A stretch of 64,000 nt of DNA, from positions 3,534,001 through 3,598,000 of the forward strand of contig NZ_CP031467.1 of NCBI RefSeq assembly GCF_003368325.1, given 5' to 3'. The translations under genes and the position numbers were made by a program. This DNA comes from Paraburkholderia caffeinilytica. Lineage in GTDB: Bacteria; Pseudomonadota; Gammaproteobacteria; Burkholderiales; Burkholderiaceae. Under the pieces are notes generated by a model that saw only the letters and a list, made by a program, of their open reading frames with translations, was not told where the DNA came from and searched no databases. Below, in pieces: positions 1 through 64,000 of the stretch. The number at the start of each line of letters is the position of its first letter. The first letter of the stretch is position 1.

Positions 1-6
1 GCGTCA

Positions 7-1821
7 TTATGCGGCGTGCAGGTGAAGCGTGCGCGCTTCGAAACGTTGTGCAAGTTCGTCGGAAGGCAACGCCTTGCAGACGAGCCATCCCTGTATGTGG
101 TCACAACCCATCTCGGTGAGCAGGCTGCGTTGGGCTTCCGTTTCGACGCCCTCGGCAACCAGTTCGAGATCGAGCGTTTGTGCCAGCCCGACGACCGCGC
201 TAACGATTGCCTGATCGTTCCGGGAGGTTAGCAGATTCTCGACAAAACTCCTGTCGATCTTGAGTTTGGCCAGGGGGAATCGTTGCAGGTAAGCCAGGCT
301 CGAATAGCCGGTGCCGAAATCGTCGACCGCAAAGCGGATGCCCATCGCCGTCAGTTCCTCGAGCAGACCCTTGGCGTGCGCCGGGTCGTGCATCAGCAGG
401 CTTTCGGTGATCTCGAACACGAGGCGGCGCGGATCGATGCCCGTCAACTCGATCGCTTCGCGCACGCTGTCCTTGAAACGCGGGTCGCGGAACTGCTGCG
501 GCGACACGTTGACCGCGACATATTGCAACGAGATGCCCCGCGCGTCCCACTGGATCAACTGCATGCAGGCGACCTTCAACACCCAGTTGCCGAGGAAGTT
601 GATCAGGCCGATCGACTCCGCGAGCGGAATGAACATCGAAGGGGGCACGAGGCCGTGCACGGGATGCGACCAGCGGATCAACGCTTCGACGCCGACCACG
701 CCGTGCGTGCGGCTGCTCGTGATCGGCTGGAAGTGCAGCGAGAACTCGCCGTTGCGCACGCCGTCGTAGAGGTCGGCCTCCAGCTTCAGGCGCTCGGCGT
801 CGGCGGGGTTGTCGTCCGGGACATAGAAGGCGAGGGTGTTGCCGCCGGCCGCCTTGGCCTGCAGCAAGGCATGGTCGGCCCAGCGCAGCAGGTGCGTGTC
901 GTGGGCGGCGTCGTCGTTGGCGTGGCGCACGTCGGGGTAGAGCGCAATGCCGATGCTCGCCGACAGGTGCACCTGCTGGCCGTTGAAGACGTACGGTTGC
1001 TGGATCGCGGTCAACAGGCGGCGCGCCAGCGTTTCGGCGGCGGCGGCCGCGTCGGTGCGGCTCGCGGCGGGTTTCACGAGGATCGCGAATTCGTCGCTGG
1101 CGACCCGCGCCACCGTCTCGCTCGGGCTCGTCATATTCAATAGACGCCGCGCGGTGTCGCGCAACATCTCGTCGCCGGCATCGTAGCCGAGCGCGCGGTT
1201 CACGCGCTGATAGTCGTCGAGGTCGAGCAGCAGCAGCGCGGCCGGCGTGCCATGGGCGTCGGCTTGCCGTTGCGCGTCGAGCAGCGCGGGGATCAGCGCC
1301 GGCTGATTGGCCAGATTGGTCAGGCGGTCCAGATGCAGCGCCTGGGTCAGGCGTTCCTCGGTGGCGCGCCAGGCGGATACGTCGAAGCCGGCGACCGCAT
1401 AGCCGTCGATGCCGTCGTGGCTGCTGCGCACCACGCGCAGCTCGACCGTGATCGGGTAGGTCAGCGACTTGATGAGGCCCAGCGTAGCCTTTTCGACGTT
1501 GCCCGTGGCGGTGGCGCGCGTCAGCAGCGCGTCGAGGCGCGGCACGTCGGCGGGCGCCACGAGATCGTGCAGCGTGATGGTCTCGAGATACTCGCGGTGA
1601 TAGCCAATGAAGCGCAGGCTGGCGTCGGACACATAGAGAAAGCGCAGGCCCTCATCGATGTGCGCCAGCAGGTCGACGGCGCCGACCACCTGTTCCAGTT
1701 GAGCGGTGCGGCTGGCGCCGGCCTGGGGTTTGCCGTGGGCATGCCGGCCGAACGCACGAAACCGGTCGATGACCGTGCGCAAGGAGCCCCGGCGGGGCGC
1801 GGTGATCCTGTTCGCTTCCAT
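7..1821 (-). CDS. PAS-GGDEF-EAL cyclic-di-GMP phosphodiesterase, GGDEF degenerate
   Basis: Numbered from the ATG at 1821 (604 aa). A PAS-like sensor domain lies at about 40-155, a GGDEF domain at about 165-325 and an EAL domain at about 340-595. The cyclase signature reads ASDEF (241-245) instead of GGDEF, so diguanylate cyclase activity is doubtful. The EAL domain looks intact: EAL at 379-381, Asn438 in VNVSPQQF, Glu470 in FEITES, the DDFGTGYSSL loop at 500, Lys521, Glu557 in AEGVE and Gln577. I infer a c-di-GMP phosphodiesterase, perhaps with GTP sensing by the broken GGDEF domain. No membrane segment is seen, so it is probably cytosolic. An in-frame TTG at 1836 is a possible earlier start. 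It is divergent from the EAL-HDOD gene at 2120. Confidence 0.9.
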   Translation of the reverse strand: MEANRITAPRRGSLRTVIDRFRAFGRHAHGKPQAGASRTAQLEQVVGAVDLLAHIDEGLRFLYVSDASLRFIGYHREYLETITLHDLVAPADVPRLDALLTRATATGNVEKATLGLIKSLTYPITVELRVVRSSHDGIDGYAVAGFDVSAWRATEERLTQALHLDRLTNLANQPALIPALLDAQRQADAHGTPAALLLLDLDDYQRVNRALGYDAGDEMLRDTARRLLNMTSPSETVARVASDEFAILVKPAASRTDAAAAAETLARRLLTAIQQPYVFNGQQVHLSASIGIALYPDVRHANDDAAHDTHLLRWADHALLQAKAAGGNTLAFYVPDDNPADAERLKLEADLYDGVRNGEFSLHFQPITSSRTHGVVGVEALIRWSHPVHGLVPPSMFIPLAESIGLINFLGNWVLKVACMQLIQWDARGISLQYVAVNVSPQQFRDPRFKDSVREAIELTGIDPRRLVFEITESLLMHDPAHAKGLLEELTAMGIRFAVDDFGTGYSSLAYLQRFPLAKLKIDRSFVENLLTSRNDQAIVSAVVGLAQTLDLELVAEGVETEAQRSLLTEMGCDHIQGWLVCKALPSDELAQRFEARTLHLHAA

Positions 1822-2119
1822 GTTTATCGCTGGCAACCTGTGTTCGTCTGCAGGCGGGGCGGCTTACTGCCCGCCGTGTCCGGGCGGTTGAGAGGTATCA
1901 GGCCGCCCCATCAGAACAAGATAACGACCCGCGGCGGGAAATCTTTAGCGCCTGCCGCGAAAAACAAATGGTAAGGAAGTGGCGGTGTGGCCCCGCGACG
2001 TCGCGAGGGCGATTCAGTTAAAGTGCAATGGCTTCGTATCCGTTAATACGTCAATCCTGCTGTGCAGTGCCGGCGATGACGTCGCTGCGTAGCTTTCCGA
2101 ACACTTGCACCGATGATCC

Positions 2120-3454
2120 ATGTCTGAACGTCACTTTGTCAGGGCCACCGCCCGGCACGTCGAGGTGCTTGAGCAATGTGCCGACGACGCAGACCCGGCG
2201 TCCGCGGCACAGTTCGTCTATCTGGGCCGCCAGCCGATTCTCGATCGCGACGGCGCGCTCAATGCTTACGAGTTATTGTTTCGATCCAGCGCGCATAACT
2301 ATGCCGAGGTCACCGACGACGCCCAGGCGACGGCGCAGGTGGTGGCGCGCGCGATGGGCGGGATCGGCGTGGCGGCCGTACTGGGCCAGCACCGCGGCTT
2401 CGTCAATATCGACCGCGCGCTGCTGTTTAACGACATCGTCCATCTGATGCCGCCCGAGCGCTTCGTGCTCGAGATCCTCGAAACCGTCAAGTTCGATGCG
2501 CATCTGGCCCGCCGGCTGACCGAGTTGCGCCGCGCCGGCTTCCAGGTGGCGCTCGACGACGTCAGCGAATTATCGGACGAGCTGCTCGCCGCGCTGCCGC
2601 ACGCCGACATCGTCAAGATCGACTTCCTGCTGACCGAGCGGTCCGTGCTTGCCAAGCTGGCGTCGATGGTGCGCAGCCACGGCAAGACACTGATTGCGGA
2701 GAAGGTCGAGACGCGCGAAGACTTTATGCTCGCGCGCGACCTCGGCTTCGATCTGTTCCAGGGATACTTCTTTGCGCGGCCGCAGGTGTTGGCCGCGCCG
2801 CGCAATCGCTCGCCACGCCCCGGTCTGCTGCGTTTGCTGGCGTTGTTGTCGCGCGACGCAGGCATTGTGGAGCTCGAAGCGGAGCTCAAGCTAAACCCGA
2901 GCGTGGTGGTGCAACTGCTGCGCCTCGTCAATTCGAGCGCCTTCGGTCTGGGGCGCAATATCGCTTCGCTGCGCGAGGCGATCATCGCCACCGGCACGCG
3001 GCAGATTGCGCGCTGGGCGCAACTGCTGTTGTACGCGGACAGCGGCGATCTGCCGTGGCGTGCCGATCCGCTGGTGCAGCTGGCCGGCACGCGCTCGCGC
3101 TTCATGGAATTGGCCGCTGGCTGGCTGCGCCCGTCCGATGACGACTTTGCCGATGCCGCTTTCATGACCGGAATATTTTCTCTCGTCCATGTGGTGCTCG
3201 GCAGCACGCCGGCGGCTGTCCTCGAGAAACTCGGCCTTGCCCCGCAGATTCGCGAAGCGATCGTCACGAAGAGCGGCGAGCTCGGCACCTTGCTGAGGAT
3301 TGCCGAAGCGGCTGGCGAGGGCGCCGAGGCCGCCTCGATCGCAGCCGGGCCCGATGCGCCGCCCGGCTTCGTGGCGCTGACGCCGGAGGTGCTGGCGGAG
3401 CTGAACCTGTCCGCTGCGGCGTGGTTCGGCGCGCATGTCGAAGAAGCCGCCTGA
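2120..3454 (+). CDS. EAL-HDOD domain protein (YuxH/CdgR-like), probably non-catalytic EAL
   Basis: This 444-aa protein has an N-terminal EAL-type domain (about 33-225) and a C-terminal HDOD domain (about 235-440), the architecture of the YuxH family. Key EAL residues are partly lost: the signature is ELL (51-53), and loop 6 is DDVSE (146-150) instead of DDFGTG. Lys166 (KID), Glu194 (AEKVE) and Gln214 remain. I infer that it binds c-di-GMP or a partner rather than hydrolysing it; HDOD domains usually mediate protein contacts in signalling. It faces the PAS-GGDEF-EAL gene across a 298-bp gap that must hold both promoters. Start chosen: first ATG giving a normal N-terminus. Confidence 0.88.
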   Translation: MSERHFVRATARHVEVLEQCADDADPASAAQFVYLGRQPILDRDGALNAYELLFRSSAHNYAEVTDDAQATAQVVARAMGGIGVAAVLGQHRGFVNIDRALLFNDIVHLMPPERFVLEILETVKFDAHLARRLTELRRAGFQVALDDVSELSDELLAALPHADIVKIDFLLTERSVLAKLASMVRSHGKTLIAEKVETREDFMLARDLGFDLFQGYFFARPQVLAAPRNRSPRPGLLRLLALLSRDAGIVELEAELKLNPSVVVQLLRLVNSSAFGLGRNIASLREAIIATGTRQIARWAQLLLYADSGDLPWRADPLVQLAGTRSRFMELAAGWLRPSDDDFADAAFMTGIFSLVHVVLGSTPAAVLEKLGLAPQIREAIVTKSGELGTLLRIAEAAGEGAEAASIAAGPDAPPGFVALTPEVLAELNLSAAAWFGAHVEEAA

Positions 3455-3591
3455 TGCATCCTTTGAGCGGGTTCTGACGAACCCTGTCTGTACGTGGTCC
3501 AATAGCGTGTGGCGGTTGGCGGCGTTCCGCTGAATGCCGCGCTTCCGCTGATTGCGCGAACCGCGTGCGCTAACGTTTCGAGGGACTGCAG

Positions 3592-4155
3592 ATGAAGAGA
3601 AAACTCATACCGGCGGCGCTGGCCGCCGTCCTGTCGGTGGGATTCGCGATGCATTCGCTGACGGCTTCAGCCACGCTCAAACCGGGCGAGGCCGCACCGC
3701 CGTTTACCACCGAGGCTTCGCTGGGCGGCAAGACCTACACGTATTCGCTTGCCGACGAGCTGAAGAAAGGGCCGGTGGTGCTGTACTTCTACCCGGCTGC
3801 CTTCACGAAAGGTTGCACGATCGAAGCCCACGAGTTTGCCGAAGCGGTTGACGAGTACAAGAAATATGGTGCGACGGTGATTGGCGTATCGCACGACAAC
3901 ATCGACACGTTGACGAAGTTTTCGGTGAGCGAATGCCGCAGCAAATTCCCGGTGGCGGCCGATGCCGACTCGAAGGTGATCGGCGCCTATGATGCCGGCA
4001 TGCCGATGCATAGTTCGATGGCCAATCGTGTGTCGTATGTGATTGCGCCGGACGGCAAGATCATTTACGAGTACACGAGTCTCTCGCCGGAGAAGCATGT
4101 CGAGAACACGCTGAAGGCCGTGAAGGATTGGGCGGCGGCGCATAAGCAGCCGTAG
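3592..4155 (+). CDS. Exported PrxQ/BCP-type peroxiredoxin
   Basis: This 187-aa thiol peroxidase of the AhpC/TSA superfamily has an N-terminal signal peptide (positive MKRK, hydrophobic stretch to about residue 24, likely cleavage near SASA-T), so it probably acts in the periplasm. The peroxidatic cysteine is Cys75 in the FTKGCT motif. A second cysteine, Cys115 (SVSECRSKF), may resolve it, giving an atypical 2-Cys mechanism as in PrxQ. It would reduce peroxides using a thioredoxin-like partner that is not encoded nearby. A GAGGG ribosome site lies about 8 bases before the ATG. It is convergent with the efflux operon across the large palindromic repeat. Exported PrxQ proteins occur in Burkholderia; cytosolic BCP proteins lack the leader. 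Confidence 0.9.
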   Translation: MKRKLIPAALAAVLSVGFAMHSLTASATLKPGEAAPPFTTEASLGGKTYTYSLADELKKGPVVLYFYPAAFTKGCTIEAHEFAEAVDEYKKYGATVIGVSHDNIDTLTKFSVSECRSKFPVAADADSKVIGAYDAGMPMHSSMANRVSYVIAPDGKIIYEYTSLSPEKHVENTLKAVKDWAAAHKQP

Positions 4156-4363
4156 AGCGTGGGATGCGCGCCGCGGCGCATTTTTCGCAGTGGGTTTTTG
4201 GTTGCCTGCGGCGGGGTTTTTTCTGGTTGTGTGTTTGCCTTCGGCGATGGTTTTTTCTTGATCTGGTTGTCTGTTTTGTAGTCTTTGGCTGTGCGCTTAC
4301 GGCGTTGGGCTTTCCTTGAATTGCTAGTGGTCTATTAGCGTTCGCCCCTGTGCGGGGCAGGCA

Positions 4364-4397
4364 CTTACTTCTCTTTGCCGCCGCAAAGAGAAGTAAG
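4364..4397. repeat. Perfect 15-bp hairpin nested in the left arm
   Basis: Arms CTTACTTCTCTTTGC and GCAAAGAGAAGTAAG flank a 4-base loop. The pairing is perfect and recurs in diverged form at 4844-4875, which suggests the hairpin itself is under selection. Confidence 0.85.
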
Positions 4398-4843
4398 CAA
4401 GAGAAAGCGGCTCACACCGATCCTGCTAAGCGGGTCCCGCAGCTCGCATTGGGTAGTGGTGCATCTGGAATCTGTGTTCGTGCCCCTGCTTGTGCTAGTG
4501 ACAAGGGCGTCATACTTCCGGCGGCGCTGCGCGCGCCGAAGCGTACTTCCGAAAACCGATCGCTGCGTTTTAGCGCTCACGCCTCCTTCGGCGCAGTGGC
4601 GTGGTGTTTCGCCTCTGTCGCTTTGGTGCGTCGCCGAGGCGAAGCCGATGGCCCCACTGACTTGAACCGAAGCCCCTGGTTTCCCATGCAGACCCGTCCG
4701 CGACGCACGCAGTGCGGAGTGGGAGCTGATGAGTCCTTTGTCACTGGCGCATGAAGGTGCGAGGGCACGGATTCCAGATGCACCACTACCCGTTGCAGAC
4801 CACGGTGCCCGCTTAGCATTAGCGGTTTGAGCCGCTTTCTTTG

Positions 4844-4875
4844 CCTACTTTCTTTGCGGCGGCAAAGAAAGTAGG
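4844..4875. repeat. Perfect 14-bp hairpin nested in the right arm
   Basis: Arms CCTACTTTCTTTGC and GCAAAGAAAGTAGG flank a 4-base loop. This is the mirror copy of the hairpin at 4364-4397. The two differ at several positions, yet each keeps full pairing, which points to compensatory change. Confidence 0.85.
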
Positions 4876-5035
4876 TGCCTGCCCCGCACAGGGGCGAACG
4901 CTAATAGACCATTAGCAATTCAAGGAAAGGCACCAAACCAGGAAGCACAGACAAAGACCACAAAAAAGGCAACCAGATCAAGAAAACCCCATCGCCGCAG
5001 GCAAACAAACAAAAAGCGTCGCAGACAAAAAAACC

Positions 5036-8000
5036 TCAAGAAGGCGCGACCCCCGCGCTACGCCCCTTCCTCGACTCCCACCGCACCCGAATCCGATCCA
5101 TATACAGATACACCACGGGAGTGGTATACAGCGTCAGCATCTGGCTAACAATCAACCCACCCACAATAGCAATCCCTAACGGAGCCCGAAGCTCCGCCCC
5201 TTCTCCGCTTCCAAAGGCCAACGGCAACGCCCCAAGAAGAGCCGCGCAAGTCGTCATCATGATCGGCCGGAACCGCAGCAGACAAGCCTGAAAAATCGCA
5301 TCCCGCGACGACAGCCCCTGCCGGGAAGCCTCAATCGCAAAGTCCACCATCATGATCGCGTTCTTCTTCACGATGCCGATCAGCAAGATCACCCCGATCA
5401 GCGCAATGATGCTGAACTCAGTCCTGAACAGCAGCAAAGCCAGCAACGCGCCCACGCCCGCGGAGGGCAGGGTCGACAGAATCGTCAGCGGATGGATATA
5501 GCTCTCATACAACATCCCCAGCACGATATACACCGCCGCCAACGCGGCCAGAATCAGGATCGGCTGATCGGACATCGACTGCTGGAACGCCTGGGCCGTC
5601 CCCTGGAAGCTGCCGTGGATCGTCCCCGGCATGCCGATCTGCGCCATCGTGTCGTAGATGGCCTGCGTCGCCGTCGATAACGACACGCCGGGCGGCAAAT
5701 TGAACGAAATCGTCGAGGCCACGAACTGGCTCTGGTGATTCACCGACAACGGCGTATTCCCCGGCCCGAAGCTCGCGATCGCCGACAGCGGCACCATCGT
5801 TTCCTTCGACGTCGACACGGCCGCGCCCGACGAAGCACTCGATTTGCCGCTCGCCGCAATCGAATTGATCGCCTGGTTGCGCGCGGAATCAGCAGCGATG
5901 CTCGCCACGCTCGACGCGGTCGTACCCGCCGTGCCGCCAGTCGTCGCGCTCGTGCTGGCCGTCGACGTGGTCTGCGCGGTCACCGTGCCGGCCGGCGCGT
6001 TGGTGGTCTGCGCGCCGCTCGCGCTGCCGCCCGAGGTGCTGACGTAAATCTGCTTCAGCATGTCCGGGCTCTGCCAGTACTTCGGCGCCACTTCCATCAC
6101 AACGTGATACTGGTTCAGCGGGTTGTAGATGGTCGAGACCTGGCGCTGGCCAAACGCGTCGTACAAGGTGTTGTCGATCTGCGCGGGCTTGATGCCGAGG
6201 CGCGAGGCGGTTGCGCGGTCGATCGTCACCATCGCCTCGAGGCCGCCTTGCTGCTGGTCGGAATTCACGTCGGCGAGTTCGGGACGCGCCTGCAGCGCCT
6301 CGGTGAGCTTCGGTCCCCACAGATACAGATCAGGCGTCGAATCGGCCAGCAGCGTGAACTGATACTGCGCGTTCGATTGCCGGCCGCCTACGCGAATGTC
6401 CTGCACCGCTTGCAGGAACGTTCGCGCGCCCGCCACGTCGCCGAGCGGGGCGCGCAGCTGCTGGATCACCTGGTCGGCGGACAGCTTGCGCTGGCTCTTC
6501 GGTTTCAGCGAGACGAACATGAAGCCCGAATTGGTCTGGCGGCCGCCGGTGAACCCGGCCACGCTGTCCACCGCGGGATTCTTGCCGACGATCTCCATCA
6601 TTTCCGCGAACTTGCCCTTCATCGCCTGGAACGAGGTGCTCTGGTCGGCCTGGATGCCGCCGATCATCCGGCCCGTGTCCTGTTGCGGAAAGAAGCCCTT
6701 CGGCACGATGATGTACAGCCAGACGTTCAGTCCAATCGTCGCCAGCAGAATCATCACGATCAGGCGCGGATGCCGCAGCGCCCAGCCAAGGGTGCGCTCA
6801 TAACCGCGATGCATCGAGGTGAAGCCGCGTTCGAGCCAGAGGCCGAAACGTCCTTCTTCCTGTTTCTCATGCGGCTCGCGCAGGAGGCGCGAACACATCA
6901 TCGGCGTCAAGGTGAGCGAGACGATCAGCGACACGCCGATCGCGAGCGACAGCGTCAGCGCGAACTCGCGGAACAGCCGCCCGACAATGCCGCCCATCAG
7001 CAGAATCGGCAGGAACACGGCGACCAGCGAGATACTGATCGACAGCACCGTGAAGCCGACTTCGCGCGCGCCGAGGAAGGCCGCCTTCATGCGCGGCACG
7101 CCGTTTTCTATGTGCCGCGAGATGTTTTCCAGCACCACGATCGCATCGTCGACCACGAAGCCGGTTGCGATCGTCAACGCCATCAGCGAGAGGTTGTCGA
7201 TCGAAAAGCCCAGCAGGTACATCGCGCCGAACGTGCCGATGATCGAGATCGGCACGGCCACGCTCGGAATCAGCGTGGCGCGCCAGTTGCGCAGGAACAG
7301 GAACACCACCATCACCACCAGCGCCACCGCGATCATCAGCGTGCGCTCGGTGTCTTTCAGCGATGCGCGGATCGTCGTGGAGCGGTCCGCGGCCGGCGCG
7401 ATGTCGACGTCGGCGGGCAGCGACGCGTGCAGTTGCGGCAGCATGCCCATCACGCGGTCGATGGTGTCGATGATGTTCGCGCCGGGCTGGCGGTACAGGA
7501 TCACCAACACCGAACGCTTGCCGTTGAAGAGGCCCAGGTTGCGCAGATCCTCGACCGAATCGACCACTTCGGACACGTCGGACAGCTTCACCGCCGCGCC
7601 ATTGCGGTACGCGATGACCAGATCCTTATACTGCGACGCCTTGCTCGCCTGGTCGTTGGTATAGATCTGCACGCGGTTCGGGCCGAATTCGATCGAGCCT
7701 TTCGGGCTGTTCGCGTTGGCCGCGGCGAGCGCCGCGCGCACGTCTTCGAGCCCGATGCCGTAGTGGGACAGGGCATTCGGTTCCAGTTCGACGCGCACGG
7801 CCGGATTAGCCGAGCCGCTCACGTCCACTTCGCCGACGCCGTCCACCTGGGAGAGCGACTGCTGCAACACGGTGGCCGCCGAGTCGTACAGCTGGCCGGC
7901 GGTCAGCGTCTTCGAGGTGAGCGCGAGAATCAGGATCGGCGCGTCGGCCGGATTGACCTTGTGGTACGTCGGGTTGCTGCGCAAGCTCGCCGGCAGATCG

Positions 8001-8350
8001 GCGCGCGCGGCGTTGATGGCCGCTTGCACGTCGCGCGCCGCGCCGTCGATGTCGCGGTTCAGGCCGAACTGCAGCGTAATGCGCGTCGAGCCGACCGAAC
8101 TCTGCGAGGTCATTTCGGTGACGTCGGCGATCGAGCCGAGATGCCGTTCGAGCGGACTCGCGACGCTGGTCGCGACCGTGTCCGGGCTGGCGCCCGGCAG
8201 CGTCGCCTGCACCGAAATGGTTGGGAAGTCGACCTGCGGCAGCGGCGCGACCGGCAGCTTGGTGAACGCGAAAATACCGGACAGCGCGATGCCGATCGCC
8301 AGCAGCGTGGTGGCGACCGGGCGGGAAATAAACGGACGCGACAGGTTCAT
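5036..8350 (-). CDS. mdtC: RND efflux inner-membrane pump, MdtC/MuxC-like
   Basis: This 1104-aa RND (HAE1) transporter has the typical start [19 protein letters not shown], two large periplasmic loops and conserved membrane motifs ([28 protein letters not shown]). It should export drugs or lipophilic compounds by proton antiport as part of an MdtABC-type heteromeric pump. Family members are usually about 1025-1050 aa. The excess is a Ser/Thr/Ala/Gly-rich insertion at about residues 770-848 in the second periplasmic part, absent from the neighbouring paralogue. The start lies 3 bp after the stop of the upstream pump gene, so the two are surely co-transcribed. The stop abuts the palindromic element. 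MdtC naming rests on gene order and is tentative. Confidence 0.9.
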
Positions 8351-8353
8351 CGC

Positions 8354-11300
8354 TCAGGTCCCTGCATCGGTGGCGGGCGGCACAGGTTTGCCGCGATTGA
8401 AGCGCTCACGCACGCGGCGGGCGAGTGCGTCGAAGCCGAGATAGATCACCGGCGTCGTAAACAGCGTGAGCAGCTGGCTGACGATCAACCCGCCGGCAAT
8501 CGCGATACCGAGCGGGCGGCGCAACTCCGAGCCGGCGCCGGTGCCGAGCATCAGCGGCAGCGCGCCGAGCAGGGCGGCGAGCGTGGTCATCAGGATCGGC
8601 CGGAAGCGCAGCAGACACGCCTGATAGATCGCTTCGCGCGGCGGCTTGCCTTCCTCGCGCTCGGCGTAGAGCGCGAAGTCGATCATCATGATGGCGTTCT
8701 TCTTCACGATACCGATCAGGAGCACGATACCAATGATGCCGATGATGTCGAGATCGTGCCCCGTGATCAGCAGGGCGAGCAGGGCGCCTACACCGGCCGA
8801 CGGCAGCGTCGACAGAATCGTGATCGGGTGAATGAAGCTCTCGTACAGCACGCCGAGCACGATGTACATCGTGACGATCGCCGCGAGGATCAGGAACAGT
8901 TCGTTCGACAGCGACGCCTGGAACGCCAGCGCCGCGCCCTGGAAGCGCGTCTGGAACGACGCCGGCAGCCCGATGTCCTTCTCCGCCTGCGCGATCGCTT
9001 TCACTGCTGCGCCGAGCGACGAGCCGGGTGCGAGGTTGAACGAAACGGTGGTGGCCGGGAACTGGCTCAGGTGCGTGACGAGCAGCGGCGCGGGTTTCTC
9101 GATGAACCTCGCGATCGCCGACAGCGGCACCTGGCCGCCCGACGACGTGGAAGAGGGCAGGTAGATCGAGTTCAGCGACTCGGTGTAGTGCTGCATCTGC
9201 GGCTGCGCTTCCAGGATCACGCGGTACTGGTTCGATTGCGTGAAGATGGTCGAGATGATGCGCTGGCCGAATGCGTCATACAGCGCGCTGTCCACGGTAG
9301 CCGGCGTGATGCCGTAACGCGACGCCGTGGCGCGGTCGATTTCGATGTAGACCGACTGGCCGTTGTCCTGCAGGTCGGTCGCCACGTCCGCCAGTTCCGG
9401 CGACTGCTTCAGCCGGTCGACCAGCTTCGGCACCCACGTGGTGAATTCGCCGATATTCGGGTCGGTCAGCATGAACTGGTACTGCGTCGGGCTGACGGTG
9501 GAGTCGATCGTCAGATCCTGCACCGGCTGCATGTACAGCGAGGCGCCCGGAATATGCGCGACGTCCTGCTGCAACTGGCGGATCACTTCGCTCGCGGTGT
9601 TGCTGCGATCGTCGCGCGGCTTTAGGTTGATCAGCATGCGGCCGCTGTTCAGCGTGATGTTGCTGCCGTCCACGCCGATGAAGGAGGTGAGGCTTTCCAC
9701 ATCCGGGTTCTTCAGGATCTGTGCGGCGAGTTCCTGTTGACGCTCGGCCATCGACGCATACGACACCGACTGGGGCGCCTGCGTGATCGCCTGGATTACG
9801 CCGGTATCCTGCACCGGGAAGAAGCCTTTCGGAATGAACACGTAGAGCACGCCGGTCAGCACCAGCGTAAGCACCGCGACGAACAGCGTGGAGCGTTGCC
9901 GGTTCAGCACCCAGGTGAGCGCGACCGCGTAGCGGGCGATCACCCAGTCGATAAACTGGTGGGCCTTTGCCTCGAAACGGTGGCTTTCAGGCGGCGGCGT
10001 GTGGCGCAGCAGCTTTGCGCACATCATCGGCACGAGCGTGAGCGAGACGATCGCCGAGATCACGATCGTCACAGCCAGCGTGATCGCGAATTCGTGGAAC
10101 AGGCGTCCGACCACGTCGCCCATGAAGAGCAGCGGAATCAGCACCGCGATCAGCGAAACCGTCAGCGAGATGATCGTGAAGCCGATCTGTTTCGAGCCCT
10201 TCAGCGCGGCTTCCAGCGGCGATTCGCCTTCTTCGACATAGCGCGCGATATTCTCGATCATCACGATCGCATCGTCGACCACGAAGCCGGTCGCGATGGT
10301 CAAAGCCATCAGCGACAGGTTATCCAGCGAGAAGCCGCACAGGTACATCACCGCGAGCGTGCCGATCAGCGAGAGCGGCACCGACAGACTCGGAATGATG
10401 GTCGCGTAGATGTTGGCGAGGAACAGGTACATCACCAGCACCACCAGCACGACCGACATCAGCAATTCGAACTGCACGTCGCGCACGGAAGCGCGGATCG
10501 TGGTGGTGCGGTCGGTGACGATCTCCACGTTGAGCGCGGCGGGCAGCGACTGCTGCAATTGCGGCAGCAGCGTCTTGATGCTGTCGACCACCTGGATCAC
10601 GTTCGCGCCCGGCTGGCGCTGCACGTTCAGGATGATCGCCGTCGTGTTGTTGACCCATGCGCCGAGCTTGGTGTTCTCCGCACCCTGCACGATCGTGGCG
10701 ACGTCCGTCAGCATGACCGGGCGGCCGCTCTTGTATGCGACCACGGCGCTCTTGTAGGCGTCGGCGTCGGTCAGCTGATCGTTGGCGTTGATCGTGTAGT
10801 TGCGCGTCGGGCCGTCGAAGTTACCCTTCGGCGTGTTGACGTTCAGGTTCGAAATCGTGGTGCGCAAGTCGTCCAGATTCAGACCGTACGCGGCGAGCGC
10901 GCGCGGGTTCGCCTGAATCCGCACGGCCGGGCGTTGTCCGCCGGACAGGCTCACGAGACCCACCCCCGCCACCTGCGAAATCTTTTGCGCGAGACGGGTG
11001 TCGGCCAGGTCTTGCACCTGGGTCAGCGGCATCGTCTTCGAGGTGATCGCGAGTGTGATGATCGGCGCGTCGGCCGGATTGACCTTGGCGTAGATCGGCG
11101 GCGCGGGCAGGTCGGAGGGCAGCAGGTTGCCCGCGGCGTTGATCGCCGCCTGGACTTCCTGCTCGGCAATGTCGAGCGGCAGATCGAGGCTGAACTGCAG
11201 CGTGATGATCGACGAGCCGGCCGAGCTTTGCGACGACATCTGATTCAACGACGGCATCTGCCCGAACTGGCGTTCGAGCGGCGCGGTGACCGACGAGGTC

Positions 11301-11476
11301 ATCACGTCCGGGCTCGCGCCCGGATAGAAGGTCTGCACCTGGATCGTCGGATAGTCGACCTCGGGCAGCGCGGAGAGCGGCAGAAAGCGCAGCGCGACGA
11401 GACCGACCAGCATGATCGCCGCCATCAGCAGCGCGGTGCCGACGGGGCGCAGAATAAAGGCGCGGGATGGATTCAT
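8354..11476 (-). CDS. mdtB: RND efflux inner-membrane pump, MdtB/MuxB-like
   Basis: This 1040-aa RND (HAE1) transporter is the first of two tandem pump subunits. It has the usual N-terminus ([19 protein letters not shown]), the TM4 motif [19 protein letters not shown] with the acidic proton-relay residues, and the late motif [15 protein letters not shown]. In MdtABC systems B and C form a heterotrimer with both types needed. It follows the adaptor gene by 18 bp and precedes the second pump gene by 3 bp. No outer-membrane factor is encoded here, so a TolC/OprM-like channel elsewhere is expected. Confidence 0.92.
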
Positions 11477-11494
11477 GCGGTAGTTGCGATGCCT

Positions 11495-12931
11495 TTATTG
11501 CGAGGCTTGCGCCGCGTGTTTGCCGTGATGCTCGCGGGCGCCGGATGCGCCCGATGCGCCCGATGCAGCCGCCGCGCCGCTCGCTCCACGCGCACCCGAA
11601 GCGCCGCGCGGCTTGTCGGCCGGAATCGTGATCTTCGCGCCTTCCTTGAGCCGGTCCGAACCGTCGATCACGACGCGCTCGCCGATCTGCAGGCCGGACT
11701 TGATGCTGGTGCGTTCGCCGTCGACCGGGCCCACCTTGACCGGACGCACCGTCACCGTGTTGTCCGGCTTCACGACGTACACGAACTGACCCATCGAGCC
11801 GTTCAGCACGGCCGGCGTCGGCACGATCACCGCGTTCTCGATCGTGTCCACGAGCAGGCGCGTATTCACGAACTGATTCGGGAACAGCACGTTCTTCTCG
11901 TTCTGGAAGATCGCGCGCAGCTTGACCGTGCCGGTGGTGGTGTCGATCTGGTTATCGAGGGTTTCGAGCGAGCCGCCTTCGAGCGACGTGGTGTTGCTGC
12001 GGTCGTATGCGGTGACCGAGAGCTTCGCGCCCGTTTGAGTCTGCTGGAGGATCTGCTGCAGGTTGTCTTCGGAGGTCGTGAAGATCACGCTGATCGGCTG
12101 CAACTGCGTAATCACGACGATGCCGTTGGTCAGGCTCGGCGTCACGTAGTTGCCCGGATCGACCTGGCGCAAACCCACGCGCCCGGACACCGGCGCGGTG
12201 ATGCGCGCATAGACGAGGTCGAGCTTGTAGGTATCGATGTTCGCCTGGTCGGACTTCACCGTGCCTTCATATTGCCGCACGAGCGAGGCCTGTGTATCGA
12301 CCTGCTGGCTGGCGATCGAGTCTTGCGAGAGCAGCGTCTGATAGCGCTTCAGGTCGAGGCGGGCGGTTTGCAGCAGCGCCTGGTCGCGCGCGAGGGTGCC
12401 TTGCGCGTTTTCCAGCGAGATCTGATAGGGGCGCGGGTCGATCTGGGCGAGCACGTCGCCTTTTTTGACCATCTGGCCTTCCTTGAAATACACGTCTTGC
12501 AGCACGCCGCTCAACTGCGGCAGCACGGTGACGTTGGCGAGCGGCGTGACCGTGCCGAGCGCGGTCAGCACGACCGGCATCTCTCCCTGTTTGGCGGTTG
12601 CCACGTGAACGGGCTGCGGCATGTTGGCGAGGCCGCCGGGCCCGCCAGGACCACCGCGGCCCGCGTGGCCGCCGCTCGCGCCACTCGCGCCGGCAGCCGC
12701 GCTCGCGCCGCCGCCGGGCCCGCCCCACGGATGCCAGCGCCACAACACGATCCCGAGGATAACCAGCGCCGCCACGATCAGGGCGATGTTGCGCCCGCGA
12801 TGGCTTTGGGCTGCGACCGGCGTGTTCGCGGGACCGCCGGCGGGCTTTCCGGCAGCGGACGGCTGCGAACCGGGTTGAGAAGCCGGAGCGGCAGGGCGTG
12901 AGGTTTCCGGAAGCTTTTGTTGTTCGTCCAT
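11495..12931 (-). CDS. mdtA: RND periplasmic adaptor (membrane fusion protein), MdtA-like
   Basis: From the ATG at 12931 the protein is 478 aa: a Pro/Ala-rich N-tail, one membrane segment (NIALIVAALVILGIVL, about 48-63), then a Gly/Ala-rich linker, a biotinyl-lipoyl-like half (VLPQLSGVLQDVYFKEGQMV), an alpha-hairpin and a beta-barrel domain (DPGNYVTPSL; ERVVIDGSDRLKEGAKITI). It links the inner-membrane pumps to an outer-membrane channel. The C-terminus is a low-complexity Gly/Ala/Ser tail. An in-frame upstream extension to 13051 lacks adaptor features, so I used the internal ATG; its ribosome site is weak. First gene of the efflux operon. Confidence 0.9.
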   Translation of the reverse strand: MDEQQKLPETSRPAAPASQPGSQPSAAGKPAGGPANTPVAAQSHRGRNIALIVAALVILGIVLWRWHPWGGPGGGASAAAGASGASGGHAGRGGPGGPGGLANMPQPVHVATAKQGEMPVVLTALGTVTPLANVTVLPQLSGVLQDVYFKEGQMVKKGDVLAQIDPRPYQISLENAQGTLARDQALLQTARLDLKRYQTLLSQDSIASQQVDTQASLVRQYEGTVKSDQANIDTYKLDLVYARITAPVSGRVGLRQVDPGNYVTPSLTNGIVVITQLQPISVIFTTSEDNLQQILQQTQTGAKLSVTAYDRSNTTSLEGGSLETLDNQIDTTTGTVKLRAIFQNEKNVLFPNQFVNTRLLVDTIENAVIVPTPAVLNGSMGQFVYVVKPDNTVTVRPVKVGPVDGERTSIKSGLQIGERVVIDGSDRLKEGAKITIPADKPRGASGARGASGAAAASGASGASGAREHHGKHAAQASQ

Positions 12932-13306
12932 CGGTTCGGTCAGGTGACTGGCTTGGATGTGAGCTGCTCGTGCGCTTGTGCCGCTTCGACAATCTGGCGG
13001 ACCGGCACGCAGGCGGCATGACAGGCGGTTTCGACAGCGGACGCGCCGCAAATGTTCAGCGCGATGCTACCCGAGGCGCGGGACAAAGATGTTAACGCAA
13101 TGCGCCATCATGACAGGTCGGCGGGGCGTTATCGAAGGGCGATAGCGGCAAGCCGGGCGAGCGTCCGCGACGGGATTGCATGATCCTACGTCGCGGGCTC
13201 TGTAACAGTCCACCCGTGTATTTTTCTTTTGATTACGAAGGTTACAGGATAAGTAGAGAGCCGTTGATAATGCGGTGCCCGCCGGTCGGCGAACGTCTCC
13301 CGCATT
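12932..13306. promoter_or_regulatory. Intergenic region upstream of the efflux operon
   Basis: No convincing gene. It must hold the mdtA-like promoter (reading minus) and the 3' end of the iclR-type gene's transcript. An AT-richer patch at about 13215-13270 is the only base-composition change. The motif gtaacagtccac near 13203 recurs near 14442. Confidence 0.4.
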
Positions 13307-14143
13307 TTAGTTATCCAGGCGGCGCCCGGGTGTGCCGCCGATCTCGAGAACGATCTTGTTGATGCATTCGAGCAGCGCCGGCGCTGCGCGCGATATCAGC
13401 CACTCGCGCGGGCACTGATCGGCGGAGCCGCCGCAATTGACCGCATAGCGCTCGCCCGAGGGGCCGATGAATCCTGAGGCGATGGCGTTCAGGCCGTTGT
13501 ACCATTCGCCCGTGGCGATCGCGAAGCCTTGCTCCGCGGTTTCCCGTAATGCACTTGTCAGGCGGCTGCTGACATGGCCCCAATCGTCGCCTTCGGCGGC
13601 CTGCAGGCCGATCAGCAATTTTTCCCGTTCCGGTTCGGTCAGCGCCGACAGATAGGCGCGGCCGACTGCGGTGCGGCTGAGGTTCATGCGCGAGCCGATT
13701 TCGAGGCGCGATACCAGCACCGCCGAACGTGGCCGGATCGCGTCGATGACCACCATGTCGAGGCGGTCGCGTACGGCCAGATGCACGGACAACGCAGTGC
13801 GTTCGGCGAGTTCGATGAGGAAGGGGCGCGCCCGGGACCGGATGTCGAAGTTGCGCAAAAAACCGTTGCTCAACTCAAGTACCGACGAGGTCAGCACGAA
13901 TCGCTCGCTGTCGGGCAAGCGGAACAGGAAGCCTGCGCCGACGAGCGTGGCGGTGATCCGCGAGACGGTGGGCTTCGGAATGCCGGTCAGCTCGGTCAAC
14001 TCGCGGTTGCTGAGCGGCGCATCGGCTGCGGCGATCGAGCGCAACACGGTCAGGCCACGTGCAAGTGCGGTGACTTCGTCGCCCGAGCCGTCTTTGTCTT
14101 TGGCTGGGCCTGCGGCAGTTCGGGAGGACGTGGGTTGGGTCAT
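13307..14143 (-). CDS. IclR-family transcriptional regulator
   Basis: This 278-aa protein has an N-terminal winged helix-turn-helix (about 24-85: ALARGLTVLRSIAAADAPLSNRELTELTGIPKPTVSRI) and a C-terminal effector-binding IclR domain (about 95-270), including the conserved GRAYLSAL segment and the late SGFIGPSGERYAVNCGGSADQ segment. IclR proteins usually bind small aromatic or organic-acid effectors. There is no adjacent catabolic gene on the same strand, so the target is unclear. Upstream lies a long AT-rich leader with a palindrome at 14375-14388. It could control itself or the transcript that ends at 14588. Confidence 0.9.
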   Translation of the reverse strand: MTQPTSSRTAAGPAKDKDGSGDEVTALARGLTVLRSIAAADAPLSNRELTELTGIPKPTVSRITATLVGAGFLFRLPDSERFVLTSSVLELSNGFLRNFDIRSRARPFLIELAERTALSVHLAVRDRLDMVVIDAIRPRSAVLVSRLEIGSRMNLSRTAVGRAYLSALTEPEREKLLIGLQAAEGDDWGHVSSRLTSALRETAEQGFAIATGEWYNGLNAIASGFIGPSGERYAVNCGGSADQCPREWLISRAAPALLECINKIVLEIGGTPGRRLDN

Positions 14144-14374
14144 GTCGTTTTTTTGGAACTACATTTCAGTTTACTGTTCGCTTGCCTGCCAGTAACCGTT
14201 TCGAAAAGATGCGATAGAGGCCCCAAAATGGGGCATAAAGTCCGTTTCTCTTCTGAAGATTCATTGTATCGGAATATTTTGCCGAGACGAATGAGGCTTG
14301 CTTATATTTTGCTTGACTTAGTCAGCATAACCATAAAAAATGGAACCTCATTTCGAAAGACGGTTTCAGATTCT

Positions 14375-14388
14375 GTATTTTGAAATAC
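14375..14388. promoter_or_regulatory. Palindrome, candidate regulator-binding site
   Basis: GTATTT and AAATAC are exact inverted repeats separated by TG. The site sits about 230 bp upstream of the IclR-type gene start in an AT-rich block. Size and symmetry fit an IclR-type operator; the assignment is inference. Confidence 0.4.
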
Positions 14389-14556
14389 TGAACCAAGCGG
14401 CGTCTGCGGAGTGTCTGGTCGAGTCCTTTAACAGTCTCCCGTAACAGTCCACGCAGTGTCTGTCTCGAGTCCGGCGTCCAACATCGCGCGCCCGTCCAAC
14501 TTTCGAATACCGTCTCTCAGGTTCTAGCACGGCCCTCGGAATGGCTAGAACTTTTT

Positions 14557-14588
14557 AAGGCGTCACGGAAACGTGACGCCTTTTTTTT
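14557..14588 (+). terminator. Strong intrinsic terminator
   Basis: An 11-bp perfect stem (AAGGCGTCACG / CGTGACGCCTT) with a GAAA tetraloop is followed by eight T on the plus strand. On the minus strand the stem is followed by A residues, so it works in one direction. Confidence 0.9.
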
Positions 14589-14861
14589 GCCCTAACGGAA
14601 CGCGACAAAGTTGGAACCAAACCGTTTTCAAAGTCGGAATGACAGTAAGGTTGGCGCTAACGGCGACAGTGCGTATTGCGGATGCGGCTGATCCAATCGT
14701 GCCTGTTCGGAGGTGCAATGGGTGCGCGCGTTGGCGCAGTATTGAGTTGTGTGATGTTCGGCTGGCATCTCGCGTGTAGGCAGGCACTTTGCCTGTCAGC
14801 GCCAGTCCGCGGAACGCCTCACTTGCGCTAGACTGGCTTGAGCAACCGGAAGGAGACCTGG

Positions 14862-15134
14862 ATGATACGCAAGACGCTCAACGCCTCGCAGCTACAGCAG
14901 GAGGTCAACCGGCGAATCCACCGGCTGCAGGAAGTCGTCGAGGACGGCGTGAAGATTCGTGTGCCGCGGCCGCAGTTGCAGGAGCCTGACAAGACAGGCT
15001 GCAACTGGAACATGACTCACTTCGGCAACGCAATCGGCTTCGAGCGCGACATCGAGGGTGTGCTCAAGGCCGTGCGTGCGGAATACAACCTCAATACAGA
15101 AGTGAAAGACACTGGCAACCCGTTTGAGGACTAG
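14862..15134 (+). CDS. Small conserved-type hypothetical protein
   Basis: A 90-aa soluble protein beginning MIRKTLNASQLQQEVNRRIH. An AGGAG ribosome site at 14851-14855, 6 bases upstream, selects the ATG at 14862 over an in-frame ATG at 14838. The N-terminal half looks helical and basic. A central segment (CNWNMTHFGNA) and an acidic C-terminus (NPFED) follow. There is no membrane segment or signal peptide. It is transcribed downstream of the 14557 terminator and stands alone. I do not recognise a family with certainty and assign no function. Confidence 0.7.
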   Translation: MIRKTLNASQLQQEVNRRIHRLQEVVEDGVKIRVPRPQLQEPDKTGCNWNMTHFGNAIGFERDIEGVLKAVRAEYNLNTEVKDTGNPFED

Positions 15135-15306
15135 CCGCGAAAGACATTGATTCGGTGTTTGTTTTTGATGGCGTGGGCGCTAGTGTTCCGTTCCGCTGAT
15201 TCGCGAACAAAGTCGGTGTAGCTTTTCGAGGATGGACTCAGCGGAAACGGGCGCTGCTCGAACCTATCGCAGCAGTGTCGGCGGACGAAGTACGCCGGTT
15301 CTTTGA

Positions 15307-16320
15307 TCAGGATACCCAGGTTCTCGCCGGCTCTCGGTTTGTTGCCGCCAAATTGACAAACTCGTTCAGGCGCATTTCCTGAGGTGTCATCCCATAGGCA
15401 TTCTGAAAGGCGTGCGTAAAATGGGACGCTGTTTTGAAGCCGACTGAATAGCCGATGTCCTTGATCAGCCCCCTCGGAATTCGAACGAGGTCGTCTGCGG
15501 CGGCGCGCAGACGAAGATGCTGGATGTAAGCACCCAGCCCGCCTTCATGTTCGAACATCCGATAGATCGTGCTGCGCGGGAGCCCCAACGATTCAATTAT
15601 GCTCTGAGGTGATAACTCGCACTCTTGCAGGTTGGCGCGAACATAGCTTCGCACGGATTCGAACATGAGCGCGCGGCTGACGGCTCGTTTGTTGCCGCTC
15701 AGCCCCGCCTCTTCCCCGAAGGCGGCCGCGATCAGTTGAACGAGGTCGGCAAGCCTGCGATGAGCGTCCTCGAACGGTATGTACCGGAAGTTCTCGACAA
15801 GCGTTCTGGCACGCTTGACGATAAGCCGCGTGCCAGGCTTGCTCGGGTCGAGCGCGCGACCGTGTATTGCTCCCGGGTCCGAGAACACTTGCCGCAGCAA
15901 GTTGGGGGGTACAACAAGCGTAATGTACCGGCACGCCTGCCGCAGTACGCGTACGGGTTGATCGAGATCGGTGGCAAGGACACTGCCCGCACATACGGTG
16001 GACTCGCGCTTCCTGGCAAGCGTCATGGTCGAATGAGCTTCGCCCCCCAGGAAAATGGTAAAACCGATGCCGCGTGCGTTATCGCGCGAAATACGAGCGA
16101 TGGTGCGTTCGATCACGACCTGATCCGTATAGGTGTCGCTCATACGGAATTCGCCGATATCGTAACGATCGTTGATGCAGATAAAGGGCTGCCGGACCTG
16201 CTCACGCGACGTCGCCACCTCGATAACATGGCCAAGCTGCTCACAGTAGGCCAGCAGTTGCCGCTCTGGCGGCAGTCCGGCAACATCGAATCGGCTGTAA
16301 GCGATGCCGTTCTCGAGCAT
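15307..16320 (-). CDS. AraC-family transcriptional regulator
   Basis: From the ATG at 16320 this is a protein of about 337 aa. The C-terminal third carries the double helix-turn-helix of AraC/XylS (about 230-325: LSPQSIIESLGLPRSTIYRMFEHEGG and IKDIGYSVGFKTASHFTHAFQNAYGMTPQEMR). The N-terminal 180 residues resemble the AraC-binding-like domain found in many Burkholderia regulators of catabolism. An in-frame TTG at 16347 is an alternative start; neither has a clear ribosome site. No metabolic gene is next to it, so its regulon is unknown. Upstream lies a low-GC region with a palindrome at 16491. Confidence 0.88.
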   Translation of the reverse strand: MLENGIAYSRFDVAGLPPERQLLAYCEQLGHVIEVATSREQVRQPFICINDRYDIGEFRMSDTYTDQVVIERTIARISRDNARGIGFTIFLGGEAHSTMTLARKRESTVCAGSVLATDLDQPVRVLRQACRYITLVVPPNLLRQVFSDPGAIHGRALDPSKPGTRLIVKRARTLVENFRYIPFEDAHRRLADLVQLIAAAFGEEAGLSGNKRAVSRALMFESVRSYVRANLQECELSPQSIIESLGLPRSTIYRMFEHEGGLGAYIQHLRLRAAADDLVRIPRGLIKDIGYSVGFKTASHFTHAFQNAYGMTPQEMRLNEFVNLAATNREPARTWVS

Positions 16321-16696
16321 GAGTAGTGATCCGGTAGCAAAATACAACGATAACGATGCAGTCCCCTAACGACAGACGGCGGACAGCGATGTCGCAGTGA
16401 TTGCTGCGCCGATAGCTCACTACAGCGTGACAAAGCCTACACGGTGTTAACGGTCGAAAAACAAAACGACTTAAGGTAATTTTTTGTAAGGATTTTCCGA
16501 AAATCATGTAGGGATGTGTCGCAATCGAACGAGGCGACATTGCGTATATTGTTACGGCAATCTGGGTGGCGGCGCCAACATCATAATGTGGTGCGCAGTG
16601 TCGGCGCATCCGTGTGAATAGCGTGCGACGGCAGTTGCATCGCACAAACGGAGCCTGTGTCAGACAATCGAGCCGGGCGGCTCGAAAACACCGTCC
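16321..16696. promoter_or_regulatory. Low-GC intergenic region between two minus-strand regulators
   Basis: No gene. It contains the araC-type promoter and the tail of the response-regulator transcript. A hairpin follows the response-regulator stop (CGAGCC-GGGC-GGCTCG, about 16670-16685) without a T-run. A palindrome lies at 16491-16505. Confidence 0.5.
16491..16505. promoter_or_regulatory. Palindrome upstream of the AraC-type gene
   Basis: GATTTTC and GAAAATC flank a single C, a perfect 7-bp inverted repeat about 170 bp upstream of the AraC-type start. A regulatory role is inferred from position and symmetry only. Confidence 0.4.
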
Positions 16697-17404
16697 CTAG
16701 TCGGCCACCAGTCCCAGCGTCCTTGCTTCAAAAATGGCTTCAGCCTTGGACGTGACCTTGAGCTTGCTGTAGATGCGCCGTACGAAGGTTCGCACCGTGA
16801 ATTGGGACAACTGCAACAGCTTCGCGATTTCCTTCGTTGTCAGGCCCTTGGTAATGAAGCCCAACACTTCCTTCTCGCGGACCGAGAGCAGGGACGAAGA
16901 AGCTGCGGCCCGCTCCCTGGCTGCGGCGCGGCGGGTGCCGTCTTGCCGGAAGTGCATCAGTATTTGCCGGGCGATGATCGGGTTGATGGGACTGCCGCCG
17001 CCTGCAAGGCTGCGGATTTCCTCGACCATCCCCGCAACCGGGCTGTCCTTCAGCAGATAGCCGGTTGCGCCGGCTTTGATCGAACGCATGACGTGCGTTT
17101 CGTCGGCGAAACTGGTCCTGACCATGATGTTGCAACCGGCCCATTTCCGGGCGCCCGCGCGGATCACGTCAATCCCCGAGCCGTCGGGCAATCCCAGGTC
17201 GATCAGCAGCACGTCCGCAGGAGCGCCATCCAGCAGCGCCAGTCCTGCGGCACGGGAACCCGCGACACCCGTCAATCGCATGTCCGGCGCGGCCTGCACG
17301 ACCTTGCTCAATGCCTCGAGAAAGGTCGGATCGCTTTCGACGATTGCGACTTGGATGGCAAACGATTCTGAATTGGTGCTCGTGGTCTGCATATGGACGG
17401 GCAT
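16697..17404 (-). CDS. Orphan NarL/LuxR-family response regulator
   Basis: This 235-aa protein has an N-terminal receiver domain (about 17-135) with the phospho-acceptor Asp in LLIDLGLPDGSG, a conserved Thr/Ser position (VRTSF) and Lys in GYLLKD. A C-terminal LuxR helix-turn-helix follows (about 170-232: LSVREKEVLGFITKGLTTKEIAKLLQLSQFTVRTFVRRIYSKL). It should bind DNA when phosphorylated. No histidine kinase is adjacent, so the partner is elsewhere. A perfect palindrome lies 15 bp upstream of the start codon. A second ATG at 17392 is possible, but the upstream one fits as well. Confidence 0.9.
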   Translation of the reverse strand: MPVHMQTTSTNSESFAIQVAIVESDPTFLEALSKVVQAAPDMRLTGVAGSRAAGLALLDGAPADVLLIDLGLPDGSGIDVIRAGARKWAGCNIMVRTSFADETHVMRSIKAGATGYLLKDSPVAGMVEEIRSLAGGGSPINPIIARQILMHFRQDGTRRAAARERAAASSSLLSVREKEVLGFITKGLTTKEIAKLLQLSQFTVRTFVRRIYSKLKVTSKAEAIFEARTLGLVAD

Positions 17405-17418
17405 TGTCCAATTGGCGG

Positions 17419-17437
17419 GGACAAACCGGGTTTGTCC
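17419..17437. promoter_or_regulatory. Perfect 9+1+9 palindrome before the response regulator
   Basis: GGACAAACC and GGTTTGTCC flank one G, centred about 24 bp upstream of the start codon. This is a good candidate for an autoregulatory operator or a leader hairpin. A second repeat (GTCGGAGC / GCTCCGAC) lies further upstream near 17505-17531. Confidence 0.55.
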
Positions 17438-17576
17438 GATGACGCATCATCCTTAGTAACAAGGACCGCCGTGAGGTAACGAATGTATTGGCGAAAGGTG
17501 AATGTCGGAGCAATCCCCCGACGCTCCGACGGAACCTAGTATAGGTGCGCCTTTTTTAACGGATTGCTTGAGCGTC

Positions 17577-17825
17577 TCAGTTCTGGGGCATTTTTGAGGG
17601 CGTCGTCTGGCTGGCGGAGGCAGGGAACTGGCACATTGCCGAGTCGCTCACCAACCGGAACTGCCTTGGGGTGCTCCCTTTCGGGCAGTCAATAGCATCA
17701 ATATCTAAAGAGGTCTTCCACTCGTGAAGACTGATTTCCGCGCTTTCGTCGAACCAGCTCTCATTGCGCGTGTTGTGAAGGTCGTATTTCGTATCCGAGG
17801 CAGCGCGTCGACGAACCAGGCTCAT
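17577..17825 (-). CDS. Doubtful small ORF
   Basis: An 82-aa ORF with two cysteines and mixed composition, without signal peptide or recognisable domain. The ribosome site is weak. It fills the gap between the response regulator and the lipoprotein genes. It could be a real lineage-specific gene or chance; no function is assigned. Confidence 0.25.
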   Translation of the reverse strand: MSLVRRRAASDTKYDLHNTRNESWFDESAEISLHEWKTSLDIDAIDCPKGSTPRQFRLVSDSAMCQFPASASQTTPSKMPQN

Positions 17826-17980
17826 TAAGCTACCAATTCGTTGGTGTCAGTAGGCCGTCGTGAAATCTCGATGGCGCGAATACAGCCAACACCCGTACGT
17901 CAGTGGAATGTCATGCTTGATTCAAGTTCGTTACGATTTGTGCCGTTATTGCCAATGTCGAATGAGCGAGACAGTATCCA

Positions 17981-18559
17981 ATGGTGGCAAAGGCGATGTT
18001 GAAAAGAGTTATATGCACTGTCGCGTTAATCGCGTTTGCAGGATGCGCGTCCCGACCACCGGTGGCGTTCGATCCGCCGGCGCCAGCAGATTGCTGCAGC
18101 GCCTGGCAACAGGTCCATTTCGAGCAGATGAACTCGATCCAGGTAAGCGGCATTTCAATCAGCATCGGACGCAGTCCGACATTCGATTTTCCCGAAGGGC
18201 GCTCTACATTTGTCGCTTACAAGTTACCTGACGTCAAGGTTAAGTCAATGACGGTTGAAACGTACGTGAGCTCGGGTTGGCTGCCGATGGCCACGGTGTT
18301 TCGTCCTAGGGCCTTGTTCCTCGATGCGAGCTTCCACGAGGTCGGAAATAGCAAACTTGAACCGATGAAACGGGCAGCAAAGTATCTGCAGGGAGAGTAT
18401 TACGACGCAACCGCGGACATTCCCACGGACGCCGCCTACGTTGTCATCTTCGGCGCATCTTCAGCAAACACCGACCGGCTCGTGGCGTATTCCGAGAACG
18501 GCTCAATGTACGGGCTTCCTAATGCCTACGAAGGCAAGATTTCCATCCTGTTGAAATGA
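17981..18559 (+). CDS. Putative lipoprotein, MalM-like
   Basis: A 192-aa protein with a lipoprotein signal (LKRVICTVALIAFAGC; lipobox FAGC). After the lipidated Cys come the pair CC in PADCCSAWQQV and segments GRSPTFDFPEGRSTFVAYKLPD and FRPRALFLDASFHEV. This pattern resembles the MalM family (periplasmic maltose-operon protein) of Gammaproteobacteria and related proteins, but no maltose gene is nearby, so the family call is tentative. It probably sits in the outer membrane facing the periplasm. An internal ATG at 17996 is an alternative start. It overlaps the next lipoprotein gene by 4 bp (ATGA), so the two are translationally coupled. Confidence 0.75.
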   Translation: MVAKAMLKRVICTVALIAFAGCASRPPVAFDPPAPADCCSAWQQVHFEQMNSIQVSGISISIGRSPTFDFPEGRSTFVAYKLPDVKVKSMTVETYVSSGWLPMATVFRPRALFLDASFHEVGNSKLEPMKRAAKYLQGEYYDATADIPTDAAYVVIFGASSANTDRLVAYSENGSMYGLPNAYEGKISILLK

Positions 18560-19143
18560 ACTTGCAAAAAACATCTGCTGTTTTCCGGCTCGTTTTGTCG
18601 AACGTTATCGCGGCATCGCTGCTGACGGCGTGCGTCCCACATTTGCTGACGACTGATATCAACCTCCAGCCCGGTGACACTACCGCGCGACTCAGAATCC
18701 GTTTCGCGGGATACGGAGCGTTAAGCGTCGTTCAGTTCGCCCCTTCGAAGTGTTACGCGTACTCCGACCGGGCCGTCAGGTCGCTCACAAGTATCAACCA
18801 GGGCGAGCACACAATTATTGACCTTAGTCTCGTTTCTACATCGAAATTAGGCATGCCGAATGACCTGGAGGGTGTTCCGAAGAACTCGTACGAGGAGATT
18901 CTGGTGAAGGCTGGAACGCCTCTCGATTTCGGGGTTAGCTGGTTTGGCGGCAACGAATACGTGACCTATCGCGGAAACGGAATCGGAGAGTTCGTGCCTC
19001 AGACAGGCAAGGACTATGAACTGAAGGTCGTGGTGGCGCCCAGGAAGCCCATGAACCTTGTGGTCGAGGAACTGCAAGTATCCGACGGCAACATCGTGCG
19101 GGTGCCGGTGACGATGAACAAGGTACACCTGTGCGGCACCTGA
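18556..19143 (+). CDS. Putative lipoprotein of unknown function
   Basis: A 195-aa protein with a clear lipoprotein leader (hydrophobic LVLSNVIAASLLTAC, lipobox LTAC). The mature part is predicted beta-rich with no family I can name. It starts inside the stop of the upstream MalM-like lipoprotein gene, so the products are probably made together and may form a pair at the outer membrane. A C-terminal CGT adds a possible disulfide with an internal Cys (SKCYAYS). Base composition looks lower in GC than the flanking metabolic genes, which fits an accessory locus. Confidence 0.7.
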   Translation: MNLQKTSAVFRLVLSNVIAASLLTACVPHLLTTDINLQPGDTTARLRIRFAGYGALSVVQFAPSKCYAYSDRAVRSLTSINQGEHTIIDLSLVSTSKLGMPNDLEGVPKNSYEEILVKAGTPLDFGVSWFGGNEYVTYRGNGIGEFVPQTGKDYELKVVVAPRKPMNLVVEELQVSDGNIVRVPVTMNKVHLCGT

Positions 19144-19278
19144 GCGGCGGGGCGTCCGTACGATAGCGGTGACCTTGACTCTCGACTGGTCCCTCGCTGC
19201 TTCATCAGCGGTTCGTACTTACGCCTGGCTTTATTGATACCAGGTCTGTCTACAATTCAACGTACTGAAGCCGCATCA

Positions 19279-20715
19279 ATGAGAAGAATTCTCTTTTTGG
19301 TCGCCGGAGGCTGTCTCCTGCTCTCGAATCAGGTGGCCCTTGCCCTCGATGGGGCGCAGCAAAACACGTCTGCTCCTGCCGCGCCTCAAATAGCAGCGCC
19401 TCCCGAAGCGATGCTTGACGCGCAAGTGAGTAAGTTGGGCTTTGAGCCCAACAGCGAGGCAGGAAAAGTCGCCAGGAAATGGGTCGTGCAAATAGCGACG
19501 GACCCGGATTGGAGCAAAGTCATGGCGCCACCAAGTGGTCAACCAGGCGACTCCTCCCGCAACGGCATAACGAACAGGTTCGGCGCGAATCTGTCGCCTC
19601 ACGAGCGTGAAACGCTACTGCGATTGTTTCTAGGCGTCGTCTCTGGATTAAAACCGGAGCAGTGCGAGCGGATGTTCGGAGGAGAGGGGCCGCCGGTTGG
19701 TTCCAACCCCCTGTCTGCCAAACAGCTTGGCGAGTTGCTGACACTGCTGAATTCCGCGGTAAAAAAGGGCGCGCACGGCGATGCGCCCAGGGAGTCCTAC
19801 TCGATTGCCCAGGCGCTCGATGCAGACAGTACTGCAGAGATGCGGACTGAGGCGGAGCTGCGCAAGAGTCGGGACATTACTGCGAGCGAAATGCAAGACA
19901 TACCCGCAATTTTGAAGGGCAAGCATGCGTGCATCGCAGCATCTGCAATGTTTCGGTCATTGCTGGCGTTGCCCGAACCCGTCAGGACTGTAGCAACCTG
20001 GGATTTCCTGTCGTCTCCATGGCATGGGACTGCGAGCCAGCATGTCCTGCAGACGGCGGAACACTACGCTAACAGTGAGTTCGGGCTGGACAAGTTGCCC
20101 ACGCAGCTTGCTAGCCGTTTGCCGGCCGCCGGCTCGCGGCCGTTGAGCTTTCGGAGCGCGGTGGTGGAGGGCGAATGGGAGAACCCGTCGCATCCGCAGT
20201 TCGACGGGAGGTATCGCAAGACATACTGGAACCTTCGCAACTCCGGGGCGGTTGCGACTTTCTTAAGCCGGGCGGATGCTGACAAAGAGATTGTCTGGGG
20301 GCATTTCCAAACAGAGTTCGGTTTCGCCGGACTGAGGGGCCAGGAGGTCGGGACTGGGATTCGGATTTTGCCGCCACAGGTGTTTCCGGCCTCGCAATTT
20401 TCAATGGCAAACGAAAGCAACTTTGTTCCTCAGCCCAACAGCAGCTTCCGCATACCGGCAACTCAGCCATCAACTGAGGATGTACGCGATTACCAATGCG
20501 AAACCTATGGAAAATATCCCGCGTCGAGAGTCTTTCGGGATTTGACGGGCGATGCGGTGGATGTCAGTTGCCAGGCGGTATCTAGTACGGGCGCTAGCAA
20601 GTATCAGATTCGAGAAGCCTACCTGTACGATTACAGCATCTCGGTCAGGCTATTTGAAATCGATAAGGACGGACTGACCTTCTCGCGCATTCGCAACGTG
20701 ACCGTGACTCAATAG
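19279..20715 (+). CDS. Large exported protein of unknown function
   Basis: From the ATG at 19279 the protein is 478 aa and begins with a signal peptide (MRRILFLVAGGCLLLSNQVALA). The mature protein has no domain that I recognise. It holds several cysteines, an alpha-rich first half and a C-terminal half rich in short beta-like segments (ASKYQIREAYLYDYSISVRL). An in-frame ATG at 19234 would place 15 polar residues before the leader, so it is less likely. It follows the two lipoprotein genes on the same strand, 135 bp on, and may belong to the same envelope-linked group. No function is assigned. Confidence 0.7.
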   Translation: MRRILFLVAGGCLLLSNQVALALDGAQQNTSAPAAPQIAAPPEAMLDAQVSKLGFEPNSEAGKVARKWVVQIATDPDWSKVMAPPSGQPGDSSRNGITNRFGANLSPHERETLLRLFLGVVSGLKPEQCERMFGGEGPPVGSNPLSAKQLGELLTLLNSAVKKGAHGDAPRESYSIAQALDADSTAEMRTEAELRKSRDITASEMQDIPAILKGKHACIAASAMFRSLLALPEPVRTVATWDFLSSPWHGTASQHVLQTAEHYANSEFGLDKLPTQLASRLPAAGSRPLSFRSAVVEGEWENPSHPQFDGRYRKTYWNLRNSGAVATFLSRADADKEIVWGHFQTEFGFAGLRGQEVGTGIRILPPQVFPASQFSMANESNFVPQPNSSFRIPATQPSTEDVRDYQCETYGKYPASRVFRDLTGDAVDVSCQAVSSTGASKYQIREAYLYDYSISVRLFEIDKDGLTFSRIRNVTVTQ

Positions 20716-20753
20716 TTGAGCGCGTTAGGCGCGGAAAGCCGCTGTTCTTTGCA

Positions 20754-20879
20754 GTGAAGAAAGTGATTGCGAAGAAGGCCGTGGGCGTGAAGACGCCAGC
20801 AAAAAAAGCGCCGCACCAGAGCAGAGCCGTGCCCGCTCCGGTGGCCACAGTCGAGCCTGGCACTGAGTTGACGACCTGA
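20754..20879 (+). pseudogene. Lys/Ala-rich remnant or micro-ORF
   Basis: A GTG-started 41-codon frame encodes VKKVIAKKAVGVKTPAKKAP followed by a Pro/Val-rich tail. This is the composition of histone-H1-like tails of Burkholderia. There is no ribosome site. It resembles the short Lys/Ala-rich gene at 23409, so both may be remnants of the same family. This is a low-certainty call. Confidence 0.3.
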
Positions 20880-20949
20880 ACGCAGTGGTCAGGTGCCCGG
20901 CGTACCAGCGTTCTTCTGGTTCCACCGGGCACCCCAAACCGACGACGTC

Positions 20950-21198
20950 TTACTGCGCCTGCACTACCTGACGTTGCGCGGCCTGCTGTTGAGCTTGCTG
21001 TTGTGCATGCTGCTTCGCAAGGTGCCGGCCGACCATGCAGCCGCCGACCGCACCCACTACAGCGTGGTGCCCCGCGTAATGCCCGGCGACCCCGCCGACC
21101 ACCGCGCCCTTGAGGCAGCCTGCGGCGTTTGCCGTGCCTGCCGTTGCAAAGGCCAGCGTCGTTGCAATCAGGGCGATTCTTATCGGGCTAGCTTTCAT
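20950..21198 (-). CDS. Small exported glycine-zipper protein
   Basis: This 82-aa protein has a signal peptide (MKASPIRIALIATTLAFATAGTANA, cleavage after ANA) and a Gly-rich membrane-type segment, GAVVGGVAGHYAGHHAVVGAVGG, typical of glycine-zipper proteins that insert into or span the envelope. The C-terminus is Gln/Ala-rich (HAQQQAQQQAAQRQ). Such proteins occur widely in Burkholderia and are thought to act in envelope stability. It is followed upstream on the same strand by another small exported protein gene at 21252-21560, about 53 bp apart, likely one transcript. Confidence 0.75.
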   Translation of the reverse strand: MKASPIRIALIATTLAFATAGTANAAGCLKGAVVGGVAGHYAGHHAVVGAVGGCMVGRHLAKQHAQQQAQQQAAQRQVVQAQ

Positions 21199-21251
21199 TC
21201 GAAGATACTCAGAGGTTGGATTGACCGGATGTGGCGCCTTCCGTCGTCATT

Positions 21252-21560
21252 TCAATACCCGCGCCAATCACGACGCTCGCGCCACTCGTGCTCGCGCCAT
21301 TCCTGGCGGCGCCATTCACGTTCACGCCACTCGCGACGTTCGCGCCATTCGCGGGCTCGCCAGTCGTCGTCGCCGTACGCGACGGCGACAGGCGCTGGAG
21401 CATACACGACGGGAGGCGGCGGTGCGTACACTGGTTCGGCCGGCGCATACACGGCGCCGGGGATGCCCAATCCGATGGCGACGTCGACGTGCGCCGATGC
21501 TGCCGTTGATACCGCCAGTACTGCCAGACCGAGTGCTGCGCCAAGAATCTTCTTGTTCAT
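21252..21560 (-). CDS. Small exported Trp/Arg/Glu-repeat protein
   Basis: A 102-aa protein with a signal peptide (MNKKILGAALGLAVLAVSTAASA), a Pro/Tyr/Ala/Val-rich centre (PAEPVYAPPPPVVYAP) and a C-terminal third built from repeated units such as REWRER and REWRRQEWRE. The repeat region is also repetitive at DNA level (21270-21365), with units near 12-15 bp. A GGAG ribosome site lies about 9 bases before the ATG at 21560, which selects it over the longer frame. Proline-rich exported proteins with WR-rich ends are common unknowns in Burkholderia. It is co-directional with the glycine-zipper gene. Confidence 0.75.
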   Translation of the reverse strand: MNKKILGAALGLAVLAVSTAASAHVDVAIGLGIPGAVYAPAEPVYAPPPPVVYAPAPVAVAYGDDDWRAREWRERREWREREWRRQEWREHEWRERRDWRGY

Positions 21561-22016
21561 TTTCGCTACTCCTCGCACATTGGGTGCAATGTCAGTGACT
21601 ACGGTTCGGAGTGTAAGGAGCGATGTCGGACACATGTGAAACGGCTGTGCGAGATTCGTAACATGGAGTTACTCCTGAAGGCGTACCGCGTGGACGGTAC
21701 GCCTTCAGGACCTGCCGCAGTGCCATGTGGCAGGTGAACGGGGCAACGCTATCACCCAACTGAACTTGAACACTCATGTAACGTGAACTAGCCTTAACCT
21801 CTAGCCGGAAGCAAGCCTTTGGTTTCGAGCCTCGTCGGAAACGCAAGCCCCCTGCAGCGAACGTTTGACCTATCCGGTCCCGGCTAGCGCGGTAGGGCCG
21901 GGGTAGGAAACAGGTTTGTGTCAGTAGACCTCCCGTGCCGCGCGCCCGGTGGTTCCTTCGAGCTGGGACATTTGCAGGCGACGCCGTCGCCCTGATGCCG
22001 TTATATCGGAGGGAGC
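21561..22016. promoter_or_regulatory. Divergent intergenic region with a long hairpin
   Basis: No gene. It separates the Trp-rich protein (minus) from the phosphoesterase (plus). It contains the perfect hairpin at 21674-21709. The last bases give a good ribosome site (ggaggga) for the gene at 22017. Confidence 0.5.
21674..21709. repeat. Perfect 14-bp inverted repeat
   Basis: CCTGAAGGCGTACC and GGTACGCCTTCAGG enclose an 8-base loop. There is no T-run on either side, so a simple intrinsic terminator is unlikely. It could be an operator or an RNA leader structure. Confidence 0.7.
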
Positions 22017-23378
22017 ATGTCCGTTGACAACATCAAGACCATCATCATAGTCATGATGGAGAACAGGTCTTTCGACCACGTTCTTGGCTACCTGAGCCTC
22101 GACGGGAAGGACGTCAACGGCCTCTCGGCCGACCCCACCTGGCAGCAGAATTTCACGAACCTCTACGGCGGCGATACGTACGCCATCCATGCGCTTTCGC
22201 CGTCGACCCAACTTATTCCCGACCCGCCGCATGACCGCACGCCGATTTCGCTGCAAATAAACACGCCGTGCGCGAATGGGGGCTGTCCTGAACTGGGGGG
22301 ATTCGTCGCGAGCTATGCGACACGAAACCCGGCGCCAGCGGACCTGTCGATGGTGATGGGCTACTACACGGCCGGTGCTTTGCCTGTTTACGATTTCTTC
22401 GCCAAAAATTTCACCGTCTGCGATAGCTGGTTTGCGCCGCTTCCGACGGGAACCCAGGCAAACCGCTTGATGGCCATGGCGGGAGAGAGCGCGATTAGCG
22501 ACAACGTTTCTGGTTTTCTTCCCGAGCAGCCCCTGGTATACGACTGGCTGACCGCGCACGGCGCAAGTTGGTGTGTCTACCAGTCGGGAGACTTTTTCCC
22601 GTTCTTCAGCTTGATGCCAAAGTGGTTGCCGGAGATAGTCACTTCGCTTGCCTTGCCGCTGGATGGCAACGGAGGGAGGTTCAGGCGGTATTCGCGCTTC
22701 AAGGCGGACTGGACGAACAGTAGCAATTTGCCGCAAGTCATTTTCATCGAGCCGGAATACACGGATGGGCCGCACCGGGTACCGAACGACGACCATTCAC
22801 CTACCGGCGTCGCCCCGGGGCAAGCGTTCCTTGCCGACATTTATCAAACTATTTCCGCGTCGGATCGATGGGACGAGACGCTGATGATTGTCACCTACGA
22901 CGAGCACGGGGGATTCTTCGACCATGTAAGCCCACTCAACATTTCGACTGACGTTGCCGGTTATCAGTTTCAAACTACCGGGCTGCGTGTACCCGCATTC
23001 CTGGTCTCGCCCTATGTCGCGCCGGGGGGCGTCTTCTCCGGCGACCTGGACCATACGTCGATACTTCAGCTTCTCGCGGATAAGTTCAACGCGGGTAGCA
23101 CGTACTCTGCTCCGGTCAGCGCCCGCACACAACTTTCGAAGCTCAGCTCCGCTCTTTCCGAAACGAGAACGCCGGGCTCTGCACCGAAGCTGAATGTGCC
23201 CATACCGGGCAACTTGCCCGCATCGGCTCCCGTCTCGCCACCGACCGGCCTCTCGGCGTGCGCGCAAGCCTTTCGTAGCGTCGCGCTCAAGGTTCAACAG
23301 GATCATCCGGAGTTGCTGTCTTCGCCGAGCTGGGGCGACCTTGCGAGTTTTGTTGCGACGTATAAGGGTGGGGCGTGA
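22017..23378 (+). CDS. Phospholipase C / acid phosphatase-type phosphoesterase
   Basis: A 453-aa member of the phosphoesterase family that includes bacterial phospholipase C and AcpA. Visible motifs are MMENRSFDH near the N-terminus, IEPEYTDG with NDDHSP, TYDEHGGFFDHV, GLRVPAFLVSPY and DHTSILQLL, which carry the metal-binding and catalytic residues of the family. It should cleave phosphate esters or phospholipid head groups. Typical relatives are exported by the Tat system and begin with a twin-arginine leader. Here the catalytic domain starts within ten residues of the ATG and no leader is visible. The strong ribosome site (ggaggga) supports this start. It stands alone between two accessory stretches. 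Confidence 0.88.
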   Translation: MSVDNIKTIIIVMMENRSFDHVLGYLSLDGKDVNGLSADPTWQQNFTNLYGGDTYAIHALSPSTQLIPDPPHDRTPISLQINTPCANGGCPELGGFVASYATRNPAPADLSMVMGYYTAGALPVYDFFAKNFTVCDSWFAPLPTGTQANRLMAMAGESAISDNVSGFLPEQPLVYDWLTAHGASWCVYQSGDFFPFFSLMPKWLPEIVTSLALPLDGNGGRFRRYSRFKADWTNSSNLPQVIFIEPEYTDGPHRVPNDDHSPTGVAPGQAFLADIYQTISASDRWDETLMIVTYDEHGGFFDHVSPLNISTDVAGYQFQTTGLRVPAFLVSPYVAPGGVFSGDLDHTSILQLLADKFNAGSTYSAPVSARTQLSKLSSALSETRTPGSAPKLNVPIPGNLPASAPVSPPTGLSACAQAFRSVALKVQQDHPELLSSPSWGDLASFVATYKGGA

Positions 23379-23408
23379 ATTGGCGCGAAGTTTATTCGCG
23401 TCATCGTC

Positions 23409-23622
23409 GTGAAGAAATCTGATGCCAGGGCGAAGGCCGCTGGCAAAAACAGCGTTGTTGCCAAAAAAGGCTGCAGCGAAGAAAGCCGTCGAAAAGATTC
23501 GCGGCAGGCTCGAAGCGTTGTTAGACACGCAGCGCGCGAATCGGGCAAAAGCCGGGCAAAAACCGGGCGTCCCTGCAGAGCAGGTCATCGCGGACATCAT
23601 GGCAATGCCCGAGCAAGGTTAG
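23409..23622 (+). pseudogene. Short Lys/Ala-rich gene with a likely one-base insertion
   Basis: Two frames together read as one protein: a GTG start at 23409 gives KKSDARAKAAGKNSVVAKK, and after the A6 run near 23462 the other frame continues KKAAAKKAVEKIRGRLEALL and ends AEQVIADIMAMPEQG. Removing one A from the run joins them. An ATG at 23422 in the second frame gives an intact 66-aa ORF, so the gene may still be made from there. It lacks a ribosome site. It starts 30 bp after the phosphoesterase stop. It could be a frameshifted gene, a sequencing slip or a true small gene. Confidence 0.4.
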
Positions 23623-23937
23623 TTCAGAGATCTCAAAACTAACTGTTTAATGTCCCATATTTTTCCGGCTTGAACGGGCATGCAGTATCGGCCTGCGTGA
23701 ACCGGACTACCTGTCGTTGCCCCCGTCCGATGCGCGCGGGATGTGACCTGTAGCGTGCCCTCCCATCGCCCCTGATTGCCGCTTCGCCAGACGTGGGTCG
23801 GACGCGCTTCGCGTAAACCATTTCAGCCACCCGGCGCCCATGGACGAGCGCGACGTCGAGCAGACTGGCGCGCGGCGCGAGCCAAGGCGCTCAACTCAAC
23901 ATTCGCAATTTTTGCCCTGACCCAGTAGAGGAAAATC
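23623..23937. promoter_or_regulatory. Intergenic region before the amino-acid ABC operon
   Basis: No coding region seen. It should contain the promoter of the ABC importer operon. A GAGG ribosome site at 23928-23931 precedes the ATG at 23938. Confidence 0.4.
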
Positions 23938-24756
23938 ATGATGGTTAATCGACGCATTGCAGCTCGCCTCTTGCTTGCCATGGTTGCCGCTGCCGCCGCA
24001 CATGTGACAGCCCATGCCCAGACCGTAGCGGCAACGCTGACGCCCGGACAACTGAAGATTGGCATGGAGATCAGCTATCCGCCGTTCGAATCGTATGCCG
24101 GAAACGAAATTGTCGGCGTGGATCCGGAGCTGGCCCGGGCGCTCGCAAAGCAGATCGGATCGAGCGCTAGCCTCGTCGATACGCGGTTTTCCGGGCTGAT
24201 TCTGGGCCTGAACGCGAGGCACTACGACGCGGTCATCTCAGGCATGTACGTGACTCCCGAACGGGTCGCACAGGCGCGTGCGATCCCATATGCGCAGACC
24301 GGCGCGGCAATTCTGGCCGCGGCGTCCGGAACCGTGCAGCCCAGGACGATGACCGACCTCTGCGGCTTGCGCGTGGCAGTCGAGCAGGGCGCATCGTGGG
24401 CTCCGACGTTGCGCAAAGTCTCGGACGGATATTGCAAGGCGAAAGGCAAAGCGGAGATCGGCATCCAGGAGTTCCCGTCCGCTCCCGAAGCCCTCCAGGC
24501 GCTGCTGTCGAACAACGTGCAGGCACAGATGGAGATTGCCGTCGCCGCTCATATGCTGGCCGGCAAGTCGTCCGGGCGCGTCGTCGTTACGTCGACCGAA
24601 CTGATTGAGCCGCAAACGCTCGGCATTTACGTCAGAAAGGACGACCCCACGCTCTATGACGCGCTGAACAAAGCACTGGATCAGCTTAAGCAGAATGGCG
24701 AGTACGGACGGATTCTCAAGAAGTACAACCTCCTGCCGCCCGCCAGATCGTCCTGA
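23938..24756 (+). CDS. Polar amino-acid-type ABC substrate-binding protein
   Basis: A 272-aa periplasmic binding protein (SBP family 3) with a signal peptide (to about residue 27, AHAQ). It has the family start LKIGMEISYPPFESY, the segment VGVDPELARALAKQIG, the hinge region RFSGLILGLNARHYDAVISGMYVTPERV and the late YVRKDDPTLYDALNKAL. It should bind an amino acid or a similar small solute and deliver it to the fused permease-ATPase encoded 44 bp downstream. The ligand cannot be read from sequence. The nearby class II aldolase and LysR genes may belong to the same uptake-and-use unit. Confidence 0.9.
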   Translation: MMVNRRIAARLLLAMVAAAAAHVTAHAQTVAATLTPGQLKIGMEISYPPFESYAGNEIVGVDPELARALAKQIGSSASLVDTRFSGLILGLNARHYDAVISGMYVTPERVAQARAIPYAQTGAAILAAASGTVQPRTMTDLCGLRVAVEQGASWAPTLRKVSDGYCKAKGKAEIGIQEFPSAPEALQALLSNNVQAQMEIAVAAHMLAGKSSGRVVVTSTELIEPQTLGIYVRKDDPTLYDALNKALDQLKQNGEYGRILKKYNLLPPARSS

Positions 24757-24800
24757 TTTCAGCCACGCCATCGTGCGTCTTAACGTGACGTGAGACCCTC

Positions 24801-26357
24801 ATGCACTTCGATTTTGCGTACTTTTTATCGTTGTTCTCGCTGCCTGCCTTCTGGCAGGCCAGCCTGACGGTCGTCGAACTCAGCGCGCTGTCGTGGACCG
24901 TAGGCATGGTGCTCGGCTTTCCGCTGGCGCTGGCCAAACTGTCCGGCAAGCGGTGGCTGACCATGCCGGCGAACCTGTATATCTGGTTTTTCCGCAGCGT
25001 ACCGCTGCTGGTCGTGATTGTCTTCGTCTTCAACCTGCCGCAGATCTTTCCGGCCACCGGGGCGGTTCTTTCGAATCCGTTCGTCGCCGGTCTCATCTCG
25101 CTCGTCGCGACCGAAGCTGCATACATGGCGGAAATTCATCGGGGCGGCCTGTTGTCGGTGGCACGCGGCCAACACGAGGCAGCCGTCGCGCTGGGGATCC
25201 GGGCGATCGGCTTGCAACGGCTCGTGATCGTTCCGCAAGCCTTCCGTATTGCATTGCCGACACTCGTCAACGAGTTCATCACTTGCGTCAAACTGACTTC
25301 ACTGGTGTCGGTCATTTCGCTGACGGAATTACTGCTGGTCGGTCAGCGGCTCTACGCGCAAAACTTTCTGGTGCTGGAAACGCTGCTCGCGATCGCGATC
25401 TACTACGTCATGATCGTGACGGTCTTCGGCTGGATGCTGCAGCGCGCCGAGCGATGGCTCGATCTGACGCGTCGTCGCGCAGGTACGATTCCGGAAGTCG
25501 AGCTTGCGTCGCTGCGTCATGACCTCGCTTCGACTCAGCCGGCTCCGGCGAAATCGCTCGGCACGAATGCAGGAAACGCGCTGCGGCTGAAGAACATCCA
25601 TAAGCGTTACGGCAACCACGAGGTGCTGAAAGGCATCGATCTCGATGTCGGCGTGGGCGAGGTGGTGTCGATCATCGGACCGTCCGGATCGGGAAAGACG
25701 TCGCTGATACGCACGATCAATGCGCTCGAGGCGATCGACAACGGTGAAATCGGTTTGTTCGGCGAGTCGTATATCGAGGCCGGTGAGCGATCAGACGGCG
25801 CCCGCGTGCGAATCGGCAGAAACCGTATCGGGATGGTGTTTCAGAGTTTCAATCTGTTCCCGCACCGCACGATTCTCGACAACATCATGATGGCGCCTCG
25901 CTACCATCGTCGCGGGCCGAAAGGGGATCTCATCCGCCGGGCGATGGCGCTGCTGGACAAGGTCGGGATGCTGGCCCATGCGCACAAGTATCCGCACCAG
26001 CTCTCCGGCGGTCAGCAGCAGCGTGTAGCGATTGCGCGGGCGCTCGCCATGGAGCCGGACGTCATGCTGTTCGACGAGCCGACGTCCGCACTCGATCCGG
26101 AACTGGTCGGCGACGTCCTGGCTGTCATTTCGGATCTGGCGAAAGAAGGCATGACGATGGTGATCGTCACGCATGAAATGAACTTCGCGATGTCGATCTC
26201 CGACCGTGTGGTGTTCATGGAAGGCGGTGTCGTTCGATTCGGCGCCTCGCCGGAAACGATACTCGCCAGTCCGGACGCCGAACGTGTGCGGCGCTTCATC
26301 GGCATCGAGTCGCGCGTTGCGGTGAACCAGGAAGGCATGGTGTCCGGAGCCGTGTAG
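24801..26357 (+). CDS. Fused amino-acid ABC transporter permease and ATPase
   Basis: This 518-aa single protein joins two parts usually made separately. Residues 1-225 form a HisM/GlnP-type permease with several membrane segments and the EAA loop (EAAVALGIRAIGLQR, 126-140). After a short linker, residues 260-518 form a GlnQ/HisP-type ATPase with Walker A GPSGSGKT (293-300), Q-loop, signature LSGGQQQR and Walker B VMLFDEPTSALD. The fused product probably homodimerises to give a full importer with the upstream binding protein. No stop or frameshift separates the halves, so the fusion is genuine. Such fusions are known in Burkholderia and relatives but are uncommon elsewhere. Confidence 0.92.
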   Translation: MHFDFAYFLSLFSLPAFWQASLTVVELSALSWTVGMVLGFPLALAKLSGKRWLTMPANLYIWFFRSVPLLVVIVFVFNLPQIFPATGAVLSNPFVAGLISLVATEAAYMAEIHRGGLLSVARGQHEAAVALGIRAIGLQRLVIVPQAFRIALPTLVNEFITCVKLTSLVSVISLTELLLVGQRLYAQNFLVLETLLAIAIYYVMIVTVFGWMLQRAERWLDLTRRRAGTIPEVELASLRHDLASTQPAPAKSLGTNAGNALRLKNIHKRYGNHEVLKGIDLDVGVGEVVSIIGPSGSGKTSLIRTINALEAIDNGEIGLFGESYIEAGERSDGARVRIGRNRIGMVFQSFNLFPHRTILDNIMMAPRYHRRGPKGDLIRRAMALLDKVGMLAHAHKYPHQLSGGQQQRVAIARALAMEPDVMLFDEPTSALDPELVGDVLAVISDLAKEGMTMVIVTHEMNFAMSISDRVVFMEGGVVRFGASPETILASPDAERVRRFIGIESRVAVNQEGMVSGAV

Positions 26358-26380
26358 CGCAAGGCCTGTACGGCCGGATG

Positions 26381-27283
26381 TCAGGCGCCGATCTGACGCC
26401 TGAGTATGTCGCAGAACTTCTGAACCAGCGGTTCCTTCGAGCGTCCCCGCCGCAGGACGAACGTGAACGGCGCCTGGAATCCGAAGGTTGCGGGCGAGAG
26501 CGCCCGCAACCTTCCTTCGTCCACCCAGCGCTGCGCAAAATGTTCGGGCAGAAACCCGATGTAGGCCCCCGACAGGATCAGGATCAACTGTCCCTCCATG
26601 CTGTCCACGGTCGCCTCTGTTGCCCTGAGCCCATGCCGGGCGTGTTCCGCCTGGCTCCAGTAGGCCCGTCCCACCAGACGGTGTTCCGCAACGGCCTGCT
26701 CGGTCATGTGTTTGTTATCGAAGAGCGGATGCCGGTCGCCGCAATAGAGCCAATGTTGCTCGCGATATAGCGGTCGATAGAGCAAGCCGTTCATTCTGAT
26801 CTGAAATGCGCCTATTGCCGCATCCAGCCGGTTACTCAAGACGCTCAACTGCACCTCGTAGGGCGTTTGAAGATGCAGGTTCAGATGAACGGCCGGGTGT
26901 TCACGCGCGAACGTACCGATGGCGGCGTCCAGCGACAGCGCGCGATCGGTTACCAGCGCATCCAGCACCCCGATTTTCAGGCTTCCTCGCAGTTCGCCTT
27001 TCAGTCCGACCGCATAGCGCTCGAACCCTTCGACTTCTCCGAGCAGCCTCTGGGCTTCGAGATGAAATTCGGCGCCCTTCGGCGTGAGGCTGAAGCCTCC
27101 CCGGCCTCGATGACACAGCACGACGCCGACGAGTTCTTCGAGCTGGCTCATGTAAGTGCTGATCGCGGAGGTGGACAGATTCAGTTCCTGCTGCGCGCTG
27201 GCAAAGCCCTGATGACGCACGACGCTGGTAAAGACGCGCAGCAGCCGCATGTCCGGCGTGACTGAAACCACCCATACCTCCAT
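26381..27283 (-). CDS. LysR-family transcriptional regulator
   Basis: A 300-aa LysR protein with an N-terminal winged HTH (about 12-70: RLLRVFTSVVRHQGFASAQQELNLSTSAISTYMSQLEE) and a C-terminal substrate-binding-like domain. Its end is convergent with the ABC operon, and its start is divergent from the class II aldolase at 27514, so it is the likely regulator of one or both. The HTH contains STSAIS rather than the common QPAVS, a less usual recognition helix. A second ATG at 27250 is an alternative start that would give the more typical LysR N-terminus. Confidence 0.88.
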   Translation of the reverse strand: MEVWVVSVTPDMRLLRVFTSVVRHQGFASAQQELNLSTSAISTYMSQLEELVGVVLCHRGRGGFSLTPKGAEFHLEAQRLLGEVEGFERYAVGLKGELRGSLKIGVLDALVTDRALSLDAAIGTFAREHPAVHLNLHLQTPYEVQLSVLSNRLDAAIGAFQIRMNGLLYRPLYREQHWLYCGDRHPLFDNKHMTEQAVAEHRLVGRAYWSQAEHARHGLRATEATVDSMEGQLILILSGAYIGFLPEHFAQRWVDEGRLRALSPATFGFQAPFTFVLRRGRSKEPLVQKFCDILRRQIGA

Positions 27284-27513
27284 CCAGTTGATTGAGTGCT
27301 CTTGTTCTTGCTCTTGGCGCGGCGCGCGTACCGGAAAGCAAGCGACGCCGATTGTTCAGAAATACCTGAACCAAAAATTTGAGGCGAGGAATTTGTCGTG
27401 AATTCCCTGCGCGGCATCATGCATTCTCGAAGGCTGCGTGAATATAGGTGATAGCGCGATGCCGGCAAATTGCCCTGGTGCAGCCGATTCCATCAAGACA
27501 ACGTCAAGCGAAA

Positions 27514-28299
27514 ATGCACACGATCCAATTCAATACGCCAGAAGTCAGTTGGGATGCGCACGAGCGGCAGATTCGAAACGACCTCGCGGCACTGTACCGT
27601 CTGCTCGCGCACTTCCGTATGACGGACCTGATAGACACGCACATCTCGGCACGCTTGCCAGGAGAAACGCCGGCCTTTTTGATCAATCGCTACGGTGTTC
27701 TGTTTCACGAAATGCGCGCGTCGGACCTGGTCAGGATCGACCACGCAGGCAACGTCACCGATCGGCGCGCAGCGGCGAGTCCCCAGCATTTTCGAGTGAA
27801 CGCGGCGGGATTCACGATCCACTCCGCCATTCATACGGCGCGCCCGGATCTTCATTTTGTCGTCCACACCCATACGGCCGCGGGTATCGCTGTGTCTGCC
27901 CAACGGGACGGACTCCTGCCGATCAGTCAACACGCGCTCAAGTTTTATGGGCGGCTCGCTTACCACGACTACGAAGGCATCGCGCTCGATCTCGGCGAAC
28001 GCGAGCGTCTCGTCGCCGATCTCGGCATGCGCAAAGCCATGATTCTGCGCAATCACGGCTTGCTTGCGGCAGGCGAGTCTGCCGCAGAAGCGTTCCATGA
28101 AATCTACATGCTCGAGCGAGCCTGCCAGGCGCAAGTCCAGGCGATGGCCGGCGGTGCATGCCTTGTCGTTCCCCATGCCGACGTATGCGAACGTACCGCG
28201 CAGCAATTCGAAATGGATTCATCCAGCGGGATCGTCGATACGGCGTGGAGCGCTGCGTTGCGCCTGATCGACGATTCTCGCCCGGATTATCGGGTGTGA
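27514..28299 (+). CDS. Class II aldolase/adducin-like protein
   Basis: From the ATG at 27514 the protein is 261 aa and consists of one class II aldolase/adducin N-terminal domain. The zinc ligands are visible as His118 and His120 (HTHTAAG) and His181 (RNHG). The usual catalytic Glu before the first His is not seen; the segment reads NAAGFTIHSAIH. This is the pattern of the adducin-like subgroup whose reactions are poorly known. It may be a decarboxylase, aldolase or non-catalytic protein. It is divergent from the LysR gene and may depend on it. An in-frame ATG at 27448 would add a tail unlike relatives. Confidence 0.85.
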   Translation: MHTIQFNTPEVSWDAHERQIRNDLAALYRLLAHFRMTDLIDTHISARLPGETPAFLINRYGVLFHEMRASDLVRIDHAGNVTDRRAAASPQHFRVNAAGFTIHSAIHTARPDLHFVVHTHTAAGIAVSAQRDGLLPISQHALKFYGRLAYHDYEGIALDLGERERLVADLGMRKAMILRNHGLLAAGESAAEAFHEIYMLERACQAQVQAMAGGACLVVPHADVCERTAQQFEMDSSSGIVDTAWSAALRLIDDSRPDYRV

Positions 28300-28337
28300 C
28301 CGAATGCGAGTTTCCGGAGCAGGATGGGGCTTCGGAC

Positions 28338-28943
28338 TTAAGCGATGCCGGCGCCAAGGGCCGGGAACACATCGGTGAACAGCAAAGCGATCAGCTGTTG
28401 TCCGGCCGGGGTGGACCAGTCCTGTGCGATTTCCGCCATGAGCGTGTTGGTGGCAGTGAGCACCACGCCCGCATCGTGCATCCGTTGACGCGCAAACTCT
28501 TCGGAAAGGTCGCTGGGCGATCCCGAGGCATCCATCACTGCCTGCACGGCAAAGCCTTCGAGCGCGGCATCGATGGCCGGGAAGATGAGGCAAACGTCGG
28601 TGGTGACGCCTGCCATGATCAGGTTCTTGCGCCCTGTGGCGAGCACCGCATCGCGGAAGTCAGGGTAGGCCCAGGCATTGACGACGCCGGGGCGCTTGAC
28701 CCGCGCCGCGTGCGCTTCGGGCAGGATCGCGGCGATTTCCGGAAGAATCGGACCTTGGGCGCGATCTTCCTGACTGGACGTGATCACGACCGGCAGATTG
28801 AGGATCTTCGCCATCCTGGCGAGCGCAATCGACTGTCTGGCGGCGAGTCCCCGGTCAATATTCTTGATCAGTTGCATCGTGCCGACCTGATGGTCAATCA
28901 GCAGCAAGGCGGTGTTGTCGGCAGTGAATCGTTCAACCTTCAT
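28338..28943 (-). CDS. Isochorismatase-like cysteine hydrolase (YcaC type)
   Basis: A 201-aa cysteine hydrolase of the isochorismatase superfamily. The catalytic triad is visible as Asp17 (LLIDHQ), Lys83 (RVKRPGVVNAW) and Cys118 (GVTTDVCL). Overall similarity in pattern is to YcaC, whose substrate is unknown. It is cytosolic. An AGGAG ribosome site precedes the ATG. It is the last gene of a three-gene minus-strand operon (OYE-pirin-hydrolase), 54 bp after the pirin gene. The set is common in Proteobacteria near LysR genes and linked to electrophile or quinone-type compounds, but a precise role is not known. Confidence 0.9.
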   Translation of the reverse strand: MKVERFTADNTALLLIDHQVGTMQLIKNIDRGLAARQSIALARMAKILNLPVVITSSQEDRAQGPILPEIAAILPEAHAARVKRPGVVNAWAYPDFRDAVLATGRKNLIMAGVTTDVCLIFPAIDAALEGFAVQAVMDASGSPSDLSEEFARQRMHDAGVVLTATNTLMAEIAQDWSTPAGQQLIALLFTDVFPALGAGIA

Positions 28944-28997
28944 GATGTAACTCCTGTGGGGTGATGGGGCGCACGCCCCCGGGGGCGGGGCTGCCTG

Positions 28998-29825
28998 TCA
29001 CAGGCTTCCCATATCGCCACGGTGGTAAGCGGCGGTTGCCGCGATCAGGCTCTCCCGGCTCGCAAAAGCCATGGGTCCGTTTGCAAGCACAGGCTGGTGC
29101 AGCGGCTCGCCGATGAACACGGCGATCCTGGCGCCGTCCGCTTTGGCGGCGAGCGTGTGCGTCGTCGCCGCGGTCACGGTCGGCAGAATCGGGGCGCCGA
29201 GGTCGTCAAGACTGAAGCCTTTGCCGTCGAGCTCCGCACTGCCCAGGATCGGCATGAAGAAGGCGCGCTCGCCCGCGGCCACCGGCAGCGCGAGTTCAGC
29301 GCCGGCCTCCAGCGCGATGTCCAGCAAGGTGACGTCGGTCGGCGGTGTCAGTGGGGAGCGCACGCCGTCGAAGCTGCCCAACGGGATGCGCACCCGGATA
29401 CCGAGGCGCTGCACCACCGGCACATCCTCCGGGGCCAGGCTCAGCGCGAACGGCGCTGCATTCTGCTTTTCCCGAGGCAGATTGACGAAGATCTGCAACA
29501 GGTGAGCGGTGCTTCCCGGCACTGCGGGATTCTCTTCATGAATCACACCGCGCCCCGCAGCGGTCCAATGCAGGCCGCCTGGCTCGATCAGCGTGCTGTT
29601 GCCCAGCGAATCGCGGTTGGCAATGCCCGTCTCCGAGTCGAGGAACAGATAGGTCACCGCGCAGAAACCAGCGTGTGGATGCGGCGGGAAGGTGGGCGCG
29701 CTCATCCAGGCGTGGTCGACACCCATGAAGGGATCGAGCTGCGACGGATCGGAACCATGCAGGCTATATGCGCGGAAATGGCTGCCCCGATTGGCGCGCT
29801 GCATGCGCGCGGTGGCTGTCGACAT
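28998..29825 (-). CDS. Pirin-family protein
   Basis: A 275-aa bicupin of the pirin family. The N-terminal cupin carries the metal-binding pattern HPHAG and a later His and Glu (GRGVIHEEN). The C-terminal cupin covers about 160-260. Pirins bind iron, and some, such as YhhW, act as quercetin 2,3-dioxygenases; the substrate here is unknown. A GAGGAG ribosome site supports the start. It lies 11 bp after the OYE gene and before the isochorismatase-like gene in one operon, divergent from a LysR regulator. Confidence 0.9.
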   Translation of the reverse strand: MSTATARMQRANRGSHFRAYSLHGSDPSQLDPFMGVDHAWMSAPTFPPHPHAGFCAVTYLFLDSETGIANRDSLGNSTLIEPGGLHWTAAGRGVIHEENPAVPGSTAHLLQIFVNLPREKQNAAPFALSLAPEDVPVVQRLGIRVRIPLGSFDGVRSPLTPPTDVTLLDIALEAGAELALPVAAGERAFFMPILGSAELDGKGFSLDDLGAPILPTVTAATTHTLAAKADGARIAVFIGEPLHQPVLANGPMAFASRESLIAATAAYHRGDMGSL

Positions 29826-29836
29826 GGCTGCGCTCC

Positions 29837-30907
29837 TCAGGCGTTACCGGTCGCGTTCAAGGCGGGGTAATCGATATAGCCTTGGGCTCCGGGTGTGTAG
29901 AACGTGTTCTTGTCGGGGATGTTGAGCGCTGCACCCACACGAAACCGCTCAGGCAAATCCGGGTTGGCGAGGAATGCACCGCCGAAGACCGTAGCGTCGG
30001 CGCGCCCCTCGGCCAGCAGGTTTTCAGCGGCGGCCTGGTCGAGTCCTCCGCCGACCAGATAGGCGCCGTCGAAACGCGGCCGCAGCATGGCGTGGTAATC
30101 GACGCTCGTGCCGAACAGCGCGACGTGCAGATACGCGAGATTGAGGCCGCGCAGGCGCTCGACGAGATACGCGTAGGTTTCCTGCGGCGCCGCGTCGGCA
30201 ATGTCGTTGAAGTTCATTTCCGGCGAGATCTTGATGCCGACGCGATCGCCGCCGGCCTCCGCAACCATTGCCTCCAGCACGTCGAGAACGAAGCGGGCGC
30301 GGTTCGCAACGGAGCCGCCGTATTCATCGTCGCGCTGATTGCTGCCGGACGAGAGGAACTGTTCAGGCAGATAACCCGAAGCAGCATGCAATTCGACGCC
30401 GTCGAAGCCCGCTTCGAGCGCGCGACGCGTCGCCATACGGTACTCATCGACCACGCCGGCGATCTCATCCAGACGCAGTGCTCGGGGCGTCACGAATTCT
30501 TCCATGCCTTTGCCGGTCCAGGTCTGTCCCGCCGGCTTGATGGCCGACGGCGCCACCGGCAGCGCGCCATCCGGTTGCAGCGACGGGTGCGAGATACGTC
30601 CGCTGTGCATCAGCTGCATGAAGATGCGTCCGCCGCGGGCATGCACGGCGTCGGTGATCCGCTTCCATTCGGCCACCTGGGCATCGCTATGGATGCCGGG
30701 CGTGCGCACATAGCCCTTGCCGGCCGCGGACGGAAACACGCCTTCGGTGATGATCAGACCTGCACTGCTGCGCTGGACGTAGTAGGTGACGACATTGTTG
30801 TCTGGAACGCCCGCGTCATCGGCGCGCGAGCGGGTCATCGGGGCCATCACCATACGGTTCGGGATGGACAGGCCGCCAATGCGGACGGGGGTGAAAAGCT
30901 GACTCAT
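29837..30907 (-). CDS. Old Yellow Enzyme family alkene reductase (NemA-like)
   Basis: A 356-aa FMN-dependent TIM-barrel ene-reductase. FMN and active-site segments are visible: PNRMVMAPMTRSRA near the N-terminus, FMQLMHSGRISHP, VELHAASGYLPEQFL and late GGG/VFGGAFLANPDL. It should reduce activated C=C bonds or nitro/N-ethylmaleimide-type electrophiles using NAD(P)H. The substrate-binding pair, usually His-x-x-Asn or His-x-x-His, is His174-Ala-Ala-Ser177 here, with the following Tyr179 kept. It is the first gene of the minus-strand operon with pirin and a cysteine hydrolase, and divergent from a LysR gene, a common arrangement for electrophile-inducible OYE operons. Confidence 0.92.
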   Translation of the reverse strand: MSQLFTPVRIGGLSIPNRMVMAPMTRSRADDAGVPDNNVVTYYVQRSSAGLIITEGVFPSAAGKGYVRTPGIHSDAQVAEWKRITDAVHARGGRIFMQLMHSGRISHPSLQPDGALPVAPSAIKPAGQTWTGKGMEEFVTPRALRLDEIAGVVDEYRMATRRALEAGFDGVELHAASGYLPEQFLSSGSNQRDDEYGGSVANRARFVLDVLEAMVAEAGGDRVGIKISPEMNFNDIADAAPQETYAYLVERLRGLNLAYLHVALFGTSVDYHAMLRPRFDGAYLVGGGLDQAAAENLLAEGRADATVFGGAFLANPDLPERFRVGAALNIPDKNTFYTPGAQGYIDYPALNATGNA

Positions 30908-30935
30908 GGTGTGTTCCCAGTGGTGATGTGTTTAT

Positions 30936-30954
30936 CGGATAGGGCCATCATCCG
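30936..30954. promoter_or_regulatory. Candidate LysR binding site in the OYE/LysR divergent promoter
   Basis: CGGAT-N9-ATCCG, an inverted repeat of 5-bp arms with a 9-bp spacer, lies 29 bp from the OYE start and 65 bp from the LysR start. Spacing fits a LysR-type T-N11-A site. Confidence 0.45.
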
Positions 30955-31018
30955 GAAAATCATGAATGGGATAAAGATGGCAAAATGGAAACCATTGAGC
31001 CATTTATGGAGCAGTGAG

Positions 31019-31897
31019 GTGGAGTTTCTGAACGACATGGCGCTGTTCGTCGCGGTGGTCAAAGCGAAAAGCTTCCGTCGCGCGGCAGAGGCCATCGGGG
31101 TGCCGAACTCGACGCTGTCGCGCCGGATCAGTGCGCTGGAGAAGGCGATCGGGTTGCGCCTTCTCTATCGCACCACGCGCAAGATCGAGCTGACCGAAGC
31201 AGGCCAGCTTTATTTCGAGCGCGCGAGGCGCATCGTGGAAGAAGCGCGGCTTGCCCACGAGCAACTCGGCGAAATGCTGGCCCAGCCCGTTGGTGTGTTA
31301 CATGCGTCGTTGCCGGTGGATTTCGCGAATATCTTCCTCGCGCCTTTGCTCGCGGAATTCGCGCGGCGCTATCCCGGCATCAGCTTCGAGTTCGACCTGA
31401 CGCCGCGCCGCGTCGATCTGGTCACCGAGCACGTCGACGTCGCGATCCGCATGGGCGAGCTGCCGAGCTCGAATCTGATCGCACGACAGCTTGCCCGACT
31501 GCCGCGCTATCTCTACGCATCGCCGCGTTATATCGAACACTACGGCGAGCCAGGCGAGCCGGCCGACCTCTTGCGGCATGAGTGCGTGCGCCTCGGTCCG
31601 GCGGAGGTCGGCGGCTGGACTCTTCACAAGGAAAACGAAACGATCGAGGTCGATGTAGGCGGCCGTTTCCTGCTGAACAGCGTCGGTATGATCCGGCGAC
31701 TGGCGACGCTCGATCTTGGCATCGCCGTGCTGGCCGAAGAAATCGTCGCCGACGACGTCGCGGCCGGGCTATTGCGCCGGGTGTTGCCAGACTGGCAGGC
31801 GCCGGCCATTCCTGTCTACGCCATCACCGAGACGCGACTGTTGCCAGCGAAAACGCAGCGCTTCATTGAATTCTTGCGTGAGCGCCTGGAGGCGTAG
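31019..31897 (+). CDS. LysR-family transcriptional regulator
   Basis: A 292-aa LysR regulator starting at a GTG (31019), giving EFLNDMALFVAVVKAKSF. A GGAG site at 31008-31011, 7 bases upstream, supports this over ATGs at 30962 and 30977. The HTH is at about 6-60 (SFRRAAEAIGVPNSTLSRRISALEKAIG) and the effector domain at about 90-290. It belongs to the large CrgA/DsdC-like group with short arms. It is divergent from the OYE-pirin-hydrolase operon and presumably activates or represses it in response to an electrophile. Confidence 0.88.
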   Translation: MEFLNDMALFVAVVKAKSFRRAAEAIGVPNSTLSRRISALEKAIGLRLLYRTTRKIELTEAGQLYFERARRIVEEARLAHEQLGEMLAQPVGVLHASLPVDFANIFLAPLLAEFARRYPGISFEFDLTPRRVDLVTEHVDVAIRMGELPSSNLIARQLARLPRYLYASPRYIEHYGEPGEPADLLRHECVRLGPAEVGGWTLHKENETIEVDVGGRFLLNSVGMIRRLATLDLGIAVLAEEIVADDVAAGLLRRVLPDWQAPAIPVYAITETRLLPAKTQRFIEFLRERLEA

Positions 31898-32105
31898 CGT
31901 CTGGCACCGGCGCTGCATTCCCGAGTCGTCGTGTTGCGCACCAGGCTTTGCGGATAGACGTCCCTACGCCTCGCGCCGTCCGGCCTGTTCGCGAATGGCG
32001 GCGACGATGTTCCGCATTCGAAGATGGGAGCCTATAGTGAAGACATCTTCGCCCTCGGGGCGAGCTTCCTGTTCGGGACCGACGCATTTGACGGGGGACG
32101 GCAAT

Positions 32106-32444
32106 ATGGCTGCTGATTCTGGTTTGGCTGACGATCTGCGGGGGCAGACGCCAGGGTCGCTGCTGACGCTGGTCGAATACCTTGAACTTTCGCTGGATAA
32201 GGGGCGAAGCGTCGTCATGATGCGTCACGGCACAGGGGTCTGTGCTGTCTACATCGGCGACCCGGCGGACGAGGACAACGCGTTGACGGGTCACGGCACC
32301 ATCGCGATGGACGTGGCTGACGAGATTCTCGAACTGACTCACGCGGGCCTGAACCGGATATCGGTCGGCGGCCAGACTTACCGGTTTGTTCGAAGCTTCA
32401 CGCACGTCGAGGGCGTAGGCGCCGTGATATTCGCGCCGGCGTAG
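32106..32444 (+). CDS. Small hypothetical protein
   Basis: A 112-aa cytosolic-type protein beginning MAADSGLADDLRGQTPG. It has an acidic first half and beta-like segments (VVMMRHGTGVCAVYIGD; GGQTYRFVRSFTHV). A purine-rich site (gggga) precedes the ATG. No known domain is recognised. It may be part of the group of small stress-type genes that continues with the YbaK-like and BON genes. A longer in-frame reading to 31716 overlaps the LysR gene and is not credible. Confidence 0.65.
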   Translation: MAADSGLADDLRGQTPGSLLTLVEYLELSLDKGRSVVMMRHGTGVCAVYIGDPADEDNALTGHGTIAMDVADEILELTHAGLNRISVGGQTYRFVRSFTHVEGVGAVIFAPA

Positions 32445-32629
32445 GGTGGCGGGCAGCGTGGCCACGACCGGCACCAGGCCTGGCGTGGCCTCCTTTACGG
32501 CATCGCGAGCCCGTTCTGACACCTTCCTGGCGCCGCGTTGCATGTTTTCACACGCGGACCAAAGCGACCTATCCTTAAGGGATCTCAAGCGATAGTCTCC
32601 CGTTTCCTTCCTTCCGGAGGAGGTGCGCC

Positions 32630-33115
32630 ATGTCAATGTCCGCCACGCTTCAGGAGTGCCTGCGCAGCAAGGGCTCCCAGTACGAAATCGTGCATCATCC
32701 GCATAGCCATTCCAGCATCGAAACCGCGGCAGCGGCGCATATTCCCGGTGACCGCCTCGCCAAAACAGTGTTGTTTGAAGACGAACACGGCTATGTGGCG
32801 GCGGTACTGCCATCGACCTACGCCGTGCGGCTGTCCGAGCTTTGGGCAAAGACCGGACGCCATCTCATGCTGGCCAAAGAGGTCGATCTGCGCGAACTGT
32901 TCAAGGATTGCGACATAGGCGCGCTTCCGCCGGTATGCACGGCCTATGGCATGCGAACCTATCTCGACGAGAGCCTGGCCCAGCATCCGGACGTCTATTT
33001 CGAGGCCGGCGATCACGAAGAGTTGATTCACATGGGTACGGATCAATTCCTGAATCTGATGGACCAGGCCGAGCGGATACGCTTCGCCCGCCGCATGCAG
33101 GGCATGTCGACCTGA
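32630..33115 (+). CDS. YbaK/EbsC-type aminoacyl-tRNA deacylase
   Basis: A 161-aa single-domain YbaK/ProX-like protein. It has the family pattern of a His-rich N-terminus (HHPHSHSSIETAAAAHIPGDRLAKTVLFED), a central AVLPSTYAVRLSEL and a C-terminal ALPPVCTAYGMRTYLDESL. Relatives hydrolyse mischarged tRNAs such as Cys- or Ala-tRNA(Pro). The catalytic Lys is represented by the LAKTV segment. The specificity cannot be set from sequence. A strong ggaggagg site precedes the ATG. It is followed 79 bp on by the BON protein gene. Confidence 0.85.
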   Translation: MSMSATLQECLRSKGSQYEIVHHPHSHSSIETAAAAHIPGDRLAKTVLFEDEHGYVAAVLPSTYAVRLSELWAKTGRHLMLAKEVDLRELFKDCDIGALPPVCTAYGMRTYLDESLAQHPDVYFEAGDHEELIHMGTDQFLNLMDQAERIRFARRMQGMST

Positions 33116-33194
33116 CCGGCGTTCGTCGATACGGTGTGGCACGGTGCAGTGCGGCATGAAGCGCTGCGTCTCCAACCATTGCGCGAGGCTGATC

Positions 33195-33932
33195 ATGCAA
33201 CGCAGCGATACGGTCCTGAAGCAGGTGATGGCCGCCTTCGAACGCGAATCACACCTGAAGCTGCACAATCATCCCATTCGTATGAGCATCGACGGCGGTG
33301 CCTTGACCGTGACGGGCGAGGTGCCGGATGTCGCATCCAAGAAACGCCTTCTTCAATTGACGCAGATGCACTGCGAGGGAATGCGTCTGGTCGATCAACT
33401 GCGGGTTGCCGCCAATCCGTCGGTCGGCGACGGCGAGTTGCGCACGCGTCTTTGCGAACGGCTGGCGCAGACGGTGGAGTTTCGCAACTGCGTGATCTGT
33501 GCGCGCGTCAAGGGCCAGCTGCAAGTGCTGCACGGCACCATGGACGAGGCGGGCAACGACGGCAGCGGCGTCGTCGAAGTGACGGTGGATGACGGTGTCG
33601 TGACCTTGACGGGGCAGGTGGGCAGCCTGTCCCACCGGCGCCTCGCGAGTGTGACGGCCTGGTGGGTCGGCGGCTGCCGCGACGTGGTGAATCTGCTGGA
33701 ACTGGTGCCCGCCGAAGTCGACGGCGACGATGAGATTTCCGAGGCGCTGCACCTGGTGCTCGAAACCGATCGGCGTGTGCGCGCCGAGCAGATCACCATC
33801 AATGTGGAAAATCACAGGATCACGCTGGCAGGGTGGGTGGCGACCGAAGCGGAAAGGCGGCTGGCGGAACAGGACGCCTGGTGTCTGGATGCGATCGATG
33901 GCGTCGTCAATCGCATTCAGGTGGGGGCTTGA
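33195..33932 (+). CDS. BON-domain protein
   Basis: From the ATG at 33195 (GAGG six bases upstream) this is a 245-aa protein with at least two BON-like modules: SIDGGALTVTGEVPDVASKKRLLQL (about 30-55), EVTVDDGVVTLTGQVGSLSHRR and a final NVENHRITLAGWVATEAERRLAEQDAWCLDAIDGVVNRI. BON domains bind phospholipid or act in osmotic and stress response (OsmY, Kbp). There is no signal peptide, so it is probably cytosolic, like Kbp. Longer in-frame starts at 33144 lack ribosome sites. Convergent with the patatin gene across a GC-rich hairpin. Confidence 0.8.
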   Translation: MQRSDTVLKQVMAAFERESHLKLHNHPIRMSIDGGALTVTGEVPDVASKKRLLQLTQMHCEGMRLVDQLRVAANPSVGDGELRTRLCERLAQTVEFRNCVICARVKGQLQVLHGTMDEAGNDGSGVVEVTVDDGVVTLTGQVGSLSHRRLASVTAWWVGGCRDVVNLLELVPAEVDGDDEISEALHLVLETDRRVRAEQITINVENHRITLAGWVATEAERRLAEQDAWCLDAIDGVVNRIQVGA

Positions 33933-33939
33933 TCCGACG

Positions 33940-33971
33940 TGGCCGCCGCGCGGTAGATCGCGCGGCGGCCA
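33940..33971. terminator. GC-rich hairpin between convergent genes
   Basis: TGGCCGCCGCGCG and CGCGCGGCGGCCA form a perfect 13-bp stem with a 6-base loop, just after the BON stop and 73 bp from the patatin stop. The T-run is weak, but position suggests transcription stop in both directions. Confidence 0.6.
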
Positions 33972-34043
33972 AGCTTTGCGTTAGACGCGTTTAGTGCGGT
34001 GCCGGAGCGGACCGCCGTGACGGCACCGTATCGGCGCGCCAGT

Positions 34044-35219
34044 TCAGGACTTGTCTTTGGCACCCTCCACGGAGGCCATTCGAAAGACCGAGATGCCCTC
34101 CATGGGGTCCAGTGTTTCGCGCCAGGGCGCGCGCTCCAGTAAGCGAATCGTGTCTTCATAACCCGTGACCCAGCGCCGCGCGATGCCATTCGACGAAAAA
34201 TCGATATCCCTGTTCAAGTCGTCGTTATCGAACGCCGGCGCGTCGAGTTCCAGGACCTGCATCGTCGTGCCGCAGCCCCAGCCGAGGAGCGCCTGAACCT
34301 CCGGCGTATCGCGTTTCTCTTCGGGAACATACTGGCTGAGTTCGCGAATCACGTGACGCAGCCGATGAATCTGCTTCTGCCGGTCGAGATGGCTTTCCGC
34401 CCGGCTCGAATACTGAATGTCGCGCTGCCGGCTCATGACCTGCAGGATGGATTCGGGTTCCGGACCGCTCGATGGCCACAACTGCACCGAAAAAATCACC
34501 GAGCTGCATCGGGGCCGATCGTCGAGCACGGCTTCGAGCGGTGTGTTCGAGTAGATGCCGCCGTCCCAGTACGATTCGCCCTCCAGCCGCACCGAAGGAA
34601 AGCCGGGTGGAAAAGCGGCGGAGGCCATCACATGCTCGACGTCCATCGGCGCGTCGCGATTGGTGAAATACCGCATGCGTCCGCTGCGGACATTGACCGT
34701 GCCAACCGTCAGCCGCGTCGCCTTGCGATTCAGGTAGTCGAAATCGATCAGCGAAGACAGAGTTTCACGCAGTGGCTCCGTCGAATAGAATGCCGCCCGC
34801 TCTGCGCCCACGCGCGCCTGAATATTTGCCCATGACCCGGTTTGTGGGGTGAAGAACGACGGCACGCCTTGCGTGACGATCGCCAGGTCGCGCGACCAGT
34901 TGGCGAGCCCAGGCCACAGCCAGTTTGCCGCATCGACGCCATGCCGCGCCACGCCGTTCCAGAACTGGGTCAATCGCGCCATGCGGTTCTCAGGCAGATT
35001 GCCCGCGATGATCGCGCCGTTTATCGCACCGATCGAGGTGCCGATCACCCAGTCGGGTTTGACCTTGCGGTCATGCATCGCCTGATAGACACCCGCCTGG
35101 TACGCGCCGAGGGCGCCGCCTCCCTGGAAGACAAGGACAACCTGTCCGGGAATGTCCGGTGCGGCCTCCGGCTGGCCGGCCGCCTTGGCGTTGGGTTCGC
35201 CGTGCGTCTTGTTGCCCAT
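34044..35219 (-). CDS. Patatin-like phospholipase with DUF3734-type C-terminus
   Basis: From the ATG at 35219 (GGGAG upstream) the protein is 391 aa. The patatin domain spans about 25-235 and shows the oxyanion motif GGGALGAYQAG (33-43), nucleophile Ser62 in GTSIG and catalytic Asp219 in DGG. The C-terminal part (about 240-370) matches the DUF3734 type that accompanies many bacterial patatins. It is predicted to be a cytosolic serine lipase acting on phospholipids; relatives are linked to polyhydroxyalkanoate or lipid turnover. The longer frame to 35474 lacks a good start and overlaps the LysR gene, so it is not used. Confidence 0.9.
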   Translation of the reverse strand: MGNKTHGEPNAKAAGQPEAAPDIPGQVVLVFQGGGALGAYQAGVYQAMHDRKVKPDWVIGTSIGAINGAIIAGNLPENRMARLTQFWNGVARHGVDAANWLWPGLANWSRDLAIVTQGVPSFFTPQTGSWANIQARVGAERAAFYSTEPLRETLSSLIDFDYLNRKATRLTVGTVNVRSGRMRYFTNRDAPMDVEHVMASAAFPPGFPSVRLEGESYWDGGIYSNTPLEAVLDDRPRCSSVIFSVQLWPSSGPEPESILQVMSRQRDIQYSSRAESHLDRQKQIHRLRHVIRELSQYVPEEKRDTPEVQALLGWGCGTTMQVLELDAPAFDNDDLNRDIDFSSNGIARRWVTGYEDTIRLLERAPWRETLDPMEGISVFRMASVEGAKDKS

Positions 35220-35310
35220 TGCAGGTCTCCCGGACGAATGCCGCGTGCCGGTGATTTTGCCACGGGTGGGGGCGGCCTGGCGCCGCTCGCGCCGCGCAAG
35301 CACCGCTGCC

Positions 35311-36198
35311 CTACCGAAGCCCCATCGCCAGTTCCACGAACTGCATCGCCCGGGCATTGGCGTCGCCATGGCGGTGAACGATGTACAGCGTGCTGATGGT
35401 GTCGGTCTCGTCCAGCTGTCTGAACACGACCCCAGGCACCGCGATGGTCTGCAGCGTCGACGGCACGAGCGCAATGCCGAGTCCCGTGGCGGTCAGGCCG
35501 ATCAGGGTGGACGCCTGCTGGGCCTCCTGGACGACCTGCGGTTCGAATCCGCGCTTCGCGCACAACGCGATGATCTTTTCGTAGACCGCGACCCCCGCTT
35601 GCCGTGGATAGGCGATGAACGGTTCGTCGCGCAAATCCTTCAGCTTGATCGAAGCGGCATGGGCGAGCCGGTGCCGCGCATGCATGGCGAGCACGAGCGG
35701 CTCGTCCATCAGCGGCGTGAACACCAGATCCGTGGGGGGCGCGCTTTCGGGCATTCGCAGCAAGCCGACGTCGATTTCGCGCTGCTCGATTGCCTCGATC
35801 TGCCGCGACGACGACAGCTCCAGCAGCGTGATATTGACCTTCGGCCGTTGTGTCCGGTACGCGTGAATCAGCCGCGGAAAAAACGGTGACAGCGTCGAAG
35901 CGTTGGTAAAGCCGACCCGCAAACGCCCGACCTCGCCGCTGACGGTCTCCCAGACGCTTTCTTTCGCGTGTTCGATGCGCGCGAGGATCGCTCGTGCGTC
36001 GTCCAGCAACGCCAGTCCCGCCTCGGTCAGCACGACGGTGCGGCGCGTGCGGTGGAAGAGCCGCGCGCCCAGTTCCGCCTCCAGCGACTGGATCGCAAGG
36101 CTCAAGGGCGCCTGCGTAATGCCCAGCCGCTCGGCGCTGCGGCGGAAATGCAGCTCCTGCGCCAGCACCACGAAAAATTCCAGATGACGGATATTCAT
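35311..36198 (-). CDS. LysR regulator (BenM/CatM-like) of the catabolic cluster
   Basis: A 295-aa LysR protein starting MNIRHLEFFVVLAQELHFRRSAERLGITQAPLSLAIQSLE, the N-terminus of the CatM/BenM subgroup that controls aromatic catabolism. The effector domain (about 90-290) keeps the segments VGFTNASTLSPFFPRLI and ATGLGIALVPSTL. It is divergent from the aldolase gene at 36296. A near-perfect LysR-type operator (36197-36219) overlaps its own start codon, so it likely represses itself and activates the cluster. Confidence 0.9.
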   Translation of the reverse strand: MNIRHLEFFVVLAQELHFRRSAERLGITQAPLSLAIQSLEAELGARLFHRTRRTVVLTEAGLALLDDARAILARIEHAKESVWETVSGEVGRLRVGFTNASTLSPFFPRLIHAYRTQRPKVNITLLELSSSRQIEAIEQREIDVGLLRMPESAPPTDLVFTPLMDEPLVLAMHARHRLAHAASIKLKDLRDEPFIAYPRQAGVAVYEKIIALCAKRGFEPQVVQEAQQASTLIGLTATGLGIALVPSTLQTIAVPGVVFRQLDETDTISTLYIVHRHGDANARAMQFVELAMGLR

Positions 36199-36219
36199 TG
36201 ATTTGCTCTGTAAATCAAT
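36197..36219. promoter_or_regulatory. LysR-type operator
   Basis: ATTGATTT-N7-AAATCAAT, a perfect 8-bp dyad, overlaps the start codon of the divergent LysR gene and lies about 77 bp before the aldolase ATG. A further half-site, AAATCAA at 36238-36244, fits the activation half-site of LysR promoters. Confidence 0.7.
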
Positions 36220-36295
36220 AACCTTGGTTTCGAGAATAAATCAAAACTGTTTCCCGGGCGATACTGTCTTCCACCAACATAACGACGGAGACAGC

Positions 36296-37072
36296 ATGAA
36301 CGGTGCGGAACTGGTCGAACGCCTGCGAGCGCGACACAAGATCATTGCGCTGGGAATTCGCGCCTCGCGTACGACGGATGCGGTCCGCTGGGCCAAGGCG
36401 GCCGGCTACGACACGATCTGGGTGGATATGGAACACAGCTCGCTGCCGGTCGATACCGTGTCGCAACTGTGCTCGTGCGCGGTCGACCTCGGCCTGATGC
36501 CGTGGGTGCGTGTGCCGGAACGCGATTACGGCACGATCAATCGCGTGCTCGACGGCGGCGCGCTCGGCATCATCGTGCCGCGTGTGGAGACCGCCGACCA
36601 GGCGCGCGACGCGGTGATCGCCACGCGCTTTCCGCCGCTCGGCCAGCGCTCGCAACTGGCAACGCTGCCCTACGTCAACTACGAGAAACTTCCCGCTCGC
36701 GAACTCAATCGTCGTCTGAATGACGCGACCGTGCTCAAGGTGCTGATCGAAAGCCGCGCCGGTGTCGAAGCGGCCGATGCGATCGCGGCCATCGAAGGCG
36801 TCGACGTGCTCGCGCTCGGTTGCAACGATCTGTCCGCCGATCTGGGCCACACCGGCGAATCGGCGCATCCGGAAGTCGTGGCCGCGTGCCGCAAGGTGAT
36901 CGCGGCGGCAGAGCGGCACGGCAAGGTAGCGATCGTGGGCGGCATGCCGGAGTGCGAGGCACTCAATGCATTGCGCCGCGAGGGCGCCGCGCCGTTTGTC
37001 TTTGCCGGCATCGACAGCGATGTCTACCTGGCGGCGCTGCGCGAGCGTGTCGAGCAGGCACGTCAACTTTAA
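36296..37072 (+). CDS. HpcH/HpaI-family aldolase
   Basis: From the ATG at 36296 (GGAG five bases upstream) this is a 258-aa TIM-barrel class II pyruvate aldolase. The motifs are GYDTIWVDMEHSSL, the metal-binding Glu in VLIESRAGVEAADAI and a downstream Asp in LGCNDLSADLG. It should cleave a 4-hydroxy-2-oxo acid to pyruvate and an aldehyde. It is the first gene of a cluster with an amidohydrolase, an aromatic-acid carrier and a porin, which suggests the last step of ring-cleavage product breakdown. It is probably activated by the divergent LysR. Confidence 0.9.
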   Translation: MNGAELVERLRARHKIIALGIRASRTTDAVRWAKAAGYDTIWVDMEHSSLPVDTVSQLCSCAVDLGLMPWVRVPERDYGTINRVLDGGALGIIVPRVETADQARDAVIATRFPPLGQRSQLATLPYVNYEKLPARELNRRLNDATVLKVLIESRAGVEAADAIAAIEGVDVLALGCNDLSADLGHTGESAHPEVVAACRKVIAAAERHGKVAIVGGMPECEALNALRREGAAPFVFAGIDSDVYLAALRERVEQARQL

Positions 37073-37094
37073 TTCGAACTTCCACTTTCAGATC

Positions 37095-37973
37095 ATGGCA
37101 GAAACCCCGCTGATTTCCACGCCGATGCGTGACTATGAAACCCTGTCGCGGCCGTCGTTCACGATGCCGCCGCTCGCCTGCGACGCGCACATGCACGTGT
37201 TCGGTTCCGAAGACAAATATCCGAAGGTCGAGCATCCGCACTACACGCTGCCCGACGGCAAGCTCTCGCACTATCTGCAGATGATGAGCGTGCTGCATCT
37301 GAAGCGTTTCGTGATCGTGCAGCCGAGTTTTTACGGTACGGACAACCGGTGTCTGATCGACGCGCTGCACGTGGCGGGCTCGATCGCGCGTGGCGTCGTG
37401 ATGATCGAGGAGAACACGGACGCGGCCACACTGGATGGCTTCCATCAGTCCGGCGTTCGCGCGGTACGCCTCGATCTGTTTGCGCGTTCCGGGTTGCCGA
37501 CCGTCGAGATCCAGCAGTACATCACGCGGATGGCGCGCTTGTGCGCGAGCCTCGGCTGGCACGTGCAGTTCTATGCGCCGGGCTGGGTCGTGCGCAATCT
37601 GATTCCGTTTCTCGCCGACGTACAGACCGATTTCGTCATCGATCACATGGGCTACATGCTCGAGGAAGACGGTCTCACCCAGGCGGATTTCGACCGTCTC
37701 CTCAGTCTGCTGAAAGACGGCAACTGCTGGCTCAAACTCAGTGCCCCGTATCGGATCGCCAAACATCGCGGCTATGAAGCGGTGGCGCCGATGGCCGAAG
37801 CGATCATCAAGGCCGCGCCGCAAAAAGTGATCTGGGGTTCGGACTGGCCGCACATTCCCGATTCGACGCGCGACACCGGCGAATTGCTGAATCTGCTCGG
37901 CGCATGGACCGGCGATCCGGTGGTGCACAAGATGATTCTGTCCGACAACCCCGCGCGGCTGTTCGACTACTGA
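37095..37973 (+). CDS. Amidohydrolase-2 family hydrolase, PDC-hydrolase-like
   Basis: A 292-aa metal-dependent hydrolase of the amidohydrolase-2 family. The N-terminal motif CDAHMHVFG gives His32 and His34, and the late GSDWPHIP and DNPARLFDY are typical. The pattern closely resembles 2-pyrone-4,6-dicarboxylate hydrolases and related lactonases. With the HpcH/HpaI aldolase 22 bp upstream it would open a lactone and feed a hydroxy-oxo acid to the aldolase, as in protocatechuate 4,5-cleavage, but no ring-cleavage dioxygenase is in the window. The substrate is therefore inferred only by family. Confidence 0.85.
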   Translation: MAETPLISTPMRDYETLSRPSFTMPPLACDAHMHVFGSEDKYPKVEHPHYTLPDGKLSHYLQMMSVLHLKRFVIVQPSFYGTDNRCLIDALHVAGSIARGVVMIEENTDAATLDGFHQSGVRAVRLDLFARSGLPTVEIQQYITRMARLCASLGWHVQFYAPGWVVRNLIPFLADVQTDFVIDHMGYMLEEDGLTQADFDRLLSLLKDGNCWLKLSAPYRIAKHRGYEAVAPMAEAIIKAAPQKVIWGSDWPHIPDSTRDTGELLNLLGAWTGDPVVHKMILSDNPARLFDY

Positions 37974-38023
37974 GCAGTCACTGAGTGACAACCGAGCGAC
38001 AACCGAGGCACCCCATCCCCACT

Positions 38024-39175
38024 ATGTCCTACCAACCCAACGCAGCGTTTGCCGGTCTCTTTCGCGCGTTCACGTCGGACCCGCAGAGCATCGGCACGCA
38101 TCTGACGCAGCAGATGACGCAGCAGCAAGCGGACGATCCCTTACTGGTGTCGACCGGCAGCGATATCGTGCTGTTTCCCGGCGCGCGGTGTGCGCCGACC
38201 GTCGAGAGTTTTCGCAAATCGACGCGTGGTTTCATCGAGCTGACGGCGGTATCGCATTTGCCGCTGGCGCTGGCTTACCTTGCGCGGATGCGCGAGCTGT
38301 CGCCGCACGACGGCGCGTGGCAACGCGATGCGTCGAATCTGCGCGGCCATGCCGAGGCAACCCGCGCGGCGAACTCGCTTGCGCTCTGGCGCGATCACGT
38401 CGCGGTCGATAGCTTCGCGGGCCACGAGCAGAAGATCGCCGATCTCGTCGACTACACCTGCGGCGTGACGATCGAACTGCTTGATCGGATCGAGAAAGAT
38501 CACTCACTGCTGAGCTTCGAGCGCCTGAACAACGAGTACTTTGCCGCGCCGTCGACGAGCGCGTTTCCGGTGCCGATGAACGACGTGATGTTCGCGACGT
38601 TCGGGCTTGCGTTTCTCGACATCGTCTACCGCATCGGCAACTGGTTGCGCGCGCAAGCACTCGACTGGAACCGCCTGATGGTGCTCGTCAGCGGACGGTC
38701 GGGCAGACCGACAGCCGGTGTGACGTGGGCGTCGAACAACATGTGCTATCTGGTGTGGTGCGCGTCGAATCGCGTGCTGTTGCCGGAGCGCGTGTTTATC
38801 GCGCCGCATGCGCCGTCGTTCTCGGTCGCCGAATTGCCGGACGCCGCGGGCATGGCGGAACTGGAGCGCACCTATCGAGCGTTGTGGCTCAACACCCGTT
38901 CGAGTATCGATGTCGCGCGCGCATTGTTTCCCGGGCAGCGTCCGTTTCACTTCGATCCTGCGCCAGCCGGCGGCATGCCACCTATCACGTCGATCGACGA
39001 TCGCGATGCGACCACGGCGCGCCTGCGCCGCATCATGGAAGATCCGACGCAACTGCTGTCCAACTGCGTCGCCGATTACATCGTCGATCAGTTGTACAGC
39101 AACGGTAATCAGCCGCAAAAGGTTGAAATCCCAGGCTTTACGAATGTGACTTTTCCGGGCGCCGCGCAGTTGTAG
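38024..39175 (+). CDS. Unknown cytosolic protein in the catabolic cluster
   Basis: A protein of 383 aa from the ATG at 38024 (396 aa from the GTG at 37985; neither start has a strong ribosome site). It has no signal peptide or clear membrane segment. A segment in the first third (SGSDIVLFPGARCAPTVESF) and Trp-rich central segments (LALWRDHVAVD; GNWLRAQALDWNRLMVLVSGRSGRPTAGVTWASNN) are distinctive, but I do not recognise the family with confidence (DUF5624-like is possible). Its place between the amidohydrolase and the carrier gene implies a role in the same pathway. Confidence 0.75.
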   Translation: MSYQPNAAFAGLFRAFTSDPQSIGTHLTQQMTQQQADDPLLVSTGSDIVLFPGARCAPTVESFRKSTRGFIELTAVSHLPLALAYLARMRELSPHDGAWQRDASNLRGHAEATRAANSLALWRDHVAVDSFAGHEQKIADLVDYTCGVTIELLDRIEKDHSLLSFERLNNEYFAAPSTSAFPVPMNDVMFATFGLAFLDIVYRIGNWLRAQALDWNRLMVLVSGRSGRPTAGVTWASNNMCYLVWCASNRVLLPERVFIAPHAPSFSVAELPDAAGMAELERTYRALWLNTRSSIDVARALFPGQRPFHFDPAPAGGMPPITSIDDRDATTARLRRIMEDPTQLLSNCVADYIVDQLYSNGNQPQKVEIPGFTNVTFPGAAQL

Positions 39176-39259
39176 CGACGCATGCCGGTTCGACACCCGC
39201 GCGTAAAGGCAGCCGCGCGGGCCATAACAAAATGCCCTTGATGAAGGAGACAGGCATTC

Positions 39260-40579
39260 ATGAATGCACTTTTACAAGAGCCGTCGGCGGGTCCACCGGT
39301 CAGCAACGTGCTGCGCATCACGCTGGTGTGCTTCGCGGTGTCGATGATCGACGGCTTCGACACGTTGATGCTGTCGTTCGTCGCGCCATTGCTGGCGAAG
39401 TCGCTGCAGATCGATCACGCAACCCTGGGCCGCGTGTTCGGCGCCGGGTTCATCGGCACGGTGCTCGGCTCGCTGATCGTCGGGCCGCTGGCGGACCGTT
39501 TCGGGCGACGGCCGATGCTGCTGCTGGCGCTCGCGGTAACCGGCATTTTCACGCTTGGTTGTGCGTTTGCGACTTCAGCGACGATGCTGGCCGCGCTCCG
39601 GTTCATCGGCGGCCTCGGCATGGGCGGCGCCATTCCGCCGGTTGCGGCGATCACGGCTGAGAGCAGTTCGCCGCAACGCCGCGCTTCGCTGGTGATTCTG
39701 ATGTTCATCGGCTTTCCGCTTGGCGCGGTGGTGGGCGGCGCGATCACCGCGGCGTTGATGGTGCGCTTCGGCTGGCCGTTCGTGTTCCTGATGGGTGGCG
39801 CGTTCGCCTTGCTCGCGCTGATTCCGGTGCTTCTCGTGATTCCGGCGCAAATCGCCAGCCGCGCCGAACGGGCGACCACGCGGGTGCACACCGCGGCGCC
39901 CGGCCTGAACGTGGTGGGCGGCGTGTTCGCCGGCGGCCGGCTTCCGGCGACGTTGGCACTGTGGTTCGGTGTGTTGTCGAGCATGATCCTGTCGGGCTTC
40001 CTGGTCAGCTTCATGCCGACCATTCTCAATATGAACGGCGTCGAACCGGGACGCGCGGCGCTCGGTTCGGTCTTGCTCAATTTAGGCGCGATAGGTGGCG
40101 CGTTGGTGATTTCGACCGTGGTCGGCAAGCGCGGGCCGTTCGTGCCTGTGGCGATTTCTTTTGTGGGCGGCGCGGTGTTGACGGTGGCGTTGGGCCAGAT
40201 CATCGGCGCGGGGAATGTCGCGCTTGCGATGCTCTTTGCCGTCGGCGCGTTTCTGGTCGGCGGGCAGTTGACGTTTCCGGCGATTGCCAGCTATCTCTTT
40301 CCCGCCGACGTGCGGGCGGCCGGCGTCGGTTGGACGCTGGCGATCGGACGCATCGGTTCGATTGTGGGGCCGGTGGTCGGCGGCATTCTGCTGTCGCAGC
40401 ATCTGTCGTTCGAAACACTTTTCATGCTGGCGGCGATCCTCGCCGTGGGCGCAGCGCTGGGCATCAGTCTCGCCAATATGCTGCGGCCGCGCGAAAACGA
40501 GAGTGGGGCGGTCACGCCGACTGCGTCATTTGCGATCACGGGTTCGGAGTTGGGAGAGGCGGGTCATGGCAAGAACTGA
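39260..40579 (+). CDS. MFS aromatic-acid:H+ symporter (AAHS family)
   Basis: A 439-aa twelve-helix MFS carrier. The N-terminal motif MIDGFDTLMLSFVAPLLAKSL matches the DGFD signature of the AAHS family (PcaK, BenK), and GPLADRFGRRPMLL is the MFS loop 2-3 motif. It should import an aromatic or related organic acid with protons. A strong ribosome site (ggaga) precedes the ATG. It overlaps the next gene by 14 bp, so production of the two is coupled. This fits a cluster that uses an aromatic-derived acid. Confidence 0.92.
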   Translation: MNALLQEPSAGPPVSNVLRITLVCFAVSMIDGFDTLMLSFVAPLLAKSLQIDHATLGRVFGAGFIGTVLGSLIVGPLADRFGRRPMLLLALAVTGIFTLGCAFATSATMLAALRFIGGLGMGGAIPPVAAITAESSSPQRRASLVILMFIGFPLGAVVGGAITAALMVRFGWPFVFLMGGAFALLALIPVLLVIPAQIASRAERATTRVHTAAPGLNVVGGVFAGGRLPATLALWFGVLSSMILSGFLVSFMPTILNMNGVEPGRAALGSVLLNLGAIGGALVISTVVGKRGPFVPVAISFVGGAVLTVALGQIIGAGNVALAMLFAVGAFLVGGQLTFPAIASYLFPADVRAAGVGWTLAIGRIGSIVGPVVGGILLSQHLSFETLFMLAAILAVGAALGISLANMLRPRENESGAVTPTASFAITGSELGEAGHGKN

Positions 40580-41672
40580 ATTGGGTGCAGGCCTGCTCAC
40601 GACACTGCAGCAGCTGCCGACCAGCGGCGCGCGTGCGGTCGAAGTCTTTACGACGGACGAGGGCACTTTTCTCGGCGTGCCGCAACTCGCACGCGATGTG
40701 CCGGGTGAGGCGCCTTACATGAACGGCGGCGACAGCGACATCGAAGCACCGATCTACCGCTGGCAGGACGGCCGTTTCGTTGAACACGAAGCGCTGCCGC
40801 TGCCCGGCGGCGAAGACATCGAGTACTTCGAGATCGACGGCAGGCGCTTCCTCGCGACGGCCGGCATTCGAACTGGCAAGGGGCCGTACGATCTCGATAC
40901 CGAGGCGGTGGTGTATGAACGCCTCGCCGGCGCGTGGGTGCCATTGCAACGCTTCCCGGTATTCGCGGCAAAGCAGTGGTCTGCTTTTTCGCTCGACTCA
41001 CGCCATTTCCTCGCGTTGGCGCAAGGCGTGGTGATCGACGGTGTCGTGCCGAAACATCCGCGCGAATCGTGCCTGTTCGAATGGAACGGCGAGCGCTTCG
41101 TGCCGTTTCAGACTTTCAATGGGCAGTGGGGCTACAACTTCGCGTTGGCGTCATTCGGGGGCGAGCACTATCTCGCGTATGCGGACCACGTTAGCGGATC
41201 GTCGGTGCATCGCTGGAACGGCGAGACGTTTGTACCACTACAAACGTTCGACGAAAACGGCGGCCGTGCGTTCCGCTTCTTCGAAGCAGAGGGCGCGCTC
41301 TGGATGGTGCACGCGAACCTGCTCAAACACACCACGCTTTACCGGTTCGACGGCGCGCAGTTTGTCGAGATGCAGGTGCTGGGCGGTCCCGGCGGCCGCG
41401 AACTGTGCCTGATCGACGGCAAGGAGGGGCGCTATCTGGTGCGCGCGTGCTTTATCACCGGAACGCCGAAAGCACCGGCTGTCGTGCCGCAATCGGAGAT
41501 TTTCCGGTGGCGGGATGCCTGCTTCGAACTGGTGGGCGACTTCGCGACATCCGCTGCGACCGATGCCGCCAGCTTCGTCGTCGACGCTCAGCGCTATCTG
41601 GTGGTCAGCAACAGCCTGAGCGACGAGATCCGCTTTCGCACTGATTCGACCTTATACCGGTTCAACGGTTAG
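40566..41672 (+). CDS. EAR/EPTP-repeat seven-bladed beta-propeller protein
   Basis: A 368-aa protein made almost only of about 50-residue repeats of the EAR (EPTP) type, each with a core F-x-P-x-Q-x-F ... F ... FLA/YLA. Repeat cores lie at about 64-100, 117-153, 170-207, 215-251, 259-295 and 313-349. A seventh is split between the C-terminal YRFNG (364-368) and residues about 10-40, the usual velcro closure. No signal peptide. It overlaps the carrier gene, so it is probably a partner or effector-binding module of that pathway. Its function is unknown. EAR repeats are best known from animal LGI and GPR98 proteins. Confidence 0.8.
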   Translation: MARTELGAGLLTTLQQLPTSGARAVEVFTTDEGTFLGVPQLARDVPGEAPYMNGGDSDIEAPIYRWQDGRFVEHEALPLPGGEDIEYFEIDGRRFLATAGIRTGKGPYDLDTEAVVYERLAGAWVPLQRFPVFAAKQWSAFSLDSRHFLALAQGVVIDGVVPKHPRESCLFEWNGERFVPFQTFNGQWGYNFALASFGGEHYLAYADHVSGSSVHRWNGETFVPLQTFDENGGRAFRFFEAEGALWMVHANLLKHTTLYRFDGAQFVEMQVLGGPGGRELCLIDGKEGRYLVRACFITGTPKAPAVVPQSEIFRWRDACFELVGDFATSAATDAASFVVDAQRYLVVSNSLSDEIRFRTDSTLYRFNG

Positions 41673-41794
41673 CGCCTGACCGACATCCCCCGCGCCCGGC
41701 GGCTCGCCGGGCATTCCCGACAGGGAACAGCTATCCCTCCAGCGAGGGAGGGCACCGTTTTGCCTTTTAAAAATAGAACCATTGGAGACGAGCA

Positions 41795-42910
41795 ATGAAA
41801 AAGTTTGCCTTGAGCCTAAGCGCAACCGCGGTACTGGCATTGAGCATGAGCAGCCAGATTGCGCATGCACAAAGCAGCGTGACGCTGTACGGCATTATCG
41901 ATGCGGGCATCACTTACTTCAGCAACGTGAACGGCCATTCGAACTTCGTCGCCAACGACGGCTCGATCCAGTCGAATCGGTGGGGCTTGCGCGGCGTGGA
42001 AGATATCGGTGGCGGGACACGGGTCGTCTTCGTTCTGGAGAACGGCTTCAATCTCTACTCGGGCACGATGGTGCAATCGGGCGTGCTGTTTAGCCGTCAG
42101 GCGTGGTTGGGTGTCGAGAATCAAACGTACGGCCGGTTCACGCTCGGCAAGCAGTACGACTTCTTCTGGGACAACCTCACGCAATTTGCCATGGGGCAGG
42201 TCGCCGGCCAGTACTCATGGCATCCAGGCGACTTCGATCACCTCGCGGGCACGTTGCACATCAATAACGCGATCAAGTACACGTCGCCGAACTACCTGGG
42301 ATTGCAGGCGGGTGCGCTATATGCATTTCCTTCGCAATCCGTATCAGCGGGAACAGGGCGCGTGATTGCGTTCGGACTGCGCTATTCGAATGGCCCGCTG
42401 AACCTCGGTGCCGCGTACACCGATACGCACGATCTCGGCTTGAATGGGCCGAGCCAGGCCGGCACCACGTTCTTCCCCGATCTGCCTGCCACGCCGGTGC
42501 TGGCGAGCAGCGTCAGCAGTTTCGGTGTGGGTGGCAGTTACCGCTTCGGCAGGAGCCTGACCCGGCTGCTGTTCACCGACACGCACTTCCGTATCGGACA
42601 CGACAACGGTTCGATGCCGACCTATGAAGTGAACGAGGTGTTTCAACTCACCCCTGCCACGACGCTGATGGGTGGCTACTGGTACAGCAAGCTCGGCGCG
42701 CAGAAGTGGCAGAACGGGACGCTCCTGCTCGATTACGCGCTGTCGAAGCGCACCGATGTCTACACCAGCGCGACCTATCTGCGCGCATCGGGTGGCGCGG
42801 CACCGGTGTTCCTCGGCGGCGGTGCGGCGCCGGTGTTTGCCAATGGCGTGTATGTGGGCACAGGTCAGTCGTCGACCGCGGTACGGGTGGGGCTCCGCAC
42901 GCTGTTCTAG
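41795..42910 (+). CDS. Gram-negative trimeric porin (OmpC-like)
   Basis: A 371-aa outer-membrane porin with a signal peptide (to AHA-Q, about residue 24) and the family start QSSVTLYGIIDAGITYFSN. The L3 region and beta-strand pattern fit 16-stranded Burkholderia porins, and it ends with the aromatic residue (RTLF). It should let small solutes, perhaps the cluster's substrate, cross the outer membrane. It is preceded by a 122-bp gap with a GC-rich hairpin (GCCCGGCG / CGCCGGGC, 41694-41712), which may partly stop upstream transcription. Confidence 0.92.
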   Translation: MKKFALSLSATAVLALSMSSQIAHAQSSVTLYGIIDAGITYFSNVNGHSNFVANDGSIQSNRWGLRGVEDIGGGTRVVFVLENGFNLYSGTMVQSGVLFSRQAWLGVENQTYGRFTLGKQYDFFWDNLTQFAMGQVAGQYSWHPGDFDHLAGTLHINNAIKYTSPNYLGLQAGALYAFPSQSVSAGTGRVIAFGLRYSNGPLNLGAAYTDTHDLGLNGPSQAGTTFFPDLPATPVLASSVSSFGVGGSYRFGRSLTRLLFTDTHFRIGHDNGSMPTYEVNEVFQLTPATTLMGGYWYSKLGAQKWQNGTLLLDYALSKRTDVYTSATYLRASGGAAPVFLGGGAAPVFANGVYVGTGQSSTAVRVGLRTLF

Positions 42911-43030
42911 CCCTGACGCGCCGGTAGCGAAATCGCGGCGTATCGACACCAATCCATTCCAAACCGCCAGTTGGACCCAATCCGGAGCAAACGTCAGGCG
43001 GTTGCGTTCCCCGGATATCAGGAGACAGGC

Positions 43031-44623
43031 ATGAATACCTATTACCCGCGCGCCATTCGATGGCTCATTGCAATCGCGATTCCACTGGTCATTCTGGGGT
43101 GCGGCGGCAGCGTTCACCCCGCGCCGCCCGCCGACCCCACCGTCGTCACGACCCAGCAAGGACAGGTCAAAGGCATCACCGTCAACGGCGTGCGCGAGTT
43201 TCTCGGCTTGCGGTATGCCGCGCCGCCGACCGGTGCGCTGCGTTGGAAACCGCCCGCACCGGCCGCGGCCTACACAACGAGCGTGTACGACGCCTCGCAC
43301 GTCGGCTCGGCATGTGTGCAGGGGACGGCGACGGCTCCGACCGGCAGCGAGGACTGTCTGTTCATCAACGTCTATGTACCCGGTACGACCGCAAGCACTA
43401 CGGCATTGCCCGTGCTGTTCTGGATTCACGGTGGCGGTTTCATTCTTGGCTCCGGCGCCGCGACGGATGGCAGTGTGCTCGCCCAGAAGGCGAACGCGAT
43501 TGTGGTGACGATCAATTACCGTCTCAATGCGCTCGGCTTTCTGGCCCATCCCGCGCTGGCGGCGGAAGATCCCAACGGCGCCTCGGGCGACTACGGCATC
43601 ATGGATCAGACCGCCGCGCTTGCCTGGGTGCAGAAAAATATCGCCGCGTTCGGCGGCGACCCTGGCAACGTGACGATTTTCGGCGATTCGGCGGGCGGTC
43701 ATTCGGTGTACGTGCAACTTGCATCGCCGGGTGCGGCGGGCCTGTTTGCGAAGGCCGTCGCCATGAGCGGCGGCTTCACCCGGCAACAGGAGACCTTGCA
43801 GCAGGCTGAAACGGACGGCATTGGCTACGCCAGAACGTGGGGCTGCACGGACACCGGCAGCGCCGCCTGCCTGCGGAATCTGCCGGCGTCCGCACTGCTG
43901 CAGGGCAACCCGGTCGCATGGTATGCAACGATCGACGGCAAGGTGCTGCCGGGTTCGACGAGCGCGGCATTTGCCAGTGGCCAGTACAACCGGGTGCCGG
44001 TGATCTCCGGTTTCACCGAGGACGAAGGAACCTACTTCGTCGCCGCGGCATTCGACGCGCAGGGCAATCCCGTCACATCCGCAGGCTACGAAACGGCGAT
44101 CCAGAACTTCCTCGGCGTGCCCGGCGCCGCCACCGCGGCGCTCTATCCGGCGAGCCAGTTCACGTCGCCTAGCCAGGCGTTGGCCAAAGTTGCCGGCGAC
44201 TACCTGTTCACCTGCGGCGAAATGCAGGACGCCGACAACCTCGCGAAGTATTCGCCCGCAGCTTACATGTATCGCTTCTCCGATCCCGCGCCGTACAGCG
44301 TGCACAGCCTGATCTCAATCTTGCCGCCGACCGCCATGAACTATGGCGCCTTTCACTCGTCGGATGTCGACTACTGGTGGCAACTGATTCCGAGCCCGAC
44401 GGCAAATCAGGCGAGTCTGTCCGCGGCGATGACAACCGCGCTTGCGGGGTTCGCGCACACCGGTAATCCGAATTCGGGCAGTGCGGTGGCGAACTGGCCG
44501 TTGTACACGTCGGCGACCCGGCGAACGCTTGACTTCGGTTATCCGGTTTCGAACACGTACGATGCGTACACCGCGCATCAGTGCAGCTACTGGTACGGCG
44601 AGGCGCCGTCGCACGGCCTATAA
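43031..44623 (+). CDS. Type-B carboxylesterase, putative lipoprotein
   Basis: From the ATG at 43031 (ggaga upstream) this is a 530-aa alpha/beta-hydrolase of the carboxylesterase type-B family. The leader ends with a lipobox (VILGC, Cys24), so it should be lipid-anchored. The oxyanion motif is IHGGGF, and the triad is Ser220 in FGDSAGG, Glu332 in EDEGTY and His442 in GAFHSS. It should cleave esters in the envelope and may release the acid imported by the cluster's porin and carrier. It is longer at the end than many relatives, and a tandem repeat (44615-44668) starts at its stop codon. Confidence 0.9.
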   Translation: MNTYYPRAIRWLIAIAIPLVILGCGGSVHPAPPADPTVVTTQQGQVKGITVNGVREFLGLRYAAPPTGALRWKPPAPAAAYTTSVYDASHVGSACVQGTATAPTGSEDCLFINVYVPGTTASTTALPVLFWIHGGGFILGSGAATDGSVLAQKANAIVVTINYRLNALGFLAHPALAAEDPNGASGDYGIMDQTAALAWVQKNIAAFGGDPGNVTIFGDSAGGHSVYVQLASPGAAGLFAKAVAMSGGFTRQQETLQQAETDGIGYARTWGCTDTGSAACLRNLPASALLQGNPVAWYATIDGKVLPGSTSAAFASGQYNRVPVISGFTEDEGTYFVAAAFDAQGNPVTSAGYETAIQNFLGVPGAATAALYPASQFTSPSQALAKVAGDYLFTCGEMQDADNLAKYSPAAYMYRFSDPAPYSVHSLISILPPTAMNYGAFHSSDVDYWWQLIPSPTANQASLSAAMTTALAGFAHTGNPNSGSAVANWPLYTSATRRTLDFGYPVSNTYDAYTAHQCSYWYGEAPSHGL

Positions 44624-44668
44624 GGCCTATAGGGCATATGAGGCCTATAGGACCGCCAGGACCGCCAG
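44615..44668 (+). repeat. Short direct repeats at the end of the esterase gene
   Basis: GGCCTATA occurs three times (44615, 44624, 44642), followed by two copies of GACCGCCAG (44651-44668). The first unit contains the esterase stop codon. Likely slippage-generated. Confidence 0.7.
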
Positions 44669-44853
44669 GAAGCGCGCTGGCCGTGGTACGCGGGTGCATT
44701 GACACGGAGGCACCGCACGGACTCGCCACGGGCAGCGCCAGCACTGATTACGGTTTGATCCGTTCTCCGAAAACCAATCCACAAAAGCTTGTTTGCGATT
44801 CCGTATCCAGGTCGCTAGATTCATTCATATCGCAATGAATCGACGGAGGTCGC

Positions 44854-45102
44854 ATGGCCACACTTTCAGCGACGCATATCTGGGGCGGACTTCGGCATCC
44901 TGTGCGAAGCCTGCAGAAGCAATGGTCAAAACACGCGCACGTCTCGTCTGAGCAATCCTCAGACGAGACGGCTGCCGCGGCCCATCACTCCCCATCGCCC
45001 GAACAACTCGAACGCATTGCGGCCTACGCGCGCTGCGGCTATTTCCATATGGAATACACCGCCGGCATGTTTGTCGTGCCCCTCGAGATCCCACGCGACT
45101 AA
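44854..45102 (+). CDS. Small hypothetical protein upstream of the sulfur operon
   Basis: An 82-aa ORF with a strong GGAGG ribosome site. It starts MATLSATHIWGGLRHPVRSL and ends AGMFVVPLEIPRD. No signal peptide or known domain. The coding region contains a perfect 12-bp hairpin (44941-44969), unusual for a coding gene. It could be a small conserved protein, a leader peptide with an attenuator-like structure, or both. It is the last reading frame before the rhodanese operon, 239 bp upstream. Confidence 0.6.
   Translation: MATLSATHIWGGLRHPVRSLQKQWSKHAHVSSEQSSDETAAAAHHSPSPEQLERIAAYARCGYFHMEYTAGMFVVPLEIPRD
44941..44969. repeat. Perfect 12-bp hairpin inside a small ORF
   Basis: GTCTCGTCTGAG and CTCAGACGAGAC enclose a 5-base loop within the 82-codon ORF. 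No T-run follows on either strand. Confidence 0.85.
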
Positions 45103-45341
45103 TCCGCATGCCGGCGGTGGCGCGGCAAATCCGCGACGGGCGGGCGGTGCAGGGCTCCTTCAAGCCGGAGCCAACGGACCAAGCCGGAGCATCCGAACCG
45201 ATGCTTCTTTAGAAATGACAATTAATTGGTTCGGCTTCGGCCGGCTCTCTTTCATAGTGTCTCCTGATGGCTATAGGCGGTTGCAATCGCAGATGGCTTT
45301 GACCAGCGCGTACTGATTCGCGCGATATCGAAGGAGACGTC
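45103..45341 (+). promoter_or_regulatory. Likely promoter region of the encapsulin sulfur operon
   Basis: A 239-bp gap without a gene. An AT-rich patch (ttagaaatgacaattaatt, near 45211-45229) stands out in GC-rich flanks and is the best candidate for the operon promoter. A GGAG site lies just before the rhodanese ATG at 45342. Confidence 0.45.
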
Positions 45342-45809
45342 ATGACGCTTGAACTCGCAGAACGACCCACCCATGCGCTGCTTGAAGCCGCCCGCGCGAG
45401 CGCCGCGCAAGCCGGCTTGCCCTATGCCGGCGGCCTGCCGCCGCAGGATGCGTGGGCGCTCGTCCAGGCAGGCGACGCCGTGCTGGTGGACGTGCGCACC
45501 GCCGAAGAACGCAAATTCGTCGGACTCGTGCCGGACAGCCTGCATGTCGCGTGGGCGACGGGCACGAGCCTGACGCGCAATCCGCGTTTCGTGCGCGAAC
45601 TGGAAGCGAAGGCCGGCAAGGATGCCGTCGTGCTGCTGCTGTGCCGCAGCGGCAACCGTTCGGCGCTGGCCGCCGAGGCCGCGGCGAAAGCCGGCTTCAC
45701 GCAGGTATTCAACGTTCTGGAAGGTTTTGAAGGGGAGCTGGACGGCGCGCAACGGCGCGGCGCCAGCAACGGCTGGCGCTTTCATGGGCTGCCATGGATT
45801 CAGGACTGA
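45342..45809 (+). CDS. Rhodanese-domain sulfurtransferase
   Basis: A 155-aa single rhodanese domain. The active-site loop is Cys101 in CRSGNRS, and the motif LVDVRTAEERKFVGLVPDSLHV is typical. It should carry a persulfide and pass it between a sulfur donor such as thiosulfate and an acceptor, in the cytosol. It opens an operon with serine O-acetyltransferase, XRE, encapsulin shell and cysteine desulfurase, the recurrent set found beside Family 2A encapsulins. Here it probably takes sulfur released by the desulfurase or supplies it. The ATG is supported by a GGAG site. Confidence 0.92.
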   Translation: MTLELAERPTHALLEAARASAAQAGLPYAGGLPPQDAWALVQAGDAVLVDVRTAEERKFVGLVPDSLHVAWATGTSLTRNPRFVRELEAKAGKDAVVLLLCRSGNRSALAAEAAAKAGFTQVFNVLEGFEGELDGAQRRGASNGWRFHGLPWIQD

Positions 45810-45851
45810 CAGCCTGATCGTTCACGCTGCACTTTACGGGGAGTAATCGCT

Positions 45852-46829
45852 GTGGCTGTGTTTGACGTCGATGAAATTGTTCACGCGCTTCAGGCAGTCC
45901 GCCAGCAATGGCGCGAAGTGCAGAAGCGCTCGCTCGAGCCGGGTGGGCGCGAATTGCCGGGGCGCGAAGCGCTCGCGGAGATCATCGAGACGCTCAAGGG
46001 CGTGCTTTTTCCAATGCGGCTCGGACCGCCCGATCTGCGTCAGGAAAGCGAAAACTTCTATGTCGGCCATGCGCTCGACGCCGCGCTGCACGCCTTGCTG
46101 AGCCAGGCGCGTCTGGAGCTTCACTATCGCAGCCGTCATCAGCCGCCGCCCGCCGCGACGATCGAGGCGCAGGCGGGTATCGCGGTGCGCGCTTTCGCGG
46201 CGCGCTTGCCGGCGATTCGCAGCTTGCTTGATAGCGACGTACTAGCCGCGTTTCACGGTGACCCGGCGGCGGGCAGCGTGGATGAAGTCCTGCTGTGCTA
46301 TCCCGGCGTGCTGGCGATGATCCACCATCGGCTCGCCCATGAGCTCTATGGGTTGGGGCTGCCGCTGCTGGCGCGCATCATCGCCGAACTCGCGCATGCG
46401 CAGACCGGTATTGACATCCATCCTGGCGCGCGGATCGGCGCGGGTTTCTTCATCGATCATGGGACGGGAGTGGTGATCGGCGAAACGGCCATCATCGGCG
46501 AACGCGTGCGGGTCTATCAGGCCGTTACGCTGGGTGCGAAGCGTTTTCCGCGCGACGCGCAGGGGCATCTGGAAAAGGGCCATGCACGGCATCCGATTGT
46601 CGAGGACGACGTCGTGATCTACGCGGGCGCCACCATTCTTGGGCGCGTCACGCTCGGGCAGGGCGCGGTGATCGGCGGCAATGTGTGGGTCACGCAGGAT
46701 GTCGCGCCAGGTTCGCACGTAACGCAGGCCGTGTCGCGCAACGAAGGCACCAGCGCCGCCGCGGTTCGCGAGCTCACGCCACGCGATCGTGCGGACGCGG
46801 AGCCGGCCACGGCCGGAGCGGGCCGATGA
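45852..46829 (+). CDS. Serine O-acetyltransferase (EpsC type)
   Basis: A 325-aa CysE-family enzyme that starts at GTG 45852 (GGGGAG upstream). A helical N-terminal domain (to about 175) precedes the left-handed beta-helix with hexapeptide repeats (GIDIHPGARIGAGFFIDHGTGVVIGETAIIGERV). It makes O-acetylserine, the precursor that takes sulfide to become cysteine. The EpsC-type long form is the one that accompanies Family 2A encapsulins. It overlaps the XRE gene by 4 bp (ATGA). Together with the desulfurase it would build and break cysteine, the sulfur buffer of the operon. Confidence 0.93.
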   Translation: MAVFDVDEIVHALQAVRQQWREVQKRSLEPGGRELPGREALAEIIETLKGVLFPMRLGPPDLRQESENFYVGHALDAALHALLSQARLELHYRSRHQPPPAATIEAQAGIAVRAFAARLPAIRSLLDSDVLAAFHGDPAAGSVDEVLLCYPGVLAMIHHRLAHELYGLGLPLLARIIAELAHAQTGIDIHPGARIGAGFFIDHGTGVVIGETAIIGERVRVYQAVTLGAKRFPRDAQGHLEKGHARHPIVEDDVVIYAGATILGRVTLGQGAVIGGNVWVTQDVAPGSHVTQAVSRNEGTSAAAVRELTPRDRADAEPATAGAGR

Positions 46830-47101
46830 GCGTGCTCGTGAGGGACTTCGGCGCCGCGGTGCGGCGCTTTCGCGAGGCGTCCGGCTGGTCGCAGGAGCAA
46901 TTGGCCGAATACGCCGGACTCAACCGCTCGTATGTCGGCGAGATCGAGCGCGGTTCCGCGATAGCGTCGATTGTCACGCTCGACAAGCTGGCCCGTGCTT
47001 TCAACGTGCCGGTCGAACGCTTGCTCGGCCATTCGTCCGACGGCGTGAGCGTTGCCGCACGCCAGCACGCCGTACTCATCGACCCTGCGTCCGCCCGTTA
47101 G
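46826..47101 (+). CDS. XRE-family transcriptional regulator
   Basis: A 91-aa HTH_3 protein: one helix-turn-helix (about 10-65: GAAVRRFREASGWSQEQLAEYAGLNRSYVGEIERGSAIASIVTLDKLARAFNV) and a short tail. It starts inside the stop of the serine acetyltransferase gene, so it is translated with it. It probably regulates the sulfur operon, either from the upstream promoter or from the gap (47102-47221) before the shell gene. The effector is not evident; with no extra domain, control may be by concentration alone. Confidence 0.88.
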   Translation: MSVLVRDFGAAVRRFREASGWSQEQLAEYAGLNRSYVGEIERGSAIASIVTLDKLARAFNVPVERLLGHSSDGVSVAARQHAVLIDPASAR

Positions 47102-47221
47102 ACCTGCGCTTTGCCGTCCTCATTGCCGTCTATAGCATGTTGAACGGCCAGGGGTGTCTTCCGATAATCGTTTTCGTTCATAAGCTTTTCTGTTTTTCTT
47201 CTATCAATCCTGGAGCTTCAG

Positions 47222-48154
47222 ATGACAGCAACAGTCGGCGGCCTGACGGCGCTCGGCGATACCGCAGCACGGCAACTCGCCAATGCCACCAAAACCGTTC
47301 CGCAACTCGCCACGATCACGCCCCGCTGGCTCACCCATCTGCTGCAATGGCTGCCGGTCGAGGCGGGCATCTATCGTCTGAACCAGGTGAAGAATCCTGA
47401 AGCCGTGGTGGCGGCCTGCACCGCGCGCGAAGACGAAAGCATTCTGCCGCGCACTTTCGTGCCGTATGAAGAGCAACCGCGCGAGTACTTCCTGAATGCG
47501 GTCAGCACGGTGCTCGACGTGCACACGCGAATCTCGGACCTGTACAGCAGCCCGCACGATCAGATCAAGGAACAACTGCGGCTCACGATCGAGACGATCA
47601 AGGAGTTGCAGGAAAGCCAGCTGATCAACAACCCGGACTACGGCCTGCTCGCGAATGTGGCCGAAGAGCAGCGCGTGTTTCCGCTGACCGGCGCGCCGAC
47701 GCCCGACGATCTCGACGAATTGCTGACCAAGGTGTGGAAAGAGCCGGCGTTCTTCCTGACGCATCCGCTCGCCATCGCCGCCTTCGGTCGTGAATGCACG
47801 CGCCGTGGCGTGCCGCCGCCGACCGTCAGCCTGTTTGGCTCGCAGTTCCTGACGTGGCGCGGCATTCCGTTGATCCCGTCGGACAAGGTGCCGGTTGCCG
47901 ACGGCAAGACCAAGATTCTGCTGCTGCGCGTGGGCGACAAGCGCCAGGGCGTGGTCGGCCTGTTCCAGCCGGGCGTGGCCGGCGAACAGGGTCCGGGTCT
48001 GTCGGTCCGCTTCATGGGCATCAACAATCATGCGATCGCGTCGTATCTGATCTCGCTCTATTGCTCGCTCGCGGTGCATTCGCCGGACGCGCTGGCGGTT
48101 CTCGATGACGTGGAGATCGGCAAGTACCATGACTACCCAGATACCTACAAGTAA
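47222..48154 (+). CDS. Family 2A encapsulin shell protein (SrpI type)
   Basis: A 310-aa HK97-fold shell protein of the Family 2A type (SrpI, as in Synechococcus elongatus). Recognisable segments are TPRWLTHLLQWLPVEAGIYRLNQV in the N-terminal arm, LPRTFVPYEEQPREYFLNAV, RVFPLTGAPTPDDLDELL, and the C-terminal GVVGLFQPGVAGEQGPGLSVRF with a long helix and KYHDYPDTYK. Copies assemble into a hollow capsid (known T=1, about 24 nm for relatives) that packs cysteine desulfurase. A GGAG site lies before the ATG. The cargo gene overlaps its end by 26 bp. No cyclic-nucleotide-binding insertion is present, which separates it from Family 2B. Confidence 0.93.
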   Translation: MTATVGGLTALGDTAARQLANATKTVPQLATITPRWLTHLLQWLPVEAGIYRLNQVKNPEAVVAACTAREDESILPRTFVPYEEQPREYFLNAVSTVLDVHTRISDLYSSPHDQIKEQLRLTIETIKELQESQLINNPDYGLLANVAEEQRVFPLTGAPTPDDLDELLTKVWKEPAFFLTHPLAIAAFGRECTRRGVPPPTVSLFGSQFLTWRGIPLIPSDKVPVADGKTKILLLRVGDKRQGVVGLFQPGVAGEQGPGLSVRFMGINNHAIASYLISLYCSLAVHSPDALAVLDDVEIGKYHDYPDTYK

Positions 48155-50210
48155 GCCCATGGATAGCGTCCTGCCGCACGATGTGCCGACCGGTCCGCCC
48201 GCGGGTTTGCCTGATCCGGCGACGTTAGCGTCGCTGGCCAATGCGTTCTTCTCGGCGCTGCCGGGCAACGCGCCGCAGCCAGGCGGTGCGCCCGACGTGG
48301 CCGCCACGCTGCCGTTCACGGCGCCTGTGACCAGCGAGATCGGCAATCCGGCTCCGGCCGGTTCGCCGCTCGCGGGTCCTGGCGGCGCGGGCACTGGCGT
48401 GCCTGGTGCAGCGTTGCCGCAGGGGCATGTGCCGGGGGGTAACCTGCTGCCGTCAGCACCCACGCATGTCCTGTCGCTGGGTAATCGCGCGCCCGCGCTG
48501 GCGCCTCATGCGGCTGCGCAGAATGGCCTGCCCGATAGCGCGGTGACCGTTGCGCCGGCACTCGATCCGCGTTTTGGCGGGGCGGCGCTTGGCGTGCCTG
48601 AGGGGCACGGCGCGCAGCGTCCGTCCGCGGGCGGCGTGTCGCCTACGTCGGCGGGCTCGGCTGGGTCTGTGTTGCCTTATTATTTTCTGGGCGAAACGGC
48701 ACAGGCCCGGACATCGACGGTTGCGTCGCCGGATATCGTCGTGCCGGGCTGGAACGAAGTCAGCGCGCAATCGCTCGGATTCCCTGGCGTCGATGAGCCG
48801 CTTACCGAACAGCGCTTCCCGTACGACAGGCCGGCCGCATCGCAAGCGGTGCCGAGTGCCGGACCGGCAGAACATGCTGGCGGCTCGCATTATTTTCTGA
48901 ATCTGAACGACGCGTCGCGCTATCCGGGGCAAACTCCCGGGCAAACGACTGGCGCCAGGGACGGCGTGCCGCATGCGGGGCCGTCAGCCCACCCGCCATT
49001 CGATGTGAATGCGATTCGCCGCGACTTTCCGATTCTGCAGGAGCGCGTCAACGGCCGTCAGCTGGTGTGGTTCGACAATGCCGCGACCACGCACAAGCCG
49101 CAGGCGGTGATCGACCGGCTCGCGTATTTCTACGCGCATGAAAACTCGAACATCCATCGGGCGGCTCATGCACTCGCCGGCCGCGCCACCGATGCGTACG
49201 AAGCCGCGCGCAGCAAGGTGCAGCGTTTCATCGGCGCGGCGTCGCCGGAGGAAATCATCTTCGTGCGCGGCACCACGGAGGCGATCAACCTGATCGCGAA
49301 GACGTGGGGCGTGAAGCATGTCGGCGAGGGCGACGAGATCATCGTCTCGCACCTGGAGCATCATGCCAACATCGTGCCGTGGCAGCAGCTTGCCGCGCAA
49401 ACCGGTGCAAAGCTGCGCGTGATTCCGGTTGACGACAATGGCCAGGTCCTGCTCGACGAATATCGTCGTCTGCTCAATGACCGGACGAAGATCGTCTCGG
49501 TCACGCAGGTGTCGAACGCGCTGGGCACCGTGGTGCCGGTCAAGGAGATCGTCGAGCTTGCACATCGGGCAGGCGCGAAGGCGCTGGTCGACGGCGCGCA
49601 ATCGGTGTCGCACATGCGGGTGGACGTGCAGGCGCTCGACGCCGACTTCTTCGTGTTCTCGGGCCACAAGGTGTTCGGTCCGACGGGCATCGGCGTGGTC
49701 TACGGCAAGCGCGCGATTCTGGAAGATATGCCGCCCTGGCAGGGTGGCGGCAACATGATCGCGGACGTCACCTTCGAGCGCACCGTGTTCCAGCCTCCGC
49801 CGAATCGCTTCGAAGCCGGCACGGGCAATATCGCCGATGCAGTGGGCCTCGGTGCCGCGATCGACTACGTTCAGCGCGTGGGCATCGAGAATATCGCGCG
49901 CTATGAGCACGACTTGCTGGCCTATGCGACGAGCGTGCTGCAGCCGGTGCCGGGTGTGCGCCTGATCGGCACGGCCCGCGACAAAGCCAGCGTGTTGTCT
50001 TTCGTGCTGAAGGGCTACGAGACCGAGGAAGTGGGGCAGGCGTTGAACGAGGAGGGCATCGCCGTGCGTTCGGGGCATCATTGTGCGCAGCCGATCTTGC
50101 GCCGCTTCGGCGTCGAAGCCACGGTGAGGCCGTCGCTCGCGTTCTACAACACCTGCGATGAAGTCGATGCGTTGGTGTCGGTCGTGCGGCGCCTGTCTTC
50201 GCGACGCTAA
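48129..50210 (+). CDS. Encapsulin cargo cysteine desulfurase (SufS type)
   Basis: From the ATG at 48129 (an ATG at 48159 is an alternative) the protein is 693 aa. Residues 1 to about 285 are Pro/Gly/Ala-rich and predicted disordered, the cargo-loading region of Family 2A desulfurases, starting with PAGLPDPATLASLANAFFSALPG and holding two similar aromatic segments, LPYYFLGE and SHYFLNLN. The rest is a type II (SufS) PLP enzyme, with PLP Lys514 in FSGHK and catalytic Cys652 in SGHHCAQP. It removes sulfur from cysteine as a persulfide inside the capsid. Overlap with the shell gene couples their amounts. The operon ends 4 bp later at a strong terminator. Confidence 0.93.
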   Translation: MTTQIPTSKPMDSVLPHDVPTGPPAGLPDPATLASLANAFFSALPGNAPQPGGAPDVAATLPFTAPVTSEIGNPAPAGSPLAGPGGAGTGVPGAALPQGHVPGGNLLPSAPTHVLSLGNRAPALAPHAAAQNGLPDSAVTVAPALDPRFGGAALGVPEGHGAQRPSAGGVSPTSAGSAGSVLPYYFLGETAQARTSTVASPDIVVPGWNEVSAQSLGFPGVDEPLTEQRFPYDRPAASQAVPSAGPAEHAGGSHYFLNLNDASRYPGQTPGQTTGARDGVPHAGPSAHPPFDVNAIRRDFPILQERVNGRQLVWFDNAATTHKPQAVIDRLAYFYAHENSNIHRAAHALAGRATDAYEAARSKVQRFIGAASPEEIIFVRGTTEAINLIAKTWGVKHVGEGDEIIVSHLEHHANIVPWQQLAAQTGAKLRVIPVDDNGQVLLDEYRRLLNDRTKIVSVTQVSNALGTVVPVKEIVELAHRAGAKALVDGAQSVSHMRVDVQALDADFFVFSGHKVFGPTGIGVVYGKRAILEDMPPWQGGGNMIADVTFERTVFQPPPNRFEAGTGNIADAVGLGAAIDYVQRVGIENIARYEHDLLAYATSVLQPVPGVRLIGTARDKASVLSFVLKGYETEEVGQALNEEGIAVRSGHHCAQPILRRFGVEATVRPSLAFYNTCDEVDALVSVVRRLSSRR

Positions 50211-50213
50211 CGC

Positions 50214-50247
50214 AAAGCGGCGGCCGATCATGGCCGCCGCTTTTTTT
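50214..50247. terminator. Strong intrinsic terminator of the encapsulin operon
   Basis: AAAGCGGCGGCC / GGCCGCCGCTTT, a 12-bp stem with a 6-base loop, is followed by a T-run to 50247, starting 4 bp after the desulfurase stop. A-residues on the other side give partial terminator character for the minus-strand operon that ends at 50280. Confidence 0.9.
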
Positions 50248-50279
50248 CTTCGCCTGCATTCAGGCAATGTCAGGCCATA

Positions 50280-50558
50280 TCAGACAATACCCGCCAGATA
50301 GTCCCACGGATAGATGCCCTGCGCATGTCCGTCGCTGAACACGATCTGCACGCCGTAGCCCATCGGCTGCAAGTCGACAATCGCAACGTTTGACTCCACT
50401 CGCGCCTTGTGACCCGAAAGCATCAAGCGACGGCATGTCGAGCAAGGGCACCGTTTCCTCAGCGTGGCGTTGTCGATCCACTGCGTTTGCCCATCGTTCC
50501 ACGTCAAGGACAGTCGCCGTGTCGCGGCATGAATCGTCACGTGGTCGGGCGCGTTCAT
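50280..50558 (-). CDS. DUF971-domain protein
   Basis: A 92-aa protein consisting of one DUF971 domain (LTWNDGQTQWIDNATLRKRCPCSTCR ... GYGVQIVFSDGHAQGIYPWDYLAGI). The domain also forms the N-terminus of gamma-butyrobetaine hydroxylases and occurs near Fe-S assembly genes. The CPCSTC cysteines suit metal or Fe-S binding. It is the last gene of the minus-strand operon, overlapping the HEAT gene by 1 nt (TGATG). It may help assemble or insert a cofactor for the AprA-like enzyme or ferredoxin. Confidence 0.88.
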   Translation of the reverse strand: MNAPDHVTIHAATRRLSLTWNDGQTQWIDNATLRKRCPCSTCRRLMLSGHKARVESNVAIVDLQPMGYGVQIVFSDGHAQGIYPWDYLAGIV

Positions 50559-51571
50559 CAGTTCGCCTTGTCAATCTGTGCCAACGCGATACGTGCGGCT
50601 TTGCGCACTTCCGGATCGGGATCGGTCGCGGCTACCTGCAAGGCCGGCAACGAAGCGGCATCGCCCAATTCTCCCAGCGACAAAGCCGCCTCCTTGCGCA
50701 AATTGCTGATCGCATGCGTGAGCAGCGCGGCGACCGCCGTGCTCGCGGTAGAGATTGCGCTTGCATTTGCATCGCCGAGTTTGCCTAACGCTCGGACCGC
50801 CTGCAAACGGACTTGCCAGTAGTCGTCGTCGAGCGCCGCGATCAGCGCATCCCGTGCGCCCGGCGCGCGCAGTTTGCCGAGCGTGGCTGCCGCTTCTTCA
50901 CGGACCTGCCACGCGGCATCGCCCAATGCGCTCAGCAACGCGGCGATGATGTCGTCCGTCGCCGCTGCCCCGATACCCAATGCACCGATTGCCGCGCGCC
51001 GCACGGCGGCGCTCGGATCCTGCGCGGCAGCGGCGGTGAGGGGGCCAAGCGCGTGCTCGTTCTTCAACCAGCCGAGCACGCTCACGGCTTCGAGCCGCAC
51101 TATGTATTCGTTCGCGGCGAGGGCGGCCAGCGCGGGTTCCAACGCGCCTGCATAGCGCAGTTCGCGCAGACCGCGAAGCGCAGCCTGACGCACGAACGGA
51201 TCGCCATGCGCGGTCCACGGCGCGAGCAGCGGCCCGGATTCCGGATCCTTCAAATTGGACAGACTCTGCGCGGCCGCCTCGCGCACATCCTCTGCACGAT
51301 CCGCCAGTGCTTCGCACAGCGCCGCTACCGCGTCGGCACGCTCCCACGCACCGAGCACCTCGGCGGCCTGCGCCCGAACCTCCGATGAGACGTCGCTGCG
51401 CAAGGCGGTGACAATCGGTCCGAGCACGGCTTCGTCTTCGAGGTCGGCGAGCGCAAGGAGGGCGATGCGGCGCACGGCGGCGTCCGCGGACGCGAGGCGC
51501 GGCAGGAGGGCGGCGGCTTCCGGATCGAGGGAATCGGGGTCGAACGTCAGCGGAAGCGAAATATCGGTCAT
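50558..51571 (-). CDS. HEAT-repeat protein
   Basis: From the ATG at 51571 the protein is 337 aa, built of about ten HEAT/PBS-lyase-type repeats, each about 30 residues (for example DAAWQVREEAAATLGKLRAPGARDALIAALDDDYWQVRLQAVRALGKLGD). It has no leader and is acidic. HEAT solenoids act as scaffolds; in phycobilin lyases and some redox operons they hold enzymes or help insert cofactors. It is encoded between the ferredoxin (92 bp upstream) and DUF971, so a scaffold or maturation role for the flavoprotein/ferredoxin unit is the natural guess. The longer frame to 52072 is a shadow. Confidence 0.88.
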   Translation of the reverse strand: MTDISLPLTFDPDSLDPEAAALLPRLASADAAVRRIALLALADLEDEAVLGPIVTALRSDVSSEVRAQAAEVLGAWERADAVAALCEALADRAEDVREAAAQSLSNLKDPESGPLLAPWTAHGDPFVRQAALRGLRELRYAGALEPALAALAANEYIVRLEAVSVLGWLKNEHALGPLTAAAAQDPSAAVRRAAIGALGIGAAATDDIIAALLSALGDAAWQVREEAAATLGKLRAPGARDALIAALDDDYWQVRLQAVRALGKLGDANASAISTASTAVAALLTHAISNLRKEAALSLGELGDAASLPALQVAATDPDPEVRKAARIALAQIDKAN

Positions 51572-51663
51572 GAGTTGAATGGTGTCCGGAGTGAAACAGG
51601 TGTGTTCGATACGCTGCTCGAGCATGCCAGGGAAACGGCGCCGTCGGTCCGGAGGGCTCGCTA

Positions 51664-51909
51664 TTAGCGCAGCAGATAAGGAATATCGACCCTGATTGCA
51701 TCGGTCGGGCAATCCTTCTCGCACGGCATGCAGTACCAGCATTCGTCGAACTTCATGTAGGCGCGGCCTTTGGTCAGGTCGATCGCTAGCAGGTCGAGCG
51801 GGCATACGTCCACGCAGACCGTGCAGCCCTTGTCGGCGATGCATTTGTCTTCGTCGATCGTGACCGGTGCCGCGCTGCGCTGGAAAATGGTGTGCGGTGT
51901 CGTAGACAT
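51664..51909 (-). CDS. Two-cluster [4Fe-4S] ferredoxin-like subunit (AprB-like core)
   Basis: An 81-aa protein with two cysteine sets: C23-x5-C29-x2-C32-x3-C36-P (atypical first spacing) and C57-x2-C60-x2-C63-x3-C67-P. These bind two [4Fe-4S] clusters. The pattern resembles the beta subunit of adenylylsulfate reductase, but it lacks the long C-terminal tail of dissimilatory AprB (about 150 aa). It starts 9 bp after the flavoprotein stop, so the two very probably form a complex in which this subunit carries electrons to or from FAD. Confidence 0.9.
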   Translation of the reverse strand: MSTTPHTIFQRSAAPVTIDEDKCIADKGCTVCVDVCPLDLLAIDLTKGRAYMKFDECWYCMPCEKDCPTDAIRVDIPYLLR

Positions 51910-51918
51910 GGTGGCTCC

Positions 51919-53652
51919 TCAAGCGTCGGCCAGCGCGGGCTCGCCGATGCGCAGGTTCTGGTAGGCGTGACTCTCGTGGTTGTCGAGCGGCACCACATAC
52001 GGCTCGACGGCGCGTTTTTCGCTGACCATGCGGCCCGCCGCGTCTTTCTTCAGATGCGTGTGGCAGAACCATTCGGCGTCGTTGCGCTGCGGATAATCGA
52101 CGCGATGGTGGTACAAGCCCCAGCGGCTTTCCGTGCGATACAGCGACGCGTGCGCCGCCATCTCGGCGCAGTCGCGAATCGCCCGCACCTCCGCGGCGCG
52201 CATCAGCTCGTGCGGATTGTCAGCCTTGATCTGGTCGATGTCGGCGGCGATTTCCGCGAAACGTTGCAGGCCGATTTCCATCTTGCGTGTGACCTTCGGC
52301 GGCTGAAGATAGTCGTTCACCATGCGACGCAGCTTGTATTCGACCTGCGCCGGTGCAAGCCCGGTCTCGCGTTCGAGCGGCGCGTAGATCCGCGTGCGCT
52401 CGGCTTCGATCTGCTCGCTATCGAGTGCCGCATGCTCACGCCCTTCGACGTATTGCGCCGCGTTCCGCCCCGCGAACCAGCCGTAGGTGAACGCGCCGAG
52501 CATGTAGTTGTGCGGTACCGCGGCCATGTCGCCGGCAGCGTAAAGACCGGCAACAGTGGTTTCCGCGCGCTCGTTTACGTAGACGCCGGAGGCGCTGTGG
52601 CCGCTGCAAAAACCGATCTCGGAGATGTGCATCTCGATCATCTGCTGGCGATAATCAGTGCCGCGTCCCGCATGAAAACGTCCCCGGCTGGGGCGCTCGT
52701 TCGTGTGCAGAATCTGCTCGATGGTTTGAATGGTTTCCTCGGCGAGATGGTCGAGCTTCAGAAATACGGGGCCATTGCCGCTTTGGAGTTCCTGATAGAA
52801 CTCCCACATCATCTGGCCGCTCCAGTAATCGCATTCGATGAAACGTTCGCCCTTGCCGTTCGCGGTGAAGCCGCCGAGCGGGCCCGTCACGTAGGCGCAT
52901 GCGGGGCCGTTGTAGTCCTTGATCAGCGGGTTGATCTGGAAGCACTCGAGGTTCGCGAGCGCAGCGCCCGCGCGATAGGCCATCGCGTAGCCGTCGCCGG
53001 CGTTGGTGGGGTTCTCGTAGGTGCCCATCAGATAGCCCGAGGACGGCAAGCCGAGGCGGCCCGCGGCCCCGCAGCAGAGAATCACCGCTTTCGCGCGCAC
53101 CACATAAAAATCCGCCGTACGGCAGTCGAAGCCCAGCACGCCGCAGGCGCGCCCTTGCGCATCGGTCAGAACCCGCGTGACGACGATGCGATTGGTGATC
53201 GCGATGCGCGCGCGTTTGAGCTGCCGGTAGAGCACTTTCTTGATGTCGTGGCCTTCCGGCATCGGCAGAACATAGGAGCCCATGTGATGCACTTTCTTGA
53301 CCGCATAGTCGCCCGTGCCGTCCTTTTCGAACTTCACGCCCCAGCGGTCGAGCTCTTCGATGGTCTTGAAGCTGTGCCGGGCGTAGGCATAGACGGCGGC
53401 CTGATCGACGATGCCGTCGTTGGCGATGGTGATTTCCTTCGTGTACTGCTCGGGCGTCGCGTGACCGGGAATGATGGCGTTATTCAGCCCGTCCATGCCC
53501 ATGGAAATCGCGCCGCTGCGTTTGACGTTGGCCTTTTCCAGCAACAGAATCTTCAGGTTCGGGTCCTGTTCCTTTGCTTTGACGGCAGCCATCGGACCGG
53601 CCGTGCCGCCACCCACGACGACCAGGTCGTACTCGATCACGTGTGTATTCAT
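51919..53652 (-). CDS. AprA/FrdA-like FAD-dependent oxidoreductase
   Basis: A 577-aa flavoprotein of the fumarate reductase/AprA superfamily. It has the FAD-binding start YDLVVVGGGTAGPMAAVKA and the segment LLEKANVKRSGAISMGMDGLNN, which has no His for covalent FAD, as in AprA rather than SdhA. It also shows GLYAAGDMAAVPHNYMLGAFTYG, where a His sits near the position of the AprA active-site His. These suggest an adenylylsulfate- or sulfite-type redox enzyme, but the substrate is not proven. The gene overlaps gntR by 4 bp and precedes a ferredoxin by 9 bp. No sulfate adenylyltransferase is nearby, so a different substrate is quite possible. Confidence 0.88.
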   Translation of the reverse strand: MNTHVIEYDLVVVGGGTAGPMAAVKAKEQDPNLKILLLEKANVKRSGAISMGMDGLNNAIIPGHATPEQYTKEITIANDGIVDQAAVYAYARHSFKTIEELDRWGVKFEKDGTGDYAVKKVHHMGSYVLPMPEGHDIKKVLYRQLKRARIAITNRIVVTRVLTDAQGRACGVLGFDCRTADFYVVRAKAVILCCGAAGRLGLPSSGYLMGTYENPTNAGDGYAMAYRAGAALANLECFQINPLIKDYNGPACAYVTGPLGGFTANGKGERFIECDYWSGQMMWEFYQELQSGNGPVFLKLDHLAEETIQTIEQILHTNERPSRGRFHAGRGTDYRQQMIEMHISEIGFCSGHSASGVYVNERAETTVAGLYAAGDMAAVPHNYMLGAFTYGWFAGRNAAQYVEGREHAALDSEQIEAERTRIYAPLERETGLAPAQVEYKLRRMVNDYLQPPKVTRKMEIGLQRFAEIAADIDQIKADNPHELMRAAEVRAIRDCAEMAAHASLYRTESRWGLYHHRVDYPQRNDAEWFCHTHLKKDAAGRMVSEKRAVEPYVVPLDNHESHAYQNLRIGEPALADA

Positions 53653-54428
53653 TTCGTCTTCCTTGTGGTGTTCTTCTCTTTCTGCCGGTCGATGCGAAAG
53701 CGGTACTGCAACGCGTCGCCGCGGAAATAGAGGTATTCGTAGTCGATCGGTGTGCCGTCCGCGTCATGGGTAAGACGTTCGATGCGAAGCACCGGGCTGC
53801 CTTCTTCAACGTTCAGGGCGTCGACGATTTCATCGTCGGCGAGAATCGCGTCGATGGAGACGTCGGCGTGGCCGAGCGGCACGGTGCAATCGTTCTCGAG
53901 AATGAGGAAGATGTCGCGCGTGACGAGGTCCGCGCTCGCAAGGCGCTTCCCTAATGCCTCCGGGACCCACGTGATTTCGAGCGAGACGGGCTCGCGATTG
54001 AGCATCCGCACGCGCTGGATTTCGGCGACTTTCGCGCCCTCTGGCAGCTTGAGATGGCTCGCGATGTGCGCAGTGGCGGGAATGAAACGGATATGTTTGA
54101 GCTGGTTGACGATTTCATAGCCCATCGACGACATCGCTTCGGCGAAGCCTTGCAGCGCGCTGACGTTCTGGAAGGCCTTCGGCCTGGAGACGAAGGTGCC
54201 CTTGCCGTGAAGTTTGAAGACGAGCCCTTCCTTTTGCAGATCGCCGAGCGCTTGCCGCACGGTAATGCGGCTGACGTCGAACATCGCGCAGAGATCGCTT
54301 TCAGACGGCATCTGGGAATGGGCCGCATAGGTGCCGTCGAGAATGCGCGAACGCAACGCCGTCTTGATCTGCTCGTAGAGCGGAGGCGCGGAAAGAGGCA
54401 GCACGTTGGCAGAGTCGGGTTTCAGCAT
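53649..54428 (-). CDS. GntR-family regulator (HutC/UTRA type)
   Basis: From the ATG at 54428 the protein is 259 aa: a GntR winged HTH (about 15-80: LYEQIKTALRSRILDGTYAAHSQMPSESDLCAMFDVSRITVRQAL) and a UTRA effector domain (about 95-245). It is the first gene of the minus-strand operon; its stop overlaps the AprA-like start by 4 bp. A perfect inverted repeat at 54446-54461, 18 bp upstream of the start, is a likely operator, so it should repress this operon and perhaps the divergent ABC cluster. The upstream frame to 54776 is not used. Confidence 0.9.
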   Translation of the reverse strand: MLKPDSANVLPLSAPPLYEQIKTALRSRILDGTYAAHSQMPSESDLCAMFDVSRITVRQALGDLQKEGLVFKLHGKGTFVSRPKAFQNVSALQGFAEAMSSMGYEIVNQLKHIRFIPATAHIASHLKLPEGAKVAEIQRVRMLNREPVSLEITWVPEALGKRLASADLVTRDIFLILENDCTVPLGHADVSIDAILADDEIVDALNVEEGSPVLRIERLTHDADGTPIDYEYLYFRGDALQYRFRIDRQKEKNTTRKTK

Positions 54429-54804
54429 GATCTTGGGGTGTCTGTACTTGTTATGACAAGTTGCGTCACAGTCTAGTGATGGAGCGCGGACGGGCGAACG
54501 AAGATTTTGTGCTTTGCATTTCTGCTCAACAGCTTTCGGTGTTCGTGTTAGCCGCAACGTCCTGGCGCATGGCGCTATCCCGGTGCCTGGGCCGACGATG
54601 CCTTTATCCGCGATACGGGAACCGGCACATTCCTCGACCCACAAGAACGGCATGTGCTGAACTACAAAAGCGAGAAATTCTCGGCACCTGCAGGCGACAC
54701 GCCTGCCATTCGTCGTGCGCGACGCTTTGCATATCAGAACAAATTGGTTTTCCACACATATGGCGCGGGCAGACAATCATCGTTTTGGATGACGGTGCGC
54801 AACC
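54429..54804. promoter_or_regulatory. Divergent control region between the GntR operon and ABC cluster
   Basis: A 376-bp gap without a convincing gene. It contains the GntR-type operator at 54446-54461 and must hold both promoters. An AT-richer stretch at about 54720-54790 precedes the ABC gene start. Confidence 0.5.
54446..54461. promoter_or_regulatory. GntR-type operator
   Basis: ACTTGT-TATG-ACAAGT is a perfect 6-bp dyad with a 4-base spacer. The TTGT...ACAA core matches the HutC-subfamily style. It lies just upstream of gntR. Confidence 0.7.
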
Positions 54805-56319
54805 ATGGAAGCGGTCCCGAGCCCGAGCGAGCCGATCCTGAGCGCCTCTGCGCTCACGAAGCACTTCGGTGCCACCGTCGCGCTATCGAACCTCGACTTC
54901 TCGATCCATCCCGGCGAAGTCGTTGCGTTGATGGGCGCCAACGGTGCGGGCAAGTCGACGCTGGTCAAGATTCTGAGCGGCGTGTATCCACCCGACGGCG
55001 GCGCCTTGACGCTGCTGGGCAAGCCGTATCGGCCCACTTCGCCGCAGGCGGCCAAACAACTCGGCATTGCCACGGTGCATCAGTCGATTGCCGATGCGGT
55101 CGTACCGGCGCTGTCGATCGCGGACAACCTGCTGCTCGATCGCCTGTGCGATCCGGCGTCGCCGTGGCGCGTGCCGCCGGCGGCGCGGCGTGAGGCGGCG
55201 ACGCCGCTGGCGAGGCGAGTCGGGCTGGATGCCGATCTGTCGGCGCCGCTCGGGTCGCTTTCGCTCGCCAGTCAGCAACTCGTGACGCTGGCGCGCGCGC
55301 TGGCCTCGCGCCCCAGGCTGCTGATTCTCGACGAGCCCACCGCCAGCCTGTCCGCCGCCGAAGCCGAACGCCTGTTCGCGCGGCTCGAGCCATTGCGCGA
55401 AGAGGGCGTTGCGATCCTGCTGGTCTCGCATCGACTCGGTGATCTGCGGCGCATGGCGAACCGGGTGGCGATCGTGCGCGACGGTCGTCTTGTCGCCGAC
55501 CTGCAACCGCCAATCGATTTCGACGCCGCCGTCGAGACGATGATCGGACGGCCCCTGCCACAAGCCCGGACTCAGGATGCGAAGAGCGCGGCCTCGCTCG
55601 AAGCCTGTTTCAGCGTGCGCGACTTTCGATTGATGCCGGCGAGCCTCCCATTCGACCTCGACGTCCGGCGCGGCGAGATCGTGGCGATAGCGGGCCCGGT
55701 GGGCGGCGGCAAATCGCACTTCGCGCGAGCGATCTTCGGTGCGGCTCGCGCCGGCAGTGGCCGGATGCTGCTCGACGGCAAACCGTGGCGGCCTCGTTCG
55801 CCGGCCGATGCGATTCGCGCCGGCGTGTTCCTCGCCGGCGAGGATCGCTGGCGCACGTCGTTGTTTCCCGACAGCGTGCCGTTCGCGTCGATCGCGGGCA
55901 CGCTCAGTTTTCCGTTCCTGTCGCGCTGGTTCAGGCGCGGTGTGGTACGCGAGGCGGTGGAACGCGAGGCCGCGAGCGAGGCGATCCGAACCTTCGGTGT
56001 TCGTTGCACGGGCCCCGACGATCGTCTGACGCGCCTGTCCGGCGGCAATCAGCAGAAAGTCGTCCTTGCGCGCTGGCATGTCGAACGCGCGCGCCTGTTG
56101 CTGCTCGACGAACCGTTTCAGGGCGTCGACGCCGGCGCGCGCGCCGATATCGTCGATACCTTGCGGCGGCATGCGCGTCACCGCGCGACGCTCGTGTTCG
56201 TCAGCGATCTCGAAGAGGCCCTGGAGATCGCCGATCGCGTCGTGCGCTTCGATCGCGCGACGCTCGAGCGCGCAACAGTTCAACCATCCCACGACGCGAG
56301 CACCGAACCTCTTTCATGA
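54805..56319 (+). CDS. Sugar-type ABC transporter ATPase (RbsA-like)
   Basis: A 504-aa protein with two tandem ATPase domains, typical of the CUT2 (ribose-type) family. Walker A motifs are GANGAGKS (44-51) and GPVGGGKS (about 297-304). The C-terminal signature is LSGGNQQK, while the N-terminal one is degenerate (LSLASQQ, consensus LSxGQQQ). The Walker B segments are LLILDEPTASLS and LLLLDEPFQGVD. It powers the permease encoded next, with a 4-bp overlap. The cluster continues with sulfur-type flavoenzymes, so the cargo may be an organosulfur compound rather than a plain sugar. Confidence 0.9.
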   Translation: MEAVPSPSEPILSASALTKHFGATVALSNLDFSIHPGEVVALMGANGAGKSTLVKILSGVYPPDGGALTLLGKPYRPTSPQAAKQLGIATVHQSIADAVVPALSIADNLLLDRLCDPASPWRVPPAARREAATPLARRVGLDADLSAPLGSLSLASQQLVTLARALASRPRLLILDEPTASLSAAEAERLFARLEPLREEGVAILLVSHRLGDLRRMANRVAIVRDGRLVADLQPPIDFDAAVETMIGRPLPQARTQDAKSAASLEACFSVRDFRLMPASLPFDLDVRRGEIVAIAGPVGGGKSHFARAIFGAARAGSGRMLLDGKPWRPRSPADAIRAGVFLAGEDRWRTSLFPDSVPFASIAGTLSFPFLSRWFRRGVVREAVEREAASEAIRTFGVRCTGPDDRLTRLSGGNQQKVVLARWHVERARLLLLDEPFQGVDAGARADIVDTLRRHARHRATLVFVSDLEEALEIADRVVRFDRATLERATVQPSHDASTEPLS

Positions 56320-57377
56320 AACCCCAACCCCTTACCCCTTCCATTACCGGCGACGCGGCACCCGGCCAGCGGGCGCAGTCAGCATGGCGCAGCCTGCGCG
56401 ATCACCTGGAGCGCACCGGCATCCTGCTCGTACTGGCGATTCTGATTGCCGTATTCGCCATCAGGGAACCGGCCTTTCTGAACATCGACAACCTGTTCAG
56501 CATCCTTCAGGCGGTGTCGATCGTGGCGTTGCTCGGCATTGGCGTGACGATCACGCTGGCGGCAGGCGGCTTCGATCTGTCGGTGGGCAGCGTGGCCGCG
56601 TCGGCTCAGATGGCGGCGAGCTATGTGCTGATCGTCTGGCATGGCAGCGCGTTGGCGGCCGTGGCTGCGTGCGTCGCGCTCGGCGTTGTGGCCGGCCTGT
56701 TCAACGGCCTGCTGATCACGCGGCTGCGTGTGCCGGACCAACTGGCGACACTCGGCACGCTGTTTCTGCTGGCCGGTCTGCAATTGATTCCAACGGGCGG
56801 CCGCTCGCTCGCAACCGGTACCGTGCTGCCCGACGGCACGGAGGCGAGCGGGATTTTCCCGGACGCGTTTCTGGCATTGGGGCGTCTGCGTCTTTTCGAT
56901 GTCGTGCCGCTCCCCGTGCTGATTCTCAGCGTATTGACGGTGCTTGCCTGCATCGTGATGGAGACGACGCGCTGGGGCCGGGTGATCTATGCGATCGGTG
57001 GCAACGAGACGGCCGCGCGGCTGGCGGGTGCGCCCACGGCCCGCTACCGGGTCGCGGCCTATGTTGCCTCGGGAGCGATCGCATCGCTGGGCGGCGTGCT
57101 GATCGCCGCGCGTGTCGGGCGCGGCGACGTCAGCGCGGGACACTCCCTGTTGCTCGATGCCGTGGCGGCTGCGCTGATGGGGTATGCGGTGTGGGGCGCG
57201 AAGCGGCCCAACGTGTTCGGCACCGTGGTGGGGGCCGTGTTTGTCGGCGTGCTGCTGAATGGCTTGACCATGCTGAATGCGCCGTACTACATGCAGGATT
57301 TCATCAAGGGTGTGCTGCTGGTTCTTGCACTGGCATTTACCTTCAGTGTCGGGCGGCCTGCGGACTCTCGTGGGTGA
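56316..57377 (+). CDS. Sugar-type ABC transporter permease (RbsC-like)
   Basis: A 353-aa CUT2-family inner-membrane permease, with many membrane segments and the conserved ITLAAGGFDLSVGSVAASAQMAA and GGVLIAARVGRGDVSAGHSLLLDAVAAALMG. The start is placed at the ATG overlapping the ATPase stop (ATGA), and the frame keeps a hydrophilic N-tail. With the ATPase and the binding protein at 60199 it forms one importer, although its binding protein gene is separated from it by two flavoenzyme genes. The substrate is unknown. Confidence 0.9.
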   Translation: MKPQPLTPSITGDAAPGQRAQSAWRSLRDHLERTGILLVLAILIAVFAIREPAFLNIDNLFSILQAVSIVALLGIGVTITLAAGGFDLSVGSVAASAQMAASYVLIVWHGSALAAVAACVALGVVAGLFNGLLITRLRVPDQLATLGTLFLLAGLQLIPTGGRSLATGTVLPDGTEASGIFPDAFLALGRLRLFDVVPLPVLILSVLTVLACIVMETTRWGRVIYAIGGNETAARLAGAPTARYRVAAYVASGAIASLGGVLIAARVGRGDVSAGHSLLLDAVAAALMGYAVWGAKRPNVFGTVVGAVFVGVLLNGLTMLNAPYYMQDFIKGVLLVLALAFTFSVGRPADSRG

Positions 57378-57498
57378 GTGTCACGCGTCACTGAAAGTCG
57401 TTTGCCATCCGAAGGAATATCGATTGCCGAATCGTTCAGTTTGCGCATGCGGTGTCCGCTGATAGATTGAGCGCACAGTCATTCAAGCGGAGACCCCA

Positions 57499-58737
57499 AT
57501 GGCAGAGATTGACGAAACGGCATCATCGAGCACCTTCAATGAGAGTCGGCACGCGGTGCGCATCATTGCCGACGACGCGCAGGCGATCGCGGTGGCGCAT
57601 GAGCTTGCGGGCCGCCTCGCGCACGGGGCGGCACAGCGCGATAGCGAACGCCGCTTGCCTCGCGAGGAGATCGAGTGGTTCTCGCAGTCCGGGCTGTGGG
57701 CCATCACGGTGCCGAAGGCATACGGCGGCGCGGGGGTGTCGTTTGTCACGTTGACGGAAGTCGTCAAGATCATTTCAGCAGCGGATCCGTCGTTGGGGCA
57801 GCTGCCGCAGAACCACTTCGGCCTGGTCGACGTGATCGCGCTAACCGGCACGGAGGAGCAGAAGCAATACTTCTTCGCGCAGGTGCTGGGCGGCAAGCGC
57901 TTCGGTAACGGCTTTTCGGAGAAGGGCACGAGAAACGTGCTCGATCTGAAAACGAGCGTGACGCGGGACGGCGGCGACTACGTGGTCCATGGCACCAAGT
58001 TCTATTCGACCGGCGCGTTATTCGCCGACTTCGTCCCCGTGCTGGGGCTCGATAGCGAGCGCAAAGGCTGGCTCGCCTACATTCCGAAGGGTACGCCGGG
58101 GCTGACCGTGATCGACGACTGGTCGGGCTTCGGTCAACGCACCACGGCAAGCGGCACCGTGGTGCTGGAGCGCGTGCGCGTGCCGGCTTCGCATGTGTTG
58201 CCGGCGCATCGCGTATCCGATTTTCCAACGCTCAACGGTCCGGTCTCGCAGATCATTCAGGCGGCCATCGACGCCGGCATCGCGAAGGCGGCGCTCGACG
58301 ACACGCTGACGTTCGTGCGCTCGCGTTCGCGGCCGTGGATCGACAGCGGGGTCGAGCGCGCGAGCGACGATCCGCTGACCGTGCGGGAGATCGGAAATTT
58401 GCACATCCGCTTGCACGCTGCCGAGGCCTTGCTCGAATGGGCCGCGCGCGTGATCGACGAGATTGCCGCGAAAGCGGAGACGACCGAAGACGACGTGGCG
58501 CGCGCGTCGGTCGCCGTGGGCGAAGCGAAAGTGTTGACGACGGAAGCCGCCTTGCTGGCAGGCGAAAAGCTGTTCGAACTTGGCGGGACCCAGTCGACGC
58601 TTGGCGAACACAATCTCGACCGGCACTGGCGCAACGCACGCGTCCATACGCTGCATGACCCGGTGCGCTGGAAGTATCACCTGGTCGGCAACTACTATCT
58701 GAACGGCACCAAGCCCGCACGCCACCCCTGGAATTGA
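57499..58737 (+). CDS. SfnB/DszC-like acyl-CoA dehydrogenase-fold flavoenzyme
   Basis: A 412-aa flavoprotein with the acyl-CoA dehydrogenase fold. It has the N-terminal SGLWAITVPKAYGGAGVSFVTLTEVVKIIS, central GFSEKGTRNVLDLKTSVTR and a C-terminal DRHWRNARVHTLHDPVRWKYHLVGNYYLNG, a tail typical of the SfnB/DszC sulfur-acquisition subgroup rather than true acyl-CoA dehydrogenases. Members use reduced flavin and O2 to oxidise organosulfur compounds. It lies 121 bp after the permease gene and 31 bp before an LLM monooxygenase. A flavin reductase is not encoded in the window and would be supplied from elsewhere. Confidence 0.88.
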   Translation: MAEIDETASSSTFNESRHAVRIIADDAQAIAVAHELAGRLAHGAAQRDSERRLPREEIEWFSQSGLWAITVPKAYGGAGVSFVTLTEVVKIISAADPSLGQLPQNHFGLVDVIALTGTEEQKQYFFAQVLGGKRFGNGFSEKGTRNVLDLKTSVTRDGGDYVVHGTKFYSTGALFADFVPVLGLDSERKGWLAYIPKGTPGLTVIDDWSGFGQRTTASGTVVLERVRVPASHVLPAHRVSDFPTLNGPVSQIIQAAIDAGIAKAALDDTLTFVRSRSRPWIDSGVERASDDPLTVREIGNLHIRLHAAEALLEWAARVIDEIAAKAETTEDDVARASVAVGEAKVLTTEAALLAGEKLFELGGTQSTLGEHNLDRHWRNARVHTLHDPVRWKYHLVGNYYLNGTKPARHPWN

Positions 58738-58768
58738 CGCCAGGCGCACTCCTTAACCGATCCCGATC

Positions 58769-60151
58769 ATGGCCAGAGAAATCCGTCTCAACGCATTCGA
58801 CATGAACTGCGTGGGGCACCAGTCGCCAGGCTTATGGGCGCATCCACGCGACACGTCGTGGCGTTACAAGCAACTCGACTACTGGACCGATCTCGCGAAA
58901 CTGCTCGAGCGCGGCAAGTTCGACGGCCTTTTCATCGCCGACGTACTGGGTATTTACGACGTCTTCAACGGCAATGGCGACGCCGCGATCCGCCAGGCCG
59001 CGCAGATCCCGGTCAACGATCCGGTCCTGCTCGTCTCGGCGATGGCGAACGTGACCGAGCATCTCGGCTTCGGGGTGACCTGCTCGCTCTCGTATGAGCA
59101 CCCGTATCCGTTCGCACGGCGCATGTCGACGCTCGATCATCTGACCAACGGCCGGGTTGGCTGGAACATCGTCACGTCGTATCTGGACAGCGCCGCGCGC
59201 AACGTCGGCTTGCCGGCTCAGACCCATCATGACGAGCGCTATTCGCTCGCCGAGGAATATCTCGAGGTCTGCTACAAGCTGTGGGAAGCCTCCTGGGAAG
59301 ACGACGCCGTGGTGCGCGACGCCGCGCGAAAGCTTTTCACCGAACCGTCGAAGGTCCATCCCATCAACCACCGTGGGCAGTATTTCGACGTGCCCGGTAT
59401 TCATCTCTGCGAGCCGTCGCCGCAGCGCACGCCGGTGCTCTATCAGGCGGGCGCCTCGAAGCGCGGCAAGGACTTCGCCGCGCAGCACGCCGAGTGCATC
59501 TTTATCGCCGCGCCGTCGCGCACGATCCTGAAGAATTTTGTCGCCGATATCCGGGCGCGCGTGAAGTCGTTCGGCCGCGATCCGCATGACGTGCTGATTT
59601 TTAACCTGCACACGGTGATCACGGGCAAGACGTCGGCGGATGCGCACGCGAAGCACGCCGACTATCGCCGCTATGCAAGCGACGAGGGTGCGCTCGCGCT
59701 GATGTCGGGCTGGACCGGCATCGACCTGTCGAAGTACGACCTTGACGAGCCGCTGCGCCATGTCGAGAGCAACGCGGTGCAATCGGCCGTTGAGGCTTTG
59801 TCGAGCGCCGATCCGACGCGCGTGTGGACCGTGCGTGAGATTGCGAAGTGGGGCGGCATTGGTGGACTCGGACCGCTTTCGGTGGGCAGTCCGCAGGAGA
59901 TCGCCGACGAATTGCAGTCGTGGGTCGAAGAGACTGACGTCGACGGATTCAATCTCGCTTATGCCTTGACGCACGAGAGCTTCGCGGATTTCGTCGAACT
60001 GGTCGTGCCTGAATTGCAACGGCGCGGCGCCTACAAGACCGGGTACACGAACGGCTCGCTGCGCGAAAAACTGCACGGCCGCGGCCCGCGGCTGACCGAA
60101 CCGCATCCCGGTGCGGCCTATCGCACACGCACCCCGGCTCATGCCGGATAG
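58769..60151 (+). CDS. NtaA/DszA/SnaA-family FMNH2-dependent monooxygenase
   Basis: A 460-aa bacterial-luciferase-like monooxygenase of the NtaA/SnaA/DszA type. It starts MAREIRLNAFDMNCVGHQSPGLWAHPRD and has SAMANVTEHLGFGVTCSLSYEHPYPFARRMSTLDHLTNGRVGWNIVTSY and a late QYFDVPGIHLCEPSPQRTPVLYQAGAS. Members cleave C-S or C-N bonds using FMNH2 and O2 (dibenzothiophene sulfone, nitrilotriacetate). Its neighbours suggest a sulfur substrate. It has a 31-bp gap from the SfnB-like gene and sits before the binding protein gene. Confidence 0.9.
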   Translation: MAREIRLNAFDMNCVGHQSPGLWAHPRDTSWRYKQLDYWTDLAKLLERGKFDGLFIADVLGIYDVFNGNGDAAIRQAAQIPVNDPVLLVSAMANVTEHLGFGVTCSLSYEHPYPFARRMSTLDHLTNGRVGWNIVTSYLDSAARNVGLPAQTHHDERYSLAEEYLEVCYKLWEASWEDDAVVRDAARKLFTEPSKVHPINHRGQYFDVPGIHLCEPSPQRTPVLYQAGASKRGKDFAAQHAECIFIAAPSRTILKNFVADIRARVKSFGRDPHDVLIFNLHTVITGKTSADAHAKHADYRRYASDEGALALMSGWTGIDLSKYDLDEPLRHVESNAVQSAVEALSSADPTRVWTVREIAKWGGIGGLGPLSVGSPQEIADELQSWVEETDVDGFNLAYALTHESFADFVELVVPELQRRGAYKTGYTNGSLREKLHGRGPRLTEPHPGAAYRTRTPAHAG

Positions 60152-60198
60152 CACCCGCTTACTTATCACTACATCGACTAACAGGTTGGAGATCATTG

Positions 60199-61269
60199 AT
60201 GAAATCGTTTCTTCGTCGCAAGCTGGATGTGGGCCTTACGTTCCGCGCACTCGCCCTCGCGGCGGCCACGATGCTGGCGGGAGCCGCCGCGCACGCGGCT
60301 CCGCTCAAAGGCGCACCCGCGCCCTTCGACAAGGGCGGCGTGAAGGTCGCGCTCGTCAACTATCTGTCGACGGGCGACTTCTTCCAGGCGTATGAAGCCG
60401 GCGCGCAAAAGCAGGCCAGGGCGCTCGGCATCGATCTGCGCATCTACGAAGGCCGTCAGGATGCGGCCGAGCAACGTGAACAGATTCAGCAGGCCATCAG
60501 CCTCGGCGTGTCGGCGATCATCGTGAACCACGGCTTGCCTGAATCGCTCAAGGACGTCGTGCAGCGAGCGTTGGACAAGGGCATCAAGGTCGTCGCGTTC
60601 GATGTCGACCTGGGCAATCCGAAGGTGCCGCAGATCGAGCAGAGCGATCGCGATCTGGCCTCGCTGCTGCTCGACCAGGCAGTGAAGGACAACGGCGATA
60701 CCTTCGCCGCCGGCTATGTGTATGTAGCGGGTTTCGCGCCGCTCGACCGGCGCGATGCCGTGTGGCGCGACTTCAAGGCCGCCCATCCGAAGGTTCAGGA
60801 GAAGGCGCGCTGGGGCACGGTGGACAATCCGATCGCGCAGTCGGTGGCCAACCAGGCCGCCGCGGCCTATCGTGCCCATCCGGAGATTCGCGTGGTGTTC
60901 GCGCCTTACGACGAATTCGCACGCGGCGCGAAGCTCGCTGCCGACGAGGCCAACCTGTCGTCGAAACTGCGCATTTACAGCGCCGATATCTCGACGTCCG
61001 ATATCGAGGCCATTCGTGCGCCGAATAGCGCGTGGGTGGCGACGGCGGCGACCAACCCGGCAGTGGTCGGCGCGGTGTCCGTGCGAGCCGCCGCATTGTT
61101 GCTCACGGGACAGGCGCCCGACCACCGGATCGTCGTCAAGCCGACGCTGATCACGCGCGACGATCTGGTGAAGAACAACATCAGGACGATCGCCGAGCTC
61201 GGCGAGAAATTCCCGGCATTCCGTTCGAGCGATGCCGCCACGGCAGCGTGGATCCCGGCGGCGGATTGA
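60199..61269 (+). CDS. Sugar-type ABC substrate-binding protein (RbsB-like)
   Basis: From the ATG at 60199 (GGAG at 60188-60191, seven bases upstream; a TTG lies 3 bp before) this is a 356-aa periplasmic binding protein with a leader to about residue 34 (HAAP). The mature part follows the RbsB/LsrB fold: KVALVNYLSTGDFFQAYEAGAQKQA, QIQQAISLGVSAIIVNHG, VVAFDVDLGNP and FAAGYVYVAGFAPLDRRDAVW. It captures the cargo of the ABC importer encoded upstream. Its position between flavin monooxygenase genes ties that cargo to sulfur metabolism. Confidence 0.9.
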   Translation: MKSFLRRKLDVGLTFRALALAAATMLAGAAAHAAPLKGAPAPFDKGGVKVALVNYLSTGDFFQAYEAGAQKQARALGIDLRIYEGRQDAAEQREQIQQAISLGVSAIIVNHGLPESLKDVVQRALDKGIKVVAFDVDLGNPKVPQIEQSDRDLASLLLDQAVKDNGDTFAAGYVYVAGFAPLDRRDAVWRDFKAAHPKVQEKARWGTVDNPIAQSVANQAAAAYRAHPEIRVVFAPYDEFARGAKLAADEANLSSKLRIYSADISTSDIEAIRAPNSAWVATAATNPAVVGAVSVRAAALLLTGQAPDHRIVVKPTLITRDDLVKNNIRTIAELGEKFPAFRSSDAATAAWIPAAD

Positions 61270-61590
61270 GCGTTGGAGGCTGCGCGAGGTGTCGTGCGTA
61301 GTCGCCTTGCGAGCATGTCAAATCCGGAGCATGACTTTGCACGATTCTTTTTTCCTCCACGGTCGGCCTGCGCCGATGCTGAAACGATAGACGCAGGCGT
61401 CTGCCGCAGCATCGCAGAATCTGCAATATCGAAAGCGTGAATTCTTGTTTGTTCGTGACGCAGCGTTTCGTTAGCATGCGGCGTTCGGGTCGTTGCCGGG
61501 CCTCGTTGGTCGACGCAGCTTGAGACGGTCGTCGAGCGAGGTGGCGGTAACGCTTGCCCGGTGCGTTTTCACAGCTCTCACGCCTTCGAC
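61270..61590. promoter_or_regulatory. Intergenic region before the MmgE/PrpD gene
   Basis: No gene. A moderately AT-rich segment at about 61425-61470 (gaattcttgtttgttcg) may be a separate promoter for the last two genes. Confidence 0.35.
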
Positions 61591-62964
61591 ATGTCAAGCC
61601 TCCATGTACCCAACGCCGGCCAGCAGGCCACCGGCGTGACACGACGGCTGGCCACCGCGATCGCTCAGGCGTCGCCATCGCGCGACGTCGGCGCTATTGC
61701 CGCGGCAAGACGCGGCGTCCTCGACTTTCTCGCCGCCGCCTTTGCCGGCGCGAACGACAGCGGCTATCGAAAACTCCTGACGGTGAGCGCCAACGACTCG
61801 CGCGGCGAAGCATCGGTGATCGGCAGCAGCGCCCGTGCGTCCGCGCAGCAGGCTGCGTTGCTTAACGGTTACGCCGGACACGCGCTCGATTACGACGACG
61901 TGCACAGCAGCGTGCGAGGCCATCCTGCGACGGTATTGCTGCCCGCGCTGTTCGCGCTGGCCCAGACGCGCGGCAGCAGCGCACTCGACTTGCTCGACGC
62001 CTACGTCGTCGGCGTCGAAACGATGGCGCGCCTCGGTCTGGCACTCGGCAGCCGGCACTACGAGCAGGGTTTCCATAACACCGCCACGTTGGGCACGCTC
62101 GGCGCGGCGGCTGCCGCGTCGTATCTGCTGAAGCTCGATGCCGGCGCCATCGAGAACGCGCTGGGTCTTGCCGCCACGCAATCAGCCGGCTTACGCCTGC
62201 AATTCGGCAGCGAAGCGAAACCCTTGCATGCCGGGCTCGCCGCCCGCGCCGGCCTGTTCGCCGCCGAACTCGCGGCGGCGGGACTGCAGGGCTCGCCTGA
62301 AGCACTGGACGGGCCGGTCGGTTTTTTCGCCGTGTTCAGCGGCGGCGCCGCGCAACCCGAACGCGTGCTGGAAGGCTGGGGCGCGCCCTGGCAAATCGTG
62401 GCGCCGGGTCTGTACTTCAAGCCGTGGGCGTGCTGCACGGCGACGCACTACGCCGTGCATGCCGCATTGACATTGCGAGACACACACCGGCTCACACCCG
62501 ACGACATCGCCGGCGTGACGGTGACCTTTCCACCCGGCGGCGACACACCGCTTGCCCGACATTTGCCTTCGACCGGACTCGAGGCGCGTTTCAGCGTTGC
62601 CTACGCGGTCGCCGCCGCGCTGACGGATGGTTCGCCCGGCGTCGCCATCTTCGCGGATAGTCCGGTGCGCGAGGACCTGATTGCGCTCGCCGGGCGCGTG
62701 ACAAGCCGTCACGATGAAACCGCGGCGCGCGCGTCGACCGATCCGGCCACGCGTTTCTCGACTGTCGAGATCGCATTGCGCAACGGGACGGTGCTGAGCC
62801 ATAAGACCGACCGTCTCTACAGCGCGGAAGATCTGCCCGCGAAGTTCGCGGACGCCACCGGCCACGACGCACGCGTCGCGTTTCTCCCCGCGCATATCGA
62901 CACCATGCAGAGCAGCGCCGACCTCGCTTCCCTTTTCAATGTCCTCGCATCGATCCACGTATGA
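61591..62964 (+). CDS. MmgE/PrpD-family protein
   Basis: A protein of about 457 aa from the ATG at 61591 (a GTG at 61561 is possible). The MmgE/PrpD domain covers nearly all of it: AAARRGVLDFLAAAFAGAND, NGYAGHALDYDDVHSSVRGHPATVLLPALFAL, FKPWACCTATHYAVHAAL. Relatives include 2-methylcitrate dehydratase, cis-aconitate decarboxylase and unknown hydro-lyases. No other methylcitrate-cycle gene is here, so a role on a cluster substrate is more likely. Its stop overlaps the next gene's ATG (4 bp), which couples it to the LLM monooxygenase. Confidence 0.88.
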   Translation: MSSLHVPNAGQQATGVTRRLATAIAQASPSRDVGAIAAARRGVLDFLAAAFAGANDSGYRKLLTVSANDSRGEASVIGSSARASAQQAALLNGYAGHALDYDDVHSSVRGHPATVLLPALFALAQTRGSSALDLLDAYVVGVETMARLGLALGSRHYEQGFHNTATLGTLGAAAAASYLLKLDAGAIENALGLAATQSAGLRLQFGSEAKPLHAGLAARAGLFAAELAAAGLQGSPEALDGPVGFFAVFSGGAAQPERVLEGWGAPWQIVAPGLYFKPWACCTATHYAVHAALTLRDTHRLTPDDIAGVTVTFPPGGDTPLARHLPSTGLEARFSVAYAVAAALTDGSPGVAIFADSPVREDLIALAGRVTSRHDETAARASTDPATRFSTVEIALRNGTVLSHKTDRLYSAEDLPAKFADATGHDARVAFLPAHIDTMQSSADLASLFNVLASIHV

Positions 62965-64000
62965 GCACGAATAACGGCAGTACCCGCAGGCAGATGCGTC
63001 TCGGGCTCTTCATCCAGGGCGCGGGACATCACGTCGCCGGCTGGCGGCATCCCGACGCGCAGGCGGGCAGCGAGAATCTCGCGCTGATGCAGCGCATCAC
63101 GCAGACCGCCGAGCGCGCGAAGTTCGACATGGTTTTTCTCGCCGACGGCCTCACCAGCGGCCCCGATGCGCATCCGTCGATGGCGATGCGGTTTGAGCCG
63201 CTGTGCCTGCTGTCGGCGCTTGCCATGGGCACGCGCCACATCGGTCTCGCCGCCACCGCGTCGACCACGTATAGCGAGCCGTATCACGTCGCGCGCGCAT
63301 TTGCGTCGCTCGATCATCTGAGCAGCGGACGGGCGGCCTGGAACGTCGTGACGACTTCGTACGATCGCACAGCCGCCAACTTCACACGCGGCAATCATCC
63401 GGATCATGCGCTGCGTTACGAAATGGCGGGTGAATTCGTCGACGTCGTCAAGGGACTGTGGGACAGCTGGGACGACGACGCGGTGCTCAAGGACAAGGCG
63501 CGCGGCGTCTACTTCGATCCCGCCAAGGTCCATACGCTGGACCACCAAGGCCCGTTCTTCGCCGTCAAGGGCCCGTTGAATGCGTCGCGCCCGCCGCAAG
63601 GGCACCCCGTGGTGATTCAGGCCGGCTCGTCCGGACCGGGGCAGGACCTGGCCGCGCGCACGGCGGAAGTGGTGTTTACCGCGCAGCAGACCATTGAAGA
63701 AGCGCAGGTCTTCTATCGCGATCTGAAAGGCCGGTTGCCGAAGTTCGGCCGCGAAGGCGCGCAGTTGCACGTAATGCCGGGCGTGTTTCCTGTCATCAGC
63801 AGGACGGAACAGGAAGCGAAAGACAAATACGCGCAGTTGCAGGAATGGACCGACACATCGGGCGCGCTGTCGCTGTTGTCCGACCGGCTCGGACACGACG
63901 TGTCGAAGTACCCGCTCGATGGTCCGCTGCCGGAGCTGCCCGAGTCGGATCAGTTGAAGAGCCGCGCCAAATTGCTGACCGATCTCGCGCGCCGCGAGAA
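62961..64000 (+). CDS. NtaA/DszA-family monooxygenase, truncated by window end
   Basis: The frame from ATG 62961 is open to the window edge (over 340 codons, no stop). It starts MSTNNGSTRRQMRLGLFIQG and continues GAGHHVAGWRHPDAQAGS, MVFLADGLTSG, LDHLSSGRAAWNVVTTSYD and HPVVIQAGSSGPGQDLAAR, the pattern of the NtaA/SnaA/DszA LLM monooxygenases. It overlaps the MmgE/PrpD stop by 4 bp. It is a second, distinct member beside the one at 58769, so the cluster may act on two related substrates or do two steps. Confidence 0.88.
   Translation, partial: MSTNNGSTRRQMRLGLFIQGAGHHVAGWRHPDAQAGSENLALMQRITQTAERAKFDMVFLADGLTSGPDAHPSMAMRFEPLCLLSALAMGTRHIGLAATASTTYSEPYHVARAFASLDHLSSGRAAWNVVTTSYDRTAANFTRGNHPDHALRYEMAGEFVDVVKGLWDSWDDDAVLKDKARGVYFDPAKVHTLDHQGPFFAVKGPLNASRPPQGHPVVIQAGSSGPGQDLAARTAEVVFTAQQTIEEAQVFYRDLKGRLPKFGREGAQLHVMPGVFPVISRTEQEAKDKYAQLQEWTDTSGALSLLSDRLGHDVSKYPLDGPLPELPESDQLKSRAKLLTDLARRE

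Follow-up and report, generated by a model that had tools for sequence, protein, structure and literature searches.

Among the solved Family 2A encapsulin shells, 8T6R is presumably that of Acinetobacter baumannii, from a paper in Sci. Adv. 2024. The paper behind 8T6R is cited for sulfur storage in the available part of PMC12407261. For Synechococcus elongatus PCC 7942, with its shell protein SrpI and desulfurase CyD, the accessible text of PMC8049743 reports knockouts without a growth phenotype and cites a title tying CysR to sulfur-regulated genes on a cyanobacterial plasmid; no mention of a regulator or helix-turn-helix was found for the SrpI operon in the available portions of its main text. 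In the accessible text of the survey by Andreas and Giessen (PMC8346489), serine O-acetyltransferases and rhodaneses are the most enriched accessories of Family 2A desulfurase operons and Burkholderia is among the named carriers; no mention of an XRE or HTH regulator was found in the same portions of the main text.

Operon layout

The window, a stretch of 64,000 nucleotides of Paraburkholderia caffeinilytica, carries the following operon:

45342..45809, + strand, rhodanese, single domain, Cys101 (PF00581, 50.5 bits)
45852..46829, + strand, serine O-acetyltransferase, EpsC type, GTG start (NF041874, 160.3 bits, cut-off 150)
46826..47101, + strand, XRE/Cro-type regulator, 91 aa (HTH_3, PF01381, 61.4 bits, cut-off 23)
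47222..48154, + strand, Family 2A encapsulin shell protein, 310 aa (NF041162, 522.3 bits; PF19307, 336.7 bits; 8T6R; 6X8M)
48129..50210, + strand, SufS-type cysteine desulfurase cargo, 693 aa (NF041166, 961.1 bits, cut-off 800)
50214..50243, + strand, terminator-like hairpin closing the operon (13 pairs and a T tract)

The scan that gave the hairpin returned 5 terminator-like sites, vs 3.6 on average in shuffles. By its sequence, the operon belongs to the Family 2A (SrpI-type) encapsulins with cysteine desulfurase cargo, and very probably makes a desulfurase-loaded shell, while the 91-aa XRE protein acts as putative dedicated local regulator at both promoters. The five-gene order of the original prediction was recovered with every open reading frame in place, and its assignment to the sulfur-handling encapsulins holds, since serine acetyltransferase and rhodanese are the published top-enriched accessories; the gene set is thus of an already known kind, and the regulator is the new part. 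Cys101, named as the rhodanese cysteine, is the single cysteine of that protein and lies within CRSGNRS. The label 'EpsC-type' is right for the acetyltransferase, as the EpsC model was passed and the cysE cut-off missed (168.8 vs 210.65 bits). Riboswitch control was dismissed: the single Rfam match scored 23.1 vs a gathering score of 40, on the opposite strand and over the terminator hairpin.

The XRE gene and the conserved promoter element

The HTH_3 match bears out the predicted XRE regulator and is the sole domain found in it; the gene starts at 46826, with 4 bases (ATGA) shared between its start and the end of the acetyltransferase gene. Family, relatives, PADLOC and scripted searches were run with the protein minus its first residue; the PADLOC matches, none above 51 bits, seem to reflect generic HTH resemblance, and an antitoxin or defence role was rejected. 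Of 24 same-genus operons, 23 have the gene directly upstream of the shell gene, as do 78 of the 80 named loci retained as the best among at least 586 relatives; in a sample of 31 operons from the whole order, 18 lack it. Within the genus, it was present in all 21 genomes with a shell and in one of 37 without, there at 38% identity.

Upstream of the shell gene, a conserved element with the core TGMYGKCTATAG abuts a sigma-70-like promoter, and a second copy lies upstream of the rhodanese gene:

45226..45258, + strand, putative head promoter of rhodanese, acetyltransferase and XRE, -10-like CATAGT at 45253-45258, -35 unclear (conservation of CATAGT)
45264..45283, + strand, candidate XRE operator 1, CTGATGGCTATAGGCGGTTG, upstream of the rhodanese gene and downstream of the -10-like hexamer (conserved element)
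47123..47142, + strand, candidate XRE operator 2, TTGCCGTCTATAGCATGTTG, upstream of the shell gene, right end entering the -35 (conserved element)
47140..47168, + strand, predicted shell promoter TTGAAC-17-GATAAT (sigma-70-like consensus scan)

The shell promoter was the sole sigma-70-like site called in 45100-50400 (shuffles 0.8 on average), and the best -10 stood at 17 or 18 bases in 112 of 114 XRE-positive loci. The same scan did not call the head promoter; CATAGT precedes CTATAG by 11-13 bases in 62 of the 78 XRE-positive loci that have CTATAG upstream of the rhodanese gene. Relative to the starts expected from the predicted promoters, candidate operator 1 would be centred about 8 bases downstream and candidate operator 2 about 42-43 bases upstream, touching the -35. 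A perfect 20-base palindrome, TTGATGGC-N4-GCCATCAA, was dropped as the common operator and fits a rhodanese-side subset: with up to 4 mismatches it was found on that side in 29 of 112 XRE-positive loci (0/112 shuffled), and on the shell side, with up to 5 mismatches, in 19/114 vs 3/114 shuffled. Since a palindrome has only slight support on the shell side, binding by a dimer is conjectural. The shuffles used for the palindrome, for element scoring and for the cross-matrix tests below keep base composition only.

Among the test loci, the shell-side element beat 200 shuffles (p ≤ 0.01) in 39 of 39 with XRE, 38 of them scoring at least 10, and in none of 24 without; three of the 39 (L119, L127, L172) are in or near training genera, L172 coinciding with training locus L071. 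In L172 the top-scoring 20-mer lies off the promoter position, and CGATAG or CCATAG replaces CTATAG in 9 of the 39. The rhodanese-side element is weaker than the shell-side one, reaching a score of 10 in 17 and of 5 in 23 of 38 XRE-positive test loci, and in 0 and 2 of 12 XRE-negative ones, respectively.

Over 139 loci, the shell-side element and XRE were jointly present or absent, with no misses at a score of 9, a threshold set afterwards, once L161 was known to score 9.6, and one miss at 10; the rows of this count are non-independent, because some places were entered twice, once from a named record and once from an unnamed one (e.g. L065/L047, L071/L172). Left out before scoring were L173, whose contig ends before any shell, and the short sequences L001-L031, including both G087 loci; the order-level places G249 and G293 are also outside the count. 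On a shell tree built from 120 distinct rows, both traits change 8 times, with 0 of 138 rows discordant. Independent pairs numbered 8 over all branches and 4 on well-supported ones; the latter were concordant in 4/4 (p 0.125) and are too few for significance. The joint pattern supports, on comparative grounds, the reading of XRE as a likely dedicated regulator, which began as a guess from adjacency.

Applied to the region upstream of the shell gene, a matrix trained on the rhodanese side outscored each of 40 shuffles in 108 of 114 XRE-positive and none of 25 XRE-negative loci, the best site lying on the + strand in 108. The reverse test was weaker, with the shell-side matrix succeeding upstream of the rhodanese gene in 51/112 and 0/12, respectively. 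With the CTATAG core removed, the rhodanese-side matrix succeeded in 12/114 and the shell-side matrix in 5/112.

The 14-base shell element CTATAGCMTGTTGA gave 16 matches in 98 genomes, all upstream of XRE-positive shells and separated by 107-111 bases from the stretch that the shell model matches (reversed-pattern control, 3 matches). In the genome of the window, the 12-base core has 2 matches, both in this operon (reversed control, 11). It was rejected as a generally unique marker, with matches in 71 of the 98 genomes, and occurs by chance in many genomes lacking the operon. Among the matches listed, 17 of the 21 XRE-positive genus genomes show two cores about 1.8-2.0 kb apart, a pairing seen among these matches in no other genus genome. 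An earlier pattern, CCGYCTATAGCM, had 4 matches in the genome, 2 of them in this operon (reversed control, 8). Of its outside matches, one falls within a frame reading like an ABC permease and one between listed open reading frames.

The encapsulin reading could be right and the element nonetheless be bound by another factor, or be mere conserved promoter architecture, with XRE acting elsewhere or inert. The overlap with the -35 region and the fact that the signal common to both sites is mostly the core fit this; we nevertheless regard it as unlikely, given the joint presence and absence at a score of 9 and the restriction of the 14-mer to XRE-positive shells across the 98 genomes. Single loci point the same way: L126 has neither XRE nor the shell-side element, whereas the six other Duganella-titled loci have both; the pair is missing from L113 and L032, which are second copies in Paraburkholderia; and L154 has both although its shell is only 72% identical, whereas L153, L156 and L163, with similarly distant shells, have neither. 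L126 nonetheless keeps its rhodanese-side site.

Cargo and shell

In an HMM check with Family 2A profiles both proteins cleared the curated thresholds, the shell with 142 bits to spare and the cargo with 161, far beyond chance. In the desulfurase, predicted to be SufS-type with a long N-terminus, the N-terminal part proved to span about 284 residues rich in Ala, Pro and Gly. It is very improbable that the protein is an ordinary SufS whose N-terminus is no loading domain: its catalytic part does read as plain SufS (567.4 bits), but the full-length cargo model NF041166 covers residues 2-689, and both loading motifs of Nichols et al. (LARLANEFFS and AASPYYFLDG, in the accessible text of PMC8049743) have counterparts in the N-terminus, LASLANAFFS starting at residue 33 and LPYYFLGE at residue 182. 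The predicted 26-base overlap with the shell gene stands if translation begins at 48129. This start is likely, not proven, because further in-frame ATGs lie 50 bases inside and 4 bases past the shell stop; among the 114 XRE-positive loci an ATG at -26 is commonest (83), followed by -50 (75).

For the shell, the SrpI-type assignment was upheld by NF041162 (cut-off 380) in a curated-model search. The 2B model was narrowly passed too (408.7 vs a cut-off of 400), but PF19307 is the sole domain found in the 310 residues, which lack the cyclic-nucleotide-binding insertion that would mean 2B. SrpI residues F262 and Y273, placed near cargo density in the available text of PMC8049743, correspond to F264 and Y275. 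8T6R aligned to query residues 9-310 with 554.6 bits and 6X8M to residues 9-305; because of these matches to solved shells, an HK97 fold can safely be predicted. An AlphaFold model was set aside (mean pLDDT 31.5). The HK97 fold is common to encapsulins and phage capsids and one weak PHROG match of unknown function (21.6 bits) was seen, but a domesticated or active prophage capsid was rejected as next to impossible on the encapsulin-model score and the missing phage-capsid family match, with the cargo gene adjoining and no phage genes among the five downstream neighbours scanned.

Proposed control and known systems

By analogy with published relatives, the shell would self-assemble, the disordered desulfurase N-terminus would dock inside it, and cysteine sulfur would be released or stored within; the acetyltransferase would feed cysteine synthesis, and the rhodanese would take up or pass on sulfur. 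We propose that XRE binds the TGMYGKCTATAG-type element at two promoters. Promoter 1 would drive rhodanese, acetyltransferase and XRE, with its candidate site in a repressing position; promoter 2 would drive shell and desulfurase, where the site touching the -35 might permit activation or occlusion. Tentatively, and with more doubt than belief, we suggest that in one Burkholderiales lineage a sulfur nanocompartment came under a private switch resembling that of lambda CI, XRE repressing the rhodanese-acetyltransferase promoter and activating that of shell and cargo from the site next to the -35. If so, building of the compartment would be decided locally, outside the general sulfur regulon.

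If XRE is a dedicated regulator acting at two defined sites, it would offer a direct handle on the control of desulfurase encapsulins, and finding the regulator's signal would reveal the physiological cue. A shell promoter of predicted position in a laboratory soil strain is gained too, along with a sequence marker for this operon lineage. The laboratory strain P. xenovorans LB400 has two operons of this type (L059, L067).

Single-domain XRE/Cro regulators include lambda CI, at OR2/PRM, and the controller proteins of R-M systems. The protein studied resembles these in being a small HTH_3 protein with candidate sites at its own operon, one touching a -35; unlike them, it sits in a compartment operon. 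Among solved shells, the closest is the Family 2A shell 8T6R. With SrpI and CyD of S. elongatus (6X8M/6X8T), as far as the available text of PMC8049743 describes them, the locus has shell family and cargo type in common, and the likeness extends to the disordered N-terminal loading domain, its two motifs and the cargo-facing residues.

Operon layout and protein assignments

The five genes that the original prediction placed at 45342..50210 were all found there. The XRE gene starts at 46826, overlaps the acetyltransferase stop codon by four bases (ATGA) and encodes 91 residues. The predicted 26-base overlap of the shell and desulfurase genes requires a start at 48129; among three in-frame ATGs this is the most likely, though still putative, choice. 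We propose two transcription units, which would comprise rhodanese-acetyltransferase-XRE and, under a separate promoter, shell-desulfurase. The features concerned are:

45264-45283, copy of the candidate XRE operator (element with CTATAG core) upstream of the rhodanese gene
47123-47142, copy of the element upstream of the shell gene
47140-47168, predicted shell promoter, TTGAAC-17-GATAAT, the only promoter-like site in 45100-50400 (shuffles average 0.8)
50214-50243, putative terminator-like hairpin of 13 pairs, 3' of the desulfurase gene
50280-53652 (minus strand) and 53649-54776 (minus strand), neighbouring cluster adjoining the encapsulin operon

The predicted Family 2A shell was borne out by its score against the Family 2A encapsulin model (522.3 bits, cut-off 380) and by its closest solved structures, 8T6R (554.6 bits, residues 9-310) and then SrpI 6X8M. 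It scored 336.7 bits against the Pfam SrpI-like model, also passed the Family 2B model, narrowly (408.7, cut-off 400), and showed no inserted domain in a Pfam search. The desulfurase passed the Family 2A cargo model (961.1 bits, cut-off 800) over residues 2-689, in agreement with its predicted role. Its SGHK motif, starting at residue 511, and GHHCAQP, containing Cys652, hold what we take, from SufS, to be the catalytic Lys and Cys. Profile-model search confirmed the EpsC type of the acetyltransferase, and Cys101 of the rhodanese is the sole Cys of the protein, within CRSGNRS. Ala, Pro and Gly abound in the ~284-residue N-terminus of the desulfurase, which contains LASLANAFFS and LPYYFLGE, counterparts of two loading motifs described in passages of Nichols et al. 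(PMC8049743), where SrpI F262 and Y273 are placed near cargo density; the equivalent shell positions are F264 and Y275.

The neighbouring cluster encodes a fumarate-reductase-like flavoprotein (PRK08275, 1140.8 bits), a ferredoxin, a HEAT-repeat protein, a GBBH-N/DUF971-like protein and a GntR regulator. Beside the operon of other loci it lies convergent downstream (L046, L047, L052, L053, L097), downstream in the same direction (L050) or upstream and divergent (L034, L036, L125). Wherever found it has one strong copy per genome; among the first 35 genus genomes it occurs in 20, nine of which also bear a shell gene, and in four of these nine it adjoins the operon. At L050 it encloses an NMT1-type transporter, perhaps, as a guess, for an organosulfur compound.

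Distribution of the XRE regulator

The window's genus holds 24 shell genes in 21 of 58 genomes, and an XRE gene lies directly upstream of 23; the exception is a second copy in genome G004, where acetyltransferase and rhodanese were likewise not found. XRE was found in 21/21 genus genomes with a shell versus 1/37 without (that one at 38% identity), and G016 has one further XRE, downstream of an acetyltransferase gene and close to the contig end. Among 80 named loci, the best 80 of at least 586 relatives (Paraburkholderia, Burkholderia, Caballeronia, Trinickia, Cupriavidus, Duganella, Variovorax, Acidovorax, Comamonas, Herbaspirillum and others), it is present in 78 and was not found in L113 and L126; in a sample of 31 additional operons from the whole order, 13 have it and 18 do not. 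A Burkholderiales MAG (L079) has the order rhodanese-XRE-shell-desulfurase, with XRE present and the acetyltransferase match absent. Across 114 loci the protein measures 70-111 residues and WSQE-LAE-LNR-Y-GE-ERG is almost unchanged; HTH is the only domain detected in the window's copy.

Two second copies from the Paraburkholderia group, L032 and L113, are of a different shell-desulfurase type, with a shell 87-90% identical, and rhodanese, acetyltransferase, XRE and element were not found there; their genomes additionally carry a full operon (L036, L068). Genome G046 has three XRE-bearing encapsulin operons (L014, L030, L031), two ~22 kb apart and one (L031/L049) without a rhodanese match.

A paired promoter element

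In loci with XRE the element reads TGMYGKCTATAG then CATGTTGA, or near variants; most copies lie 80-150 bases ahead of the start of the shell gene. A matrix trained on the Burkholderia group found it in 39/39 test loci with XRE (three in or near training genera) and 0/24 without (200 shuffles each); CGATAG or CCATAG replaces CTATAG in nine of the 39, and the most divergent copy (L161) scores 9.6. Mapped onto the tree of shell proteins, the XRE gene and the element change eight times each, with no disagreement in 138 rows; well-supported branches give four independent pairs, 4/4 concordant (p 0.125). The 14-mer CTATAGCMTGTTGA occurs 16 times, once per genome in 16 of 98 genomes (reversed control, 3 matches), each 107-111 bases from a shell-model match; the exact 14-mer is missing from 5 of the 21 XRE-bearing genus genomes and from all 77 others. 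TTGA begins the -35 hexamer, and the best -10 hexamer follows 17 or 18 bases downstream in 112/114 XRE-bearing loci, with a mean of 4.38/6 matches versus 2.50 at shifted positions.

Applied upstream of the shell, a matrix built exclusively from rhodanese-side sites outscored 40 shuffles in 108/114 loci with XRE and 0/25 without; the reverse test was weaker (51/112 and 0/12). As success dropped to 12/114 and 5/112 once the CTATAG core was removed, the signal common to both sites resides largely in the core and the left half. The window's genome has exactly two copies of the 12-mer core, at the operon's two promoters, with additional occurrences in other genomes. A conserved CATAGT hexamer precedes the rhodanese-side site by 11-13 bases in 62/78 loci. 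Duganella sp. 1411 (L126) retains the palindrome-like rhodanese-side site TTGATGTCCATCGCCATCAA; XRE and the shell-side element were not found there.

Proposed regulation and comparison with known systems

Judged from these sequence patterns, XRE probably binds both promoters of the operon. At the first, XRE on the site after CATAGT would block transcription; at the second, its site meets the -35 from upstream, and activation or occlusion would both fit. We lean towards activation at the shell promoter, where weak -10 hexamers such as GACACT (in 21 loci) occur.

A literature search on encapsulins with XRE or transcriptional regulators, and in Paraburkholderia, showed no title on this regulator among those listed, and co-mentions of encapsulin and XRE in the text passages searched were unrelated to each other. 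XRE, HTH and helix-turn-helix are absent from the main text of PMC8346489, as are 'regulator' and helix-turn-helix from that of PMC8049743.

In passages of their survey, Andreas and Giessen (PMC8346489) report 1281 Family 2A operons whose cargo is a desulfurase. According to them, the accessories showing the strongest enrichment are serine O-acetyltransferases and rhodaneses, and the carriers include Burkholderia. In S. elongatus, passages of PMC8049743 report that sulfur starvation increases SrpI and its desulfurase and that cargo activity is ~sevenfold higher inside the shell. Because these sources describe the same cargo and accessories, the window's genes make up an unexceptional example of the known sulfur-handling encapsulins, and the compartment is of a known kind, correctly recognised by the original prediction; the new, directly testable part is the lineage-specific XRE regulator with its paired promoter element.
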